Below, in pieces: positions 1-64,000 of a stretch of DNA of 64,000 bases. Each line of letters starts with the position of its first letter. Positions within the stretch are counted from its first letter, which is position 1. Source of the stretch: Ruegeria sp. 6PALISEP08 (GTDB taxonomy: Bacteria > Pseudomonadota > Alphaproteobacteria > Rhodobacterales > Rhodobacteraceae). The stretch covers positions 186,001 to 250,000 of the forward strand of contig NZ_LGXZ01000001.1 of NCBI RefSeq assembly GCF_001238295.1, in the 5' to 3' direction. The translations under genes and the position numbers were made by a program. The notes beneath the pieces are model-generated. The model was not told the origin of the DNA. It worked only from the letters and a program-made list of their open reading frames with translations, and ran no database searches.

Positions 1-54
1 GAGATGATTCGCCGCTAACGCGAAATACGCGACAGGCAGAATGGGGCAGCAGGG

Positions 55-1260
55 ATGATTGGGCGCAGATCACAGCGCAATTCCGAAGAGGACGTGGATG
101 TCAGACCAAAAGGGTTTGACGATTACGAGATTCGTCTAGGCGACAAGATGCGCGGCGAACGCGCAACGATGGGCAAATCTCTTTTGGACGTTCAACGCGA
201 GCTGCGGATCAAAGCCAACTACATTGCTGCAATTGAAAACGCCGATCCCGATGCGTTTGACACACCCGGCTTCATAGCCGGGTATGTGCGTTCTTATGCG
301 CGGTATCTGGGTATGAACCCGGATGACACCTTTGCAACCTTCTGTATGGAAAGCGGGTTTGAGGTGGCGCACGGCATGTCGGCCGAGGCGTCCGTGGTTC
401 GCAAGCCCACTGGCGGACTGCCAGCGCGTGGTCCGATGGGGCGCGATCCGTTTATCTCGCCCAACACGCCCTTCATTCCTGGCAAAGAACCCCTGGTCAG
501 TCAGATTGAACCGCGCGCCATCGGCTCATCGCTGGTGTTGTTGGCGGTGATTGGCGGCATCGGCTATGGTGGCTGGGCTGTTTTGAACAAGATTCAGCAG
601 GTTCAGGTCAGCCCAGTCGAACAGGCACCGGTGGTTCTGTCGGATCTCGATCCGCTTGATGCGGCGCGCAGCAGTGCCGCTGATGCCGAAGTGGAAACTG
701 CGAGCACCGAAGCATTGGACCGTCTTTATCGTCCTCAAGCGCTGGACGTACCGGTTCTGGTGGCCCGTGATGCACCGATATCCACTCTTGATCCACGCGA
801 GGTGGGTACCTTCCGTCCGCCGGAATTGCCAAAGTTCGAAGTGGCTGAGTTTCACACAGTTGAACGTCCGGCGCTGCCGCAGGTGGTCGAACAGATCGAC
901 ACAATGCTCAAGATCGTGGCCGTTGACCCTGCTTGGATGCGTGTGACGGCTGCGGATGGCAGCGTCATTTTCGAAGGCACGCTGGGCACGGTTGAGCAGG
1001 GTAGCGTATTTGAAGTGCCGTTGACCGAAGAGCCGCCGTCATTGCGTGCGGGCGCATCCGGGTCGGTTTATTTCTCGATGAATGGCGAACATTACGGCCC
1101 AGCGGGCGCACCAGGCACCGTTGCCAAAGGGGTTGTCCTGTCGAAAGACGCGGTATCCGAGACCTATGCGGTGGCCGATCTTGAGGCAGAGCAGAACAGC
1201 GCGCTCAAGCAACTGGTGGCGGAACTCCAGACCGAGGCGACAGAAGCGCCCGCCGAGTGA
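55..1260 (+). CDS. RodZ-like helix-turn-helix / DUF4115 membrane protein
   Basis: A 401-residue single-pass membrane protein. Residues about 24–95 form a RodZ-type helix-turn-helix (LLDVQRELRIKANYIAAIEN followed by PGFIAGYVRSYARYLGM). One membrane segment lies near residues 160–180 (SLVLLAVIGGIGYGGWAVL). The C-terminal third (about 285–375) is a DUF4115-like domain with WMRVTAADGSVIFEG. In the family, RodZ links MreB to the elongation machinery; alphaproteobacterial DUF4115 proteins are more divergent, so a role in cell shape is inferred. The middle is a low-complexity periplasmic linker. The gene lies 71 bp ahead of ispG on the same strand, an order I recall from other Rhodobacteraceae. Confidence 0.85.
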   Translation: MIGRRSQRNSEEDVDVRPKGFDDYEIRLGDKMRGERATMGKSLLDVQRELRIKANYIAAIENADPDAFDTPGFIAGYVRSYARYLGMNPDDTFATFCMESGFEVAHGMSAEASVVRKPTGGLPARGPMGRDPFISPNTPFIPGKEPLVSQIEPRAIGSSLVLLAVIGGIGYGGWAVLNKIQQVQVSPVEQAPVVLSDLDPLDAARSSAADAEVETASTEALDRLYRPQALDVPVLVARDAPISTLDPREVGTFRPPELPKFEVAEFHTVERPALPQVVEQIDTMLKIVAVDPAWMRVTAADGSVIFEGTLGTVEQGSVFEVPLTEEPPSLRAGASGSVYFSMNGEHYGPAGAPGTVAKGVVLSKDAVSETYAVADLEAEQNSALKQLVAELQTEATEAPAE

Positions 1261-1331
1261 TCTAGCCATTGCGATAACCCGGTTGCCGAACTATCTACTG
1301 TCGCAACTCAGGCAGATGCGGATCCGTCCTT

Positions 1332-2453
1332 ATGTCCCTCAATCACGTACGTCCCTGGCGCGACATATACCGTCGTAAATCCCGTCAAATCATGGTCGGA
1401 AATGTCCCTGTTGGGGGTGATGCGCCCATTGCGGTGCAGACCATGACCAACACGCTGACCACCGATGTAGCAGGCACCGTGGCGCAGGTTCAGGCGGCGG
1501 CTGAGGCGGGCGCGGATATCGTGCGCGTTTCGGTCCCGGATGAGGCATCGTCCAAAGCGCTGAAAGAGATCGTGCGCGAAAGTCCGGTGCCAATCGTGGC
1601 AGATATTCACTTTCACTACCGCCGTGGCATCGAAGCTGCTGAGGCGGGGGCAGCCTGCCTTCGCATCAATCCGGGCAATATCGGGGATGAAACCCGCGTG
1701 AAAGAGGTCATCCAGGCCGCGCGCGATCACAACTGTTCGATCCGTATCGGGGTCAACGCGGGGTCACTGGAAAAGCATCTGCTTGAGAAATACGGAGAGC
1801 CGTGCCCCGAGGCGATGGTCGAAAGCGGGCTGGAACATATCCGCATCTTGCAGGACAACGACTTTCACGAGTTCAAGATCAGCGTGAAAGCAAGCGACGT
1901 TTTCCTGTCCGCCGCTGCTTATCAGGGCATTGCCGAAGCTACCGACGCACCGATCCATCTGGGCATCACCGAAGCCGGAGGATTGGTCAGCGGCACCATC
2001 AAATCCGCCATCGGTCTGGGCAACCTGTTGTGGATGGGGATCGGTGACACGATCCGCGTCAGCCTGTCCGCAGATCCAGTGGAAGAGGTGAAGGTCGGGT
2101 TCGAAATCCTCAAGTCGCTAGGGCTTCGTCATCGCGGCGTGAACATAATCTCATGCCCGTCCTGCGCGCGGCAAGGCTTCGACGTCATAAAAACCGTCGA
2201 AGCGCTGGAGCATCGGCTGGAACACATCAAGACGCCCATGTCTCTGTCGATCATAGGTTGCGTCGTAAACGGTCCGGGTGAGGCGCTGATGACGGATGTT
2301 GGCTTTACCGGTGGCGGGGCAGGGTCCGGAATGGTTTATCTGGCGGGCAAAGCCAGCCACAAGATGTCGAACGATCAGATGATTGAACACATCGTTGAAC
2401 AGGTTGAGAAGAAAGCAGCAGAACTGGACGCCGCACAGGAGGCGGCTGAGTAG
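1332..2453 (+). CDS. ispG: 4-hydroxy-3-methylbut-2-en-1-yl diphosphate synthase
   Basis: IspG (GcpE) converts methylerythritol cyclodiphosphate to HMBPP in the cytosolic MEP isoprenoid pathway with a [4Fe-4S] cluster. The 373-residue protein has the TIM-barrel half ([21 protein letters not shown], then [11 protein letters not shown]). The C-terminal cluster-binding region carries Cys275 and Cys278 ([11 protein letters not shown]), Cys310, and the conserved Glu317 in NGPGEA. Length is normal for the bacterial short form. It follows the RodZ-like gene with no terminator between them, so co-transcription is likely. Confidence 0.97.
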
Positions 2454-2521
2454 ATGTGTGTAGTCTGAATCATTTCATCAAAGGCATTTCTGCAAGGTCA
2501 ACAAAAACGAACTGCCGGTCT

Positions 2522-2811
2522 TCACTGAATTGAACTGGCGGTACTCTTAGATTTTGGTGGTTGGGTCATCGCTGCGGCCATTTCGGTAAGGTCGCGACGC
2601 CACAGCACAACGGGTTTCCCATCAAAAAGAAGAGTTTTGGCATCACCGGGTTCCCAGTTTTTTGTCGGGACAGAGTGTGCGCTGGATTGATTTTCGGCTT
2701 TGACGTCAGCTGTAGGCTTCGTGCTGGAAGTTAGAAAAACAGTCCTACCACAACGGTCAGCAAGGCCCAACCTGCCGTTACATAGTAAACGAGAGGACCC
2801 CTGTTTTTCAT
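2522..2811 (-). pseudogene. Rieske-protein N-terminal fragment, frameshifted at a T run
   Basis: Read leftward, an ATG at 2811 opens MKNRGPLVYYVTAGWALLTV and stops at 2731–2733 (26 codons). Adding one T to the TTTTT run just before that stop (about 2735–2739) joins it to a second frame containing TKPTADVKAENQSS, EPGDAKTLLFDGKPVVLWRR and DLTEMAAA. The joined product of about 96 residues resembles the N-terminal anchor and leader of the cytochrome bc1 Rieske subunit (…YYATAG…NPSADVQA…EPG…GKPIFIRRRTEADI) but ends before any CTHLGC/CPCHGS cluster domain. It is either a decayed duplicate, a tiny two-frame gene, or carries a sequencing error. Homology is by eye. Confidence 0.5.
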
Positions 2812-3007
2812 TTGTTGTCTGCTCTGAATCGGTACAATTAATCGCGTTCAGGTAGAATAATTGTCTAAATGCATTCACCGCTGGAAGCGGTTTCGATCTA
2901 CTGAGATGCATACAGCGTCAGAAAAGTAACCCGTGGTTTACTCCAATCAGATACTTCTAAAGCCTTGAATTAGAGGAACGACAAAACTCTGGCCTATGCG
3001 TGGTGTA

Positions 3008-3024
3008 GGGCGGCGATGCCGCCC
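3008..3024 (-). terminator. Hairpin after the DsbA-like gene
   Basis: Perfect 7-bp stem GGGCGGC / GCCGCCC with a GAT loop starts 8 bp beyond the stop of the leftward DsbA-like gene. No T tract follows, so it may be an mRNA-stabilising hairpin rather than an intrinsic terminator. Confidence 0.4.
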
Positions 3025-3031
3025 CACTTCC

Positions 3032-3790
3032 TTAACCCTGTTCTGCGCGTACGCCGTCCGCAATTTGCTTCATCTGATCGGCGGGCAGGAAGCCGCGCAG
3101 CATTTCGGTGCCCAGAACAAAGGACGGCGTGCCCGAAATCTGCATTCGCTGCGCCAGCGCGCGGGTGCGGGTGATTTCGTCCGACACGCGGTCGCTGTCC
3201 ATCGCGGCAATGATTGCATCGCTGTCCAGACCCAAACCGTCCGAGATGCGGCGCAGCGAGACTTCAGAAGGCTCGCCGGTGAACTCCAGCAGGGCGTCAT
3301 GGACCTGCTTGTAGGCATCGTCGCCAGCCACGTGCTTGGTGGCGACGGCAAAGCGCGAAGACAGGACAGACGCGTCACCCAGAATCGGGAACTCCTTGAT
3401 CACCAGACGGATGTTGCCGTCTTCGGCCAGCAGGCTGGCCACTTCGGGGACAGCACGGCGGCAATATCCACAGCGGTAATCCATGAATTCGACCAGAGTG
3501 ATATCCCCGTCCGGATTGCCACCAACCCAGCTATAGCCATCGTTGAACAGCTCGTCCGCGTTGGCTGTGACCAGCTCTTTGTCTGCAACAGCTTCGGCAG
3601 CAGCGTTGCGTTGTTCGAGAATGTTGATCGCCTCGATGATCACTTCGGGGTTTTCCAGAAGGTATTCGCGCACCTGCGCGCCAAATTCGGCCTTTTCGGC
3701 ATCGCTCAATGCGTTCAGGTCCAGCGCCTGCGCCGAGGTCGCCGCCATGGAAAGCCCCAGAAGGGCGGGTGCAGCATGTCTGAGGATCAT
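3032..3790 (-). CDS. DsbA-family periplasmic thiol oxidoreductase
   Basis: A 252-residue exported thioredoxin-fold protein. Residues 1–22 form a signal peptide ending AQA. An N-terminal helical extension is followed by the catalytic Cys107-Gly-Tyr-Cys110 motif in EFMDYRCGYCRRAVPEV, and a cis-proline loop GTPSFVLG near residue 224. This is the ScsC/Com1-like branch of DsbA proteins, which make or shuffle disulfides in the periplasm. The ATG at 3790 has AAGGAAAC upstream and overlaps the stop of the M48 gene (ATGA), so the two are translationally coupled. The pairing with an M48/TPR protease suggests joint envelope quality control (inference). Confidence 0.88.
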   Translation of the reverse strand: MILRHAAPALLGLSMAATSAQALDLNALSDAEKAEFGAQVREYLLENPEVIIEAINILEQRNAAAEAVADKELVTANADELFNDGYSWVGGNPDGDITLVEFMDYRCGYCRRAVPEVASLLAEDGNIRLVIKEFPILGDASVLSSRFAVATKHVAGDDAYKQVHDALLEFTGEPSEVSLRRISDGLGLDSDAIIAAMDSDRVSDEITRTRALAQRMQISGTPSFVLGTEMLRGFLPADQMKQIADGVRAEQG

Positions 3791-5145
3791 TTCCGTTTCC
3801 TTTTGCTTTTCTTGAATCGTTCTGAGGCAATCAACACGTCTTGTGCCCTTTGCCAACCCGGTGAACCTTCGGGCAGTCGCGCTACGGCGCGTTTCGCGTG
3901 AATTCCGGCATCTTCCAACCGCCCTTGCAGCGCATACCGCTCTGCCGTCACGGTGGATGCCATACCGTTATTACCAACCTTTGAATAGGCCACGCCCAAA
4001 TCCTGCATCAGGCGCGCGTTGCGAAAATCTCGGGAACGGGCCTGTTCCAGTGCCGTCAGGGCCTGATCGGTTTCGCCCTGCGCCAGCAGGGCGCGTCCAT
4101 AACCTGCAAGGATCAGCGCGTTGTTCGGAGCCATTTCCACGGCGCTCTGAAACGCTTGCACTGCGTCGTTTATCTGCCTGTTTTCCAAAAGGATTTGACC
4201 TTTCAGATCGTAATAGAATGGGTCATTCGGGCGGATGGTCAACGCCTCATCTATGGCAGCACGGGCGCGGGACAAGTCGCGGTTCTGGTGATATGCCGAT
4301 GCCTCGCGCATCAGCCGGATGTCACGGTCGGATTCTTCTTTGGCACGCCGCAAAGTCCAGCTTGGCGACCGCAGGAATGCTGACAGCTTGCCTTTGACGC
4401 GGGCGAACCAGTAATCGGCACTGGAATTGGGCGCGGCCCTGTCACCAAATTCGTCCAGAAAGGCTTCGGCGGCACGCAGGCGTTCGCGGCTTGTTGGGTG
4501 CGACCGCATGTAAGGGTCCTGATTGGCAACGCTCAGCAATTCCTGACCAGCGAACTTCCGGTGCAGCTCGACCATGCCGCTGGGAGAAATTTGGGCCCAT
4601 CTCAGATAGCTGGCGGCACTTCGATCGGCCGAGGATTCTTCGGCTCGAGTGTGGCCCAGAAAACTGCGAAGGGCCGCGCCCTGAGTACCTGCGGCGATGC
4701 CGATGGCTGCTTCGCCACCACCAGCAGCCGCCGCCAGCAGGGCCAGCGCGGTGCCAAGGCCGGCATTGCGCCGTGCTGCCTTCAAGTTCTCGGCCCGTCG
4801 CGCCAGATGGCCATTGGCGATATGGGCGGCTTCGTGCGCGATCACGGCTTGCAGCATTTCAGGGCTCTCGACGCTCAGAATCAGGCCGTAATTCACATAG
4901 ATCGCGTTGTAGTCGATGACGAAAGCGTTGAACGTGTTGTCATTGACCACCAGAATCTGAACGCGATTGGTGTTTAACCCGGCAGCGCGCAGCACAGGAA
5001 AGGCCAGTTCACGCAGCCCATATTCGATATCAGGATCACGGATCAGGCTTTGCGCATGGGCTTGCGCCGCTGCCACGAGCCAGACGACAGCTGCAAGCAT
5101 CAGAGCCGGGATTGACGCCAGCCTGGATACGCGTTCAAAAGCCAT
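3787..5145 (-). CDS. M48-family periplasmic metalloprotease with TPR domain (BepA/YfgC-like)
   Basis: From ATG 5145 the protein has 452 residues: a signal peptide (SIPALMLAAVVWLVAAAQAHAQ), the M48 zinc motif His104-Glu-Ala-Ala-His108, the third-ligand region RAEESSADRSAASYL, then C-terminal tetratricopeptide repeats (ARAAIDEALTIRPNDPFYY, QAFQSAVEMAPNNALILAGY). This is the BepA/YfgC architecture, which monitors outer-membrane protein assembly. An in-frame ATG at 5169 would add eight residues and overlap the divergent aminotransferase start; 5145 gives the cleaner signal peptide. It is the first gene of a two-gene unit with the DsbA-like gene. Confidence 0.88.
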   Translation of the reverse strand: MAFERVSRLASIPALMLAAVVWLVAAAQAHAQSLIRDPDIEYGLRELAFPVLRAAGLNTNRVQILVVNDNTFNAFVIDYNAIYVNYGLILSVESPEMLQAVIAHEAAHIANGHLARRAENLKAARRNAGLGTALALLAAAAGGGEAAIGIAAGTQGAALRSFLGHTRAEESSADRSAASYLRWAQISPSGMVELHRKFAGQELLSVANQDPYMRSHPTSRERLRAAEAFLDEFGDRAAPNSSADYWFARVKGKLSAFLRSPSWTLRRAKEESDRDIRLMREASAYHQNRDLSRARAAIDEALTIRPNDPFYYDLKGQILLENRQINDAVQAFQSAVEMAPNNALILAGYGRALLAQGETDQALTALEQARSRDFRNARLMQDLGVAYSKVGNNGMASTVTAERYALQGRLEDAGIHAKRAVARLPEGSPGWQRAQDVLIASERFKKSKRKRK

Positions 5146-5167
5146 GGCTGCAACATGGGAGATGGGC

Positions 5168-6331
5168 ATGAGAAACTCAACCCGGTCCGGGGTCGATCCG
5201 TTTATTGTGATGGACGTGATGGAGGCCGCGCGCAAGGCGGAAGAGGCCGGACGCCACATCATCCACATGGAAGTGGGGCAGCCCGGAACTGGTGCTCCTC
5301 AAGGGGCAACCGAAGCCCTGGCAAAGGCAATGGAACAGGGTCCTTTGGGTTACACGGTGGCTTTGGGGCTGCCCGCGCTCAGGCAACGGATCGCGCGGCT
5401 TTATGGCGAATGGTATGATGTTGACCTGAACCCGGATCGAGTGGTGATCACCCCCGGATCCTCAGGCGGGTTTCTGCTGGCCTTCACGGCGTTGTTCGAC
5501 AGCGGGGACCGTGTTGGCATCGGCGCGCCCGGTTATCCGTCCTACCGCCAGATCCTCAAAGCGCTGGGGCTGGTGCCCGTCGATCTGCCAACCGCGCCGG
5601 AAAACAGGTTGCAGCCCGTAGCCAAGGATATTCAAGGGATGGACCTGAAAGGTCTAATGGTTGCCTCGCCTGCAAATCCGACCGGCACAATGCTGGATCA
5701 TGCAGCTATGGGCGCGCTGATTGAAGCCGCGCGTGGGCAAGGGGCGTCGTTCATCAGCGATGAAATCTATCACGGGCTGGAATACGAAGCCAAAGCCGTG
5801 TCCGCGCTGGAGCTGACGGATGAGTGTTATGTGATCAACTCATTCTCAAAGTACTTTTCGATGACCGGCTGGCGCGTTGGATGGATGGTCGTGCCCGAGG
5901 ATCAGGTGCGTGTGGTCGAACGGATAGCCCAAAACATGTTCATTTGCGCCCCCCATGCCAGCCAGGTCGCGGCATTGGCCGCGATGGATTGCGAAGACGA
6001 ATTGCAGGCCAATCTGGACGTCTATCGCCAAAATCGTGCACTGATGCTTGCGGGGCTGCCCAAGGCCGGGTTCGCAAACATCGCTCCGCCTGATGGTGCG
6101 TTCTACGTCTATGCCGATGTGTCTGACCTGACCAATGACAGCCGCGCCTTTGCGGCAGAGATTCTGGAAATGGCAGGTGTCGCGGTCACGCCGGGGTTGG
6201 ATTTCGACCCGCAAAGGGGTCATACGACACTGCGCTTTTCCTACGCCCGTGCGACGGGTGATATCAAGGAAGGTCTTGCCCGTTTGCAGCGTTTTATGGC
6301 GGACCGAAAGGCCGTTGGCGCACAGGTTTGA
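5168..6331 (+). CDS. Pyridoxal-phosphate aminotransferase (class I/II, AspC-like)
   Basis: Fold-type I PLP aminotransferase of 387 residues. Visible are the substrate/cofactor region MEVGQPGTGAP, the PLP-binding Asn-Pro-Thr-Gly (ASPANPTGTML), ISDEIYHGLEY, and the Schiff-base lysine in SFSKYFSMTGWRVGW. The C-terminal arginine motif is TLRFSYA. The substrate cannot be fixed from sequence; the family covers aspartate, aromatic and related 2-oxo acids. ATG 5168 is preferred because GGGAG lies six bases upstream; ATG 5162 is an alternative. It is divergent from the M48 gene with only about 20 bp between start codons. Confidence 0.88.
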   Translation: MRNSTRSGVDPFIVMDVMEAARKAEEAGRHIIHMEVGQPGTGAPQGATEALAKAMEQGPLGYTVALGLPALRQRIARLYGEWYDVDLNPDRVVITPGSSGGFLLAFTALFDSGDRVGIGAPGYPSYRQILKALGLVPVDLPTAPENRLQPVAKDIQGMDLKGLMVASPANPTGTMLDHAAMGALIEAARGQGASFISDEIYHGLEYEAKAVSALELTDECYVINSFSKYFSMTGWRVGWMVVPEDQVRVVERIAQNMFICAPHASQVAALAAMDCEDELQANLDVYRQNRALMLAGLPKAGFANIAPPDGAFYVYADVSDLTNDSRAFAAEILEMAGVAVTPGLDFDPQRGHTTLRFSYARATGDIKEGLARLQRFMADRKAVGAQV

Positions 6332-6397
6332 ACCGTTCACAAAGTTCCCCGTGTGGTGTAGGGTTCGATCCAAACGATCTCGGGAAAACTTGAGGCT

Positions 6398-7618
6398 ATG
6401 AGCAGGATCTTCTTTTGCATCGCCCTGATCTGGGCGCTGGCGAGTGGCGCGGTCGCGCAGGATTTCAGCGCTCTGGCGCGTATTCAGCCGGACCAAAGCC
6501 GCATAACAGACGTCGGGCGCACTGGCGTGCGGGTGGATATGGGCCTCAGCCAGGGGGTGCCGTACCGGATTTTCACCTTGCAGGATCCCTACCGGATGGT
6601 TTTGGATTTTAACGAGGTCGACTGGACCGGGTTGAAGCCCAGGGACTTCCTGCAATCGGATCGTATCAGCGGTGTTCAGTTCGGGGCCTACGTTCCGGGT
6701 TGGTCGCGTCTGGTGCTGGAACTGGGCGCGCCCATGGCGGTCGAGACAGCGCAGTTGACTGTCGCCGAAGACTCTGGCGCGGCTTTGTTGACCCTTAACC
6801 TCAAAGGCACGGATTTCGACACGTTCAACGCAACTGCGGGCGCGCCACGTAATCCGGGATGGGACCTGCCTGAACCCGCCAACCTGCCGCAAACAGCACC
6901 CCGCAGTGCTGACCAGCCCCTTCGCGTCATGCTGGACCCGGGGCATGGCGGTATAGATCCAGGGGCCGAGGTTGGTGGGGTCGATGAGAAAACCCTGATG
7001 CTGACCTTCGCACGCGAGCTGCGCGAAGTTCTTTTACGTTCAGGCGGATATGAGGTGGTCTTGACGCGGGTCGAAGATCAGTTTGTCTCGCTTGAGCGTC
7101 GGATTGCCTTGGCTCATCGGGCCGGGGCGGACCTGTTCATCTCGCTGCACGCTGATTCCCTGTCCGAGGGACAGGCACATGGCGCGGCGGTTTATACGTT
7201 GTCCGAGGACGCCTCGGACGTGGCGAGTTCAAAGCTGGCGGAACGGCACGATCGCGGAGATTTGCTGTCTGGTGTTGACCTCAGCGGCTCGGATGATCAG
7301 GTGGCTGATATCTTGCTGGACCTCGCGCGGCAAGAGACCAGGCCACGCACACGGTCCTTGGCCACAGCGATTGCCAACGGTATGGCGCAGCAGGGCGGCC
7401 CGATGAACCGCAAACCGCTGCGCACGGCGTCTTTTTCGGTGCTCAAGGCCGCAGATATCCCTTCGGTTCTGGTCGAACTTGGGTTTCTGTCCAGTCCCAG
7501 AGATTTAAAAAACCTCAACGATCAGGCATGGCGGGCAAAAATGACGCTGGGAATTTATCAGGGGCTTGAGGATTGGCGCCAACAGGATGTGATCCGCAAA
7601 TCCCTGATTGGCCAGTGA
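6398..7618 (+). CDS. N-acetylmuramoyl-L-alanine amidase (AMIN + Amidase_3)
   Basis: A 406-residue periplasmic zinc amidase that splits septal peptidoglycan by removing stem peptides. Signal peptide at residues 1–20 (ending AVAQ), N-terminal AMIN targeting domain (about 25–130: VRVDMGLSQGVPYRIFTLQD), then an Amidase_3 domain with the zinc motifs VMLDPGHGGIDPGAEVGG (first His and following acid), LFISLHADS, and the catalytic-Glu segment SVLVELGFLSSPRDLKNL. The order AMIN–amidase is that of AmiB/AmiC. It lies directly before the PBP1A gene, so a hydrolase and a synthase of the same wall are neighbours. Confidence 0.93.
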   Translation: MSRIFFCIALIWALASGAVAQDFSALARIQPDQSRITDVGRTGVRVDMGLSQGVPYRIFTLQDPYRMVLDFNEVDWTGLKPRDFLQSDRISGVQFGAYVPGWSRLVLELGAPMAVETAQLTVAEDSGAALLTLNLKGTDFDTFNATAGAPRNPGWDLPEPANLPQTAPRSADQPLRVMLDPGHGGIDPGAEVGGVDEKTLMLTFARELREVLLRSGGYEVVLTRVEDQFVSLERRIALAHRAGADLFISLHADSLSEGQAHGAAVYTLSEDASDVASSKLAERHDRGDLLSGVDLSGSDDQVADILLDLARQETRPRTRSLATAIANGMAQQGGPMNRKPLRTASFSVLKAADIPSVLVELGFLSSPRDLKNLNDQAWRAKMTLGIYQGLEDWRQQDVIRKSLIGQ

Positions 7619-7712
7619 CCTTACGGCGCAAAACAGCTAGAATACGCTTGGTGTTTTGACCCTTGGGCGGTGCGACACTATATAGGCACCACCGCGAGAA
7701 AAAGGCAGTAAC

Positions 7713-10202
7713 GTGATCCGGTTCATACTTTCGATTTTCGGGGCGATCTTCAGTATCGTCACCTTGGGTATCTTCATGGTCGCACTGGTAATCGGTGCGG
7801 TGTTCTGGATGTATGGCCGCGACCTGCCAAGCCATGAATCGCTGGCCCAATACAAGCCGCCAACCATCAGCCGGATTTATTCGGGCGAAGGGCAGTTGAT
7901 CGACGAATTCGCGCAGGAACGTCGCCTGTTCACCCCGTCCGAAGACATCCCCGATCTGGTAAAGCAGGCTTTCATTTCTGCGGAAGACAAGAACTTTTAT
8001 ACCCATCAGGGGTATGACCCGCGCGGCATTATTGCTGCCGGAGTTGAGGCCGTACGCACCAAGGGCGAAACCGTGCGCGGGGCGTCGACCATCACCCAGC
8101 AGGTGATGAAGAACTTCCTTTTGTCGGGCGACCGTCGGGCTGAACGCAAGATCAAGGAAATCATCCTCGCCACCCGGCTTGAGGATACCTTGGACAAGGA
8201 ACAGATCCTCGAACTTTACATGAACGAGATCTTTCTGGGCCAAAACTCCTATGGCGTGACCGCTGCCGCGCAGACCTATTTCAACAAGACGTTGCAGGAA
8301 CTGGCCCCGCATGAGGCCGCAATGCTGGCGGCCATGCCCAAGGCACCGTCCGACTATCACCCGGTTCGTCAAAAGGAGCGCCTGCTGGCCCGCCGCAACT
8401 ATGTTCTGCGTGAGATGAATCAGAACGGATATATCGATCAGGCGACCTACCAGACCGAGGTCGAATTGCCGTTGCGATCGGTCCAGAACGGTGATTTTGA
8501 AAGCTTCCGCACCGCTTTGCCGCCGCGCGACTACTTTACCGACGAAATCCGCCGCCAGCTGAGTGTGGATTTCGGTGAAGGTGAATTCTTCACTGGCGGT
8601 TTCACGGTCCGTGCGTCTGTAGACGAAGAGATGCAGGTCGAAGCGGCGCGTGCCCTGCGCGAGGCGTTACAAAAATACGACCGCTCACGCGGCAAATGGC
8701 GCGGCACGGGCGAAGTCATTGCAGAAGAACAGTTGACCGACGAAGGGCAATGGCGCGAAGCGCTTGCGATCATGGAAATCCCGCGTGACGTGGTTCTGCC
8801 AACGCGCTGGCATCCAGCGGTGGTTCTGGACGTGGCGGACCAGCAATTGACGGTTGGTATCGAGGACGGCCCCGCCGATGGCGCCGTCCCGCGCTCGGAC
8901 ATCAAATGGATGCAGGGTGATTTTGCTGCAAACTTCAAACGCGGCGACGTGATCCTTGTGATGGCCGGGGAAGAGGGGCAATGGTCCGCCCGGCAGGTGC
9001 CCGAAGTGCAGGGCGGCTTTGTTGCGATGGATGTGAACTCGGGCCGCGTTTTGGCCATGCAGGGCGGGTTCTCGTATCAGGACACTGTGTTCAACCGCGC
9101 CACGCAGGCGCAGCGTCAGCCGGGCTCATCCTTTAAGCCTTTCGTCTATGCCGCTGCGCTGGACAGTGGCTATAGCCCGGCCACCATCGTTGTGGATGCA
9201 CCGATTGAGGTGAACACCCCGCAGGGACTGTGGCGTCCCAAAAACTCGTCAAACAAATTCTACGGACCGACGCCGTTGCGCACCGGGATCGAGCAGTCGC
9301 GGAACCTGATGACCATCCGTCTGGCTCAAGAAGTCACGATGCCGGTTGTTGCGGGATATGCGGAACGTTTTGGCGTCTACGACCGGATGGGGGCTTTCCT
9401 TGCGAACTCGCTGGGATCCGAGGAAACGACGCTGTACAAGATGGTGGCCGCCTATGCCATGTTTGCAAATGGTGGTGAGCGGGTCGAACCCACGCTGGTT
9501 GACCGTATTCAGGACCGGTTTGGCAAAACCATCTATCGCCACGATGATCGTCAGTGTCTGGATTGCGATTCCACATGGATGGCGCCCGACGAATCTCCGA
9601 CCCTCGTGACAGATCGCGCGCAGGTCATGGACGCCATCACGGCCTATCAGCTGACGTCGATGATGAAAGGCGTGGTGGATCGCGGAACGGCATCGCGCGT
9701 TGTGAACCTGCCGGTTCCGACAGCGGGCAAGACCGGAACCACCAACGAATCCAAGGATGCGTGGTTCATCGGGTTTACCTCGAACATCGTGGCGGGCTGC
9801 TACATCGGGTATGACCGCCCGCGCCCGATGGGACGAGGGGCTTATGGTGGCACGATGTGTGGTCCTGTGTTCCAGAGCTTCATGGAAAAAGCTGTCGAAA
9901 AATACGGTGGCGGTCCGTTCGAAGTGCCGGAAGGTGGGCACTTCATCAAGATCGACCGGTTCAGTGGCGCGCGACTGCCTGACGATGCCAGTGGTGACTA
10001 TGTCGTTGCTGAATTCTTCCGTGACGGCGTCGATGGCTTTATCGACCGCGTCTACGATGGCGGTTTTGCGATCGGTTCGGACCTGCCGTTGTTCGAGGAA
10101 GTGCAGCGCGCAGGCGTACAGGTGCAGACCTCGACAGGTCAGACGGTGACTGTTGGGCCCAAAGCCACGCAGGGCGACCTGAGCACAGGCGGTCTTTATT
10201 GA
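7713..10202 (+). CDS. mrcA: Penicillin-binding protein 1A (bifunctional transglycosylase/transpeptidase)
   Basis: Class A PBP of 829 residues with a GTG start at 7713. One N-terminal membrane helix (about 5–32) is followed by the GT51 glycosyltransferase domain (FISAEDKNFYTHQGYDPRG, GASTITQQVMKNF, RKIKEIILATRLE), an OB-like insertion (about 260–400), and the transpeptidase with SxxK in QPGSSFKPF, SxN in SRNLM, and KTGTTN. It polymerises glycan strands and cross-links them at the inner membrane. The large OB insertion is typical of Gram-negative PBP1A. Its stop overlaps the convergent kinase gene by 7 bp. Confidence 0.96.
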   Translation: MIRFILSIFGAIFSIVTLGIFMVALVIGAVFWMYGRDLPSHESLAQYKPPTISRIYSGEGQLIDEFAQERRLFTPSEDIPDLVKQAFISAEDKNFYTHQGYDPRGIIAAGVEAVRTKGETVRGASTITQQVMKNFLLSGDRRAERKIKEIILATRLEDTLDKEQILELYMNEIFLGQNSYGVTAAAQTYFNKTLQELAPHEAAMLAAMPKAPSDYHPVRQKERLLARRNYVLREMNQNGYIDQATYQTEVELPLRSVQNGDFESFRTALPPRDYFTDEIRRQLSVDFGEGEFFTGGFTVRASVDEEMQVEAARALREALQKYDRSRGKWRGTGEVIAEEQLTDEGQWREALAIMEIPRDVVLPTRWHPAVVLDVADQQLTVGIEDGPADGAVPRSDIKWMQGDFAANFKRGDVILVMAGEEGQWSARQVPEVQGGFVAMDVNSGRVLAMQGGFSYQDTVFNRATQAQRQPGSSFKPFVYAAALDSGYSPATIVVDAPIEVNTPQGLWRPKNSSNKFYGPTPLRTGIEQSRNLMTIRLAQEVTMPVVAGYAERFGVYDRMGAFLANSLGSEETTLYKMVAAYAMFANGGERVEPTLVDRIQDRFGKTIYRHDDRQCLDCDSTWMAPDESPTLVTDRAQVMDAITAYQLTSMMKGVVDRGTASRVVNLPVPTAGKTGTTNESKDAWFIGFTSNIVAGCYIGYDRPRPMGRGAYGGTMCGPVFQSFMEKAVEKYGGGPFEVPEGGHFIKIDRFSGARLPDDASGDYVVAEFFRDGVDGFIDRVYDGGFAIGSDLPLFEEVQRAGVQVQTSTGQTVTVGPKATQGDLSTGGLY

Positions 10203-11029
10203 TCGGCGTGACGCAGCAGAAATTGAAGCAAGTCGGCCTCTGCATCCTGTGTGATTGGGCCGCGTGATCTCCAATAGATCGACAAGGCACATTTTGCGGC
10301 GGCCCATTGGGCCAGCCGGAGCCGTGGTACGTTCATGGCGCGGGCATACAGCGAAAGACAATACTCAATTTGCGTGGGTTGTCGCACCAGGTCGGGCATC
10401 CCTTTGGGGTGTCGCAAGGCATTCGCCAGCTCAAAAGCCGGGTCGCCAAAGTAGCCTTTGGCGTCAATGATCTTGGGGCCGTCAGGCGTTACAATGATGT
10501 TGTCGGGGTGAAAGTCGCCGTGCAGAGCGGTGTGATGGGGCTGTTCATCTAGCAGGGCTTGGGCAAGGGTGGTCGCTTTTTCAATGTCCCGTCTCAGTGA
10601 CCTTGAGCAGTTGGTGGTATATTGAACAGTGAACAGAGGTGCGAAGACCCTTTCTAATGGCTTCAGCCCCTGCACACTGATTTGCGGTGGTTTATGCAAG
10701 CCCTGTGCGGCCCGGGCCAAAAGCTTTACCGCGCGATCCGGATTACCGTTGCGGGCAATGTCCCCCAGGGATGGACCTTCCAACCACTCCATCAGCACAG
10801 CACTTGCCGTTTCGTTCACGATCCGAACGGCCCCGCGACCTTGCCAGGCTGCCATCAGGTGTGCGCCGGGGGCCTCATTCCCCCGATCTATACGTCGATA
10901 GACTTTTAAAGCCCGGTCAACACCAGCCTGAGCCCTTACCTTCCACACCCAAGCGTGCGCGGTTTCGGATACCTGTGAGATTGGGGTCAAACCCCATCTT
11001 TCCAAAATCTCGGCCGGTGCAGCCTGCAT
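10196..11029 (-). CDS. APH-type small-molecule kinase (aminoglycoside/hydroxyurea-resistance-kinase-like)
   Basis: A 277-residue protein-kinase-like fold enzyme. The N-lobe has RALKVYRRIDRGNEAPGAHLM; the catalytic loop is HTALHGDFHPDNIIV with its Asp and Asn, and the metal-binding Asp is in PKIIDAKGYFGDPAFELAN. This loop pattern matches the APH(6)/Fructosamine-kinase-like group, which phosphorylates hydroxyls of small molecules. A resistance role cannot be claimed from sequence, as many chromosomal members have unknown substrates. ATG 11029 fits the domain start; upstream codons in frame look non-coding. The gene is convergent with PBP1A and divergent from prfB (78 bp apart). Confidence 0.75.
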   Translation of the reverse strand: MQAAPAEILERWGLTPISQVSETAHAWVWKVRAQAGVDRALKVYRRIDRGNEAPGAHLMAAWQGRGAVRIVNETASAVLMEWLEGPSLGDIARNGNPDRAVKLLARAAQGLHKPPQISVQGLKPLERVFAPLFTVQYTTNCSRSLRRDIEKATTLAQALLDEQPHHTALHGDFHPDNIIVTPDGPKIIDAKGYFGDPAFELANALRHPKGMPDLVRQPTQIEYCLSLYARAMNVPRLRLAQWAAAKCALSIYWRSRGPITQDAEADLLQFLLRHADQ

Positions 11030-11106
11030 TCCCGTTCTGCCTGTCTTGTGGTGTCTCGCACCTCTTGCTATCACGCAGGCCTGATTGAGCAAGTTGGGAC
11101 AAGACC

Positions 11107-12234
11107 ATGCGCGCCGAAACCCAGAACATCGTGACTGAAATCGAAAAGTCGCTAGAGCTGCTGGCGCAGCGTATGGACTATGAAACCGCGCCACATCGCC
11201 TTGAGGAATTCAACGCGCGTGTCGAAGATCCCAACCTGTGGGACAACCCCGAGAACGCGCAGAAGCTGATGCGCGAACGGCAGATGCTGGTCGACGCGAT
11301 CGAGACCTATGAAACCATCAAGACCGATCTCGGCGACAATATCGAGCTGATCGAATTGGGCGAAATGGAAGAGGACGAAGAGGTCGTTCAGGACGCCGAA
11401 GCCGCGATCAAGGCGCTGCATGGCAAAGCCGCCAAGAAAGAGCTTGAGGCACTGCTGGACGGCGAGGCTGACAGCAATGACACGTTTCTCGAAATCAACT
11501 CGGGTGCCGGTGGCACCGAAAGCTGCGACTGGGCCTCGATGCTGGCGCGGATGTATGTGCGCTGGGCCGAGAAGAAGGGCTATACCGTCGAGCTGCAATC
11601 GGAAACGGGCGGTGAAGAGGCAGGGATCAAGTCCGCCGCTTACAAGATTTCCGGCCACAACGCTTATGGCTGGCTGAAATCTGAAAGCGGAGTGCATCGT
11701 CTGGTGCGGATTTCGCCGTTCGATTCTGCGGCCAAGCGGCATACCTCGTTCAGTTCGGTCTGGGTCTATCCGGTGGTCGACGACAATATCGAGATCGAGG
11801 TGAACCCAGCCGATATTCGGATCGACACGTACCGATCCTCGGGTGCGGGTGGTCAGCACGTGAACACAACCGACTCGGCAGTACGGATCACGCACATCCC
11901 AACCGGGATTGTTGTGACCTCGTCCGAGAAGTCGCAGCACCAGAACCGTGACATTGCCATGAAGGCCCTGAAATCGCGCCTCTATCAACAGGAACTGGAC
12001 CGCCGGAATGCCGATATCAACGCCGCGCATGAGGCCAAAGGCGATGCAGGCTGGGGCAACCAGATCCGGTCGTACGTGTTGCAGCCGTACCAGATGGTGA
12101 AGGATCTGCGCACCAATCACGAAACCTCGGACACCAAGGGTGTGCTGGATGGTGATCTGGACGGGTTCATGGCGGCGACGCTGGCCCTGAACGTTGCAGG
12201 CAAAAGCCGGTCCGAGGCGCAGGGCGACAGCTAA
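11107..12234 (+). CDS. prfB: Peptide chain release factor 2
   Basis: RF2 (375 residues) releases nascent peptides at UGA and UAA. It shows the N-terminal coiled coil, the tripeptide anticodon motif Ser-Pro-Phe in [15 protein letters not shown], and the catalytic GGQ in [17 protein letters not shown]. The reading frame is open from the ATG with no in-frame UGA near codon 26, so the autoregulatory frameshift known in enterobacteria is absent. Confidence 0.97.
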
Positions 12235-12235
12235 G

Positions 12236-12940
12236 GTGCAAGGCCAGAGCGCTTTCCTGAACCTGCTGAAAGGGCACTGGCAGCTTATTCTGATCACTGG
12301 TTCGGTCTTTCTTCTTTGGAACACATCGGTTGTGATTCCACTGAAGATTTTGACCGTCTTCCTGCATGAGCTGTCCCACGCCGTGACGATTCTTTTGACC
12401 GGTGGATCTGTCGAGAGCTTTTCGATCTCACCACAGCAGGGTGGAATGGTGATCGGCAGGGGCGGCAACCGGTTTCTCAGCCTGTCCGCCGGATATCTTG
12501 GATCGCTTGTGCTGGGTATGGTTCTGCTGATCCTTGCTTTGCAGACAAAGGCCGACCGCGCCGTTCTGGCGGTTTTCGGCGGCGTCATGTGTCTGGTGGC
12601 CGTGTTGTACATCCGTGATCTGTTTGCACTTGTTTTCTGCGTAGGAACCGGGGCGGCGATGATCGCCACGGCCTGGTATCTGCGCCGCGAGGTCAGCGAC
12701 CTTGTGCTGCGTGTGATCGGGCTGACCAGCGTGATCTACGTGCCGTTCGATATCTTTGACGATACGATCCGGCGCTCTGGGATGCGGTCAGACGCGTTCA
12801 TGTTGGCCGAGGAGTTCGGCGGAACCACGATGATGTGGGGCGGGGTATGGTTGGTGTTGAGTGGCATCGCGATCTACTTGTGCCTGCGCTACTGCCTTGG
12901 ACCCGACAGCAACCTGCATTTTGGTCAGGCAACAAGGTGA
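12236..12940 (+). CDS. M50B-like membrane metallopeptidase-family protein
   Basis: A 234-residue polytopic membrane protein with zinc motif HELSH inside a membrane segment (TVFLHELSHAVTILLTGG) and a GG-rich β-hairpin after it (SFSISPQQGGMVIGRGGNRF), as in M50B peptidases. At least five further hydrophobic segments follow. A GTG at 12236 lies two bases past the prfB stop; an ATG at 12194 inside prfB is in frame and would add 14 residues. The M50B branch has few characterised members, so protease activity is inferred. Close packing behind prfB suggests co-transcription. Confidence 0.7.
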   Translation: MQGQSAFLNLLKGHWQLILITGSVFLLWNTSVVIPLKILTVFLHELSHAVTILLTGGSVESFSISPQQGGMVIGRGGNRFLSLSAGYLGSLVLGMVLLILALQTKADRAVLAVFGGVMCLVAVLYIRDLFALVFCVGTGAAMIATAWYLRREVSDLVLRVIGLTSVIYVPFDIFDDTIRRSGMRSDAFMLAEEFGGTTMMWGGVWLVLSGIAIYLCLRYCLGPDSNLHFGQATR

Positions 12941-13044
12941 AGCTGTCCAGTGGTGCAGTCAGGAAAAGATACATTTAGACAGTGGGTTTAAATGAGCTGA
13001 ACCGCTCGCTAGGTTGTTGAAGACCAACAACAGAATGGCGTTTT

Positions 13045-14445
13045 ATGGACCTGACCCGGATATCGGCCAAAGAGCTTTTGAAACAGCTGGCAACCCGTCA
13101 GGTTTCAGCCACGGATGTGATGCGCGCCACCCTGGATCGCATCGCCAAAGTGAATGGCGAAGTGAACGCTATTGTAGCGCTACGGGAACAGAGCGCGTTG
13201 ATGGCCGAGGCACAGAAGCGCGACAGCGGCCCAGTCACCGGCCCGCTGCACGGTCTACCTATTGCGGTCAAGGATTTGGTCAATGTAGCAGGTGTGGTCT
13301 CGTCTCACGGATCGCCTTTGTTCAAGGGCGTCGTGCCGGACAGTGACGATCTGATTGCCGCCCGGATGCGGAACGCGGGGGCCATTCTGATCGGTAAGAC
13401 CAACTCGCCGGAATTTGGATTGGGCTCTCACACGTTCAACCCGGTTTATGGCGCGACGCGCAACCCCTATGACGCGGATCATACCTGCGGAGGCTCGTCC
13501 GGTGGCGCGGCGGTTGCCTTGGCCACGGGTATGGTAGCGCTGGCAGACGGATCCGACATGATGGGCAGCTTGCGCAATCCGGCGGCCTGGAACAACGTCT
13601 ATGGCTTTCGCCCAAGCTGGGGCAGGGTGCCATCTGACCCTGTTGGCGATAACTTTCTGCATCAACTGTCCACACTTGGTCCCATGGCGCGCAACCCCGA
13701 GGATCTGGGCATCTTGCTCGACGTAATCTCGGGGCCAGACCCGCGCCTGCCTTTGGTCTCTGAAAGTGCTCCGGTGTCTCCGGTGGCTGCGGCGGATATG
13801 AAGGGGCTGCGGATCGGTTGGCTTGGGGATTGGGGCGGGGCGTTCCCGACCGAGCCAGGCATTCTCGACCTGTGCAAAGATGCTTTGAACGTGTTTGAAG
13901 GGCTTGGTGCTGATGTGCAGGACGTGGATCCGCCCTTCGATGCTGAACAGCTTTGGACCAGTTGGATCACGTTGCGATCCTTCAGCGTTGCGGCAGGGCT
14001 GGAGCCTTTGGCCTCACAAAAGGACCATCTGAAAGACACGGCGCAGTGGGAGCTGGATCGCGGTTTGGCGATGCGTGCGATGGAGGTGCAGCACGCCAGT
14101 TTAATTCGATCGGACTGGTTCCGGCGCGCAGTGGACCTGTTCAAACAGTTTGACGCATTGGTCCTGCCGTCCACACAGGTCTGGCCCTTCGGGGTCGAGA
14201 CGCCGTACCCGACCAGTATCGCGGGCCGGGCCATGGATACTTATCACCGATGGATGCACGTCACAGTTCCGGTCAGTCTGATCGGTTTGCCCTGTCTGGC
14301 AGCACCTGCGGGGTTCGGTTCAAACGGTCTGCCGATGGGTTTCCAGCTGTTTGGGCCACGGGGCACGGATCAGAAACTACTGTCGGTTGGGGCGGCCTAT
14401 CACGCCGAAACCAATTGGCCAAACAAGAGACCGGCGATGTCATAA
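13045..14445 (+). CDS. Amidase-signature-family amidohydrolase
   Basis: A 466-residue member of the amidase signature family (GatA-like fold). The Ser–cis-Ser–Lys triad is visible: Lys in [15 protein letters not shown], the glycine/serine stretch [17 protein letters not shown], and the nucleophile segment [24 protein letters not shown]. It hydrolyses carboxamides; the substrate is not predictable. It is not GatA of the tRNA amidotransferase, since gatB/gatC are not nearby and SDMMGSLRN departs from the usual GSDTGGSIR. About 25 bp follow before a DUF2189 membrane gene on the same strand. Confidence 0.85.
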
Positions 14446-14470
14446 CGTCGGACAGGGAGGAGGAGACTAC

Positions 14471-15268
14471 ATGGATAAGCCTTTTGGTGTGCCGGAAATG
14501 CGACCGGTCGATACAGCCATGCTGCGTACTGCATTGCAGCGCGCGTGGGCTGATTTCCGCCGCGCACCGCTTTTCGGGCTGATCTTTGCGGGCTTTTACG
14601 TGCTGGCCGGTTGGGCCATGGCGTGGGTGACTGTGCAGACCGGAACAACCTTCTGGCTGGTGCTGGCGGCCATTGGGTTTCCTTTGATCGGACCCTTCGC
14701 AGCGGTCGGGCTTTACGAGGTCTCGCACCGGATTGAGCAGGGTAAGCCCTTGGATATTGGTGCGATCTTTGGGGTGGTGCTGCAGCAAAGCCGCAGGCAG
14801 TTACCCTCAATCTGCGCAATCATCGTTGTGATGTTCCTGTTCTGGTTCTTTTTGGGGCACATGATCTTTGCCCTGTTCCTGGGGCTGGCCACGATGACAA
14901 ATATTTCGACGTCGACCGAAGTGTTCCTGACGCTGAACGGTCTGACCATGCTGGCCGTAGGCACGGCGGTTGGGGCGGTTTTTGCAACCGTCCTTTACAT
15001 GATCACTGTTCTCTCGATCCCATTGCTGTTGGATCGCGAATTGGATTTTGTCACCGCCATGATCACAAGCTTTTCCTATGTAAAGGAAAACCTGTTCGTG
15101 ATGCTTGGGTGGGGGGCGCTTATCGCGATTTTGACATTCGTGGCGATGGTGCCCTGGTTTCTGGGGCTGTTCGTGGTTTTGCCTTTGTTGGGCCACGCAA
15201 GTTGGCATCTCTACCGGCAGATCACGCAGGGCGATAATCCGCAGACATCCGCAACTGCGACAGGTTAG
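14471..15268 (+). CDS. DUF2189-family integral membrane protein
   Basis: A 265-residue protein with about six hydrophobic segments ([120 protein letters not shown]). The motif [20 protein letters not shown] and the closing [11 protein letters not shown] are typical of DUF2189 proteins, whose function is unknown. GGAGGAG sits ahead of ATG 14471. It overlaps the convergent XRE regulator at the stop codons. Confidence 0.8.
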
Positions 15269-15984
15269 ACCTGCTGTGCAAGATTGTTCGTGGACAGGCG
15301 CGCAGCGGCAAATATGGCAGCGGAATCGTGCCCGAGGTACTTGAGAACAACAGGTTCCGGAGAGGACGCCTCGGCTGTATTGATGACCGACCCACGCCAT
15401 TGAACCGCTGTACCAGTCGGGTCCGGTGAGATCAGATAGACCCGGCTGTTGTGACCGGCCCGCTGGGAGGTCAGCATATAAACGGTGTCGCCGCTACCGG
15501 CTGCAATCCCTTGTATCTCACGGGCTTGCGGCGTTGCTTCGGGCATCGCCGCGCGGGACAAATATCCACGTATCAAGGTGCATTGGGGCAATGGTCGGGC
15601 GTGCAATAACGTCATGCGATGCTCGTCCGAAGTGCTTTCGATCACCGCATAAAACCCTGGTAAAAAAGCGGATTTTTCAATCGCGTCAGACCCGGACCCC
15701 AAAAACTTAGTCAGCGTGGAGGTGGCGGGGTGGTCTTCTAGTTTTTCGATCTCATCCAGTGGTTTCAGAAGGATGCGGGCGTCCACATCGAAAAAACGAC
15801 AAATCCGATCCAGAACATCTGGCCGGGGAACGCTTTCGCCGGAAAGATACCGATTGAACTGCGTCCGGTTCACGCCAAGCTGACGACACAGGGCCGAGAC
15901 CGAGCGATGCTGCCGCGCCAAATGACGAAGGTTCGCGCTGAACATATCGCGAAGTTCTTCAGGACTGCGGGTGTCTTCGGTCAT
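15265..15984 (-). CDS. XRE-family transcriptional regulator with C-terminal sensor-like domain
   Basis: A 239-residue DNA-binding protein. Residues about 15–72 form a Cro/C1-type helix-turn-helix ([44 protein letters not shown]). The remaining 160 residues ([40 protein letters not shown]) have no motif I recognise and may bind a ligand. The gene is monocistronic, with a 12-bp inverted repeat in its upstream region that could be an operator. Confidence 0.75.
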
Positions 15985-16250
15985 GGGCGCCCATGGTTAG
16001 TTGTTTTTCCAGATGAAACCATCCGAGCACCACGGCCGAAGCTGGATGCGCGTCGATAAATCGTACAGAATGACCCCAAGCAACGTATCCCCACGTCGCG
16101 TTGCGGCACTAAGGTTAATACCCAAAAGCGCAAACGCAATAGGGTTTATCCCATTTTGCGTGATCTTTATCTGGAAAAACTGACCCTATGGTAAAATTAG
16201 CGCATAGAGATCGTATGAGTTGAATGCGTGGTGCTATCAACTTCAAGGAT
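15985..16250. other. Intergenic region with a spaced 12-bp inverted repeat
   Basis: No gene seen. GTTTTTCCAGAT at 16003–16014 and its exact reverse complement ATCTGGAAAAAC at 16169–16180 flank a 154-bp spacer upstream of the XRE regulator. They could be paired operator half-sites or a chance repeat. Confidence 0.4.
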
Positions 16251-16251
16251 G

Positions 16252-16289
16252 TTCCCGCCTTGGATAAAGGAAAAGCTCCAAGGCGGGAA
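16252..16289 (-). terminator. Strong hairpin downstream of ilvN
   Basis: Perfect 13-bp stem TTCCCGCCTTGGA (16252–16264) and TCCAAGGCGGGAA (16277–16289) with a 12-base loop, starting 6 bp after the ilvN stop. There is no clear U run on either strand, so it may act in Rho-dependent ending or mRNA protection. Confidence 0.6.
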
Positions 16290-16295
16290 ACGTAT

Positions 16296-16856
16296 TTAAT
16301 CGCCGCGCAGAAGGGCCGCTACACCGGTCCGTGCCACCTCGACCAGACCCAGCGGGCGCATGAGGTCGGCAAAGGCATCGATCTTGTCGGGCGCGCCGGT
16401 GATCTCGAAGATGAACGAGTTCAATGTGCTGTCGACGACGTTGGCGCGGAAGATGTCTGCCAGCCGCAACGCCTCGACCCGTTTGTCGCCTTCTCCCACA
16501 ACCTTGATGATAGCCAGCTCCCGCTCGACCGAGGGGCCTTCGACGGTCAGGTCATGCACGTCATGCACGGTCACGATCCGGCCCAGCTGAGCTTTGATCT
16601 GTTCGATCACCTGCGGTGTCCCGGTGGTGACGATGGTAATGCGGCTCAGGTGTCCGGTGTGGTCAACCTCGGCCACGGTCAGGCTTTCGATGTTGTAGCC
16701 GCGGCCAGAGAACAAGCCGATCACACGAGCCAGAACGCCCGGTTCGTTCTCGACCAGAACGGCAATAGTGTGCCGTTCCTGAACGTCCGAAAAGGTAGGC
16801 CTTAGATTATAGGCCGAATGGCGGGTTGAGCCCTTTACGATATTTAGCGGTGTCAT
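16296..16856 (-). CDS. ilvN: Acetolactate synthase regulatory (small) subunit
   Basis: A 186-residue regulatory subunit of acetohydroxyacid synthase that activates IlvB and confers valine feedback. The N-terminal ACT domain reads HTIAVLVENEPGVLARVIGL, then SGRGYNIESLTVAEVDHTGH; a second ACT-like half follows (RELAIIKVVGEGDKRVEALR). It starts within the stop of the preceding membrane-protein gene (ATGA overlap), so its translation is coupled to that gene rather than directly to ilvB. This arrangement is unusual, since ilvB and ilvN normally adjoin. A hairpin follows the stop. Confidence 0.95.
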   Translation of the reverse strand: MTPLNIVKGSTRHSAYNLRPTFSDVQERHTIAVLVENEPGVLARVIGLFSGRGYNIESLTVAEVDHTGHLSRITIVTTGTPQVIEQIKAQLGRIVTVHDVHDLTVEGPSVERELAIIKVVGEGDKRVEALRLADIFRANVVDSTLNSFIFEITGAPDKIDAFADLMRPLGLVEVARTGVAALLRGD

Positions 16857-18124
16857 GGGAAAACCTCATCATGAGCAGAGAGTTCGGATGGTCTTCGCAA
16901 CTCTGAAATCAAAGCACGAAGGCAGACTAGGCAAGCGAGTATCAGAATGGGGAAGAACAACAGGCGAAGAGAAAAAACCGTGCTGTCTCGAAAGGCATCA
17001 AACAGGAAGGCAGGCGTGACGCCGATCCACATAGCTGCCGCCAGAAGGATACCCCACGGTCGCTGTGTCAGGACGCCGGCCCTCAGCAAAAACAGGGCCG
17101 CCATTGCAAGCAAAGCCGCTTCGTAGTGCCAAAGATATGGTGTCGACAACAAGATACCCAGAATGAGTACGGCAACCCGCAGATCAAAGCCAACTTTAAT
17201 GCTGCGCCATGCCAAGAAGACGGCGATTGCAGCCAGAGCAGTTATCAGCCACTGCAGGATCAATGCGAATAACTCGCCGAAACCAAGGCTTGCCAATAAA
17301 GAGTATGGGCTCACCATATAAGGGTTCGAACCGATACCGTCCCTGATTTTGTCGGCATGTACGGACATCATTTCCCGCAATTCCAACCAATATTCGGCGC
17401 CGAAAACCAGTGTTGCAAAGACGGATATCGCAATGGTCGTGATGACGGCTGAAGCAATTGTTCTCCAGGCTCCGCAAGCAATCAAAGCAACGGGGATCAG
17501 CAATCCCAACTGCGGTTTAAGCGTTAGCAAGCCAATGAAAATGCCAGCAAGAACATAGCGATGATCGCGAAGCGCAGCCAGCGCCGCCAAGAGCCCGGCT
17601 GTCCAAAGCGCAGCTGTTTGCCCCAAATACAGACTTGGAAGAAGAGCTGGCGGCAGGGCAAAGGCAAACCATACCGGTAGGATGCCACCGGAAAAGGGGC
17701 GGACGGCCAGAACCAGCGCCAGAATGGAGATGGCAGAGAAAACCGCCCAGGCTTGGGAAAAAGTCAGAGCGCCCAGCGGTTGCATGGCCAGCAGAAAAGC
17801 TGGTGGGTACAACCAGGGACCCCACTCGCCTTCCTTGTACGCCTGGTGGACATCGATCAATCGTTCGACATCAAATGCGGCCAGGGGCTCGCCCAGGTAA
17901 GCAAGCCGCCCGGCGGACCAGAAAACTTTGAAATCAAAGTTCAACGCCTGTTTCCCCTCAAGCGACAGCTGGTACCAAGCGGACCCTAGAAAGAACACAA
18001 ACAAAGCCAGCACAAATGCGGGTGCCAGCGTGCCGACTTGCCAACCACGTTGACCGTTAAAAACAGCCAAGTTCTCCTCTGCGCTCGAGGCACTTGAGGG
18101 TATAGACGTGTTTCGGTCACGCAT
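16853..18124 (-). CDS. GT87/DUF2029-like polytopic membrane protein
   Basis: A 423-residue membrane protein with about ten hydrophobic segments. The motif DFKVFWSAGRLAYLGEPLAAFD, then WLYPPAFLLAMQPLGAL and TLKPQLGLLIPVALI, match the DUF2029/glycosyltransferase-87 group of polyprenol-dependent mannosyl- and arabinosyltransferases (GT-C fold). The early acid pair and KPQ motif support this group; the substrate is unknown. ATG 18124 has AAGGAAAC upstream. It lies between ilvB (90 bp upstream) and ilvN (4-bp overlap), so it is expressed under the branched-chain amino-acid attenuator. No link to isoleucine/valine synthesis is evident. Confidence 0.7.
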   Translation of the reverse strand: MRDRNTSIPSSASSAEENLAVFNGQRGWQVGTLAPAFVLALFVFFLGSAWYQLSLEGKQALNFDFKVFWSAGRLAYLGEPLAAFDVERLIDVHQAYKEGEWGPWLYPPAFLLAMQPLGALTFSQAWAVFSAISILALVLAVRPFSGGILPVWFAFALPPALLPSLYLGQTAALWTAGLLAALAALRDHRYVLAGIFIGLLTLKPQLGLLIPVALIACGAWRTIASAVITTIAISVFATLVFGAEYWLELREMMSVHADKIRDGIGSNPYMVSPYSLLASLGFGELFALILQWLITALAAIAVFLAWRSIKVGFDLRVAVLILGILLSTPYLWHYEAALLAMAALFLLRAGVLTQRPWGILLAAAMWIGVTPAFLFDAFRDSTVFSLRLLFFPILILACLVCLRALISELRRPSELSAHDEVFP

Positions 18125-18214
18125 GTTTGTTTCCTTTCGGACTGCGCGCGGCAACGTCAGCGGGGCCAAAAATCGATCTACAGATCGCTTCGACAAACGC
18201 CGCCACGAGAACGG

Positions 18215-19966
18215 TCAAACCAGCACGGCGCCGCCAGCCTGAATCACGCCCTGCGTTTCCGCTTCACCCAGCAGCATCTCGTTATGCGCCTTGCCTGACG
18301 GGATCATGGGGAAGCAGTTCTCGTGCTTTTCAACCAGACAATCGAAGATCACCGGACCGTCATAGTTGATCATCTCCATGATCGCATCGTCCAGATCGGC
18401 GGGGTCGTTGCACAGGATGCCCTTGGCACCAAAGGCCTCAGCCAGCTTGACGAAATCGGGCAGGGCTTCGGACCAGGAATGCGAATACCGCTCGCCATGC
18501 AGCAATTCCTGCCACTGACGCACCATGCCCAGGCGTTCGTTGTTCAGGATGAACTGTTTGACAGGCAGGCGGTACTGAATGGCGGTGCCCATTTCCTGCA
18601 TGTTCATCAGCCACGACGCCTCACCGGCCACGTTGATGACCAGCGCGTCCGGATGTGCCATCTGCACACCGATAGAGGCCGGGAAGCCATAGCCCATAGT
18701 ACCCAGACCGCCCGAAGTCATCCAGCGGTTGGGGTCTTCGAAGCCAAGATATTGCGCGGCCCACATCTGGTGCTGACCGACCTCGGTGGTGATGTAACGG
18801 TCGTGCTTTTTCGTCAGTTCTTCAAGACGTTGCAGGGCGTATTGCGGTTTGATGGACTTTTCACTGTTGGTGAAGGCCAGACAGTTGATCTTGCGCCATT
18901 CCCCAATCTGCGCCTGCCATTGCTTGATGGCCGCCGCATCGGTTTTTCGCCCGCGCGCTTTCCAGACCTTCAGGATGTCTTCCAGCACATGGGCCACGTC
19001 ACCAACAATCGGGATGTCCACGCGGATCACCTTGTTGATGGACGAGGGATCAATGTCGATATGCGCTTTCTTCGAATTCGGCGAGAATGCATCGATGCGA
19101 CCGGTGATCCGGTCATCAAACCGTGCGCCGATATTGATCATCAAGTCGCAGTCATGCATCGCCAGGTTGGCCTCATACAGACCATGCATCCCCAGCATCC
19201 CCAGCCAGTTCTCACCCGATGCCGGATAGGCGCCCAGGCCCATTAGGGTTGAGGTGATCGGAAAGCCGGTGCCATCCACCAGTTCACGCAGTAACTGGCT
19301 GGCCGCAGGGCCCGAATTGATGACGCCGCCGCCGGTGTAGAATACCGGCTTCTTGGCGGTTTCCATCGCGGCGACCAGTTCGGTGATCACTTCCAGATCG
19401 CCTTTGACCACGGGCTGATAATGCGACGTCGACGGCTTTGGCGAGGTATACTCGCCATTGGCGAACTGTACGTCCTTGGGGATATCGATCAGCACCGGGC
19501 CGGGCCGGCCCGAGGTGGCGACGTGGAAGGCTTCGTGCATGGTTTCGGCCAGCGAATCCGTGTCTTTCACCAGCCAGTTATGCTTGGTGCAGGGTCGGGT
19601 GATGCCAACTGTGTCAGCTTCCTGAAACGCGTCCGAACCGATCATGAAGGTCGGAACCTGACCCGTCAGAACAACCAGCGGGATCGAGTCCAGCAGCGCA
19701 TCGGTCAGGCCGGTGACGGCGTTGGTTGCCCCGGGGCCTGATGTAACAAGTGCTACGCCGGGTTTTCCGGTCGAACGGGCATAGCCCTCGGCAGCATGGA
19801 TCGCGCCCTGTTCGTGACGCACCAGAATGTGGCGAATGTCATTCTGCAGAAAGATCTCATCATAGATCGGTAGGACGGCGCCACCGGGGTATCCGAATAC
19901 CGTGTCCACGCCCTGATCCTTGAGGGCCTGAACCACCATCTTTGCGCCGGTCATCTCACGTGTCAT
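18215..19966 (-). CDS. ilvB: Acetolactate synthase catalytic (large) subunit
   Basis: A 583-residue ThDP-, FAD- and Mg-dependent enzyme that condenses pyruvate with pyruvate or 2-oxobutyrate, the first committed step to valine, leucine and isoleucine. Motifs: VFGYPGGAVLPIYDEIF with the ThDP-activating Glu (HEQGAIHAAEGYARS), GPGATNAVTGLTDAL, the FAD region, and the C-terminal ThDP/Mg motif (VINVAGEASWLMNMQE with LNNERLGMVRQWQ). ATG 19966 (MTREMTGAKMVVQALKDQ) is preferred over a TTG at 20008 that falls inside the attenuator's T tract; GGAG precedes it. First structural gene of an attenuated operon. Confidence 0.96.
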   Translation of the reverse strand: MTREMTGAKMVVQALKDQGVDTVFGYPGGAVLPIYDEIFLQNDIRHILVRHEQGAIHAAEGYARSTGKPGVALVTSGPGATNAVTGLTDALLDSIPLVVLTGQVPTFMIGSDAFQEADTVGITRPCTKHNWLVKDTDSLAETMHEAFHVATSGRPGPVLIDIPKDVQFANGEYTSPKPSTSHYQPVVKGDLEVITELVAAMETAKKPVFYTGGGVINSGPAASQLLRELVDGTGFPITSTLMGLGAYPASGENWLGMLGMHGLYEANLAMHDCDLMINIGARFDDRITGRIDAFSPNSKKAHIDIDPSSINKVIRVDIPIVGDVAHVLEDILKVWKARGRKTDAAAIKQWQAQIGEWRKINCLAFTNSEKSIKPQYALQRLEELTKKHDRYITTEVGQHQMWAAQYLGFEDPNRWMTSGGLGTMGYGFPASIGVQMAHPDALVINVAGEASWLMNMQEMGTAIQYRLPVKQFILNNERLGMVRQWQELLHGERYSHSWSEALPDFVKLAEAFGAKGILCNDPADLDDAIMEMINYDGPVIFDCLVEKHENCFPMIPSGKAHNEMLLGEAETQGVIQAGGAVLV

Positions 19967-20006
19967 CTGCTTTGCTCCGTTCGCGACATGTGTCTTGCGT
20001 TCTGCC

Positions 20007-20035
20007 AAAAAAAAGCCCCCGAGATTTTCGGAGGC
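20007..20035 (-). terminator. ilvB attenuator terminator
   Basis: On the minus strand an 8-bp stem GCCUCCGA / UCGGGGGC (one G·U pair) with a five-base loop runs directly into eight U residues, about 40 bases before the ilvB start. It is an intrinsic terminator located between the leader peptide and ilvB. Confidence 0.88.
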
Positions 20036-20076
20036 GCATGGGTTCGATTATGGTTTTCCGTTACCGGCCCATGCGC
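20034..20076 (-). promoter_or_regulatory. ilvB antiterminator hairpin
   Basis: Two 9-base segments, GCGCATGGG (20076–20068, overlapping the last leader codons) and CCCATGCGC (20042–20034), are exact complements. The second reaches into the left arm of the terminator, so the two structures exclude each other. A ribosome stalled on the Leu/Val/Ile codons would leave the first segment free and favour read-through; a ribosome at the leader stop would mask it and favour termination. Confidence 0.8.
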
Positions 20077-20108
20077 GTTTTTCCTACGATTACGACTAGC
20101 GTTTTCAT
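20061..20108 (-). CDS. ilv operon leader peptide
   Basis: A 15-codon ORF, MKTLVVIVGKTRMGR, starts at ATG 20108 behind AAGGAG. Residues 4–8 are Leu-Val-Val-Ile-Val, exactly the end products of the operon, and the stop is followed by an antiterminator/terminator pair. This is the classic design of a branched-chain amino-acid attenuation leader. It acts by ribosome stalling, not as a stable protein. Confidence 0.88.
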   Translation of the reverse strand: MKTLVVIVGKTRMGR

Positions 20109-20389
20109 CGCCAGAGGCTCCTTCTTTGCGTGCAGGGACATTATGATCGAGGGGAAGGGTCGTCAACAGGCAAAATCGCAAATTTCCTGTCTTGGCGGCG
20201 GTATTTTGCGACATTTTATTGCGCAGATTGCCGCATGTTGGGAACTTCTGGGAAAACGCGGTTCGATTTTCTGGTTTTGAGGTTGCGTTTGGGGGTCTGA
20301 AAGCGTCAAGGCGATGTCTGAAACTGGCATGATCCACGCAAGTGACTGCGCCACGCTGACCCTGAGGGAACACACGAGGGAGGCGGAAA

Positions 20390-21235
20390 ATGCTGCAAGA
20401 TTTGTTAGATCTTGGACGTTACCCGATCGATTGCCCAGGCTCGCCAGCTTATGACCGATTGATCGAGGAACTGAGGCAGGAGTTGGAACAAGATGGATGC
20501 GCGGTTCTGCCGGGGTTCGTGCATGAAAAAGGCATTGATCTTTTGGTTGAAGAGGCGAACGCAGTCGCGTCCAAGGCACACCGCTCGTTCAGCCGCACAA
20601 ACGCGTATTTTACCAAGGACGACACGAGGTTTGGCATCGGTCATCCGATCCGCCGGTTCTATGAGCGCTCGAACGCTTTTGTGCCAGCGGACAGTTTCCC
20701 CAAGTCCGGCCCCTTGCGGCGGATTTACGAGTTCGAGGATTTTCTGCCTTTTATTCGGGATGCTCTGGATGAGCCTGCGGACCGTTTTTACCGTTACGAT
20801 GATCCGCTGGCAGATGTGATCGTCAACGTGGTGGAAGAAGGGCAGGGCTTTCCCTGGCATTTCGACACCAACAACTACACGGTGACACTGGCTATTCAGA
20901 ATGGTGAGGAAGGTGGCGCGTTCGAATACGTTCCCAATCTTCGCACCGCAGAGGATGAGAATTTTGCTCAGGTCGCCTCTGTCTTGGACGGGAACATGAC
21001 ACGCGTTCACCAGTTGAAGCTTCAACCCGGAGATTTGCAGATCTTCAAGGGGCGGTATTCACTCCATCGGGTCGCGCCGGTAACAGGGCAGCGCCGGCGC
21101 TATGTCGGGATATTCTCGTTTGTCGAGGCCGAGGGCATGTGTGGCGGAGTCGAGCGAACGCAGCAACTGTATGGGCGGGTGCTGCCGCACCATCATGAAC
21201 GTGCAGGTCTGCGCAATGACCAATTGCTGGACTAA
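20390..21235 (+). CDS. 2OG-Fe(II) dioxygenase-like protein
   Basis: A 281-residue soluble protein. The double-stranded β-helix metal triad appears as GFPWHFDTNNYTVTLAIQ (His-x-Asp) and the distal His in KGRYSLHRVAPVTGQRRR, followed by an Arg fit for 2-oxoglutarate. The N-terminal part (LRQELEQDGCAVLPGFV) resembles the entry strand of phytanoyl-CoA-type and ArpA-like oxygenases. It therefore likely hydroxylates a small molecule using 2-oxoglutarate; the substrate is unknown. GAGGGAGG lies ahead of the start. A VOC-family gene follows after 47 bp. Confidence 0.72.
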   Translation: MLQDLLDLGRYPIDCPGSPAYDRLIEELRQELEQDGCAVLPGFVHEKGIDLLVEEANAVASKAHRSFSRTNAYFTKDDTRFGIGHPIRRFYERSNAFVPADSFPKSGPLRRIYEFEDFLPFIRDALDEPADRFYRYDDPLADVIVNVVEEGQGFPWHFDTNNYTVTLAIQNGEEGGAFEYVPNLRTAEDENFAQVASVLDGNMTRVHQLKLQPGDLQIFKGRYSLHRVAPVTGQRRRYVGIFSFVEAEGMCGGVERTQQLYGRVLPHHHERAGLRNDQLLD

Positions 21236-21282
21236 GAGACCATCGCGGGTAATCTGAAGCTGTTTCCAGTTCGGAGCTTCAG

Positions 21283-21666
21283 ATGCCTGAGATCTTGCAA
21301 CTCACCCCTTTCGTGCTGTGTTCATCCTTGCAGAACCAGATCGATTTCTACTGTAACCGCTTGGGATTCACCTGTGGATTCAGACAGGACAATTACGCGT
21401 TTTTGTCGCTTGGGCCGGTGGCCATACGCTTGTTGGAATGCCCGCCGCGAGAGGATGGAAGGGCGTTGGGCGATGACCAGTCGTTTTACATTGATGTAGA
21501 CGATATAGACGGCCTTTTTGAAAGCCTGCGGGCCGGGCTGGCCGATTTGCCCGAGGGGCGCGTAAGGCCCCCGTTTGACCAACCTTATTTGCAGCGTGAG
21601 TTTCACGTTCTGGATGAAGACGGAACACTTGTGTTCTTTGGTCAGGGTATCAGACCCCGGGCGTGA
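21283..21666 (+). CDS. VOC (glyoxalase/bleomycin-resistance) family protein
   Basis: A 127-residue βαβββ protein: LQLTPFVLCSSLQNQIDFYC starts the first repeat, IRLLECPP ends it, and SFYIDVDDIDGLFESLRAGL plus REFHVLDEDGTLVFFGQ forms the second. The family holds glyoxalases, dioxygenases and drug-binding proteins; no catalytic set identifies which. Position behind the 2OG-oxygenase-like gene on the same strand suggests joint expression. Confidence 0.75.
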   Translation: MPEILQLTPFVLCSSLQNQIDFYCNRLGFTCGFRQDNYAFLSLGPVAIRLLECPPREDGRALGDDQSFYIDVDDIDGLFESLRAGLADLPEGRVRPPFDQPYLQREFHVLDEDGTLVFFGQGIRPRA

Positions 21667-21683
21667 ACACTCCCGCCCATTGT

Positions 21684-21699
21684 CGCCACGCCTGTGGCG
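21684..21699. terminator. Hairpin between convergent genes
   Basis: CGCCAC / GTGGCG stem with a GCCT loop lies between the VOC gene and the convergent response regulator. No T tract is present; a bidirectional stop is possible. Confidence 0.3.
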
Positions 21700-21750
21700 C
21701 GTCTCCCCTGGTTGGGCCAGGCAGCGCCACGCGCTGCGTGTGCGCGCAGA

Positions 21751-22398
21751 TCAGAAGCCGACGCCGGTGCCTTGCAGAACGCCGTGTTCCAGCGCATAGC
21801 GCGTCAGACCGGCTGTCGAGGAAATGCCCAGTTTGCGCTTGATATTCTTGCGGTGGGTTTCGACCGTACGCACCGAAATCTCAAGTGCCTGAGCGACCTC
21901 TTTGTTGGACTTGCCCTGTGCAAGTTCAAGCAGGATCGTCTGTTCGCGCCCGGTGAGTGCCTCGCGCGCGCTATCCCCTTTGGGTTTAAGCGATCCGCTG
22001 GCACCAGTGCACAGATATTGCTCACCCCGCATGACGGCGTCGATGGCCTGTTTAATCTCGTCCGTAGGCACATCCTTGAGAACATAGCCTTTTGCGCCGT
22101 GGCTGAGAGCCGTAGAAATATATTCCGGACTGTCATGCATCGACAGGATCAGAATGCATGTTGCGGGAAGGCGTTCCAGAATAATCTCCGTTGCGCTGAG
22201 ACCGCCAAGGCCGGGCATGTTCAGATCCATCAGGATCACGTCGGGGGCCAGATTGACGGCCTGGTCCACTGCAGCCTGACCACTGCCGAGGGTTCCGACC
22301 ACGTTAATGTCGTCATAACTTTCAAGGATCGACTGAATGCCCTCGGCCACCATCGGGTGGTCGTCAACGATAAGAACTCGGGTTCTGTCGGCGCTCAT
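21751..22398 (-). CDS. NarL/FixJ-family response regulator
   Basis: A 215-residue two-component regulator. The receiver has the acidic pair and phospho-acceptor (VLIVDDHPMVAEGI, PDVILMDLNMPGLGG) and Lys in GYVLKDVPTDEI. A LuxR-type helix-turn-helix closes the protein (REALTGREQTILLELAQGKS, NKEVAQALEISVRTVETHRK). The start overlaps the stop of the kinase gene by 4 bp, so kinase and regulator form one unit. The unit is divergent from the TRAP transporter, its probable target. Confidence 0.93.
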   Translation of the reverse strand: MSADRTRVLIVDDHPMVAEGIQSILESYDDINVVGTLGSGQAAVDQAVNLAPDVILMDLNMPGLGGLSATEIILERLPATCILILSMHDSPEYISTALSHGAKGYVLKDVPTDEIKQAIDAVMRGEQYLCTGASGSLKPKGDSAREALTGREQTILLELAQGKSNKEVAQALEISVRTVETHRKNIKRKLGISSTAGLTRYALEHGVLQGTGVGF

Positions 22399-23828
22399 GT
22401 GCCGGCCTTTCGGTTCGGAGTTGCATCTTCCTGCGGCGGAAGAAGGTGGCTCAGTGGCAGGCTGGCCTCGATAACCGTACCGCCACGCGGTCCGCGTGTT
22501 GACAGAATCCGTAGGGACCCGTCAAGCTGTTCGATACGTTCCTGCATATTGCGCAGACCGATGCCCGTGGTGGTGGTGCCGGACTCGGTGCGCAACCCAC
22601 GGCCATTGTCGGTGATCCGCATGGTCGCACCTTTCTTATGCCCGCGCAGGTCTATGATAACATGCGTGGCCCCTGAATGGCGTTCGATATTGGTCAGGGC
22701 TTCTTGTGCAATTCGGTAAAGGGCGATCTTGCTGTCCTGATCCAACCTGTTGCGGAACACCACGGTCGAGAATTCTGTCTCGATCCCGGTGCGGTCGCGG
22801 AAATCGTCGGTCAGAGCCTTCAGGGCGGGACCAAGACCCAGATCGTCCAGAACGCCGGGGCGCAAGTCGCGGCTGATGCGGCGAACCTCGGTAATGGCGG
22901 TGCCAAGGTGATCGATGCCTTTGTCCAGCGGATCGCGCGCGCCTGCACCATCGCCGCGCGACACGCGGCGGCGCGCATTGTCCAACGCATAGCGTACCCC
23001 GACCAGGATCTGGCTGATCCCGTCATGCAATTCGCGTGCAACCCGGCCGCGCTCTTCTTCCTGCGCATCAAACACCCGCTGGGTCAGTTCCTTCAGCTTG
23101 GCATCGGCCAGCCTGCGTTCGCGAATATTCAGCAACATGCCCGAGGCAAAAACAATGAGTACAGCGGCGACAACGATAGCGCCGATATACATGAAGGTTC
23201 GTCGCACACGGGCTTCGACCTCAGCCCGCGCGTTAGCAACCGTTGCGACAATATCGTCGATGAAGACACCAGTGCCCACGACCCAGCGCCAGTCTTGCAG
23301 CCCGACGACATAGGCAATCATCTGCGCCTCTTCCCCTGTCGAAGGTTTTTGCCACATGAAACTGTGCCAACCCGCCCCCTGACGGGCGAGGCGGATAAAT
23401 TCGTCAACGATGGGCGTGCCTTCGCTGTCGGTCAGACCCTCCCAATTCTGGTTGATGAACTGCGTCTGGCGTGGGCTGACCAAGTTGGTGCCGTCATAGT
23501 CGTAGACAAAGAAGAACCCATCCTGACCATAGATCATCGCCGAAAGAATCTGGGTGACGAGGTTTTTGGCCACTTCATCATTTGGCTCAGCCCGGCCGTA
23601 GATATACGCAAACCCGTTACGCGCCTGCGTGACGTAGTTTCGCAATTCTTCCTTCTTGGCCTCGATCAAGCTGCGTTCCAAAGCCTCGATTTCGCTTTCG
23701 GCGGTTTCGCGCGCCTCGTAAGCCACCACCACAGCGATTGCAGCCACGGTGAAGACAAGCGGGATTGCGGCCACCAGCGACAGTTTCTGTGCATAGGTCA
23801 GCGAGACCAGATGACGGAGTCTTTGCAT
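22395..23828 (-). CDS. Cache-domain sensor histidine kinase (HisKA_3)
   Basis: A 477-residue membrane kinase. A membrane helix (LSLVAAIPLVFTVAAIAVVV) and a second near residue 208 bracket a periplasmic single-Cache domain with AMIYGQDGFFFVYDYDGTNLV and DWRWVVGTGVFIDDI, the pattern of sCache_2 sensors of small organic acids. The phospho-acceptor is in RGRVARELHDGISQILVGVR and the ATPase in ITDNGRGLRTES…GIGLRNMQERI. ATG 23828 is chosen over an ATG 12 codons upstream. It probably senses the carboxylate handled by the adjacent TRAP system (inference). Confidence 0.9.
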   Translation of the reverse strand: MQRLRHLVSLTYAQKLSLVAAIPLVFTVAAIAVVVAYEARETAESEIEALERSLIEAKKEELRNYVTQARNGFAYIYGRAEPNDEVAKNLVTQILSAMIYGQDGFFFVYDYDGTNLVSPRQTQFINQNWEGLTDSEGTPIVDEFIRLARQGAGWHSFMWQKPSTGEEAQMIAYVVGLQDWRWVVGTGVFIDDIVATVANARAEVEARVRRTFMYIGAIVVAAVLIVFASGMLLNIRERRLADAKLKELTQRVFDAQEEERGRVARELHDGISQILVGVRYALDNARRRVSRGDGAGARDPLDKGIDHLGTAITEVRRISRDLRPGVLDDLGLGPALKALTDDFRDRTGIETEFSTVVFRNRLDQDSKIALYRIAQEALTNIERHSGATHVIIDLRGHKKGATMRITDNGRGLRTESGTTTTGIGLRNMQERIEQLDGSLRILSTRGPRGGTVIEASLPLSHLLPPQEDATPNRKAGT

Positions 23829-23961
23829 AATCGAATCGATACGCAAGCAGCGGCGAAAATGCAAAAGGAATGGCCCGGATCAGGAAAATACCCTGATAGC
23901 AGTGGCGTTCGACAGGATATTGCCCAATTTTCTGCGGCTATCCGTAAAAGAATGCGCTTCT

Positions 23962-23969
23962 CTACGTAG
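23962..23969. promoter_or_regulatory. CTACGTAG palindrome in the kinase–dctP divergent region
   Basis: A perfect 8-bp palindrome followed by TAGTAGGTA sits midway in the 244-bp region between the divergent kinase and dctP. It is a candidate site for the LuxR-type regulator encoded next door; this is inference from position and symmetry only. Confidence 0.3.
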
Positions 23970-24072
23970 TAGTAGGTATTTCCTTTCACATCTCTGTCAT
24001 TACGCTGGCCCGCACTGAATGCGACAGGTCCGGCTGTGCCGGATTGTGACTATGAAGGGGAGGAATACTCAT

Positions 24073-25155
24073 ATGGATCGTCGTTCATTTCTGAAAAAAT
24101 CCGCGTTGGGCGGCTCGGCAGCGGCAGCAACCGCTCTGGCGGCACCGGCTTATGCGCAGGGCCAGCGTACCCTGACCATGGTGACCTCATGGGGTCGCGG
24201 AGCTGCGGGCGTGTTCGACAGCGCACAGCGTTGTGCCGACAGCATCAATGCCATGTCGGATGGCAGCCTGAATGTCGATATCAAAGCCGCCGGCGAACTG
24301 GTTGGCGCGTTCGAAGTATTTGACGCGGTTTCGTCGGGTCAGGCCGACATGTATCACGCGGCTGACTATTACTTTGTGGGTCAGCACCCGGGCTATGCGT
24401 TCTTCACCGCTGTACCTTTCGGTATGACTGCGCAGGAGCAGGTGAACTGGTACTACCATGACGGCGGTATGGAACTGCATGATGAACTGGGCGAAATCTT
24501 TGGCCTGAAGTCCTTCCTGGCCGGTAACACTGGTGCACAGGCGGGCGGCTGGTTCTCGAAGGAAATCAACGGCCCCGAAGACTTCCAGGGTCTGAAGTTC
24601 CGTATGCCGGGTCTCGGTGGTCAGGCGTTGGGTAAACTGGGCGCATCGGTTCAGAACATTCCAGGTTCGGAAGTGTATCAGGCGCTGTCGTCCGGCGCGA
24701 TCGACGGGACCGAATGGATTGGTCCGTGGGCGGACGAGAAGATGGGCTTCCAGGAAATCACCAAGACGTTCTACACAGCAGGTTTCCACGAACCGGCAGC
24801 GGGTCTGTCCCTGGCGACCAACCGCGACGTGTTTGACGAGCTGTCGCCGGCACAGCAGAAGATCATCGAGATCGCAGCTGCCGAAGCGCATCAGTGGAAC
24901 CTGGCGCAATTCCTTGCCAACAACGGTGCCGCTCTGCAGCGTCTGCAGTCGGGTGGCGTCAAGGTTCTGGAATTCCCGGACAGCGTCTGGGATGCCTTCG
25001 GCCAAGCCAGCCAGGAAGTTCTGGACGAAAACATGAGCGATGAGCTGTTCAAGAAAATCCACGACAGCGCTATGTCCTCTATGGCTGCGTCGTCGGCGTG
25101 GCTGAACAAATCGTCGGGCGCTTACACCACTCAGCGTGACCGTGTTCGCGGCTAA
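24073..25155 (+). CDS. dctP: TRAP transporter solute-binding protein (DctP family)
   Basis: A 360-residue periplasmic binding protein. It starts MDRRSFLKKSALGG with a Tat-type twin-arginine signal ending AYAQ. It then shows TMVTSWGRGAAGVFDSAQRC, GELVGAFEVFDAVSSGQADM, the family Arg in GLKFRMPGLGGQALGKLG, and WIGPWADEKMGF. This branch resembles TakP-like 2-oxo-acid or lactate binders, so a monocarboxylate or 2-oxo acid is the likely ligand (inference). GAGGA lies nine bases before ATG 24073. It is separated from dctQ by a hairpin, which would favour higher expression of the binding protein. Confidence 0.92.
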   Translation: MDRRSFLKKSALGGSAAAATALAAPAYAQGQRTLTMVTSWGRGAAGVFDSAQRCADSINAMSDGSLNVDIKAAGELVGAFEVFDAVSSGQADMYHAADYYFVGQHPGYAFFTAVPFGMTAQEQVNWYYHDGGMELHDELGEIFGLKSFLAGNTGAQAGGWFSKEINGPEDFQGLKFRMPGLGGQALGKLGASVQNIPGSEVYQALSSGAIDGTEWIGPWADEKMGFQEITKTFYTAGFHEPAAGLSLATNRDVFDELSPAQQKIIEIAAAEAHQWNLAQFLANNGAALQRLQSGGVKVLEFPDSVWDAFGQASQEVLDENMSDELFKKIHDSAMSSMAASSAWLNKSSGAYTTQRDRVRG

Positions 25156-25178
25156 GCCTTTCTGATCCAAGGAAAACC

Positions 25179-25203
25179 GGTTCCCCCGCGCGGCGGGGGA
25201 ACC
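25179..25203 (+). terminator. Hairpin between dctP and dctQ
   Basis: Perfect 10-bp GC-rich stem GGTTCCCCCG / CGGGGGAACC with a five-base loop, followed by only three T residues. It probably attenuates or protects the dctP message while allowing some read-through to dctQM. Confidence 0.65.
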
Positions 25204-25275
25204 TTTCCCGTTGCGCTAAGGGGTATGGGCAAGCAACACTAATCCCACGTGCAACTGAGACGACCTGGGGACAAA

Positions 25276-26202
25276 ATGCAGGACGAAAACGGTATCTCGT
25301 TCTTCGGCGCCCTGTGGAATGGACTGGTTTGGTTCATTCAGAACATTGCCGAAGCCTTCTATAATTTCGGATACGCCATCACGCATCCGCAGCTCTGGTT
25401 GGACTGGTCCGACAAGGCGTCGATCATGCGCTTTGTCTATTACGGCGGTTCGGTCGAGTTCTTCTTTGTGGTGTTCACCTTCTTTCTGGTTCTGACCGCC
25501 ATCGGGGTCTATTACCGGAACTTCATGTGGGCCATCGTGCGGGGCCTTGAGGGCTTCGCCAACACGACCGGGCGCTTCTTTGCCTGGGCGGGGCTGTTGA
25601 TGGTGATCCAGCAGATCATCATCGTTTTCATGCAGCGTATCTTCACACGAGCCGACATGGCGTTCGGGTTTGGTATTCCGCTCAGCAAAGACATCAGTTG
25701 GTATTCCGAGGAACTGAAGCTTTACAACGCCATGGTCGTTTGTCTGTGCTGCACTTACACATTCGTGCAGGGCGGCCATGTGCGCGTTGACCTTATCTAT
25801 GCCGGTGTCAGCCATCGCGCCAAACGCGTGATCGACATGCTTGGCGCGGTACTGTTCATGATGCCCATGGCGGTTCTGACCTGGATGTATGGCTGGTACT
25901 TCATGTGGCGGCACCTGATCGTGCCAAAACCGTCGGCCAGTGACTCGCTGGATCGACTGGTGACCAAGTCCCGCGCGTTGCGCTGGAACGTGGAAACCAT
26001 CGGGTTCAGCCCCAATGGCTTTAACGCCTACTTCCTGTTCAAGATCCTTCTGGTGGCCTTTGCGGCCATGGTGTTCCTGCACGCCATTGCTTTCCTGTAC
26101 CGGTCGTATCTGGAATATGTGGAAGGGCCTGAAAGCACTGGAAAATACCTCGACAAGGACAGCCTTGGTGAGGGTGAAGAAGCCTACGAAGGCGCGCATT
26201 AG
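25276..26202 (+). CDS. dctQ: TRAP transporter small permease subunit (DctQ, long form)
   Basis: A 308-residue inner-membrane subunit, longer than the usual 160–200. Hydrophobic segments include FFFVVFTFFLVLTAIGVYY, FAWAGLLMVIQQIIIVFM, NAMVVCLCCTYTFVQGGHVR and LGAVLFMMPMAVLTWMYGW, with QGGHVRVDLIYAGVSHRAKR as the DctQ signature. The extra N-terminal part accompanies long DctM proteins of the 2-oxo-acid/lactate-type TRAP systems. ATG 25276 follows GGGG; a GTG at 25249 is an alternative. It precedes dctM by 17 bp. Confidence 0.88.
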   Translation: MQDENGISFFGALWNGLVWFIQNIAEAFYNFGYAITHPQLWLDWSDKASIMRFVYYGGSVEFFFVVFTFFLVLTAIGVYYRNFMWAIVRGLEGFANTTGRFFAWAGLLMVIQQIIIVFMQRIFTRADMAFGFGIPLSKDISWYSEELKLYNAMVVCLCCTYTFVQGGHVRVDLIYAGVSHRAKRVIDMLGAVLFMMPMAVLTWMYGWYFMWRHLIVPKPSASDSLDRLVTKSRALRWNVETIGFSPNGFNAYFLFKILLVAFAAMVFLHAIAFLYRSYLEYVEGPESTGKYLDKDSLGEGEEAYEGAH

Positions 26203-26219
26203 GGACGGAGAACCAGACA

Positions 26220-28574
26220 ATGCTATTCGGACTTGATGGCGTCGAGATAGGCCTCATTATCGTGTTTTTCTGCCTTTTCGGAGGCATTCTTTCCGGGTTC
26301 CCGGTGGCTTTTGCCATCGGTGGGGCCGGGGTCATTTCCTTCGGGATCATCGCAGCGCTCGACAGTGCCGGGCTGTTGATCCATCAGGCAATCGACACCG
26401 GGTCGCAAGCCTATAGGGATCTGGTGAATTCAGGTGTCAAAGGGGATGTCATATCCGTGTTCCGATACCCGGACTTGCCAAGGATCGCCGAGCCGGTGTT
26501 TGTCTCGGGCTGGGAAACGGCACTGGACCGCAACGTTTCGTTCATCGTGAACCGCATGAACGAGCGCGTACTGGCGGGGCAGTCTATCGAGACACTGCTG
26601 GCCGTGCTGATGTTCGTGCTGATGGGTATCACGCTGGAACGCTCGAAGATTGCCAACGATCTGCTGACGACGATGGCGCGCGTGTTTGGACCGCTGCCGG
26701 GTGGTCTGGCTGTGTCGATCGTGGTTGTGGGGGCGTTTCTTGCGGCTTCAACCGGTATCGTTGGTGCGACCGTTGTGACCATGGGCCTGTTGGCTCTGCC
26801 AACCATGTTGCGGAACAATTATTCGCCAGAACTCGCAACTGGCGTGATCGCGGCTTCGGGCACGCTGGGACAGATCATTCCACCGTCGATCGTGATCGTT
26901 CTGCTGGGTACGCTGGCGGGCGATCTGTACTCGACAGCGCAGGAGACGCGGGCTGTTGAGGCAGGGTGTACCGACGCGCTGACCTATCTGGGGGAGCCTG
27001 CGGTTGTGTCGGTCGGGACGTTGTTCCAGGCGGCGCTTTTGCCGGGGATCCTGTTGGCGCTGCTCTATGCTCTTTATGCGTTTGGATATGCGCTCCTGAA
27101 TCCGGACAAGGCGCCTGCCGTTGCAATGTCGGGTGGGTCTGGTGAGCCAATCACCCGGTCTGAAGGTCTGACCTGGCTGCTGGGCGCACCGGTTGCGTTG
27201 ATTGTCGGAGCCGTTCTGCTGGGAAATGTCGGTGTTATCGGCAGCCAGAATGTCTCGGTCTCGGCCTTCTCGGAAATCGGGCAGGGTGCGTCCCTGCGCA
27301 CCAACGTGTCGGAAGAATGCAAAGTAGCAATGATCGATCTGCACGGTCAGTCCGCGTGGGATCAGGCCGTGGCCGAGCAGGAAGCCATTGACGCGGCAGG
27401 TGGCGCAGCTGAATCGCAGCGCTTGACCGAGGAAGAACTGACCGCAGCCCAGCAGGAAAGGATCGCAGAAGCAGCACCGATTGGAACAGGTGTGGCCGTT
27501 GTCGTCCTACTGTTGGGTCTGACCCTGGTTCTGGGCCGTGGGATCGCGCCGTCGCGCGCGCCGCAGCCGTTGATCCTGGGTGCGATTGGTTTGCTGCTGA
27601 TGTTGCTGGTCGATATCCTGATGATCTCGCCCACCACATCTTCTGGTGCGACATTCGTGTTGCTCGCCTTGCCGTTCGCGTTGGCCATTTATGGCTGTAA
27701 GGAAGCTGCCGCACGATGTGCGACCAATGATCTGATCCGAGTGGTTTTTCCGCCGCTGGTTCTGATCATCGCGGTGCTGGGGTCGATCCTGGGCGGCGTG
27801 ACCAACCCGACACCGGCGGCTGCGTTGGGTGCGGGTGGTGCGATCATGCTGGCGGCGTATCGCAAGCTGCAGGATCAGGGCCGGTCTGGCAAAGTGATTA
27901 TCTGGTCGACCTTTGCCGTGATGATTGCATTGCTGATGGGGGTCAACTTCGATCTGCGCATCAGTCAGGGCAATGTGCCGTTTGAAACCTGGATCGCCTT
28001 CATCATCGCATATGCGTCATACCTGTATGCCCTGTTCGGGCTGCTGTTCGGGTGTTGGGTGCTCTATTCCAGCGGAGTTCTGACTCCGGTGGTGCGTGAG
28101 ACGGCCAAGGTGACCTCGATGGTGTTCACCATCCTGATCGGGTCGCAGTTGCTGAACCTGGTGGTGATTTCCTTCGGAGGGGAGCACTATATCCAGCAGT
28201 TCCTGAAAAGCTTTGACAATGAGTTCACGGTCTTCCTGATCGTGATGCTGGTGCTGTTCATTCTGGGCTTTGTGCTGGATTTCCTCGAGATCATATACAT
28301 CGTGATTCCCATCGTGGGCCCGGTGATCTATGGCGGATCTTTTGATCCGAAATGGGTGACGATTATGGTGGCGGTGAATCTGCAGACGTCGTTCCTGACG
28401 CCACCCTTCGGGTTTGCGCTGTTCTATCTGAGGGGGGTGGCGCCAAAAGAGGTCACGACCGGGCATATCTATCGAGGGATCATACCATTTGTGTTGATCC
28501 AGGTGGTCGGCATTGCGATCTTGTGGTTCTTCCCCTCGATTGTCACCATAGTGCCGGATCTGATCCCGAATTGA
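26220..28574 (+). CDS. dctM: TRAP transporter large permease subunit (DctM, long form)
   Basis: A 784-residue sodium-coupled transport subunit, against about 430 in ordinary DctM. The core is clear: MGITLERSKIANDLLTTMARVFGPLPGG, ASTGIVGATVVTMGLLALP, ASGTLGQIIPPSIVIVLLG, and near the end FLEIIYIVIPIVGPV and LQTSFLTPPFGFALFYLRG. Between them (about 300–560) are extra membrane segments and a charged loop rich in Glu/Ala (SQRLTEEELTAAQQERIAE). Such enlarged DctM proteins occur with long DctQ in 2-oxo-acid/lactate-type systems. It imports the ligand captured by DctP. Confidence 0.92.
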   Translation: MLFGLDGVEIGLIIVFFCLFGGILSGFPVAFAIGGAGVISFGIIAALDSAGLLIHQAIDTGSQAYRDLVNSGVKGDVISVFRYPDLPRIAEPVFVSGWETALDRNVSFIVNRMNERVLAGQSIETLLAVLMFVLMGITLERSKIANDLLTTMARVFGPLPGGLAVSIVVVGAFLAASTGIVGATVVTMGLLALPTMLRNNYSPELATGVIAASGTLGQIIPPSIVIVLLGTLAGDLYSTAQETRAVEAGCTDALTYLGEPAVVSVGTLFQAALLPGILLALLYALYAFGYALLNPDKAPAVAMSGGSGEPITRSEGLTWLLGAPVALIVGAVLLGNVGVIGSQNVSVSAFSEIGQGASLRTNVSEECKVAMIDLHGQSAWDQAVAEQEAIDAAGGAAESQRLTEEELTAAQQERIAEAAPIGTGVAVVVLLLGLTLVLGRGIAPSRAPQPLILGAIGLLLMLLVDILMISPTTSSGATFVLLALPFALAIYGCKEAAARCATNDLIRVVFPPLVLIIAVLGSILGGVTNPTPAAALGAGGAIMLAAYRKLQDQGRSGKVIIWSTFAVMIALLMGVNFDLRISQGNVPFETWIAFIIAYASYLYALFGLLFGCWVLYSSGVLTPVVRETAKVTSMVFTILIGSQLLNLVVISFGGEHYIQQFLKSFDNEFTVFLIVMLVLFILGFVLDFLEIIYIVIPIVGPVIYGGSFDPKWVTIMVAVNLQTSFLTPPFGFALFYLRGVAPKEVTTGHIYRGIIPFVLIQVVGIAILWFFPSIVTIVPDLIPN

Positions 28575-28593
28575 TCCCGGTAAATAAAATGCA

Positions 28594-28626
28594 AAGGGGG
28601 CCGGGTGGCCACCTTTTCTTTTTTGT
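28594..28626 (+). terminator. Terminator after dctM
   Basis: AAGGGGGCC / GGCCACCTT stem (one mismatch) with a GGGT loop leads into TTCTTTTTT, about 20 bp after the dctM stop. It ends the TRAP operon. Confidence 0.75.
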
Positions 28627-28672
28627 GTTGGGAAAGGGGCCAGCCCCTTCTTGGCCTGCGGCCAATTCATCG

Positions 28673-28697
28673 CCGGGATATTTCTGGCCAGATGAAT
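28673..28697. repeat. Dispersed intergenic repeat, copy 1
   Basis: CCGGGATATTTCTGGCCAG followed by ATGAA. It is preceded by small hairpins (AAGGGGC/GCCCCTT and TTGGCC/GGCCAA). The same core recurs in three other gene gaps of the window. Confidence 0.6.
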
Positions 28698-28704
28698 CGG
28701 CGGA

Positions 28705-29094
28705 TCAGGTGAATTGGATCAGGTCCCACCGATTGCCGAAGGGGTCGCGCCAGACTGCGACGTTGCCATAGGGCTCAGAGCGGGAGTCTTCTTCGAATGT
28801 GACACCCTGCGCCAGCATGTTGGCATGGTCGCGGTGGAAATTATCGGTTTGTAGGAAGAACCCGACGCGGCCACCGGTCTGGTTGCCAATAGCGGCCTCT
28901 TGCTCGGGGCCGTCGGCCTTGGCCAGAAGAATGGCGCTGCCCTTCGATCCGGGCGGGGCGACCAGCACCCAGCGTTTGCCGGCGCCCAGGTCGATGTCTT
29001 GCAGGAGCTGGAACTTGAGCGTTTCGGTGTAAAATGTGATCGCGGCGTCGTAGTCGGGCACCACAAGGGCAACCGCGTGCAGGTTCTGCTTCAT
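28705..29094 (-). CDS. VOC (glyoxalase/bleomycin-resistance) family protein
   Basis: A 129-residue VOC protein: HAVALVVPDYDAAITFYTET opens the first βαβββ unit, GKRWVLVAPPGSKGSAILLA its metal-edge strands, and RVGFFLQTDNFHRDHANMLA with AVWRDPFGNRWDLIQF the second. The pattern DPFGN-x-W-D-L is common in lyase and dioxygenase members; the substrate is unknown. ATG 29094 lies just past the transferase stop, so the two leftward genes are likely co-transcribed. Confidence 0.8.
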   Translation of the reverse strand: MKQNLHAVALVVPDYDAAITFYTETLKFQLLQDIDLGAGKRWVLVAPPGSKGSAILLAKADGPEQEAAIGNQTGGRVGFFLQTDNFHRDHANMLAQGVTFEEDSRSEPYGNVAVWRDPFGNRWDLIQFT

Positions 29095-29101
29095 GGCATT
29101 G

Positions 29102-29926
29102 TCAGCCTTTGGTCGGATGGCGGTCGGGCAGCTGGATATTGGCCACTTGTTCGGCAATGGGCGCTGCGGACAACGGGTGATGCGCAGCGTCGGAAAAGGC
29201 ACTGGGATTGTTGATCTTCTGCCATTGACCTTGAATATAGGCTTCAAGCCCAGAGAACTTAGCTTTGTAGCCCATTTTGGGGCTGCCAGGGACCCAGTAG
29301 CCCAGATAGATATAGGGCAGGCCGGCCTCGCGTGCGATGTCGATATGATCCAGGATCATATAGGTGCCCAGCGAGTTCTGGGGCTGGTTCGGGTCATAGA
29401 AGGAATAAACCATGCTCAGCCCGTCATCGAGCACATCGGTTAGGCTGACAGCGATCAGGTCGCCTGTTTCCGGGTCTGCATATTCCACCACGCGGCTGCG
29501 GATCGGGGTTTCTTCGACCATGGCGGCAAATTCGAACACGTCCATGTCCGCCATACCCCCGTCGGCGTGCCGGGTATCGAGATAACGGCGGAACAGCTCG
29601 TATTGTTCGTCCGTGGCCCAGGGCGATGTTGCGCGGCGTAGCAGATACCCGTTGCGCCTGGCCGCGCGCTTCTGGCTTTTGGTGGCGCGGAAGGCCGAGA
29701 CATCTATTCGGGCGGACAGACAGGCGGCGCAGTCCGTGCAGGAGGGTCGGTAGAGCACATTCTGAGATCGACGAAACCCCTGTTGAGACAGTGAATTGTT
29801 CAGCTGTTCCGCGCCTTCGCCTTGAAGGGCTGTGAACAGTTTACGCTCCATCCTGCCGTCGAGATAAGGGCAGGGTTGCGGGGCGGTTACATAAAACTGT
29901 GGCGCTATTGGCAGCGTGTGTCGCAT
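29102..29926 (-). CDS. bpt: Aspartate/glutamate leucyltransferase (arginyltransferase family)
   Basis: Bpt adds leucine from Leu-tRNA to N-terminal Asp or Glu and so marks proteins for ClpAP under the N-degron rule. The 274-residue protein has the N-terminal domain ([19 protein letters not shown], then [20 protein letters not shown] with its Cys cluster) and the GNAT-like C-terminal half ([41 protein letters not shown]). ATG 29926 is chosen; the upstream frame opens only with TTG. It is the first gene of a pair with a VOC protein. Confidence 0.93.
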
Positions 29927-30001
29927 GAAGTTCCCATTTAGCCTCGGGACGGATGATAACAATCGTTCCCGAGACCGCCAAGTGATTCACGCAGCTGGTT
30001 G

Positions 30002-30433
30002 TCACGCCCTTTGGTTGATCATGACCGTGCCCAGGAAACTGTCGGTCAGCCCCTGACCGCGGGCGCTGGTCAACATCATGATGATCGAAATGATCTGGAT
30101 TACAGCAACGGCCATGCTGACGAAGTAGCCAGCAGTGTGCGCGATGGCCTTGCCCATATCCATACGCTCGCCAAATGCATCACGAAGCTCGATCCCCATG
30201 AACCGCATTCCAAGCGTGGCGGAGCCGTTGGCGATGGTCACGACGCGGTAGACGAAGCTGGCAACCGCGTAAATCAGAGCCAGAAAGAACAGGCCCAAAC
30301 CTGCGGTGAGAAGGATTGCGACCGTACAGAGCAGCGAGATGAACGCGACATCGAACAGCCACGCGACAAATCGCTTGGTCGCGACCGAGCTGTAGAATTC
30401 GGGTTGGGTCTCCGGGTCAGGCAGGTGGTTCAT
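30002..30433 (-). CDS. RDD-family membrane protein
   Basis: A 143-residue protein with an RDD-type layout: KRFVAWLFDVAFISLLCTVA (Arg and Asp of the name), a second membrane helix (LGLFFLALIYAVASFVYRVV), GSATLGMRFMGIELRD, and a third helix (AGYFVSMAVAVIQIISIIMM). RDD proteins are poorly understood; some act as ion antiporters. It lies between Bpt and a DUF2852 gene, all read leftward. Confidence 0.82.
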   Translation of the reverse strand: MNHLPDPETQPEFYSSVATKRFVAWLFDVAFISLLCTVAILLTAGLGLFFLALIYAVASFVYRVVTIANGSATLGMRFMGIELRDAFGERMDMGKAIAHTAGYFVSMAVAVIQIISIIMMLTSARGQGLTDSFLGTVMINQRA

Positions 30434-30462
30434 TCTTCATGTCCGAAATAGGGGTTGAGGCA

Positions 30463-30488
30463 CCCTGACCCGAAACACCGGGTCAGGG
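30463..30488. terminator. Hairpin between the DUF2852 and RDD genes
   Basis: Perfect 10-bp stem CCCTGACCCG / CGGGTCAGGG with a six-base loop, 9 bp past the DUF2852 stop. There is no U tract; it probably ends or stabilises the DUF2852 message. Confidence 0.5.
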
Positions 30489-30497
30489 CAAGGCTCA

Positions 30498-30920
30498 TCA
30501 AGCAGGCGCGCCGTTGCCGTCGTCTTCGTGGTTTTCGCGTGCGCGATCGTCCATGAACTGGTCGAACTCGGCCTTATCCTTGGCTTCGCGCAGGCGGCGC
30601 AGGAAAGCCTCGAAATCCTGTTGTTCGCGTTCCAGACGGGCCAGGGTATCGGTCTTGTAGGCGTCAAACGCGCTGTTTCCCGAAGGCTTCATTGCGCTCA
30701 TGTGGCTGTGCCAGGATTTGCGGCGGCTGCAGGATTTGCTGAACATGCGTTTGCTCCAGATCATGTAGGCCAGAAGGGCAAGGCCAACGGGCCAGAAGAA
30801 TATGAAACCAAGGACCATGGCGGCGATCCAGGCCCCTTTGCCTTTGTCGTCCAGCCAGGCTTCAATTCGGTAAAGCCATCCCGGATTTGCGGGGACGGCG
30901 GGGTCGGAAAGTGCAGTCAT
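30498..30920 (-). CDS. DUF2852 membrane protein
   Basis: A 140-residue protein with one strong membrane segment (AAMVLGFIFFWPVGLALLAYMIW), typical of DUF2852, followed by a basic patch (SKRMFSKSCSRRKSW) and a charged coiled-coil-like tail (TLARLEREQQDFEAFLRRLR, DKAEFDQFMDDRAREN). The function is unknown. GGAGAG precedes ATG 30920. An unusual repeated palindrome lies in its upstream region. Confidence 0.8.
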   Translation of the reverse strand: MTALSDPAVPANPGWLYRIEAWLDDKGKGAWIAAMVLGFIFFWPVGLALLAYMIWSKRMFSKSCSRRKSWHSHMSAMKPSGNSAFDAYKTDTLARLEREQQDFEAFLRRLREAKDKAEFDQFMDDRARENHEDDGNGAPA

Positions 30921-30939
30921 GAAAGCTCTCCAGGGTTGA

Positions 30940-31013
30940 TGTAAACTGTTTTCACATTGTCTAGATGGGGGTGCTTTCGGGTGATGCAAGGGGTAATGTG
31001 AAAAAGATTTACA
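30940..31013. promoter_or_regulatory. Pair of TGTAAA-N5-TTTCACA palindromic boxes upstream of DUF2852
   Basis: TGTAAACTGTTTTCACA (30940–30956) and, inverted, TGTGAAAAAGATTTACA (30997–31013) agree at 14 of 17 positions when aligned. Each is itself roughly palindromic. Their placement within 100 bp of the DUF2852 start suggests an operator pair for a dimeric repressor or activator that I cannot name. Confidence 0.5.
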
Positions 31014-31250
31014 TTCCGCCATTCGGTTGACGCAGAACATCTCGGATCGCAGGGCGCGGATGTATTGTAGCGCGCCACGGTTTCTTGCAAATTTTGACAC
31101 GGAAGTTTGCAGCAACTCTAAACTCAGGCTGAAGTGAGCCCACTGCTGCCATTAATCGTGCTTTGGGACTTTGCTCATGCAGCAGGTCGCTAACAGCTGT
31201 TACCCGGACACTCGAAAAACAATCTGCCAATGCGCGAAGTGCGATTGATC
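31014..31250. other. Intergenic stretch without recognised genes
   Basis: Nothing convincing on either strand apart from the operator-like boxes at its left edge. It marks the passage from core genes to the accessory region. Confidence 0.4.
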
Positions 31251-31719
31251 CTACGGCTCAGGCGCGCGCCCCACCCGTATTACGCCTTCTTCTGTGTTTC
31301 GGACGAAATACTGAACCAAATTGCCACTTGGACCAAATAGTATTGCTTTGTCTCCAAAGAGACTTGAGCCGCCAAATCTGGCTTTGACAGTTTTTGTTTG
31401 TGGTCCCGGAATATCATTTGCCTCCGCACGGTTCCCGCCGGCATCACAGCTCACAAAGGAAATCAAAGCACGGCCAGATGAATCGACGGGAATATCCAGC
31501 TTTGTCGGTGTTACAAAAGACTTGTCAAAATCCGGCCCGCGCACAGTGCATTTTGCTGCAACCGATGCTCCGTTGACTTCTGCGCTGAAAGCAATGGCTC
31601 GTGTTTCTACGGCAGTAGGCGATGACAAAGAATCCTCGGGTTTAGGCTCAGGAGAATTTGAAACTGTTGTGGTGTTACACGCGGCCAGTACGACGCAGCC
31701 CAAAAAAAAAGGAACGCAT
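31251..31719 (-). pseudogene. Lipoprotein-like gene interrupted at a T9 tract
   Basis: Read leftward, ATG 31719 opens MRSFF and enters nine T residues (31702–31710). In the present frame it stops after 14 codons. Removing one T gives MRSFFLGCVVLAACNTTT, a bacterial lipoprotein signal with lipobox LAAC, continuous with the rest of the 150-codon frame (FSAEVNGASVAAKCTVRGPD, ILFGPSGNLVQYFVRN). The choices are a sequencing error in the homopolymer, slipped-strand phase variation, or a recent pseudogene. The mature part (about 145 residues) matches no family I recognise. Confidence 0.55.
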
Positions 31720-32036
31720 TGTGATATCCCGTATCCGATATTTTAGAGGTACTTACATACGGGGCATGTCCGGAGTGCAAGGTTGTTTTCATCCGCCCCC
31801 GAAACTGTTCGAAATCAGGACTAGCAACGACTGATACAAACTGAATCAGGGGTGCCAGGGATTGATCCAGCCATCATTAGCTGGATGCGCCGACTAGATG
31901 ATAAGAGCCCAAAGTAGCAGTTACTGTCAGTACTGCACTCAAGAGAAATAAATTTGCTCTGGCGGCCAAAGTTTCTGTTTTTGCTTTACGGATCAACCCA
32001 ATTCAAAGTTGTATTGGCTGTAGACTAACAATCGAA
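31720..32036. other. AT-rich intergenic stretch
   Basis: No gene recognised. Base composition is visibly more AT-rich than the flanking core genes; it separates the divergent lipoprotein-like and lyase-like genes and probably holds both promoters. Confidence 0.4.
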
Positions 32037-32846
32037 ATGAATGAGAGCTGGGATATGGATAGAACGATGTCGATGTTGCCAAGATTAATCACCGCGTTAA
32101 GCACGTTGGTCATTGTGTCCTTGCTTGCACTGCCGGTTGCGTCAGAAACAGTCGTCAAATCCGTCAAAGGAAAACAGTCGCCCAGAGATGTTATTGTCAG
32201 CGGCTTTCGAGGACTAGAACGAGAAAAATGGACGAACGAAAAAACTTACGGGATGCAAATTGTGAAAGACCCTCCCGGAGGAGGGTATAAAAAGGCTGTT
32301 CGTATGGAATTGCGCTACGGCGACTGTGGACAGGTTAAAGACTGGGACGACTGCAAGCAAAGAAACCAACGAGTAGAACTGACTAAGGAAAATGCCTTTA
32401 AAGCTGGTCAGACAAAAAAATATGCTTGGTCCATGTACTTACCAAAATCGTTTTCGACAGCAGGTTCAGAACAAATTGTTTTGACACAGTTTTCTATGAT
32501 GGGAGGTAAGTATCACCCCTTTCAATTTTATACTAAAAATGGGGGCTTGATGGCGCGTAAGCGGGTTGAAAGCGCAGACTGGAACTATGAAAGTTTGGTC
32601 AAAACAATCGTTCCAAGTTCACGTCTTCGAGGCCGCTGGCACAGAATTGAAGTCGATGCAAAATGGTCACTCAAGCCTGACGGAATTTTCCAAGTTAGAG
32701 TTGACGGAAAACTTGTGTACGATTGGAAGGGTGCAACTTTATCCGAACCGAAGCCGGGCAAGATAAAATTGGGCATGTATCGAATAAAGTTGAACTCGAA
32801 GGCGCCGCCAGTCGTGGCCTATTTCGCAGGTTTAATTGAAAAGTAA
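32037..32846 (+). CDS. Secreted polysaccharide-lyase-like protein (heparin-lyase/PL20-like fold)
   Basis: A 269-residue exported protein: an N-terminal signal (LITALSTLVIVSLLALPVAS) and then a predicted β-jelly roll. The order of motifs QRVELTKENAFKAGQTKKYAWSMYLPKSF, LTQFSMMGGKYHPFQFYTKNGGLMAR, and RGRWHRIEVDAKWSLKPDGIFQVRVDGKLV (cited as separate strands) recalls the Polysacc_lyase family of heparin lyase I and glucuronan lyase. Codon use is AT-rich against the neighbours, a sign of transfer. ATG 32037 or 32055 could be the start. The substrate, if any, would be an acidic polysaccharide; activity is unproven. Confidence 0.55.
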   Translation: MNESWDMDRTMSMLPRLITALSTLVIVSLLALPVASETVVKSVKGKQSPRDVIVSGFRGLEREKWTNEKTYGMQIVKDPPGGGYKKAVRMELRYGDCGQVKDWDDCKQRNQRVELTKENAFKAGQTKKYAWSMYLPKSFSTAGSEQIVLTQFSMMGGKYHPFQFYTKNGGLMARKRVESADWNYESLVKTIVPSSRLRGRWHRIEVDAKWSLKPDGIFQVRVDGKLVYDWKGATLSEPKPGKIKLGMYRIKLNSKAPPVVAYFAGLIEK

Positions 32847-33812
32847 TTTGCACGGCTGTCCTATTGAATTTAGTTGGTTGTAATTATTATTCCGGACGCT
32901 GACCGAAGGCAGTATGAATGTCGGTTTCGTCCGCATAGCTGCTGTCCAAGGCTCAAAAACACTGCATCTTTGATTAAAGTCCGCTTCCTGTGCATTGCCG
33001 CTGTCGCTGAGGCCTAGTTCTTCGCTAGCAGCGAACGGCAGCTCTGTGGCCAAGATGACAACGTTCTTGCCGCCCTCAATCGTTTGCAGCCTCTATCAAA
33101 TTGCCATACCCGGTATGAAACACAGTAGCGCAGGTGGAAGAAAACCGCGTGCAAGATCACGTCTTTCGGAAAATGCGCACCCTTAAATGAGAGCGTCACG
33201 GTATGCTCCTGTTATGTTCTAGTGCGCGCCACCAGAAATGCAGTCAACCTGACAGGTAGGGACAAAGTTTGCGACAGAACCTTGTCAAAGACCGCGATGT
33301 GGTCGAATGGGGTAACATAGTCATCGGATCTGAGGTCGGCGGCGTTTTAAGCAACCGAGATGATCCGCTCCTTGCTGTCTGTTTCATTCCAGGAGGCTTT
33401 GACGGTGTAGACGCCTCCGGGCCTGACATTCATCGTAACACGATAAGTGATTCCCAATCGGCTCATTGGCTGCGTTCAGGTGCAAGAATCGTAACGAGGG
33501 ACGGAGCGAGATTCTCGGCTCGACGAGTTTAGAGGCAAACTGTAATTGCGCCGGTGCTGTGTCTGAACCACTGCACCGCGAGGTGATCGAAACGACATGT
33601 TTTGGCCGCGCCCATTGGTGAGCTTATCCGCATATCACCTTGAATTCGTTTATCGGCTGCCACCAGCCTTGGCCGCAGGCGCGGCAAAAGCATCGAAGAG
33701 TGGCGGTTTCGCACAGGCACGAATCCGAAATGACCGGTTGCCGGGCGCCATCTTCGGGCACCAGCTTTCGTGACAAATGCCCGTTATTGGTGTATGGTTG
33801 AGAGTTATTAAG
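32847..33812. other. About 1 kb with no clear gene
   Basis: No frame on either strand looks like a conserved protein. One short leftward ORF (33347–33466, 39 codons) reads MSRLGITYRVTMNVRPGGVY and TVKASWNETDSKERIISVA and is compositionally protein-like, perhaps the tail of a lost gene. The rest appears to be decayed accessory DNA. Confidence 0.35.
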
Positions 33813-33871
33813 ATGTCGGAAACAGATCGAAATCTCGATCCATATGTTACGGCATTTGACGGGATTTTTTC

Positions 33872-36217
33872 GTGGAGAATGAATTTAGATACGCACCTGC
33901 AGCGGTGACGGTTGATGGGCTATTTGCAGTCCCGGTCAAAATTGAATCGGTCACAGCAACCTACGCGATTGATGCTGCTGCAAAGACCGCCTCCGCAACA
34001 GCAGAGATGGCGTTCACCTTGGGGTTGCATGACGGCTTTCCGGTCTTTGATCTCAGGCAGACGATTGCGTCCGCAACGCTCGACGGCGTAACAATTAGCC
34101 CTTCGGATATGGCGCATCACGACTTCGGCGGTGGCGTCAACGCCGAGATGCGCATTCTCGAACATTGGCTGATCGCAGGCACATCGCACCTGCTGAGCCT
34201 GGACTATGCGTTGCAGCAACCGGCGTCACCCAACTCCCGGGGCCTTGTCTGGGAGGCCGGATCGTCGCGCCTGTCATTCGATTTCTTCCTCAGTGATCTG
34301 AACCCGGCACGGTATCTGGAAAGCTGGCTGCCTTCGTCCATGCTGTGGGGGGCGTTTCCCGTCACGCTGGACATCTCGATGTCGGGCGCGCCCGCGCATG
34401 TGCTGATGTCGAACGGTGCCGTTTCCGAGTTGGGGACAAATCACTGGTCGATCGAATTTCCAGCCGATTTCGCACCCTGTTCGCATTTTTTGGTGATCGA
34501 GGCTGCGGACAGGATCACGACGCAAACGCAGAACACCATCCTGCCTGGTGGGCAGGCGGTTTCGATCGAGGTGGCAAGACGCACCAGCGTTAGCGTCGAT
34601 CTGGCATCCGGCGCCGCAAGCATCGCCGCGGATCTTGTAACCAATACCTCGCAAATCGGCCCCTACCGTCACGGCGGGCGTTACGTCGCCCTTCTGACGG
34701 ATCCCGGCTATCACAACATGGAATATGACGGGGCCACCACGACCAGCACCGGGGCGCTCTCGCACGAAGTTTTCCACAGTTGGTGGGCCCGCGGTCTGGT
34801 CCCGGCGCAGGGTCAGGACGGGTGGCTGGACGAGGCATGGACGAGTTACAACACTGGGGCGGGCGGGCCATCCGCGACTCCGCTGGATTTGGCGGACCCG
34901 CCGGTCACGCTGTGGCCGGGGAACCCTTGGGCGCGGACCACGCCGGGGGCGTCCTACGGGCATGGCGCCAGCGTCTTTTCGGGTATCGCCGCTGACATCG
35001 GGATCAATGCGCTGCAAAGTCATATGTCCGCGATCTATCAATCCGCGCAGCGACGCCACTACAACACCCCGGGGATCGAAGCTGAACTGATCCGCAGATC
35101 CGGGCATATGCCCATCGCGGACTACTTTGAGCGTTTTGTCTATGGCGGCGATACCGCCCAGCCTGGTGCAGCCAATCTGCACCTGCGCGATGCGTCTGAT
35201 GATACCGGTACCGAGCCTTATTCGGGGACCTTCTGGCTGTCGCCTGACGTGTGGGTGCGACAGGCCGAAGATGGCGGCACCAGCCCGCAAAGCCCGGAAT
35301 TCGGTCAGGACAACTGGCTTTATGCCCGGGTGAGAAATCGCGGTTCCGCAACCGCCCGGTCCTTCGTCGTGGGCTTCAAGCTGCAGGTCTGGGCGGGAAC
35401 CGAGTTCGTCTATCCGGGCGACTGGTTTCCACTGACCGGTGTGGCCGTCGGGTTCGATCTGGCACCGGGGGCGTCACAGATCGTGCACACCCGTTGGCCT
35501 GCGGGCGACATTCCGGCCGAAGGCACTCATGGCTGCCTGCTGGCCATGGCATGGTGTCTGGACGATCGGCCGGTTCCCGGACGGCATGTCTGGGAAGAGG
35601 ACACGCTGGCGCAGCGCAACATGACGGTTGTCGATCTGGCCCCCAATGAATGGGAACACTATGCCCTGCGCATCGGCAGCCGCTACCGGAAATTTGCGGA
35701 ATTTCACCGGCTGGAACTGCTGCGTTCACGCACCGCGCGCGCCGTCGAGGTGCAGCTCACCCATCGCGATCCTGCGCGGGTCGAGGCCTTGTTCCGCAGC
35801 GCCGAACGGCTGAAGACCGCCGATGCGCCGCACGCCGCAAAAGCGAAGAGTGCCATCCTGGATCCCGGACCCTTTCTGCTGGCCGGCGGATCTGCAACCC
35901 TGCGCCCGGCACCGGGATCAAGCCTTGCCTTCGTGAAGAAATCGCAGCTTTGGCCTGTGGGCGGCGCGCAGGGCGCGCGCCTGGTGAAATCCCGCGAGGG
36001 CGGGCTGGCCATCGCGTTCGATCCCGGGCCAAGGGCTGGCCTACTCATCGGGCTGTTGCCGGGGCAGGAGCATCACTTCCAGCTCTGTCTGCGCGCGCCA
36101 AAGACCCCCCCGAAAGGCGGTCGTATCGACCTCGTCCAAAGCGATCGCGAAGGCCGGGCAGTGGGTGGCGTGTCCTACGGCCTGGGAAACCCTGAAGAAA
36201 TGGAGCCGCGGCAATGA
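33872..36217 (+). CDS. M1-like zinc metallopeptidase with C-terminal β-rich module (first gene of novel operon)
   Basis: A 781-residue protein without signal peptide. Residues 1–260 look like the M1 N-terminal β-domain; NMEYDG (282–287) stands where GxMEN is expected. The zinc site His298-Glu299-Val-Phe-His302 and Glu321 (WLDEAWTSY) have the exact HEXXH-x18-E spacing of M1 aminopeptidases, followed by SYGHGASVFSGIAADIG. From about 445 a Trp-rich module begins (FWLSPDVWVRQAEDGG, LYARVRNRGSATA, EGTHGCLLAMAW, LAQRNMTVVDL), shared with the next two genes. GTG 33872 has a poor ribosome site; a 31-codon ORF from ATG 33813 in another frame may be its lost N-terminus. The stop overlaps the HAD gene (ATGA). 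Confidence 0.75.
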   Translation: MENEFRYAPAAVTVDGLFAVPVKIESVTATYAIDAAAKTASATAEMAFTLGLHDGFPVFDLRQTIASATLDGVTISPSDMAHHDFGGGVNAEMRILEHWLIAGTSHLLSLDYALQQPASPNSRGLVWEAGSSRLSFDFFLSDLNPARYLESWLPSSMLWGAFPVTLDISMSGAPAHVLMSNGAVSELGTNHWSIEFPADFAPCSHFLVIEAADRITTQTQNTILPGGQAVSIEVARRTSVSVDLASGAASIAADLVTNTSQIGPYRHGGRYVALLTDPGYHNMEYDGATTTSTGALSHEVFHSWWARGLVPAQGQDGWLDEAWTSYNTGAGGPSATPLDLADPPVTLWPGNPWARTTPGASYGHGASVFSGIAADIGINALQSHMSAIYQSAQRRHYNTPGIEAELIRRSGHMPIADYFERFVYGGDTAQPGAANLHLRDASDDTGTEPYSGTFWLSPDVWVRQAEDGGTSPQSPEFGQDNWLYARVRNRGSATARSFVVGFKLQVWAGTEFVYPGDWFPLTGVAVGFDLAPGASQIVHTRWPAGDIPAEGTHGCLLAMAWCLDDRPVPGRHVWEEDTLAQRNMTVVDLAPNEWEHYALRIGSRYRKFAEFHRLELLRSRTARAVEVQLTHRDPARVEALFRSAERLKTADAPHAAKAKSAILDPGPFLLAGGSATLRPAPGSSLAFVKKSQLWPVGGAQGARLVKSREGGLAIAFDPGPRAGLLIGLLPGQEHHFQLCLRAPKTPPKGGRIDLVQSDREGRAVGGVSYGLGNPEEMEPRQ

Positions 36218-37821
36218 CACCTCCCGTTCTGTATTTCGACCTGGGCAACACCCTGGTTCACGGGCCATCCGACAACCGGGTGCCGCTGCCCGACGCGGTC
36301 GCCACGATCGAGACGCTCTGGCAACGCGGCTACCGGATCGGGATTCTGTCCAACCAGCCGGTCGGGATGACGCAAGCGCTGATGATCGACAAGCTCAATG
36401 ACTACGGGCTGGACGCCGCAAAATTCGACGCGATCACGTTTTCCTCGGAATTTGATCCGCCCAAGAGCAAGCCGGACCCGGAAATCTTTGACCACGCGCT
36501 GAGCAAGGTTGGGTACACGGCGGGCAGCATACGCACGGTTTTCATCACCGAAACACTGAACCATATCGAGGCGGCGCGCAATCTTGGCTGGCGGGCGATC
36601 CACACCCCCTACAACGCCACCTGTACAACTGCCTCGGGGGAATGCGTCGAGGCACTGGACGATCTTCTCGACCTGTTTCCCCCGCTTGAGATCGACGTCT
36701 ATATGCGGGACAATTCAGGCGATGACGGAGACGAGCCGTCGAGCGGCAGTTTCTGGAATTCGCCGGACCTGTGGATTCGCAATCAGAACGATGGCGGCAC
36801 CGCGCATCAGAACCCGGAAGCCGGGACCGACAACTGGTTTCATACGCGGTTGCACAATCGCGGAGAAGGCATCGCACGTCTCGTGCTGGTCACGCACGCT
36901 GTTCAGGAATGGGCCGGAACGCAATTCGTGCACCCGAACGATTTCGTCCCGCATACCGCAATGATCGGGATACTCAATCTAGTGCCGGACGAGCCGCAGA
37001 TCGCGGTCGTCAAGTGGGAAGCGGACAATGTCCCGCCCGAGGGCACCCATGCCTGCTGGCTGTCCGCCGCCTATTTCACCGGGGACGCAATCGCCACAGG
37101 ATCTCATGTCTGGGACTCCAACAACCTCGGGCAGAAAAATCTCTCGGTTGTCGAGATGGCGCCGGGCGAGACTGCGGAAATGGCCTTTGTGATCGGCAAT
37201 CGCGCCGTGCTCACCTCCCGCCGCGTGGTTCTCGAGCTCTGGCAATCCGTCAAGGGCCCCATGCTGTCGGCCGCGATCCGCAGTCAAAGCGCCCCGGCGC
37301 TGGGCCGGGCGGTGCGGCGCAGCGGCATCTTCGCGCGTGTCGCACGATCCGCGCCGCCCAGGAAAAACGTCGGCCTGCGCTTTCTGACCGAAGCACGTGT
37401 GGAACTGACCGAACTGCTGGACGCGAGCAATGACACCGCCGTATTCGACCTCGCTCCGGGGTCCGAGATGACATTTCCGCCCGGAAAAACCGCTGAGAAG
37501 AAGCCGCGCGTATGGCCCGATATGCAGCTGACGGCGCGCCTGCGTAAGGATGCGAAAGGCAACGAAGAGGTTGTTTTTGATCGCGCCGCGTCCAGTGGCA
37601 TCGCGCTTGGGCTGCGCGAGTGCGAACTGTTGCCGGCCACATTGCGGCTGACCGCCCCGAAAGATGCCAGCGAGGGCGACCGGATCCGCGTCGATCTGGT
37701 CCAGCGCGATGATGATGGCACCGTGATCGGCGGCATCTCGGTCTCGGTCGTCATCAGGGCCCGCAAATCCCGCAAATCCCCCGCGAAGAGACGCTCCAAG
37801 ACTGCCCGCAAGAAGTCGTAA
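36214..37821 (+). CDS. HAD-family hydrolase fused to the shared β-rich module
   Basis: A 535-residue two-part protein without signal peptide. Residues 1–150 are a HAD phosphatase with no large cap: Asp9 in YFDLGNTL (the DLGN variant seen in YihX-like enzymes), ILSNQ (motif II Ser46), Lys86 in KSKPDPEIF, and an atypical motif IV FITETLNHIEA with Glu rather than Asp. Residues about 160–330 carry the same module as its neighbours (SPDLWIRNQNDGG, LHNRGEGIA, EGTHACWLSAAY, NNLGQKNLSVVEM). The last 19 residues are almost all Lys, Arg, Ser and Ala (RKSRKSPAKRR…), suggesting binding to a polyanion. Sits between two peptidase-like genes with a 4-bp overlap on the left. Confidence 0.75.
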   Translation: MTPPVLYFDLGNTLVHGPSDNRVPLPDAVATIETLWQRGYRIGILSNQPVGMTQALMIDKLNDYGLDAAKFDAITFSSEFDPPKSKPDPEIFDHALSKVGYTAGSIRTVFITETLNHIEAARNLGWRAIHTPYNATCTTASGECVEALDDLLDLFPPLEIDVYMRDNSGDDGDEPSSGSFWNSPDLWIRNQNDGGTAHQNPEAGTDNWFHTRLHNRGEGIARLVLVTHAVQEWAGTQFVHPNDFVPHTAMIGILNLVPDEPQIAVVKWEADNVPPEGTHACWLSAAYFTGDAIATGSHVWDSNNLGQKNLSVVEMAPGETAEMAFVIGNRAVLTSRRVVLELWQSVKGPMLSAAIRSQSAPALGRAVRRSGIFARVARSAPPRKNVGLRFLTEARVELTELLDASNDTAVFDLAPGSEMTFPPGKTAEKKPRVWPDMQLTARLRKDAKGNEEVVFDRAASSGIALGLRECELLPATLRLTAPKDASEGDRIRVDLVQRDDDGTVIGGISVSVVIRARKSRKSPAKRRSKTARKKS

Positions 37822-37847
37822 CAAACAGACTATGGGAGACATTTATC

Positions 37848-40800
37848 ATGAAAGAATTTTATCGTTCCGACCTGAAAGCGCATGTCCGCACCGATGACGG
37901 CAACCATGTCCGCAAGATCCGCCATAGCCAGCAATACTGGGAAAGTCCGGTTGGCGGCGGCGGGCTGGCGACGGCGACACGCTATCTGCGGGATCTGGCA
38001 AGCGTCTACGAAATCGCGACGCCACGCCTCGACAATCTTGAAACGAAGGTCACGTATCTCGATCCGAAGAAAGCCCCGGAAGACTACCGGCTGTCCGACG
38101 AAAAGGGGCGGTTCGACGGGCGCGTCTACGGGTTCTTCCAGACTTATCTCAACGTGCCGGTCTGGCGCGCCGGACTGCGTGTCACCATCAAGCAGGGACC
38201 CAACCGCGTCATCGCCTCGGAGGACACGACAGTGCCGGGCGTCGATGCCAAGCTGCCGTCGCGCAAGACCATAGACCGGTGGCGATCGGTGTTTGTGAAC
38301 GCGAATACCGTCACGACCCAGACCCATGCGCTGCGCGCGAACGCCGACCTGCGCACGACCACCTTCGGGCCTGCCGCGGGCGAGGCCGGAGGAGATGGCG
38401 AGCAGCCGGGCAGCGACCTGATCCGCAAGGCGCTTACCTTCCAGGAAAGCGGCGAGGATCAGCGGGTCACTAGCCGTTTGATCCAGGGGCGGTTCTGGAT
38501 CTACCGTTTTGATCCCGACCTGCGCCTCGATCCGCATCACCGGCACGATCCGAACCCGGTCATCCAGGAGGACGACGCGCCAGCCCGCCGCCGGAGCAAA
38601 CGCAGCGGGGGTGAGGTGTTCGATCACGGAATGCCGCAGCCCTTCGATCTGCCGGCCGTCCCCGACCGGATCAAGGATGGGTCGGATTACATGGTGGCCG
38701 AGGTCAATTTCGAGCTGACGGTCGGTGCGGATAAACGGGTCTGGCGCATGCTGGTCGAGCTGGAAAGCAACGCCGTTCTATACCTGCGCTCGCTTTCGGG
38801 CTGCGTCGACGGGCTGGTGTTCGAAGACGACCCGATCACCAAGACCGGCAACACCGCGCTGAACAGCGCGTCGAACAACGCAACGCTCAATCCCCAGAGG
38901 GACGACGTGACACTGCAAAACCTCGATCCGCCCTCGGGCGGCACGCAGTCGCTGATCGGCACTTATGCGGAAGTGACGCAGGTTGCCGGCCTCGATCCCG
39001 GAGAACCCACCGAAACCACAGGCACCGATTTCGACTATGATGCCCGGACGCATGATTTCGCGTCCGTGAGTGGCTATTTCCATGTCGACCGGATCTTCCG
39101 GACGATGGAGGATTTGGGCTTTACCGTGATCGGCGATTACATGGCGAATACGAGCTTTCCGATCCCCGTCGATATCCGGTACTGGTCGAACAATACGATC
39201 AACGCGCTCTGCAACGGCAACGGGTCGGGCGGCATCGGGTCCGTGGGCTACGGCCTGATGGATACCACCGATACCACGAATCCGCTGGGCCGCGCCGCCG
39301 ACCCCCGCGTGCACCTGCACGAAGTGCTGGGCCACGGCATCCTCTATGAAGGGGTCGACTTCGCCAATTTCGGCTTTTGTCACAGCGCCGGTGACGTTCT
39401 GTCGATGATCTATTTCGACCCGGACTCGAACTGCTGGGGCGTCGATGGCACCGCGGTCAACAAGCCGGGTGATCTCCGGTTCACCTATGTGCCATGGCAT
39501 CCGTCCCTGAACCGCCGGGCAGACCGGGACATCGCGGATGGCTGGGCCTGGAACGGCTCGCGCGATACCGGCGGCTATCCGTCCGAAGAGATACTGTCGA
39601 CGACGCTGTTCCGGTTCTATCGCGCCATTGGTGGTGATCATCCCAATCTGGGCCGCCGACAGTTTGCCTCGCGCATGTCGATGTATCTGATCATGCGCGC
39701 GATCGGGGACCTCACCTCGGGCACCAATCCCGCCTATGCGCGTGATTTCTGCGATCAACTGATGAGCACCGACGCGCTCAACTGGACCAGCGAGGGCGTC
39801 TTTGGTGGTGCCTATCACAAGGTGCTGCGCTGGTGTTTCGAACAGCAGGGCGAATATCAGACTCCGCTGGTGGTCGATGGCATCGCTCCGGACGGGACGA
39901 TAACGACTGCAGGTGATCCGCCCGATACCGATGTCTATATCGATGACGGGCGCGCCGGAGGGTATGACTTTCAGCATGTCCACTGGAACACCACGACGAT
40001 TTGGAACCGGCGCATGGCGGACGGGATCGAGGCCCACCAGGAACCGGCCCTGAACGAAGTGAATTACGCCTATGTGAAGATCAAGAACCGGGGCACGGCG
40101 CAGGCGCAGAACGTGGTTGTCTACGGCTATCACACGAAACCCGGGGCCGGGCTCAACTGGCCCGCTGATTTCGAGGCTTTCAGCACGCCGTCAGTCAATG
40201 CCGGCACGCTGGACGCGAACGATTCCGAAGAAAAGATCATCGGACCGTTCGATTGGACGCCGAACATCAACGCCTACGGTCATGATTGCATGCTGATAGT
40301 CGTGACCGCCGATGGCGATGCGTCGAATATCGACAATTTCACCGCCGGTGAAACCATCCCCGAATGGCGTCTTGTCCCCAACGACAACAATGTGGGTCAG
40401 CGAAACGTCAATCCGGTTCCGGGCGGAGGCGGCGAGCAGGGCCTGATGGCCGGGCTCGACAATGTGAGTTTCTGGGCGGGCAATCCCAACCCGGAACGCG
40501 GTCAGATGACCTTCGACATCCATCTGCCCAGACTTCTGCGTGATCGTGGCTGGCGGCTGGAGCTCGTCGGTGTGGGCGCGGGCTTTTCGCTGGCCTCGGG
40601 GGCCAAGCGCGAGGTGTTCATCAAACTGCATCCCGGACAGTCCTTCACGCGCGACTCGGTCGAAACGGCCTCGGACCGGGATATCCGCATTGATGTTCTG
40701 GCCAATGATGGGCTCGTCGGCGGCATGACCTATCGGCTCGACCCGGATATCAAACGGCCCTACAACGCCGACAAGCCCAAAGACAAGGATTGCCTTGACG

Positions 40801-40907
40801 AGGCGCAGCGCCTTGCGAAATGCCTCGGTATCGATCAGGACATCAGCAAGGTCTGCGTCAAGGAGATCGTGCTGGGTCTGAAGGTCAAGTCGGACGATTG
40901 CTGCTAG
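37848..40907 (+). CDS. Large HEXXGH metallopeptidase-like protein with shared β-rich module
   Basis: A 1019-residue protein without signal peptide. Residues about 88–130 (GRVYGFFQTYLNVPVWRAGL…) resemble an FTP-type propeptide of thermolysin/fungalysin proteases. The zinc motif is His491-Glu-Val-Leu-Gly-His496 (HLHEVLGHGILYEG), one residue longer than HEXXH and like the HEXXGH of dipeptidyl peptidase III (M49). FCHSAGDVLSMIYFD follows where a third ligand could lie (His512 or Asp516). Residues about 690–900 hold the shared module (VKIKNRGTAQAQNV, YGHDCMLIVVTADGD, NNVGQRNVNPV). The Cys-rich tail (KCLGIDQDISKVCVKE…DDCC) is unusual. It follows the HAD gene by 26 bp with GGGAG ahead of its ATG. 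Confidence 0.72.
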   Translation: MKEFYRSDLKAHVRTDDGNHVRKIRHSQQYWESPVGGGGLATATRYLRDLASVYEIATPRLDNLETKVTYLDPKKAPEDYRLSDEKGRFDGRVYGFFQTYLNVPVWRAGLRVTIKQGPNRVIASEDTTVPGVDAKLPSRKTIDRWRSVFVNANTVTTQTHALRANADLRTTTFGPAAGEAGGDGEQPGSDLIRKALTFQESGEDQRVTSRLIQGRFWIYRFDPDLRLDPHHRHDPNPVIQEDDAPARRRSKRSGGEVFDHGMPQPFDLPAVPDRIKDGSDYMVAEVNFELTVGADKRVWRMLVELESNAVLYLRSLSGCVDGLVFEDDPITKTGNTALNSASNNATLNPQRDDVTLQNLDPPSGGTQSLIGTYAEVTQVAGLDPGEPTETTGTDFDYDARTHDFASVSGYFHVDRIFRTMEDLGFTVIGDYMANTSFPIPVDIRYWSNNTINALCNGNGSGGIGSVGYGLMDTTDTTNPLGRAADPRVHLHEVLGHGILYEGVDFANFGFCHSAGDVLSMIYFDPDSNCWGVDGTAVNKPGDLRFTYVPWHPSLNRRADRDIADGWAWNGSRDTGGYPSEEILSTTLFRFYRAIGGDHPNLGRRQFASRMSMYLIMRAIGDLTSGTNPAYARDFCDQLMSTDALNWTSEGVFGGAYHKVLRWCFEQQGEYQTPLVVDGIAPDGTITTAGDPPDTDVYIDDGRAGGYDFQHVHWNTTTIWNRRMADGIEAHQEPALNEVNYAYVKIKNRGTAQAQNVVVYGYHTKPGAGLNWPADFEAFSTPSVNAGTLDANDSEEKIIGPFDWTPNINAYGHDCMLIVVTADGDASNIDNFTAGETIPEWRLVPNDNNVGQRNVNPVPGGGGEQGLMAGLDNVSFWAGNPNPERGQMTFDIHLPRLLRDRGWRLELVGVGAGFSLASGAKREVFIKLHPGQSFTRDSVETASDRDIRIDVLANDGLVGGMTYRLDPDIKRPYNADKPKDKDCLDEAQRLAKCLGIDQDISKVCVKEIVLGLKVKSDDCC

Positions 40908-41014
40908 CATCTGTATTTCTCAGACGTTCAGAGTGGACCGTTTTTGCTGAGATTTGAGGAGAGGGTGTTGTCACGTTAATTTCCGGTCGACCAAGCAATG
41001 CTGATGCTTAGGTT
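40908..41014. other. Gap between the peptidase operon and the IS6 remnant
   Basis: No gene and no clear intrinsic terminator. Any IS6 terminal inverted repeat that once closed the element here is not recognisable. Confidence 0.35.
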
Positions 41015-41500
41015 TCAAGCTGCTCGGGTGGCTGCATTCCAGACGCCATATGCCTCGAGACGGTGGTATCGAAGTGTTGAGGCGGAGAGGCGGCGAGCAG
41101 GAACGCTGATGCAATTTCAGATGGTTGAATGGGTCGCCACGAACCTCCGAAGTCCGCCTGGAAACCGATTCCCTTGTATCGCTCACTCTCGCTTTCGGAA
41201 CGGCAAGTGGCTGTTTTCAGCGCGGTTGTTTAGGCCCTTGTGCGACCAATGATCCAGGCCCGGGGCGACCTCTCGCTTGGCAGCACTATACGACCTTGGC
41301 TTGTCGGTGATGATACGTTTGGGAATGAAGCCGCGGCTCTTCATCAAACGCCGCAACAACCGATTTGCTGCCCGTTTGTCCCGTTTCGGTTGGAGGATTT
41401 CGTTCAGCACGACGCCATGCTGATCGACCGCACGCCATAGCCAATACTTGCAACCTGAAATTCTCACGGCAACTTCATCCAGATGCCGGATATCAGGCAA
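41015..41500 (-). pseudogene. IS6-family transposase, C-terminal remnant with two stop codons
   Basis: One leftward frame reads HLDEVAVRISGCKYWLWRAVDQHG, then KRIITDKPRSYSAAKRE, SHKGLNNRAENSHLPFRKRE and, past a stop, AIQGNRFPGGLRRFVATHSTI and ISVPARRLSASTLRYHRLEA, which is the DDE transposase C-terminal two-thirds of the IS6/IS240 group. In-frame TGA codons at 41183–41185 and 41117–41119 interrupt it, both at positions where Arg (CGA) would suit. The N-terminal third is missing, replaced by phage tail DNA. The element is dead. Confidence 0.82.
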
Positions 41501-41870
41501 AAGGCCCGCGTTGCGTCAGCGCGTCTTTGGTCGTGGCGACGAAGAACTTCCAATCGCAGCGGGCGCGGACTTCGCCCAGCATGTCCGTCGCCTTCGCGTC
41601 GATTGTAAGGGTGGCCGGGTCGAAGTCGCCAGACCGGTCATCGACCACAAAACGGCCCATCGACACCAGATTGCCGGTAAAGCCCATTGCCATCTCCAGC
41701 GCCGCGCCGGTCGGGGGCAGGGCCAACTGAAAGTCATGGTTGTCCACGCGGAACTCTGCGGTGTCAGACTTGGACCCGGCTTTGTCAGTGATCGTCATAC
41801 TGATCAGACGATCCTGAAATGATGCCGTGACATCGGTGCCGTCTGCGAGGATACGAAAGTCGATTTCCAT
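41493..41870 (-). pseudogene. Phage late-control protein D (P2 gpD-like), truncated
   Basis: The 125-codon frame (DFRILADGTDVTASFQDRLI, SDTAEFRVDNHDFQLALPPT, VSMGRFVVDDRSGDFDPATL, TIDAKATDMLGEVRA) is the N-terminal part of P2 gpD, the hub protein of contractile tails, normally over 300 residues. It is cut off at the junction with the IS6 remnant near 41500. It follows the gpX gene by three bases, as in P2-like phages. Confidence 0.8.
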
Positions 41871-41873
41871 GCC

Positions 41874-42077
41874 TCAACCCCAAAGCCGTTTTGGTGTCCT
41901 GACCGGATCTTGCTGAACAACCGGGAGGGTGATCACCAGCCCCTTCGGCAGGACCGGCCCCATTGCTGCCAGGCCGGGGTTGGCTTCGTAGACGACAATG
42001 GCGAAATCCTCGCGGCCGTAATGAGCCTTGCAGATTTCATCTACCATGCCGCCGTCGATGGTTCGGTACGTTGTCAC
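41874..42077 (-). CDS. Phage tail protein X (P2 gpX-like)
   Basis: A 67-residue protein (TIDGGMVDEICKAHYGREDF, YEANPGLAAMGPVLPKGLVITLP split across two strands) with the LysM-like layout of P2 gpX, which caps or joins the tail spike region. GTG 42077 overlaps the gpU stop (GTGA). It is intact but sits in a broken tail cluster, so it is unlikely to be useful on its own. Confidence 0.8.
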   Translation of the reverse strand: MTTYRTIDGGMVDEICKAHYGREDFAIVVYEANPGLAAMGPVLPKGLVITLPVVQQDPVRTPKRLWG

Positions 42078-42505
42078 AGAATACCCCCGATCAAACCTGT
42101 GAGGCCCTGTGCATCCGGGCCATAGGATTTTGACGTCAGAAAGAATTCGATCTGGCGCGGGGCCCCGTCAGGCATGAAGTAGCTTTTGCGTTCCTCGACC
42201 TGAACAATCACCCAGCGCTTTCAGACCCCACCCAACCTGTCGACCATCATCAACAGCATCTTCAAAGCTGCCTGCGCCCGCATCAACTCTACCTGCCGCA
42301 AACCACCTTTGAAATGCACGTAAATGACCCCTTCAATGGTGATTTGCTGAGCGCGTTGGCCCAAGTATTGCAGGGCGGCTTCCCGCCCGATCCGGTTGAC
42401 CTCGGTCCAGCGATGCCCGGCACTTCGGGCCATCTTTTGATAGGCCCCGTTTGACATGTCAAACCGGAAAACACCGAGCGCCATCATCACACCGCCAAAC
42501 TGCAT
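42074..42505 (-). pseudogene. Phage tail protein U (P2 gpU-like) with internal stop
   Basis: Reads MMALGVFRFDMSNGAYQKMA, HRWTEVNRIGREAALQYLGQ, ITIEGVIYVHFKGG, then a TGA at 42221–42223 (codon 95), and continues in the same frame as KRWVIVQVEERKSYFMPDGA and PRQIEFFLTSKSYG. This matches gpU of P2-like tails across the stop, so the gene is nonsense-mutated, not shortened by design. CGA or TGG to TGA would explain it. Confidence 0.82.
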
Positions 42506-42726
42506 CAGTAATCCACTCGGTCATGTAGATCCGCGTTCCGCTTTTGTTTGAGGCGCTCAATCTGGTCTCGCACCATGCGCGCTATCTCTGCCGGATCGGT
42601 ACCTGGCGGTGGTGCGATCGTGATGGTGATCGTGTCGCCACCACGCACGCCCTGGAGCCCACCAGACAGAGTTGAGATCGGTGGTCGGCTGTCGATCATA
42701 CCCGACAGCTCGCTTTCCCGACCGAG
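42505..42726 (-). pseudogene. Phage tail tape-measure protein, C-terminal fragment
   Basis: About 73 codons remain: ELSGMIDSRPPISTLSGG, then DTITITIAPPPGTDPAEIAR and MVRDQIERLKQKRNADLHD. The IT-APPGTDP-x-x-IA-x-x-VR pattern is the typical C-terminus of P2-like tape-measure proteins (gpT). All of the long upstream part is gone. It lies directly before gpU, as in P2. Confidence 0.72.
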
Positions 42727-42986
42727 TTAAACCAACAAATCCATCATCGGCACGAGTGACAAGTGCGCCTCATACGGCTTGTTTAATTAGGTATTGCGGC
42801 ACTCAAGAGGGATTGCAGTATTTGGTGTCACAATTTTTTGAGCCGAAGCGTAGTCGCCCATTTTAACGGTTTTTGAAAACCATTATGGTTCAAGAAACTT
42901 TTAGGGAGGTGCTTGGCGATGAGCCCTATTTTACAACGCCCTTCCGGCTTCTTCCGGTTTCCCGCAATAACAAGTGTCACACAACA
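42727..42986. other. Right edge of the accessory region
   Basis: No gene seen. Short inverted repeats GGTTTT/AAAACC and AACCATTATGGTT lie near 42861–42892, possibly a transcription stop or a scar of the lost prophage end. No attachment site is recognised. Confidence 0.35.
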
Positions 42987-43376
42987 ATGAATATGACTGA
43001 AATCAAAACGGCGCCTGCGCTGAATGATATCCTGGATCTGGAAAAACAGGTATGGATGGCGCTGGTGGAAGGAAATGCAAACTCGGACCGGGCTTTGCTG
43101 AGTGCGGATTTTTTGGGAGTTTATCCCACCGGGTTTGCCAATCGAGACGATCATGTCGGTCAATTTGCGGACGCGCCGACGATGGCGGAGTTTGACCTGA
43201 GCGATGCGCGGTTGCGCGTTTTGACGCCTGACATTGTGCTGTTGTCCTATCGGGCAGAATATCTGCGACCGGGTGCAACACGGCGTGACACGATGCTGAT
43301 TTCCTCGCTCTGGGAAAGAAGAAACGATGTCTGGGTCAACAGCTTCAGTCAGGACACACCTCTTCAGGAGATCTGA
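42987..43376 (+). CDS. NTF2-like (DUF4440) protein
   Basis: A 129-residue cone-fold protein: LNDILDLEKQVWMALVEGNA, LLSADFLGVYPTGFANRDDH, RLRVLTPDIVLLSYRAEYLR and RDTMLISSLWERRNDVWVNS follow the DUF4440/SnoaL-like pattern. Members include steroid isomerases and many proteins of unknown role; no catalytic residue set is evident. ATG 42987 is preferred because upstream codons look non-coding; ATG 42993 is possible. It precedes glnE by 49 bp on the same strand. Confidence 0.75.
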   Translation: MNMTEIKTAPALNDILDLEKQVWMALVEGNANSDRALLSADFLGVYPTGFANRDDHVGQFADAPTMAEFDLSDARLRVLTPDIVLLSYRAEYLRPGATRRDTMLISSLWERRNDVWVNSFSQDTPLQEI

Positions 43377-43425
43377 TCAGAATGCCCCATTGACGATCAC
43401 ACACGGCGATGCGCAGTTTGCGGGC

Positions 43426-46221
43426 ATGACTGACGCTCTTGCTATTACCCGACTTCCACGTGCTTTTGATCCGTCTTTAGGCGACGAGGCACGGGCTTTG
43501 ATCCCAGGATTGACTAAGGGGTTAGGGGATTTGGTTGCGGGAACCGCCGGGTCCAGCCCTTATCTGAAAGGTCTGATCGAGCGGGAGAAGGATTGGCTGC
43601 CAGAGGCCCTGATGCAACCGGATCAAGCGCTGGCGGAGGTCATGACCGCTGCACGCGACCTGCCGCCAGACCAGTTGAAGCCCGGCTTGCGGCAAGCCAA
43701 GCGGCGAATGGCTCTGCTCACGGCATTGGCCGATATTGCAGGTGCTTGGTCTTTGGAGAAGGTCACGGCAGTACTGACCGATTTCGGAGCTCTGGCAGCG
43801 GATATTGCAGCCAAGGCCGAGATTGCAGCATTGATCCGGCGCAAAAAGCTGCCGGGCATGACCGAGGATGATGTCGAAACTGCAGCCGGTTTGGTCATCC
43901 TGGCGATGGGCAAGATGGGCGCGCATGAGCTGAACTACAGCTCGGATATCGATCTGATCGTTCTGTTTGACGAGACGCGATTTGACCCAGATGACTTTTA
44001 TGAGGCCCGGCATGGTATGGTCCGGGCAACGCGGAATTTCTGCGCAACGCTCAGCGACAAGACGGCTGACGGGTATGTGTTTCGAACCGATCTGAGGCTG
44101 CGCCCCGATCCCGCCGTGACACCGGTTTGCATGGCGATGGAGGCGGCTGAACGGTACTATGAAAGCCTTGGCCGTACCTGGGAGCGCGCGGCTTACATCA
44201 AGGCGCGGCCCTGTGCCGGGGATCTGGCCGCGGGTCAACGATTTCTGGACAGCCTGCGCCCCTTTGTATGGCGGCGCCATCTGGACTTTGCCGCCATTCA
44301 GGACGCCCACGATATGCGTCTGCGTATCCGGGAAAACAAAGGAACAGGTGGGTCTTTGTCGATTCCCGGCCACGACATGAAGCTGGGGCAGGGCGGTATC
44401 CGAGAGATCGAGTTCTTTACCCAGACCCGTCAACTGATCGCGGGTGGCCGCGACGCGGACCTGCGGGTGAGGGGGACTGTTCCGGGGCTGGCGGCGCTGG
44501 CCTCGAAGGACTGGGTGCCGCAGGACGTGGCCGAGAAACTGACCGATCATTACCGGGCGCATCGCGAGGTCGAGCACCGCATTCAGATGATTCACGACGC
44601 TCAGACCCATAAAGTGCCAAATTCGCCGGATGGGATAGAACGCGTCGCTTGCCTGATGGGGATCAGCAGCGCCGAGTTGACACAAGACCTAACCCGCCGA
44701 CTGACTGAGGTGCATGAGCTGACCGAGGGGTTCTTCGCTCCGGGCCACTCACCGGCCCCCGCGCTGGTTCAGGACGTGGAGTTCGACAAAAACATACTGG
44801 CCCGTTGGACGACGTATCCGGCCTTGCGATCCCAGCGCGGCGCTCGGATTTTCGAACGCCTGAGGCCCGAATTGCTTTCACGCCTTGCCAAGACGGCCAA
44901 ACCGGACGAGGCGCTTATGGCCTTGGACGGGTTTCTGGCCGGTCTGCCCGCCGGGGTTCAGCTGTTTTCACTGTTCGAAGCAAACCCGCATCTGATTGAC
45001 CTTTTGGTCGATATTGTTGGCACATCCCATGCGCTTGCCTCGCATCTGTCGCGCAACGCGTCTGTGTTTGATGCGGTGATCGGGGGCAGTTTCTTTACCG
45101 ATTGGCCGGGGCAAGAGGCGCTGCAGATCGAACTGGTACAGGCTCTGTCGGAAGAAACGGACTATGAAACCCAGCTTGATCTGGCGCGGCGCTGGTGCAA
45201 GGAATGGCATTTTCGCATCGGCGTGCATCATCTGCGGGGCCTGATCGATGGGGCACAGGCCGGTCAGCAATATGCAGAGCTTGCTCAGTCGGTGATCGCT
45301 GCCATACTCCCTCATGTCACGGACAACTTCGCCCGCAAACATGGTCCCGCGCCAGGGCGAGGAGCCGCCATTCTGGGCATGGGGTCGCTTGGGGCAGGGC
45401 GCATCAACTCGCAATCCGATTTGGACATGATCGTGATCTATGACCCCCTGGACCAAGAGATGTCGGATGGCCCGCGCCCACTGGCGACGCGGACTTATTA
45501 CGCCCGGTTTACACAGGCGCTGATCACTGCACTCTCGGCCCCCATGTCCCAAGGGCGCTTGTATGAGGTCGATATGCGGCTGCGTCCCTCAGGCAACCAG
45601 GGGCCGGTGGCAACAAGCTGGGCCAGCTTTACCAACTATCAGCAAAATGATGCCTGGGTGTGGGAGCATCTGGCCCTGACCCGTGCGCATGTCGTTGCGG
45701 GTGACGCGGGGTTGGCTGAGGACATTGAAACCTTCCGGACCGATTTCCTGTCACGCCTAAGGGATCAGGATAAAGTCCTTCGCGAAGTGGCCGAGATGCG
45801 TGCGCGTCTGGCCGCCGCCAAGGCGCCTGCGGGCATCTGGGATGCCAAGAACGGTCCCGGTCGTTTGATGGATATTGAGCTGATGGCGGAAACTGGCGCC
45901 TTGTTGGCCGGGTCTCAACAGCGCGATGTATCGTCCGGTTTGGATGGGACCGTCGCTACCGGGTTGCTGGATGTCGCGCAAGCGCAATCCTTGAAAGATT
46001 GCTATAACTTATGTTGGTCTGTGCAATGCGCGGCGCGGCTGCTTTCTGGTAAGGTCATCGAAGCCGATAAGATCGGCGAGGGCGGTGCGGCCTTTTTGTG
46101 CCGGGCGACCGGGTTCGAACAGGTCGAGGCCCTACAGGCGGCATTGCAAGAGAGCTATAAGACCGCAGCCGATCTGATCGGTGGCGTAATTAAAGGGGGC
46201 GAAGATGGCGCGCAGCACTGA
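43426..46221 (+). CDS. glnE: Bifunctional glutamine synthetase adenylyltransferase / adenylyl-removing enzyme
   Basis: GlnE attaches and removes AMP on glutamine synthetase in response to PII status. The 931-residue protein has two nucleotidyltransferase domains, each with the GS-x10-D-x-D signature: LAMGKMGAHELNYSSDIDLI (removing half) and LGMGSLGAGRINSQSDLDMI (adding half), with helical PII-UR-type regions between (ENKGTGGSLSIPGHDMKLGQ). ATG 43426 gives the usual alphaproteobacterial N-terminus; earlier codons in frame overlap the DUF4440 gene. Confidence 0.95.
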   Translation: MTDALAITRLPRAFDPSLGDEARALIPGLTKGLGDLVAGTAGSSPYLKGLIEREKDWLPEALMQPDQALAEVMTAARDLPPDQLKPGLRQAKRRMALLTALADIAGAWSLEKVTAVLTDFGALAADIAAKAEIAALIRRKKLPGMTEDDVETAAGLVILAMGKMGAHELNYSSDIDLIVLFDETRFDPDDFYEARHGMVRATRNFCATLSDKTADGYVFRTDLRLRPDPAVTPVCMAMEAAERYYESLGRTWERAAYIKARPCAGDLAAGQRFLDSLRPFVWRRHLDFAAIQDAHDMRLRIRENKGTGGSLSIPGHDMKLGQGGIREIEFFTQTRQLIAGGRDADLRVRGTVPGLAALASKDWVPQDVAEKLTDHYRAHREVEHRIQMIHDAQTHKVPNSPDGIERVACLMGISSAELTQDLTRRLTEVHELTEGFFAPGHSPAPALVQDVEFDKNILARWTTYPALRSQRGARIFERLRPELLSRLAKTAKPDEALMALDGFLAGLPAGVQLFSLFEANPHLIDLLVDIVGTSHALASHLSRNASVFDAVIGGSFFTDWPGQEALQIELVQALSEETDYETQLDLARRWCKEWHFRIGVHHLRGLIDGAQAGQQYAELAQSVIAAILPHVTDNFARKHGPAPGRGAAILGMGSLGAGRINSQSDLDMIVIYDPLDQEMSDGPRPLATRTYYARFTQALITALSAPMSQGRLYEVDMRLRPSGNQGPVATSWASFTNYQQNDAWVWEHLALTRAHVVAGDAGLAEDIETFRTDFLSRLRDQDKVLREVAEMRARLAAAKAPAGIWDAKNGPGRLMDIELMAETGALLAGSQQRDVSSGLDGTVATGLLDVAQAQSLKDCYNLCWSVQCAARLLSGKVIEADKIGEGGAAFLCRATGFEQVEALQAALQESYKTAADLIGGVIKGGEDGAQH

Positions 46222-46477
46222 TCCCAACGACCACAAGGGCTTGATCCGCGAAGCCTATCGCATCGAAGGCATCACCCTGCCGGAATGCCGCAGCATCTTT
46301 CTGGACTGGGCGCTCAGCCTGCCCGCTGATCGCGATCAGAATACGGCGCTGGCAGAATTGCACGCGGGCTACGTAGATCAGAACCCAGATCATCCCATGA
46401 CACAGGTGCTGAGCGAGGGCCTTCAAGCGGCTCAGGCCCCCAAACGCCGGGGTGGATGGAGATCTCGTAACCGCTAG
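46205..46477 (+). CDS. Small conserved hypothetical protein
   Basis: A 90-residue soluble protein (DHKGLIREAYRIEGITLPEC, RSIFLDWALSLPADRDQNTA, LAELHAGYVDQNPDHPMTQV) with a basic tail. It overlaps the last 17 bp of glnE and is read in another frame, which implies translational coupling. I recall similar short genes after glnE in other Rhodobacteraceae but know no function. Confidence 0.75.
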   Translation: MARSTDPNDHKGLIREAYRIEGITLPECRSIFLDWALSLPADRDQNTALAELHAGYVDQNPDHPMTQVLSEGLQAAQAPKRRGGWRSRNR

Positions 46478-46515
46478 GGCTTTTCCACCGGCGCGTTCAC
46501 GACTATGAGGGCGCC

Positions 46516-47718
46516 ATGACCCAATCTGCCGACCGCCCCCGTATCCGCCTGAAACCCAAAGCCAATGCGCGCGGCCTGCGTCATGGTTTCCCCTGGGTCT
46601 ATGCCAATGACATCGTCACCGACCGCCGCACGCGCAAGATCCCGGCGGGCGCTTTGGCCGTGCTTGAGGATGACAAACGCGCGCCCATCGCGCTGGTGGC
46701 GGTCAACCCCGAGTCCAAGATCATGTGCCGGGTGCTGGACCGTGATATTGACGCGCAGCTTGACGCCGTGTGGTTCGAAACCCGCCTGCAACGCGCCCTT
46801 GAAATGCGCGAAAGTCTATTTGACGCCCCATATTATCGCCTGATCCATGCCGAAGCGGACGGCTTTCCTGGCGTGATCATCGATCGCTTTGGCGAGGCCT
46901 GCGTCATCCAGCCGAATGCGGCCTGGGCCGAAGCGCATCTGGACGTGCTGACCGCTGCTTTGATCAAGGTCACAGGCGTGACCACTGTGCTGAAGAACGC
47001 CTCGGGTCGCACACGCGGGCTGGAAGGGCTGGACGACACCAATCAAACTCTGCACGGCACTGCACCTGATGCACCGCTACCGGTGCCGATGAATGGCGCG
47101 ACCTATATGGCTGATCTGACCGGTGGGCAAAAAACCGGCCTGTTCTATGATCAGCGCCCCAACCATGCCTTCGCTGCGCGGCTTGTGCATCCGGGCGCGC
47201 AGGTGCTGGACGTCTTCAGCCATGTGGGCGGCTTTGGTCTTGCCATGCTTGCAGGCGGTGCAGAACAAGCGCTGTCCGTCGATGGCTCCGCCGCCGCACT
47301 GGCACTGGCTGCAAGTGGGGCCGAAGCTTCAGGTTTTTCTGACAAGTTTCAAACCCGGCAAGGCGATGCGTTTGACGTGCTGACCCAACTGGGGGAAGAG
47401 GGGGCGCAGTTCGATGTGGTGATCTGCGACCCGCCCGCTTTTGCGCCTTCGAGACAGGCGCTGGATGCGGGTCTGCGCGCTTATGAACGGATCGCCCGAC
47501 TGGCCGCAGCTCTGGTCAAACCCGGTGGTTATCTGGGGCTGTGCTCATGCTCGCATGCCGCTGATTTGGGCCGTTTTCGCGATGCCTCGTCCCGCGGGAT
47601 CGGTCGCGCCGGACGGCAGGCGCAACTGATCCATACCGGGTTTGCAGGAGCGGATCACCCGCAATTGCCGCAACTTGCGGAAAGCGGCTATCTCAAAGCG
47701 GTGTTCTACCGACTATGA
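46516..47718 (+). CDS. RlmI/RlmK-like rRNA (cytosine-C5) methyltransferase
   Basis: A 400-residue SAM-dependent RNA methyltransferase. The N-terminal PUA-like domain reads KANARGLRHGFPWVYANDIV, the central domain DAPYYRLIHAEADGFPGVII, and the Rossmann domain VLDVFSHVGGFGLAMLAGGA with QFDVVICDPPAFAPSRQ and the cysteine motif LGLCSCSHAAD. This is the RlmI (23S rRNA m5C1962) group; Rhodobacter members are, as I recall, annotated RSP_2647 family. The stop overlaps the next gene by 4 bp. Confidence 0.88.
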   Translation: MTQSADRPRIRLKPKANARGLRHGFPWVYANDIVTDRRTRKIPAGALAVLEDDKRAPIALVAVNPESKIMCRVLDRDIDAQLDAVWFETRLQRALEMRESLFDAPYYRLIHAEADGFPGVIIDRFGEACVIQPNAAWAEAHLDVLTAALIKVTGVTTVLKNASGRTRGLEGLDDTNQTLHGTAPDAPLPVPMNGATYMADLTGGQKTGLFYDQRPNHAFAARLVHPGAQVLDVFSHVGGFGLAMLAGGAEQALSVDGSAAALALAASGAEASGFSDKFQTRQGDAFDVLTQLGEEGAQFDVVICDPPAFAPSRQALDAGLRAYERIARLAAALVKPGGYLGLCSCSHAADLGRFRDASSRGIGRAGRQAQLIHTGFAGADHPQLPQLAESGYLKAVFYRL

Positions 47719-48257
47719 AAGCCGTGCTCGACACCTGCGTCATCTACCCCACGGTGATGCGCGAGATGCTGTTGGGTGCAGCACGTCTTGGTCACTTTAC
47801 CCCGATCTGGTCCGCACGCATCCTCGAAGAATGGGCCCGGGCGGCCCGCAAACTGGGCCCCACGGGTGAGGCACAAGCGCGTGCTGAAATCGCGCTGACA
47901 CAAGCCAACTGGCCAAATGCAGAGCACGCATCGAATGAAGGTCTGCAAAACCGACTTTGGCTGCCGGATGCCGATGACATACATGTACTGGCGACGGCAG
48001 TTGCGGCCTCTGCCGATATGATTGTCACAGTGAACGCCAAGGATTTCCCGCGAAATATCCTGTCCGAAGAGGGGCTTGAGCGTCGCGATCCCGACACTCT
48101 GCTGCATGGGTTTTGGCAGTCGGACCCGGAAGGCTTGAACGCGCTCGGCATTCAGATCCTTGCCGAGGCCAACCGTCTCTCGGGCGACAAATGGACCCTG
48201 CGCGCACTAATGAAGAAAGCCCGCCTGCCACGCCTTGGCAAAGCCCTCAGCAGCTAA
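47715..48257 (+). CDS. PIN-domain protein (RSP_2648-like)
   Basis: A 180-residue putative ribonuclease. The PIN acidic quartet can be placed at MKAVLDTCVIYPTVM (Asp6), SARILEEWARAAR (Glu), and PDADDIHVLATAVAASADMIVTVNAKDF (two Asp). No antitoxin gene is near it; it is instead translationally coupled (ATGA overlap) to an RNA methyltransferase, so an RNA-processing role is more likely than a classical toxin. I recall a Rhodobacter family named after RSP_2648 with this layout. Confidence 0.82.
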   Translation: MKAVLDTCVIYPTVMREMLLGAARLGHFTPIWSARILEEWARAARKLGPTGEAQARAEIALTQANWPNAEHASNEGLQNRLWLPDADDIHVLATAVAASADMIVTVNAKDFPRNILSEEGLERRDPDTLLHGFWQSDPEGLNALGIQILAEANRLSGDKWTLRALMKKARLPRLGKALSS

Positions 48258-48269
48258 ACGGGGTCCACC

Positions 48270-48318
48270 TTCATCTGGCTAAAAATATCCCGGAGAGCGC
48301 GAGAGGCTGGCCTCTCGC
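48270..48318. repeat. Dispersed intergenic repeat, copy 2, with hairpin
   Basis: CTTC-ATCTGGCTAAAAATATCC-CGG starts at 48270, followed within ten bases by a GAGAGGC/GCCTCTC hairpin. It lies between the convergent PIN and HtpX-like genes. Confidence 0.65.
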
Positions 48319-48327
48319 TGCACACCC

Positions 48328-49014
48328 TCATCCACGGTCCCAACGCTGCTCAAGAGCTTCCAACGCTGCAATCCGCTCGTCCGTCTTGGGGTGACTCATC
48401 AACCACGCCGGAACGACACCGGCGCGCTGCTGCGTCAGGTCCTCCAACTTGTGAAACAGCGACTTCTGCGGTCCTATGCCGATACCGGCCTTGGTCAGCA
48501 ATGCGGCAGCATATTCATCCGCCTCATATTCATCCCCACGTGACAGGCGTGAGGCTAAAAGGGCGGTCAACGCGTTGGCAATCATCGCGCCGATGAACGG
48601 GATGAACCGGTTCAGTACCAATATCAATGCCGTCCTCATCGCATTCTGACCGGAAAAATCAATCATCCGCCGCCGCGCATGTCCAAGGGCCACATGCCCT
48701 AGCTCATGCGCGATGACACTGGCCATTTCCTCGGCCGATACCTCGCCGTTGCGAAACTTCCGATAAAACCCGCGCGTAATGAAAATCCGCCCGTCCGGAG
48801 CGGCCAGCCCGTTCACCGGGTCGATCTCGTAGATATAGACCGGCACCCGATCGATACCCAGGGCGGCGGCCAGCCGGTCCGTCATGCGTTTCAGCGCTGG
48901 GTCGGCCAGTTCCGTTGATTTCGCATCCAGTTCTCGATGGGTACGCCAGACGGAAATCCGGTACATGGCAAGACCGTAAAGGAGGGCCAGAAGGATCGGG
49001 GTGAGTTTGATCAT
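48328..49014 (-). CDS. HtpX-like M48 membrane metalloprotease
   Basis: A 228-residue protein. An N-terminal membrane segment (LTPILLALLYGLAMYRI) is followed by the zinc motif HELGH in MASVIAHELGHVALGHARRR, a second hydrophobic hairpin (TALILVLNRFIPFIGAMIAN, ALTALLASRLSRGDEYEADE) that includes the third-ligand Glu in EYEADEYAA, and SHPKTDERIAALEAL at the end. It fits HtpX-type membrane protein quality control, though it is shorter than E. coli HtpX. It is read toward the PIN gene. Confidence 0.85.
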   Translation of the reverse strand: MIKLTPILLALLYGLAMYRISVWRTHRELDAKSTELADPALKRMTDRLAAALGIDRVPVYIYEIDPVNGLAAPDGRIFITRGFYRKFRNGEVSAEEMASVIAHELGHVALGHARRRMIDFSGQNAMRTALILVLNRFIPFIGAMIANALTALLASRLSRGDEYEADEYAAALLTKAGIGIGPQKSLFHKLEDLTQQRAGVVPAWLMSHPKTDERIAALEALEQRWDRG

Positions 49015-49248
49015 AAGTCAGATATGGGGCAGTGGCGTAGAACTGGCAAGAGGGACACACGGGCGCCAAGTAGAGCCATCCCGACAAACCCATGATCGCC
49101 GCAACAGACGTTGAGTGGGCCAGGGACAGCATTGTGTAGCCCGTTTTCAGACCCGCGCGGGATATGTTTGACCAGCAAGTAACACGGGGCAGATGAGAAT
49201 TTTGCGAAATTGCAGTATAATCCATCCGATTTTACCGGAGGAAGTGTT

Positions 49249-50052
49249 GTGTCCGACCCCTATGCCGATCTCGCCTCTCAGGATAAAGAACTTCAGAAAC
49301 GTATTGCCGACGCGATAGATATCCGCAGCCAGGATTTGGCGCAGAAAGAGATCAGACAAGCTTATCTTGCGGATATTAAGTTGCCCCCGAATGCCTCGGC
49401 CGTCGAATTGGGCTCGGGGACGGGGTATGTGACGCAGGACCTGATCAGCATGGCCGGAGCCAAAACTGCGCTGGGGGTGGAACCTTCGCCTGTTATGGTG
49501 GAACGCGCCAACCTGCATTTCGCGGATATACCAAACTTGAGCTTTGTGATTGGCGACGCAAGGCAGACCGGTCTGCCGGATGACGCATTCGATATCGTCC
49601 TGATGCACACATTACTGTGCCATGTCCCCGGTCCTGAAAAAGCAATCCACGAGGCCTATCGGATTTTGAAACCCGGCGGCGTATTGGCGATTTGCGATGG
49701 GGACTACAGCACCGCAACCGCTCGGATCGCCGATTTCGATCCGCTGGATCAGCTTGTGCGTTTCATGATCAACCAGAACGTCACCAACCTGTGGATCATG
49801 CGCCAGATTTCAGGTTTGCTGACCCGAAACGGATTTGCATTGGGCGCATTTAAAGGCCACGGTTACGTCGCTGAAGGGCAGGCGGAGTATTTTCTGACCG
49901 TGATAGACCGGGGCGCGGATCGCCTGGTTGAAGAAGGTGTTCTACAGCCCGACACCGGAGAGGCCCTGAAGCAAGAAGCACGCGACCGCGTCGCGCAGAA
50001 CACGTTCTTTGGCTACATGTCCTACGTCAGTCAAATCGCCTACAAGCAATAG
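49249..50052 (+). CDS. Class I SAM-dependent methyltransferase
   Basis: A 267-residue enzyme with the standard motifs: AVELGSGTGYVTQDLI (motif I), ALGVEPSPVMVERA, FVIGDARQTGLPDDAFDIVL and HTLLCHVPGPEKAIHEAYRI, then RILKPGGVLAICDGD. It resembles UbiE/Coq5-like and other small-molecule methyltransferases. The GTG start at 49249 is supported by GGAGGAA six bases upstream; the frame has no ATG nearby. The substrate is unknown. It stands alone between divergent and convergent neighbours. Confidence 0.82.
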   Translation: MSDPYADLASQDKELQKRIADAIDIRSQDLAQKEIRQAYLADIKLPPNASAVELGSGTGYVTQDLISMAGAKTALGVEPSPVMVERANLHFADIPNLSFVIGDARQTGLPDDAFDIVLMHTLLCHVPGPEKAIHEAYRILKPGGVLAICDGDYSTATARIADFDPLDQLVRFMINQNVTNLWIMRQISGLLTRNGFALGAFKGHGYVAEGQAEYFLTVIDRGADRLVEEGVLQPDTGEALKQEARDRVAQNTFFGYMSYVSQIAYKQ

Positions 50053-50079
50053 GCCCCTGGCCGATCTTGGTCACGCGCA

Positions 50080-51264
50080 TTATCGCGTAAGGTCCCGCAT
50101 TCCCTGTTCCAGCCCCGCGAGTGTCATGGGAACCATGCGGTTCTCAAAAATCTCGCGGATCATACCGATCGAGTGAGTGTATTCCCAATATTTCTCGGGC
50201 ACCGGGTTGATCCAAAGATTTGACGCCCATTGCTCACGCGCGCGTTCTAACCAAACCTGACCGGCTTCCTGGTTCCAATGTTCATTGGCGCCACCGGGAT
50301 AGGCGATTTCGTAGGGACTCATCGAGGCGTCGCCGACAAAGATGCACTTGTAATCACCGCCATAGGTACGCAGCACCTCATGCGTGGGCGTCTGTTGATC
50401 CCAACGACGGTGGTTGTCGCGCCATACGCCTTCATAAAGACAATTGTGGAAATAGTAGTATTCCAGATGCTTGAACTCGGTGCGGGCAGCCGAGAAAAGC
50501 TCCTCGACCACTTTGATATGCGGATCCATCGAGCCGCCGACATCCAGAAACAACAGAACCTTGACCGCGTTGTGACGCTCGGGGCGGGTCTTGACGTCGA
50601 GATAGCCGTGTTCAGCCGTGGCCCGGATGGTGCCGTCCAGATCCAACTCTTCAGCCGCACCTTCACGGGCCCAGCGGCGTAAACGTTTCAGAGCGACCTT
50701 GATGTTGCGGGTGCCCAGTTCAACTGTGTCGTCTAAGTTCTTGAATTCCCGTTTGTCCCAGACTTTGATGGCGCGCTGATGGCGGCTTTCCTTTTGGCCA
50801 ATGCGAATACCTTCGGGGTTATACCCATAGGCGCCAAACGGAGAGGTCCCGGCCGTGCCGATCCACTTGTTGCCGCCTTGATGGCGACCCTGTTGATCTT
50901 TCAACCGCTCGCGCAGGGTTTCCATCAGCTTGTCAAAACCGCCAAGCGCTTCGATCTCGGCTTTTTCCTCGTCCGACAGGTGTTTTTCGGCCATCTTGGC
51001 CAGCCATTCGGCAGGGATATCCACGGCTTCCAGAACCTGATCGAAACTGATCTCGTTCAGCCCATCGAAACTGGCTGCAAAAGCGCGGTCGAACTTGTCG
51101 ATGTTGCGTTCGTCCTTCACCATCGACACGCGGGCGAGGTAATAGAACGCTTCGACATCATAGGTGGCGAGGCCCTTTTTCATGCCCTCCAGAAAGGTCA
51201 GGTATTCGCGTAAGGAAACGGGAATACCAGCTTTGCGGAGGTTTTCGAAAAAGGGCAGAAACAT
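50080..51264 (-). CDS. VWA-domain CoxE-family protein
   Basis: A 394-residue CoxE-like protein. The N-terminal part (MFLPFFENLRKAGIPVSLRE, FYYLARVSMVKDERNIDKFD) is typical of the family, and the VWA domain has a MIDAS-type motif in VLLFLDVGGSMDPHIKVVEE, then CIFVGDASMSPYEIAYPGGA. Such proteins work with MoxR AAA+ ATPases in metal or cofactor insertion and protein maturation. A MoxR gene lies about 2 kb upstream in the same direction, so they probably act together. Confidence 0.88.
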   Translation of the reverse strand: MFLPFFENLRKAGIPVSLREYLTFLEGMKKGLATYDVEAFYYLARVSMVKDERNIDKFDRAFAASFDGLNEISFDQVLEAVDIPAEWLAKMAEKHLSDEEKAEIEALGGFDKLMETLRERLKDQQGRHQGGNKWIGTAGTSPFGAYGYNPEGIRIGQKESRHQRAIKVWDKREFKNLDDTVELGTRNIKVALKRLRRWAREGAAEELDLDGTIRATAEHGYLDVKTRPERHNAVKVLLFLDVGGSMDPHIKVVEELFSAARTEFKHLEYYYFHNCLYEGVWRDNHRRWDQQTPTHEVLRTYGGDYKCIFVGDASMSPYEIAYPGGANEHWNQEAGQVWLERAREQWASNLWINPVPEKYWEYTHSIGMIREIFENRMVPMTLAGLEQGMRDLTR

Positions 51265-51268
51265 AGCG

Positions 51269-51439
51269 TTAGCCCACCAAACGGACCAGAACCAGTGAGA
51301 TCACCAGCCCGATCAGCGCAAACGCGATCCCGTAACCGGCTGCATATTGCGCCATATCGGCCCCGTTGCCGTTGCGTTTCTTCGCGGTCAAAGCGCCCAG
51401 GATTGCTCCCAGTATCGCCATTCCCAGAACTACCACCAT
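51269..51439 (-). CDS. Small two-helix membrane protein
   Basis: A 56-residue protein: a helix (MVVVLGMAILGAILGALTA), a short charged loop KKRNGNGADM, and a second helix (YGIAFALIGLVISLVLVRLV). ATG 51439 is chosen because the earlier in-frame codons overlap the upstream lipoprotein gene. Packed between the DUF2927 lipoprotein and CoxE genes, it may be a membrane partner of that group (inference). Confidence 0.6.
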   Translation of the reverse strand: MVVVLGMAILGAILGALTAKKRNGNGADMAQYAAGYGIAFALIGLVISLVLVRLVG

Positions 51440-51446
51440 GTGTGTT

Positions 51447-52814
51447 TCATCCGTCTGTCGTGCTGCCCGAGGCCCGTTGACCCGCGCTTTCAACCAAAGA
51501 CCGGGCCACCAGATCCGAGCCAAAGCCGTATCGCGCCCAACCCAGACTGTCCAGCCTGACCGAACGGGCCTGTTGAACCTGTCCGGCCTGTTTCAGCGCC
51601 TCGGATTTCAACAGCAGCAACGTGGCCAGGATCGAGGCGTTCTCGGCGCGGGTCATCACGTCGATGGCGTTGTTCAGTTCGGGTAAAGCGCGGGGTCCCT
51701 GATCTTGAGCCAGCGCAAAGGCAGTGGTCTGAGTGGTGACATAGGCCCTGTGGACCTCGGTTCCAGGCGTCGCCTTCAGAAATTGCTGCGCGATCTGGAA
51801 CTGTCTCAGCGCTTCGTTCGGGTCGCGGAATTGCTCCATCCGCCCCATAAGGTAGTGCGGGTAGGCACGGCGGTGATCCGTCCACCCCAATTGTTGGCCA
51901 ATGCGGGCCGCTTTTCTGGCAGCCCTCATTTGCCGGGGCGATCCTGGCCCGGGGCCCACCGATTTCTGAATGGCTTCGACCCATTCGCGAGGCGTTTCGG
52001 TCGCGGGTTGCACAGCCAATCTGTCCCCGCGCGGGTTCAGGCGGCTCAGCACTCCGGGGATCACGGCCTCGACCTGTTCCCGGCTCATTCCCGTTCGCAG
52101 CTCAGGCGCATAGGCGGCGCGCAGGATCAGCATGTCAAACCCGGTCAGAACGGTGTGAATGTTGTCGTCGTTGAACACTGAATCCGGCAGATGATAGAGG
52201 TCATTCAGCGGCCCCAGAGCCTGAGCCAGCTCTTCATGCAGACAATCGCGTATTTCCTGTGGGCTGACATCATAAGGAATGAAAATGCCAAGCCGTTCAC
52301 GTTGGCGTAGCTCGGTCCAACTGCTTTTGGCTTTCCGGCGGTCACGGCGATACTCGTCCAGGCTTGAGGCATTTGGGACCACGAAACAGGCCGCATTGGG
52401 CAGAATGCGCAGGATGTCTTCCTGACTGACCGCCTCGATCGTGATATTGGCCTGACCCTCACGGATCTGCCGGATATTGATCCCGGCTTCGCGTTTCAGA
52501 CGGTTCAGCAGGCGCGTCAGGTCCTGCTGCATACTGGCGGTCGGCGACCCGGTCAGCCGCACCGTGACCGGCGTTTCAAACCGGGTGAACACGGGCAGGG
52601 CGGCCCCGCTTTCCAACGCGAAATGCAACGACACAAAGTCAGCGGCGATGTTCTTGTTGGACCGCGCGGGTGGCCATGGACGAGGAGAGCCGAACGACTT
52701 GGTTGGAGGAAGCGCCACTTCGACCGAGGTCACTTTTTCGGACAGTTCGATTGTTTGAACCGATGTGCAGCCCGTCACAAACAGTGCCAGCACCAAAGCG
52801 GACCAACGCATCAT
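51447..52814 (-). CDS. DUF2927 lipoprotein
   Basis: A 455-residue exported lipoprotein: signal MMRWSALVLALFVTGCTSV with lipobox Thr-Gly-Cys16 (VTGC). The DUF2927 region includes DFVSLHFALESGAALPVFTR, RLLNRLKREAGINIRQIREG, RDCLHEELAQALGPLNDLYH and DSVFNDDNIHTVLTGFDMLI, the last two resembling a metzincin-like HEELAQ/zinc-protease-derived core. The C-terminal third is TPR-like (EALRQFQIAQQFLKATPGTE). Function is unknown. Its start overlaps the GNAT stop (ATGA). Confidence 0.8.
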   Translation of the reverse strand: MMRWSALVLALFVTGCTSVQTIELSEKVTSVEVALPPTKSFGSPRPWPPARSNKNIAADFVSLHFALESGAALPVFTRFETPVTVRLTGSPTASMQQDLTRLLNRLKREAGINIRQIREGQANITIEAVSQEDILRILPNAACFVVPNASSLDEYRRDRRKAKSSWTELRQRERLGIFIPYDVSPQEIRDCLHEELAQALGPLNDLYHLPDSVFNDDNIHTVLTGFDMLILRAAYAPELRTGMSREQVEAVIPGVLSRLNPRGDRLAVQPATETPREWVEAIQKSVGPGPGSPRQMRAARKAARIGQQLGWTDHRRAYPHYLMGRMEQFRDPNEALRQFQIAQQFLKATPGTEVHRAYVTTQTTAFALAQDQGPRALPELNNAIDVMTRAENASILATLLLLKSEALKQAGQVQQARSVRLDSLGWARYGFGSDLVARSLVESAGQRASGSTTDG

Positions 52815-53260
52815 GAGCGGGCGTACTTGATGAACGGTGAGAGCGTTCCGATGCGATCATACAGCTGCCGCGCGGTGTGGTTGAACTCCTGCGTCAGCCA
52901 GTAGACCGACGGGGCACCTTGCCGGTCGGCCTCGTCATAAACCGCCTGGATCAGCGCACGTCCGACGCCCTTTCCACGGGTTTCGGGTCTGGCGAACAGG
53001 TCTTGCAGATAGCACACCTTTTCCACCTTCCATGCATGTCGATGAAACAGGTAATGCGTCAGCCCGACCAGAGCGCCATCCTGTTCCGCGACAAAACACG
53101 AGAAGTCCTGAGGGTCTTCACCCAAAAGTCTGGAGAATGTTGTCTCGTATATCTCAGGAGGCAGGGTGGTTTCGTAAAATGCCAGATAGTCCTGCCACAT
53201 ATCAGCCCACTGGTTCTTGTCCTCGGCGCGAAGTGGGCGGATATTCAGTGCATTCGCCAA
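52811..53260 (-). CDS. GNAT-family N-acetyltransferase
   Basis: An acetyltransferase fold of about 149 residues: NIRPLRAEDKNQWADMWQDY, FVAEQDGALVGLTHYLFHRH, CYLQDLFARPETRGKGVGRA with the acetyl-CoA P-loop (Arg-Gly-x-Gly-x-Gly/Ala), and WLTQEFNHTARQLYDRIGTL. The acceptor is unknown. The start is uncertain: no ATG exists ahead of the domain, so a TTG at 53260 is used here and a TTG at 53332 is possible. Confidence 0.8.
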   Translation of the reverse strand: MANALNIRPLRAEDKNQWADMWQDYLAFYETTLPPEIYETTFSRLLGEDPQDFSCFVAEQDGALVGLTHYLFHRHAWKVEKVCYLQDLFARPETRGKGVGRALIQAVYDEADRQGAPSVYWLTQEFNHTARQLYDRIGTLSPFIKYARS

Positions 53261-53361
53261 GCGGTGTATCCAATTCTGTGGGTTTGAACTTGTTACTGTC
53301 GCGATGCTGGCATTCGGGGTGCCGCAACGCAACCCAAGATCACCGATTGTTCAGGTGTTGG

Positions 53362-54207
53362 CTATCGTTTGCCACGCGCCATAAAGGCCAGACGTTCGAA
53401 CAAATGCACATCCTGCTCATTTTTTAGCAACGCCCCGTGCAATTTGGGCAGGGCGTTGGCCCCGTCGCGCTTGAGGTCTTCGGCGCTCAGATCTTCGGCC
53501 AGCAGCAGTTTCAGCCAGTCCAGAACCTCTGAGGTCGATGGCTTTTTCTTCAACCCCTGCGTCTCGCGGATTTCATAGAACTGGGTCAGCGCAGTAGTCA
53601 GAAGTGCGTCTTTTATGCCCGGGTGATGCACCTCGACGATGCGGCGCATCGTGGCCTCGTCGGGGAAGCGGATGTAGTGAAAGAAACACCGGCGCAGAAA
53701 CGCGTCGGGCAGTTCCTTTTCATTGTTCGATGTGATGATGACGATGGGACGGTTCTTGGCCCGGATCGTTTCGGCGGTCTCGTAGACATGGAACTCCATC
53801 TTGTCGAGTTCTTGCAAAAGGTCGTTGGGAAACTCGATGTCCGCCTTGTCGATTTCGTCGATCAGCAGAACGACCTTTTCATCGGCCTCGAACGCCTGCC
53901 AAAGCTTACCCTTGCGGATATAATTCGACACGTCATGCACACGCTCTTCACCCAGCTGACTGTCGCGCAGTCGGCTGACCGCATCGTATTCATACAGGCC
54001 CTGTTGCGCACGCGTGGTGGATTTCACGTTCCACTCGATCATTCGCAACCCCAACGCCCCGGCCACCTGTTTGGCCAATTCGGTCTTGCCGGTGCCGGGT
54101 TCACCCTTGACCAGCAGAGGGCGTTCGAGTGTGACGGCAGCGTTCACGGCAATGGTCAGATCGTCCGTGGCGACATATTCGGCAGTGCCTTGAAAACGTG
54201 CGGTCAT
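53362..54207 (-). CDS. MoxR-family AAA+ ATPase
   Basis: A 281-residue AAA+ protein: Walker A in LVKGEPGTGKTELAKQVAGA, Walker B VVLLIDEIDKADIEFPNDLL, sensor 1 IVIITSNNEKELPDAFLRRC with the arginine finger. MoxR ATPases act as chaperones that activate VWA partner complexes. With the GNAT, DUF2927, small membrane and CoxE genes it forms a leftward group from 54.2 to 50.1 kb, with CoxE as the likely partner. Confidence 0.92.
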   Translation of the reverse strand: MTARFQGTAEYVATDDLTIAVNAAVTLERPLLVKGEPGTGKTELAKQVAGALGLRMIEWNVKSTTRAQQGLYEYDAVSRLRDSQLGEERVHDVSNYIRKGKLWQAFEADEKVVLLIDEIDKADIEFPNDLLQELDKMEFHVYETAETIRAKNRPIVIITSNNEKELPDAFLRRCFFHYIRFPDEATMRRIVEVHHPGIKDALLTTALTQFYEIRETQGLKKKPSTSEVLDWLKLLLAEDLSAEDLKRDGANALPKLHGALLKNEQDVHLFERLAFMARGKR

Positions 54208-54588
54208 GAGCCTCTCGTGTGGTTTTATGGCATGGATGGGTGAATTGTGTTTTCCGGGTTACAGAGAGGCAAGGATTTTGACAACCCGCGTCCCTGCGTC
54301 GGTCAACAGGATTTTTACTGCATCTCCAACCCCTTTTGCTTGATTCGCGCGCTGCCAAAGCTTGGCATCGTGCGGTTCGCCCTAAAAATGCCTGCTGAAT
54401 TTCACAGAAAAACAAGGTTTTGTTGATGTTTGTCTCATAGTTAGACAAATCCACGCGGGCACATGTGGAAGCAACGTTTGTGTAGTGACATTCCACCGCC
54501 CGTCGGCTAAACGCTGCGCAGAAGGGAGAGCCAAATGTCAGGTGAAACAGCCGCGACCGACGTTTCTGGCCATACCGAGGGAGCAAAT
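54208..54588. other. Divergent region MoxR–dksA with a 7-bp palindrome
   Basis: No gene seen. TTTGTCT (54429–54435) and AGACAAA (54443–54449) form an inverted repeat with a 7-base spacer, a possible operator for dksA or moxR. An ATG at 54535 with GGGAG upstream could extend dksA by 18 codons. Confidence 0.4.
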
Positions 54589-55011
54589 ATGAAGCAGGAA
54601 GTTTTTCTGCCGGAAGATTACCGTCCGGCCGAAGATGAACCTTTCATGAATGATCGTCAGCTTGAGTATTTTCGCCGCAAGCTGCTGGATTGGAAGACAG
54701 AGCTATTGGCAGGCAGCCGCGACACGATCGAAGGGCTGCAGGACAACACTCGTAACATTCCGGACGTCGCAGACCGCGCCAGCGAAGAAACAGATCGCGC
54801 GCTTGAACTGCGCACCCGGGATCGTCAGCGCAAACTGGTCGCCAAGATCGACTCGGCCCTGCGCCGTATCGAAGAAGGCGAATACGGATACTGCGAAAAG
54901 ACTGGCGACCCGATTTCGCTGAAACGTCTGGATGCGCGTCCGATTGCCACCATGACGCTTGAGGCACAGGAACGTCACGAGCGCCGGGAAAAGGTCCACC
55001 GCGACGATTGA
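54589..55011 (+). CDS. dksA: RNA polymerase-binding transcription factor DksA (single-cysteine type)
   Basis: DksA enters the RNA polymerase secondary channel and works with ppGpp in the stringent response. The 140-residue form has the coiled coil (LEYFRRKLLDWKTELLAGSR, DRQRKLVAKIDSALRRIEEG) with the tip acids in NIPDVADRASEETDRA. The C-terminal finger keeps only one cysteine (YGYCEKTGDPISLKRLDARP), so zinc cannot be held as in E. coli; single-Cys forms are known in Rhodobacter. ATG 54589 begins the conserved MKQEVFLPEDYRP; ATG 54535 also has a ribosome site and would add 18 residues. Confidence 0.92.
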   Translation: MKQEVFLPEDYRPAEDEPFMNDRQLEYFRRKLLDWKTELLAGSRDTIEGLQDNTRNIPDVADRASEETDRALELRTRDRQRKLVAKIDSALRRIEEGEYGYCEKTGDPISLKRLDARPIATMTLEAQERHERREKVHRDD

Positions 55012-55039
55012 TCGCCGGGCTCAGGGTAAAAAATTTAAG

Positions 55040-55067
55040 CGCCGGGGCCTGTGGCCCCGGCGTTTTT
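55040..55067 (+). terminator. Intrinsic terminator after dksA
   Basis: Perfect 10-bp stem CGCCGGGGCC / GGCCCCGGCG, TGT loop, then TTTTT. It separates dksA from the monooxygenase gene. Confidence 0.92.
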
Positions 55068-55082
55068 GCGTTAAGGCGGGGC

Positions 55083-56234
55083 ATGAATATCAACAGTCTG
55101 AAATTCTGTGTCATTGGCGGCGGCATCGGTGGTCTGGCGGCTGCGCTTGCGTTGCGTGTCAGGGGCGCACAGGTCACTGTGTTCGAACAAGCCAGCGAAC
55201 TGACCGAAGTCGGAGCGGGCCTGCAAATCAGCGCCAACGGCATGTCTGTCCTGCGGGCCCTTGGCGTTGCAGATGACAAACCTGCCTTTGGGCAGAAATC
55301 ATTTGGTACTGTGCTGCGCGACTATCGCAAAGGACGGGTCATCAGTCGCGTACCCAGTCCCGCTGCAGGACCGACCTATTACTTCCATCGCGCCGACCTG
55401 CTTGACTTACTGCACAAAGCCGCGTTGCGCGCCGGAGTAGAGATATGCTTTGGGTCTCGCGTGACTGAAGTGCGGAAACACCCCGGAGAGGCCGAGATTG
55501 TTCTGGAAAGCGGCGAAAGGCTGCGCGCCGAATGTGCTATTGCAGCAGATGGCGGGCGCAGCGTGATCCGGCCGATCCTCAACGGCCCTGAAACTCCCGC
55601 CTTCACCCATCAAGTTGCATGGCGTGCCACGATCCCGTGGAGCCATCCCGACCAGACGCCGCGTGCCGCGCTGACCATGGGGCCCGGGCGTCACGTGGTG
55701 ACGTATCCTCTGCGCGATCAGAGCCTGATGAATGTCGTGGCGATCGAAGAACGGTCGGACTGGCGCGAGGAAGGATGGTGGCAGGAGGGACACCCAGAGG
55801 ACTTGCGCGCGCGCTTTGCCGATTTCGGTGGTGAGGTGGGTGATATTCTTGCGCAGGTCGAGCAGGTCAACATTTGGGCTTTGTTCTTGCGCCCGGTTGC
55901 CGCGAAATGGCAAAACGGCCGCCTCGCCCTGCTAGGGGATGCAGCACATCCTACGTTGCCGTTCATGGCGCAAGGGGCCTGTTTGGCGTTGGAGGATGCG
56001 TGGTGCCTTGCCCGCGCCTTCGAGGCGCAGTCGGGTGTCGTGAAGGCGTTGGCCGCCTATGAGAGCGTCCGGAAATCACGCGCGCAAAAAGTCGTCGCGA
56101 CCGCAGGATCAAACGCGCGAAACTTTCACCTGAGCGGCCCAATGCGTCTGGCCGCTCAAGCTGCTTTGATGGCGCTTGGTCCAAGGTTGGCGCAGCGATA
56201 CGATTGGATCTACAGCTACGATCCGACCGGGTGA
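55083..56234 (+). CDS. FAD-dependent aromatic monooxygenase (salicylate-hydroxylase-like)
   Basis: A 383-residue group A flavoprotein hydroxylase: FAD dinucleotide fold FCVIGGGIGGLAAALALRVR, EVGAGLQISANGMSVLRALG, the DG motif in CAIAADGGRSVIRPIL, and the second FAD motif LALLGDAAHPTLPFMAQGAC. Related enzymes hydroxylate salicylate or 3-/6-hydroxybenzoates with NAD(P)H; the substrate here is not determined. ATG 55083 follows the dksA terminator closely, so its promoter must lie within or beyond that hairpin. The gene is convergent with xth. Confidence 0.85.
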   Translation: MNINSLKFCVIGGGIGGLAAALALRVRGAQVTVFEQASELTEVGAGLQISANGMSVLRALGVADDKPAFGQKSFGTVLRDYRKGRVISRVPSPAAGPTYYFHRADLLDLLHKAALRAGVEICFGSRVTEVRKHPGEAEIVLESGERLRAECAIAADGGRSVIRPILNGPETPAFTHQVAWRATIPWSHPDQTPRAALTMGPGRHVVTYPLRDQSLMNVVAIEERSDWREEGWWQEGHPEDLRARFADFGGEVGDILAQVEQVNIWALFLRPVAAKWQNGRLALLGDAAHPTLPFMAQGACLALEDAWCLARAFEAQSGVVKALAAYESVRKSRAQKVVATAGSNARNFHLSGPMRLAAQAALMALGPRLAQRYDWIYSYDPTG

Positions 56235-56238
56235 GGAA

Positions 56239-57018
56239 TTACAGGTCCAGATCAACCCAAACCGGCACATGGTCCGAGGGCTTTTCATGCCCCCGAATCT
56301 CAAAATCGATCCGGCAATCACGCATCAAGTCCGCAGCCTGTGGTGTCAGCAGGAAATGGTCGATCCGAATGCCGTCATTCCGGTTCCATGCACCCGCCTG
56401 ATAATCCCAGAATGAATAGTGCCCATGGCCTTGGGTTGTGGCCCGGAATGCTTCAGTAAACCCAAGGTTCAGAATCTTGCGAAACGCCGCGCGGCTTTCG
56501 GGCCGGAACAGGGCGTCCTCCCGCCAGGCTTCAGGACGTTTGGCATCTTCGGCCTGCGGAATGATATTGTAGTCGCCCGCCATCAGGGCCGGTTCTTCAC
56601 TGTCCAGAAGATCACGCGCGCGCTGATACAGCCGTTCCATCCAGGCCAGTTTATAGTCGTATTTCGGGCCGGGTACCGGGTTGCCATTGGGCAGGTACAA
56701 ACCGCAGATTCGAAGCGCCTTTTTGCCGATGACGGTCGCTTCGATCCAGCGCGCTTGTTCATCTTGATTATCCCCCGGCAGGCCGCGCGAGACGTCTTCC
56801 AAAGGCAGCTTCGACAGGATTGCCACGCCATTGAAACTCTTTTGCCCGTGGGTTTCCACGTTATACCCACGCTCTTCAAGCATTTCGCGGGGGAAGTTCT
56901 CGTCGATGGATTTGATCTCTTGCAAGAGAACGACATCAGGTTGTGCGTCATCTAGCCACCGCGGAAGGGCTTCGGCCCGCGCTTTGATTCCGTTGATATT
57001 GAACGTGGCGATTTTCAT
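56239..57018 (-). CDS. xthA: Exodeoxyribonuclease III (AP endonuclease)
   Basis: A 259-residue DNA-repair nuclease that incises abasic sites and degrades 3′ ends. Motifs: MKIATFNINGIKARAEALPR (Asn7), VVLLQEIKSIDENFP (metal Glu), AGDYNIIPQAEDAKRPEAWR, and DGIRIDHFLLTPQ and EKPSDHVPVWVDL with the catalytic Asp–His pair. ATG 57018 is chosen over nine earlier codons. Ends five bases from the convergent monooxygenase stop. Confidence 0.93.
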   Translation of the reverse strand: MKIATFNINGIKARAEALPRWLDDAQPDVVLLQEIKSIDENFPREMLEERGYNVETHGQKSFNGVAILSKLPLEDVSRGLPGDNQDEQARWIEATVIGKKALRICGLYLPNGNPVPGPKYDYKLAWMERLYQRARDLLDSEEPALMAGDYNIIPQAEDAKRPEAWREDALFRPESRAAFRKILNLGFTEAFRATTQGHGHYSFWDYQAGAWNRNDGIRIDHFLLTPQAADLMRDCRIDFEIRGHEKPSDHVPVWVDLDL

Positions 57019-57109
57019 GCGCAATCCTCCGAAGCACTGTCGCACCTATCGCTCAGAACGAGCCCAACGGCAAGTCGGAGAGCGAGTATGCGAGGCTCTG
57101 CCTCGCGCT

Positions 57110-57134
57110 CCGGGATATTTTAAGCCAGATGAAG
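57110..57134. repeat. Dispersed intergenic repeat, copy 3
   Basis: CCGGGATATTTTAAGCCAG then ATGAAG, preceded by a GCGAGGC/GCCTCGC hairpin (about 57090–57106). It is in the gap between the divergent erpA-side and xthA genes, inverted relative to copy 4. Confidence 0.65.
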
Positions 57135-57245
57135 AAACGGATCTTTAACCAATTTTTCTCAAATTGAAGTGGCGGTACAGGCGGGGACGCCGATGGCCGC
57201 GCCAGGTGAAGCTCTCTGGTCGTTGGGTCAGAGAGCGGATCCCTG

Positions 57246-57292
57246 CTTCATCTGGCTAAAAATATCCTGGGGGTGTGGGGGCAAGGCCCCCA
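57246..57292. repeat. Dispersed intergenic repeat, copy 4, with hairpin
   Basis: CTTC-ATCTGGCTAAAAATATCC-TGG at 57246–57270 followed by a TGGGGGC/GCCCCCA stem (57276–57292). It ends 7 bp from the erpA stop and may serve as its terminator. Confidence 0.65.
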
Positions 57293-57298
57293 TCGCGC

Positions 57299-57622
57299 TC
57301 ACATCGAAAAGGACGTGCCGCAACCGCAGGAAGAGGTGGCGTTGGGGTTGTCGATCACAAATCGCGCGCCAATCAGTTCTTGAGTAAAGTCGATAACTGC
57401 GTTTTCCAGAAAAGGCAGCGAGATCGCATCAACGATGACTTTCTGACCTCTGCCCTCAAGGACCAGGTCATCCTCTTTTGGGGCGTCCAGCGCGATTTCG
57501 TATTGAAAGCCTGAGCAACCGCCGCCTTCCACTGCAACACGCAGGGCTTGACCCTGGTCTGCGGCGCCGATCTCGGCCAGACGTTCAAAAGCGCGTTCAG
57601 TGACTGTCGGGGGCAGATTCAT
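57299..57622 (-). CDS. erpA: Iron–sulfur cluster insertion protein
   Basis: A 107-residue A-type carrier (HesB/IscA family) that delivers [2Fe-2S] or [4Fe-4S] clusters to apoproteins such as IspG. The three cluster cysteines are present: Cys in VEGGGCSGFQYEIAL and the Cys-x-Cys pair in NATSSCGCGTSFSM. ATG 57622 is chosen four codons inside the longest frame. It is divergent from dgt (76 bp). Confidence 0.93.
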   Translation of the reverse strand: MNLPPTVTERAFERLAEIGAADQGQALRVAVEGGGCSGFQYEIALDAPKEDDLVLEGRGQKVIVDAISLPFLENAVIDFTQELIGARFVIDNPNATSSCGCGTSFSM

Positions 57623-57698
57623 GCCGCTCTCCAAAGGTTTATTTCCTTAGCATCCTACAATATATGGAACCCAAGGACAGGCGACAAGGACTAGACCT

Positions 57699-58838
57699 TT
57701 GGTCAGAGCGAGTTTTGCCTCGGATCCGGCGCGCGCAAGAGGGCGGCTGGTACCTGAGGAGGAGAGCAGTTTCCGGTCATGTTTTCAGCGTGACCGGGAC
57801 AGGATTATTCATGCCAGCGCCTTTCGGCGGCTCAAGCACAAGACGCAAGTGTTTGTCGAGCATGAAGGCGACAGCTATCGCACCCGTTTGACCCATTCCA
57901 TAGAAGTGGCTCAGGTGGCGCGCACCATTGCCGGGGCGTTGGGCCTGAACCCGGAGCTGACGGAAGCCGTGGCGCTGGCTCATGACCTGGGACATACGCC
58001 TTTTGGCCACACCGGTGAGGACGCTTTGCATGCGTTGATGGAGCCCTTTGGCGGTTTTGATCACAACGCACAGGCCATTCGGATCGTCACAAAGTTAGAG
58101 CGCCACTACGCGGAATTTGATGGTTGTAACCTGACCTGGGAATGTCTGGAGGGTATCGCAAAGCACAATGGTCCGGTCAAAGGTGATCTGCCCTGGGCGC
58201 TGGCCGAGTGCAATCAGGGTTTCGATCTGGAATTGCACACCCATGCCAGCGCGGAAGCGCAGGTTGCAGCGCTGTCTGACGATATTGCCTACAACAACCA
58301 CGATCTTCTGGACGGTCTGCGCGCAGGGTTGTTCGCAGATGATGATTTGCGAGACCTGCCAATCGTTGGGGCTTGTTATGCTGAGGTAGATTCGAAATAC
58401 CCAGCGCTGGATGACTATCGCAGGCGTCACGAGGCGTTACGGCGGGTGTTCGGTGTGATGGTGTCAGACGTCATCAACACGTCCCGTGACTTGATCGAGA
58501 GCTCGGGGGCGCAGTCGGTCGAGGACATCCGCCATCTGAGACATCCTGTTATTCAGTTCTCTGATGGGGTTTGGGCGCAGCTTCGCGAAATCCGGGCGTT
58601 TCTGTTTACCCGGATGTATCGCGCACCCAGCGTGATGAAAGTTCGGGCGGAGGTCGCAAAGATAGTGGAAGACCTATTTCCGATCTATCTCAACGACCCC
58701 AGGCAAATGCCGGCACGCTGGCACGATGACATTGAAGCAGCCAGAGACGAGACGGCATTGGCACGTATTGTATCGGACTATATCGCAGGTATGACCGACC
58801 GCTTTGCCTTGCAGGATCATGAGCGGCTGACCGGCTGA
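57699..58838 (+). CDS. dgt: Deoxyguanosinetriphosphate triphosphohydrolase-like protein
   Basis: A 379-residue HD-domain dNTPase that removes triphosphate from deoxynucleotides. It shows FQRDRDRIIHASAFRRLKHK, the HD pair RLTHSIEVAQVARTI and VALAHDLGHTPFGHTGEDAL, and further HD ligands near ALSDDIAYNNHDLLDG. No ATG is available ahead of the conserved ASFASDPARARGRL; TTG 57699 with AAGGA eight bases upstream is the best start. The ATG at 57664 lies in another frame. Confidence 0.92.
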   Translation: MVRASFASDPARARGRLVPEEESSFRSCFQRDRDRIIHASAFRRLKHKTQVFVEHEGDSYRTRLTHSIEVAQVARTIAGALGLNPELTEAVALAHDLGHTPFGHTGEDALHALMEPFGGFDHNAQAIRIVTKLERHYAEFDGCNLTWECLEGIAKHNGPVKGDLPWALAECNQGFDLELHTHASAEAQVAALSDDIAYNNHDLLDGLRAGLFADDDLRDLPIVGACYAEVDSKYPALDDYRRRHEALRRVFGVMVSDVINTSRDLIESSGAQSVEDIRHLRHPVIQFSDGVWAQLREIRAFLFTRMYRAPSVMKVRAEVAKIVEDLFPIYLNDPRQMPARWHDDIEAARDETALARIVSDYIAGMTDRFALQDHERLTG

Positions 58839-59390
58839 TCACTCTACAGCGATATAGGCGATGGCCCAGACTTGCTGACCTGCCTGTTTTGCGGATTGGT
58901 CGGCATCATCGGAGGGCGGGAACACGATCATCGTGGGGCCGTACCCGCCGATCCCCAACGGGGTGCCATCGGCGTGCGTGGCAACGATTGGTTTGTTTGT
59001 TGCGATGCTGTCCCACTCGATTTCGGCCTGATATCCATCCAGCGCCATGGGCAGGGCCTTTTTCCCTTCGGCTCCGGCCATGATCATGACCTCGGAAAGG
59101 AGAGGACCTGAGAACGCATAGTCTCGTTGATTGTCCGGTGGGCCGTAGGGAATTTTGATCTCAAACTGCTCCAGCGCATCCAGCATGGCCGCATCAAATC
59201 CGGCTGCGCCGTCATGTGTGACTTCCAGATAGCCCAGCAAACCGCCGTCGTTCTCGCCTCGCGCAGGCAAGTTGGTTTCGCTGACAGCGCCGCCAAGCGT
59301 CAGCAGCACGTGGCCCTGTGGTTGAGGCATTTCAGCCTGAGCGGGCAGGGCGATCGTCAAAAGCAGGGCAAGAGGCAGGGTGCAGCGCAT
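58839..59390 (-). CDS. Secreted molybdopterin-oxidoreductase-like (SUOX-fold) protein
   Basis: A 183-residue periplasmic protein with a signal peptide ending [71 protein letters not shown] follow the order of a truncated sulfite-oxidase/YedY fold. The molybdenum-ligand cysteine region is absent, so cofactor binding and catalysis are doubtful. Convergent with dgt, with adjacent stops. Confidence 0.7.
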
Positions 59391-59521
59391 GCGGGTCTCC
59401 GAGTGTTGAATTCAGGCTGAGATTAACGTGCTACACCTCGAAACCAAGCTTAAACATTAGGCTTCCATTGACCTTGCTGTGTTGCGTGGTAAACCGCCGG
59501 GCAAGCAAAAGGACATCCGAA

Positions 59522-61267
59522 ATGAACCTGTTTTCCGAGATCCGCGGCCTTGTACTGGACGCGCTGGCACAGATGCAGTCCGAGGGCGCTCTGCCGGAAG
59601 GGCTGAGCTTTGACAACGTGGCGGTCGAACCTCCGCGAGATTCAGCGCATGGTGACATGGCGACCAACGCCGCGATGGTTTTGGCGAAACCGGCCAAGTT
59701 GAAGCCGCGTGATATTGCCGATGTGCTGGCTGGGAAACTGGCAGCCGATGACCGGATCACCAGCGCCGAGGTTGCCGGGCCGGGCTTTCTGAACCTGCGT
59801 CTCGCGCCGTCCGTCTGGCAGGGCGTACTGGCGGCGGTGCTGGATAAGGGCGCCAACTATGGACGATCGACCATGGGGCAGGGGCAAAAGGTCAACGTCG
59901 AATATGTTTCAGCCAACCCGACTGGTCCACTGCATGTGGGGCATACACGGGGCGCGGTGTTCGGGGACGCGTTGGCCAGTTTGCTAGCCTATTCGGGTCA
60001 CGATGTGACCCGCGAATACTACATAAACGATGGCGGCGCGCAGGTGGATGTGTTGGCGCGCTCCGCGTATGAGCGGTATCGCGAGGCCAACGGGCTAAGC
60101 CCCGAGATTGCCGAGGGTCTTTATCCAGGCGATTATCTGATCCCGATCGGTGAGGCGTTGAAGGAAAAGTACGGCGATAGCCTGATCGATAAGCCGGAAA
60201 GCGAATGGCTTGAAGAGCTGCGCGAGTTTTCGACCGAAGCGATGATGGATTTGATCCGCGCTGACCTGAAGGCACTGGGTGTCGAGATGGATGTGTTTTT
60301 CTCAGAGAAATCACTCTATGGCACAGGCCGGATCGAGGCGGCGTTGAAATCGCTGACCGACAAAGGCCTGATCTATGAAGGCGTGCTGGAACCGCCCAAG
60401 GGCAAGAAGCCCGAGGATTGGGAGCCGCGCGAGCAAACCTTGTTCAAATCGACCGAGCATGGCGATGACGTGGACCGTCCGGTCAAGAAATCGGATGGCA
60501 GCTGGACCTATTTCGCCCCCGATATCGCGTATCACTATGATAAGGTGAGCCGTGGCTTTGACGCGCTTATCGATGTGTTTGGGGCGGATCATGGCGGTTA
60601 CGTCAAGCGGATGAAAGCGGCTGTTTCGGCTCTGTCCGACGGCAAGGTGCCGCTGGATATCAAGCTGACCCAGCTGGTGAAGCTGTGGAAGAATGGCGAG
60701 CCATTCAAGATGTCCAAGCGGGCAGGGAACTTTGTCACCTTGCGTGATGTGGTCGATCAGGTTGGTCCGGACGTGACCCGGTTTGTCATGCTGACCCGCA
60801 AGAACGACGCGCCATTGGACTTCGACTTCGACAAGGTGCTGGAACAGAGCCGCGAGAACCCCGTATTCTATGTGCAATATGCCCATGCCCGCGTGATGAG
60901 CGTTCTGCGCCGCGCCGCTGAGGCTGGAATTGCGGCTGATGACGCAGCACTTGCCGGGGCCGATTTACGCAAGAACGATCACGCTTCGGAACTGACCGTC
61001 GCCAAGAAACTGGCCGAATGGCCACGTCTGGTGGAAATCGCCGCGCGCACCAACGAGCCGCACCGTGTTGCCTTCTATCTGTATGAACTTGCAGGGGATT
61101 TCCACGCGCTGTGGAACAAGGGAAATGAAGAAACCCAGTTGCGCTTCATTCAGGATGGCGATGTTGCCACAAGCCAGTCAAAAATCGCACTGGCCCGGGC
61201 CGTTTCTGTTGTGATTTCAGCGGGCTTGGGTATTCTTGGCGTTACCCCGGCGCAGGAGATGCGGTAA
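59522..61267 (+). CDS. argS: Arginyl-tRNA synthetase
   Basis: Class I synthetase of 581 residues charging tRNA-Arg. The Add1 domain is N-terminal; the HIGH motif appears as [20 protein letters not shown] and the KMSKS-like loop as [15 protein letters not shown]. The C-terminal anticodon-binding helix bundle ends [16 protein letters not shown] 59522 starts the conserved MNLFSEIR; the longer frame runs into the upstream gene. First of four genes argS–SPOR–nagZ–scpA read together. Confidence 0.96.
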
Positions 61268-61355
61268 CAAATATCGCCCGAACCGCCGGTACGAGGTAGG
61301 CAAGAAATGACCCGCGCGCCTTAATTTCAGGCGCTAAACGGGCAGTGAGGCGGAC

Positions 61356-62411
61356 ATGGCGAGTTACGATTACTCGGGGCACCAAAGCCCCGGGCAGATT
61401 CATTACCCGAATCAGGCGCATCCTGAGGATGCGTATGAGTATCCCGAGGATATGCAGGACTATGACGCGCCGCGCGGCACGTTTGGACTGGGCCAGATGG
61501 TTAACGTTCTTGGGGCTGTTGCATCCTTGGCGTTGGTCGCTGGTGTCGGCTTTTGGGGGTATCAACTGGTCATGCGGGATGTAAGTGGCGTGCCCGTTGT
61601 GCGCGCAGCCGAAGGGCCGATGCGCGTGCAGCCGGAAAACCCGGGCGGCACACCTGCAGATCACCAGGGGTTGGCCGTGAATGCCGTTGCGGCCGAAGGC
61701 ACCGCCGCCGCCCCGGCGGATCGTCTGATCCTTGCGCCGCGCCCGGTATCGCTGACTGCAGAAGACTTGCCCGGTGGTGATCTGAAGCCAACCCCGGCGC
61801 TGCATGTGGTGGAAGAGCCGATCTCAACCCAGGAAGCCGCGCGACTCCGCCAGAATGCAGTAGACGCGCTGGTGGCGGAACTGGCAGGTGAGGCGGCCAA
61901 AACCCAACAAGAGTTTGAAGAGGGTGTGCAGGTTGCATCGCTGTCCACGCCCGAGGAAGAACCGGCAATCGATCCTGCCGATTTTGCTGCGGCCTTGCCG
62001 GACCCGGCTATTGCCGAATTGCCGGGGGTCCGCAGGTCGTTGCGCCCGGCTAAACGCCCGGCACGCAGTCAAGTTTCGCCCAGCGAAGCGTCTGAGGGCG
62101 CCATCAACGCCGCCGTCAAGGCTGCGGTTGGGTTGGATGTCGATCCCGATACGCTGACCAAAGGCACACGCCTTGCGCAGCTTGGGGCCTATGACAGTAC
62201 TCAGGTGGCCCAGGCCGAGTGGGATCGTCTGAGTGGTCGGTTCGGTGAATATATGGATGGAAAGCAACGCGTTATTCAGAAAACTTCAAGCGGCGGCCGA
62301 ACCTTCTATCGCCTGCGCGTTCTGGGTTTCGAAAACCTGAGTGACTCGCGCCAGTTCTGTGCTGCGCTGGTCGCTCAAGGGGCCGATTGCATCCCGGTAG
62401 CCGTGCGGTGA
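61356..62411 (+). CDS. SPOR-domain membrane protein
   Basis: A 351-residue single-pass protein. A Tyr/Pro/Gln-rich cytoplasmic N-terminus leads to one helix (about 52–70, MVNVLGAVASLALVAGVGFW), a long low-complexity linker, and a C-terminal SPOR domain (KGTRLAQLGAYDSTQVAQAE, TFYRLRVLGFENLSDSRQFC, GADCIPVAVR) that binds denuded septal glycan. A role in division or envelope remodelling is inferred from the domain. Its stop overlaps the nagZ GTG start. Confidence 0.88.
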   Translation: MASYDYSGHQSPGQIHYPNQAHPEDAYEYPEDMQDYDAPRGTFGLGQMVNVLGAVASLALVAGVGFWGYQLVMRDVSGVPVVRAAEGPMRVQPENPGGTPADHQGLAVNAVAAEGTAAAPADRLILAPRPVSLTAEDLPGGDLKPTPALHVVEEPISTQEAARLRQNAVDALVAELAGEAAKTQQEFEEGVQVASLSTPEEEPAIDPADFAAALPDPAIAELPGVRRSLRPAKRPARSQVSPSEASEGAINAAVKAAVGLDVDPDTLTKGTRLAQLGAYDSTQVAQAEWDRLSGRFGEYMDGKQRVIQKTSSGGRTFYRLRVLGFENLSDSRQFCAALVAQGADCIPVAVR

Positions 62412-63415
62412 AATTTGGTGCCACGATCACCGACGCCGAAGGCCTGCGCCTGACGCAGGAGGAAAGAGACCTGTTTCGCCAGATGAACCCGTTTGGGTTC
62501 ATCCTGTTTGCCCGCAACATCGAAAGCGCCGATCAGGTGCGTGCCTTGTGCGATGATTTCCGCGAGGCGGTTGGTCGTAATTGCCCTATCACCATTGATC
62601 AGGAAGGCGGGCGCGTACAGCGCCTGCGCGCACCTCTGGCCCGCGAATGGCTGCCACCGCTGGATCACGTGACGCGTTCAGGCGATCAGGCCGAGCGGGC
62701 CATGTATCTACGCTATCGCCTGATTGCTGACGAACTGTTCAGCTTGGGTATCGACAGCAACTGTGCCCCCATGGTTGATGTGGCGCGGTCGGATACGCAC
62801 GCTTTTCTGAAGAACCGGTGCTATGCTTCTGATCCCGATAAGATTTCCCAGATCGGTAAGGCCGTGGCAGAAGGGCACTTGGACGGGGGCGTTCTGCCAG
62901 TAATCAAACATATGCCCGGTCATGGTCGTGCTACGCTGGACAGCCACTATGACCTGCCGCATGTTGATCTGCCGATGGACACGTTGGACAGCAGCGATTT
63001 CGCACCCTTCCGCGCCCTGAACGATTTGCCGATGGGAATGACCGCGCATCTGGTATACGATCAGATCGACCCGCAACCAGCTACGATTTCTAAGACCATG
63101 ATGGATGTGATCCGTGAAAAGATCGGGTTCAACGGGCTGATCATGACCGACGATATCGGGATGAAAGCGCTGAGCGGTACGCCGGCCGATGTGTCACGTC
63201 AGGCCATTCAGGCAGGCTGCGATGTTGTTCTGCATTGCAACGGCAGTTTTACGGACCGTGCCGAAGTGATGGAATCCGCCGGAGAGATGACGGATCAGGC
63301 ACAAGCCCGCGCAGTACAGGCGCTGGCAATGCGCAAACCTCCTCAGGAACTTGACATCCCTGCCGCCGAGGCTGAACTATCTGCCCTAATGGGCGGGCAG
63401 GTATATGAACGATAA
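62408..63415 (+). CDS. nagZ: β-N-acetylhexosaminidase
   Basis: Family 3 glycosidase (335 residues) of cell-wall recycling that removes GlcNAc from anhydro-muropeptides in the cytosol. Motifs: FGFILFARNIESADQVRALC, ITIDQEGGRVQRLR, KHMPGHGRATLDSHYDLPHV with the catalytic Asp-His pair, and the nucleophile in GLIMTDDIGMKALSG. The GTG at 62408 (overlapping TGA of the SPOR gene) is preferred. It overlaps scpA by 11 bp. Confidence 0.95.
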   Translation: MKFGATITDAEGLRLTQEERDLFRQMNPFGFILFARNIESADQVRALCDDFREAVGRNCPITIDQEGGRVQRLRAPLAREWLPPLDHVTRSGDQAERAMYLRYRLIADELFSLGIDSNCAPMVDVARSDTHAFLKNRCYASDPDKISQIGKAVAEGHLDGGVLPVIKHMPGHGRATLDSHYDLPHVDLPMDTLDSSDFAPFRALNDLPMGMTAHLVYDQIDPQPATISKTMMDVIREKIGFNGLIMTDDIGMKALSGTPADVSRQAIQAGCDVVLHCNGSFTDRAEVMESAGEMTDQAQARAVQALAMRKPPQELDIPAAEAELSALMGGQVYER

Positions 63416-64000
63416 CCTTTTCAGCGAAGACCCTGTTTCGGTCGCGGATCGTCTTGCGGCCGAAGCGCTGATTGTTGATGTCGACGGGTTCGAAGGTCCG
63501 CTGGATGTTCTGCTGACCCTGTCACGTACGCAAAAGGTTGATCTGAGGAAAATCTCGGTTCTGGCACTTGCGCAGCAGTACCTGACCTTTGTCGAAAAGG
63601 CGCGGGCGCTGAGGATCGAACTGGCCGCCGACTATCTGGTCATGGCGGCCTGGCTGGCCTTCTTGAAATCTCGCTTGCTGCTGCCACCTGATCCCGATGA
63701 CGAAGGGCCGTCGGGCGAGGAACTGGCAGCGCATCTTGCGTTTCAGTTGGAGCGCCTTCAGGCCATGCGCGACGCTGCCGCGCGTTTGATGGCGCGCGAT
63801 CAGTTGGGTCGCGATTTCTTTAGGCGCGGGCAGGGCGAAGATATCACCCGCATCCGAACCGTAACCTATTCCGCCACGCTGCTGGATCTGATGCAGGGCT
63901 ATGCCCGTATCCGCACCCGTGATGAGTTCCGCCCCTTTGTGATGGATCGCGATGCTGTATTCACAATGGAGCAGGCGCTGGAACGGATGCGCCCGTTGAT
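63405..64000 (+). CDS. scpA: Segregation and condensation protein A (partial, runs off window)
   Basis: The first 198 residues of ScpA, the kleisin that bridges SMC dimers with ScpB. VDGFEGPLDVLLTLSRTQKV, DLRKISVLALAQQYLTFVEK and LAADYLVMAAWLAFLKSRLL are the conserved N-terminal region. The last third is cut by the window end. It starts inside nagZ (ATG 63405, 11-bp overlap); scpB is expected just beyond. Confidence 0.94.
   Translation, partial: MNDNLFSEDPVSVADRLAAEALIVDVDGFEGPLDVLLTLSRTQKVDLRKISVLALAQQYLTFVEKARALRIELAADYLVMAAWLAFLKSRLLLPPDPDDEGPSGEELAAHLAFQLERLQAMRDAAARLMARDQLGRDFFRRGQGEDITRIRTVTYSATLLDLMQGYARIRTRDEFRPFVMDRDAVFTMEQALERMRPL

Follow-up and report, generated by a model that had tools for sequence, protein, structure and literature searches.

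Enzymes that carry type IX tails or dockerins share C-terminal modules for sorting or docking, and these enzymes carry Sec signal peptides. Among the peptidases, a propeptide followed by an M36 domain and a CARDB domain is the architecture of extracellular, secreted enzymes. In the HAD hydrolases motif I reads DxDx[TV] in its canonical form, and its second Asp is present in most members. In this paper we looked at a window of 64,000 nucleotides (the whole stretch that was analysed) from Ruegeria sp. 6PALISEP08, whose forward strand carries at 33872–40907 an operon of three genes in the order M1, HAD, M36-fold. Gene 1 (33872–36217, GTG start) encodes 781 amino acids, with an M1-fold aminopeptidase in residues 1–428 and a C-terminal module in residues ~435–771. 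Gene 2 (36214–37821) encodes 535 amino acids, with a HAD hydrolase (residues 1–155, motif DLGNT) followed by a C-terminal module, and gene 3 (37848–40907) encodes a leaderless protein of 1019 amino acids that is composed of an M36-fold pro-endopeptidase, a CARDB-like domain, a second β domain and a Cys-Cys end. Genes 1 and 2 overlap by 4 bp and a gap of 26 bp separates genes 2 and 3; the earlier note on this DNA had these coordinates and distances exactly right, and its three different N-terminal enzymes (M1 fold, HAD and HEXXGH peptidase-like) were all found again. It had also named no known system of this kind, and the literature searched, as far as titles and the opening parts of abstracts go, describes no such operon (PMC7159879, PMC4631099). 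Our preferred reading, to which we give slightly less than an even chance, is that the operon encodes a mobile team of an endopeptidase, an aminopeptidase and a phosphatase, gathered by the module, which dismantles a phosphorylated protein.

Gene 1 has the M1 catalytic fold, as seen by Foldseek comparison of its predicted structure, and its sequence contains HEXXH-x18-E. The M1 catalytic residues are kept in all 85 aligned rows, and against the Pfam M1 model the protein scores 13.6 bits, below the gathering score of 27.7. A search for gene 1 in 398 genomes of the phylum matched its own genome only. Gene 2 is assigned to the HAD enzymes by PF00702 (E 2.6e-9, 38.2 bits against a gathering score of 26.4). 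Its motif I is DxG in 14 of 14 aligned rows and departs from the canonical form, and because Gly replaces the second Asp of this motif the phosphatase activity of gene 2 is uncertain. Nine proteins in which a HAD domain is fused to M1 could be aligned. Judging by equal contig sizes, 20 of 24 gene-2 relatives (the window being one of the 20) apparently share a contig with a relative of gene 1 or gene 3, which is an indirect sign that these genes are linked.

Gene 3 begins with a propeptide-like region (37848–38798, residues 1–317), which is followed by a catalytic domain of M36 fungalysin fold (38805–39932, residues 320–695) with the zinc site at 39318–39395 (HEVLGH, residues 491–496, and HSAGD, residues 512–516). 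The predicted structure (pLDDT 82.5) has the fungalysin fold, and M36 and M4 structures are among the fold matches listed for the catalytic part. All 77 aligned rows keep each of the residues H491, E492, G495, H496, H512 and D516. The HSAGD stretch aligns with EG[FY]GD of canonical M36 enzymes, where the third-ligand Glu resides, and all six canonical M36 relatives that bear the module have HEYGH and EG[FY]GD. No Pfam family, PF02128 included, matches gene 3 up to E 1, and no NCBIfam match was found. It was suggested before that the fold is of M49 or M36 type; the M36-like half of this idea is borne out by the fold matches and the alignment, whereas the M49 reading, for which the HEXXGH motif speaks, was dropped since both favour M36. 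When 7992 candidates were scored, 594 proteins fell into the gene-3 group at E 0.001, so that gene 3 defines a large group with an unusual zinc site. TM-scores of gene 3 against a viral fold library were low throughout. The window protein shares 69% identity with a Nitrospira protein and 64% with the gene-3 protein of a Ruegeria congener; along the paths of the gene-3 tree a Burkholderiales row is nearest to the window, yet the two Ruegeria rows pair with a support of 84.

An in-frame stop lies 15 bases upstream of gene 1 and 21 bases upstream of gene 2, and gene 3 is preceded by 44 open codons without ATG, GTG or TTG, so the earlier claim that all three proteins are leaderless holds. Leaders were then screened as 15-residue windows with a hydropathy of at least 1.6 in the first 60 residues. 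None of the 120 gene-3 proteins listed (the window's own included) was positive; 21 of 120 gene-1 relatives were, and the six highest of these resemble β strands of the M1 domain, unlike leaders. Among the partner histidine phosphatases described below, a hydrophobic N-terminal segment occurs in six of the 14 examined, as if these might be anchored or exported. The tension between leaderless proteins and the secreted-type make-up of gene 3 is, in our opinion, the most interesting point of the locus. One option is that the enzymes remain cytosolic, where they mature or recycle a specific (e.g. phosphorylated) peptide. This would agree with the absence of leaders from the window proteins and the listed gene-3 relatives, and with the best Foldseek match of gene 1, the lanthipeptide peptidase EryP, although other M1 enzymes follow closely and EryP is not first in the VIA order. 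Yet the extracellular type of the gene-3 architecture and the hydrophobic segments of the six histidine phosphatases are hard to fit into it, and no precursor or biosynthetic gene was noticed beside the cassette in the course of the analysis, which included no dedicated search; we consider this option improbable. For the team that we prefer, the same two features indirectly favour export by a non-Sec route.

Sequence comparison confirmed that the three proteins share a C-terminal module, a predicted CARDB-like (Ig) domain followed by a second β domain. It spans 35174–36184 in gene 1, where both domains are recognized, and 36694–37821 in gene 2 as a sequence match to the gene-1 module, while in gene 3 the shared part is the CARDB-like domain (39915–40418, residues 690–857). 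In a search of the window's own genome, residues 157–511 of gene 2 matched gene 1 with 38% identity (E 1.5e-58), and gene 2 matched gene 3 with 32% identity (E 3e-6). The relatedness of the modules, a claim of the earlier note, is also seen in profile–profile comparison: the C-terminal region of gene 3 matched the module of genes 1 and 2 with a probability of 99.2% (E 1e-19), whereas the control, the catalytic region of gene 3, gave 0.2%. The second part (gene-3 residues 860–1000) gave a weak match (probability 46%, E 2e-4). By these comparisons the first part of the module is clearly shared and the second is matched weakly. The four sequence motifs that had been proposed for the module stand in part: each protein has three or four of them, a count that was reached in none of 5000 shuffles of each protein, but SPD[VL]W[VI]R is confined to genes 1 and 2 and [NL]x[GA]Q[RK]N is not strict in gene 1.

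The module is hardly found outside this enzyme set. The window's own genome has three module matches, all within the operon, and it is the only one with a module in a sample of 398 genomes of the phylum, with none in the 397 others (up to five candidates were scored in each genome); the matches in the own genome come from a module search that covered 41 of 47 sequence sets. It also forms the C-terminal end of canonical M36 peptidases that have no leader and of an M14 carboxypeptidase, and a canonical M36 protein with the module (P0290) and an M1 protein with the module (P0186) come from contigs of equal size (20682). Module-like stretches were found in a metalloprotease of a Photobacterium plasmid (28%, E 2e-7), in P0314, an M43-type protein that has both a leader and a type IX tail (a weak match over 12% of the query), and, at locus L058, in a protein that has no known enzyme domain. 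No module was noticed in those histidine phosphatase and M28 partners that Pfam described. We give about an even chance to a role of the module as an address or a scaffold, with which its presence on canonical M36 and M14 enzymes agrees.

Computation also shows that the cassette is horizontally mobile. In 22 of the 24 sister loci fetched, the site is empty, with the flanks together and a gap of 0 to ~200 bp (2 bp in L127); the remaining two aligned downstream only. Because positions 31059 and 42987 adjoin in these 22 sister loci, the operon lies in an 11.9-kb insertion, an island at 31060–42986 whose flanks adjoin in sister Ruegeria genomes. The G+C content is 61–63% in the three genes, 58% in the chromosome that flanks the island and 47–55% in the remaining island. 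Remnants of IS6-family transposases, both on the reverse strand, lie upstream (33023–33281) and downstream (41120–41500; PF13610, E 7e-25, ORF 41183–41500) of the operon. The nearest relative genome that bears the same triplet is that of a Ruegeria congener (G001); there the triplet stands elsewhere, with the genome's own site here empty, and the IS upstream of it is 80% identical to the upstream remnant over 173 bp. Two plasmids (Paracoccus and Mesorhizobium), both rated non-mobilizable, carry gene-3 relatives, and the plasmid search with gene 1 found module-like stretches only. Viral contigs were scanned with the gene-3 and gene-1 alignments and gave no relative, and a viral cargo was rejected on this ground. 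An ORF at 41493–41870, considered as a phage tail gene, has no Pfam match and was dropped.

The partners of gene 3 were sought by tblastn, up to 10 kb on each side (some contigs end early), in 78 loci that came from the best 80 of 138 relative-encoding stretches, with one genome per species. These loci belong to at least 14 phyla, and one of them comes from an archaeal MAG. An M1 gene lies near gene 3 in 7 of 78 loci, M28 in 16, histidine phosphatase in 15 and HAD in three (L030, L034 and L064, the last below the Pfam cut-off); Pfam confirms those partners that were tested. Both roles, that of an aminopeptidase (M1 or M28) and that of a phosphatase (HAD or histidine phosphatase), are present at 17 of 78 loci; six loci have one role and 55 have none of these partners. 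All four combinations occur: M1 with HAD (the window, L030, L034, L122), M1 with histidine phosphatase (L026), M28 with histidine phosphatase (L033, L076, L090 and others) and, in Streptomyces (L064), a HAD–M28 fusion directly upstream of gene 3. On the gene-3 strand, adjacent or one gene away, stand 15 of the 16 M28 genes (in L088 the match covers only a short piece of M28), and all histidine phosphatases but one (14 of 15) lie within the same gene run as gene 3. The exception for both is the cyanobacterial locus L028, where a histidine phosphatase, M28, a canonical M36, a module-free M1 and gene 3 lie within ~12 kb. Based on these data, the conserved groupings in unrelated genomes that the earlier note had looked to as support do exist, and the opposite outcome, homologues that are almost never adjacent, does not apply to the M1-bearing and M28-bearing clades, yet gene 3 has none of these partners at most of its loci.

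M1-type genes were also searched for in whole genomes, 45 of those to which the 78 loci belong, and eight have one: it adjoins gene 3 in seven (truncated in L020, without the module in L028) and lies on another contig in G042, which speaks against our preferred reading. A tree was built from 64 gene-3 proteins; the window falls in a supported clade of eight, and M1 is present in all eight genomes; a supported clade of 12 has an M28 match at every locus, with L027, L033 and L064 separate. In a sample of 295 genomes of the family, gene 3 has a match in ten and M28 of the L090 type in three, always within ~650 bp of gene 3, and seven of the ten are without this M28. Since partners are missing from so many loci and from these seven genomes, gene 3 can work without them. 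The minimum number of label changes on the gene-3 tree is five for the aminopeptidase and six for the phosphatase, and a test for coupled gain of the two gave a median p of 0.125 from five independent pairs, which is not significant. The partner pattern rests on few events; yet the enzyme families are unrelated. The HAD profile matched the N-terminal region of M28 weakly (probability 6%, E 0.006), and the L064 fusion aligns with the M28 family across both halves. A degenerate HAD inside the M28 proteins is a suggestion at most, because the alignment starts only at L064 residue 100.

Another explanation of such a pattern would take the module for a sticky Ig domain, with peptidase genes that stay together only through travelling on the same mobile DNA. 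The partnerless loci, the non-significant coupled-gain test, the few other proteins with module-like stretches and the IS6 remnants that bound the cassette can all be taken in this sense. Joint travel alone, however, predicts neither that the same three roles recur with non-homologous families nor that they recur as fusions, and few proteins outside the set carry the module; of the alternatives weighed here we consider this one the least probable. Because the three roles recur with different families, sometimes fused, and the module is near-confined, the three genes form a team, rather than chance company, with high probability.

It can also be asked whether the peptidases are the zymogen-activated executing arm of an immune or antagonistic system, with the phosphatase resetting or disarming the signal. 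A patchy, mobile distribution would suit such an effector, and at eight Rhodobacterales loci (L073, L078, L080, L083, L084, L086, L088, L090) a subtilisin–trypsin protein stands beside gene 3 on the opposite strand, with a trypsin–AAA protein in seven of the eight and an AAA/STAND-like protein in six. Single loci have, within ~4 kb, a CHAT protein (L055), a trypsin with an endonuclease (L064), a Gln deamidase (L032) or a phospholipase C (L058). However, seven of the eight subtilisin–trypsin loci (all except L084) fall in one supported clade and therefore count as few events. NTPases are present at other gene-3 loci, but among ten ORFs of the window that surround the operon Pfam recognizes neither neighbours of this kind nor an NTPase. 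The three genes match no PADLOC model, the one match among ten proteins (PDC-M06B, E 7.6e-5) being the histidine phosphatase of L026, and the viral contigs scanned hold no relative. We regard a role in conflict as unlikely.

In the mechanism that we prefer, the team of two peptidases and a phosphatase, gene 3 as a leaderless M36-fold endopeptidase with a propeptide-like region would open a phosphorylated protein or peptide, the HAD phosphatase of gene 2 would remove the phosphate and the M1 aminopeptidase of gene 1 would trim the resulting pieces, while the C-terminal module would place all three at one target or in one assembly. The dismantling of a phosphoprotein is proposed because it is the simplest task that we can name which needs all three roles; that the substrate is phosphorylated is itself doubtful, and the place of action is one that we infer. 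In a wider and rather tentative form, these genes may belong to an undescribed mobile multi-enzyme system that occurs in bacteria and in at least one archaeal MAG; in it, the module would gather leaderless peptidases (M1, M14, M36 and HEXXGH M36-like) and a phosphatase into one particle or non-Sec export route, and the enzymes would act together on phosphorylated proteins. The recurrent pairing of endopeptidase, aminopeptidase and phosphatase from unrelated families hints at a joint biochemical task that is as yet unnamed. Enzymes that look extracellular, have no leader and carry one common tag make a testable case; should the tag prove to be an address, a new bacterial route of protein targeting or a new scaffold would come to light.

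Compared with known systems, the module is similar to type IX tails and dockerins in sitting on many different enzymes; it differs from these export systems in that the three operon proteins have no Sec signal peptide and Pfam gave no such family. Its first domain is likened to the CARDB domain (PF07705). In comparison with the HAD phosphatases (PF00702), residues 1–155 of gene 2 keep the nucleophile Asp and the Ser of motif II, and the Lys of motif III is present, but motif I is DLGNT and the domain is fused to the module (in relatives, to M1 or M28). Gene 3 has the fold of the M36 fungalysins (PF02128) and differs from them in having HEXXGH for HEXXH, by alignment a His for the third-ligand Glu, and no signal peptide. 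Gene 1 is similar to M1 enzymes, such as the two-domain enzyme of Deinococcus, in its fold, in HEXXH-x18-E and in the Glu of its MEY motif, which sits at the place of the M1 exopeptidase motif; many members of this family end in a helical C-terminal domain, whereas gene 1 has the module there.

The inserted island that holds the operon also contains a polysaccharide lyase gene (window 32037-32846, forward strand; PF14099, E 1.4e-23). Gene 3, which is the third gene of the operon and encodes the M36-fold endopeptidase, finishes with a Cys-Cys end (window 40902-40907, forward strand), and this terminus follows a conserved tail both in gene 3 and in many of its aligned relatives.

In Paracoccus salsus, gene 3 (81% identity) is found next to an M1 gene (L020:8748-13041). 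The match of this M1 gene ends at about residue 359, where the gene continues into a module remnant covering only the final 45 positions, and no HAD match was found at this locus, which looks like a reduced version of the cassette. A cyanobacterial cluster (L028:869-12904) contains a histidine phosphatase, M28, canonical M36, M1 and gene 3, and its M1 lacks the module.

The module was also found on a Gly-rich, Cys/His-rich protein with no recognised enzyme domain (L058:14742-16361, reverse strand), which is located about 2 kb from gene 3 and is adjoined by a phospholipase C-like gene. Single cases of toxin- or immunity-type genes neighbouring gene 3 were seen elsewhere: a Gln deamidase (L032), a CHAT protein (L055), and a trypsin and an endonuclease I (L064).

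Eight Rhodobacterales loci (L073, L078, L080, L083, L084, L086, L088, and L090) all carry a subtilisin-trypsin protein upstream of gene 3 on the opposite strand; a trypsin-AAA protein (seven of the eight) and an AAA/STAND-like NTPase (6/8) also occur there. This Rhodobacterales set is possibly a conflict system.
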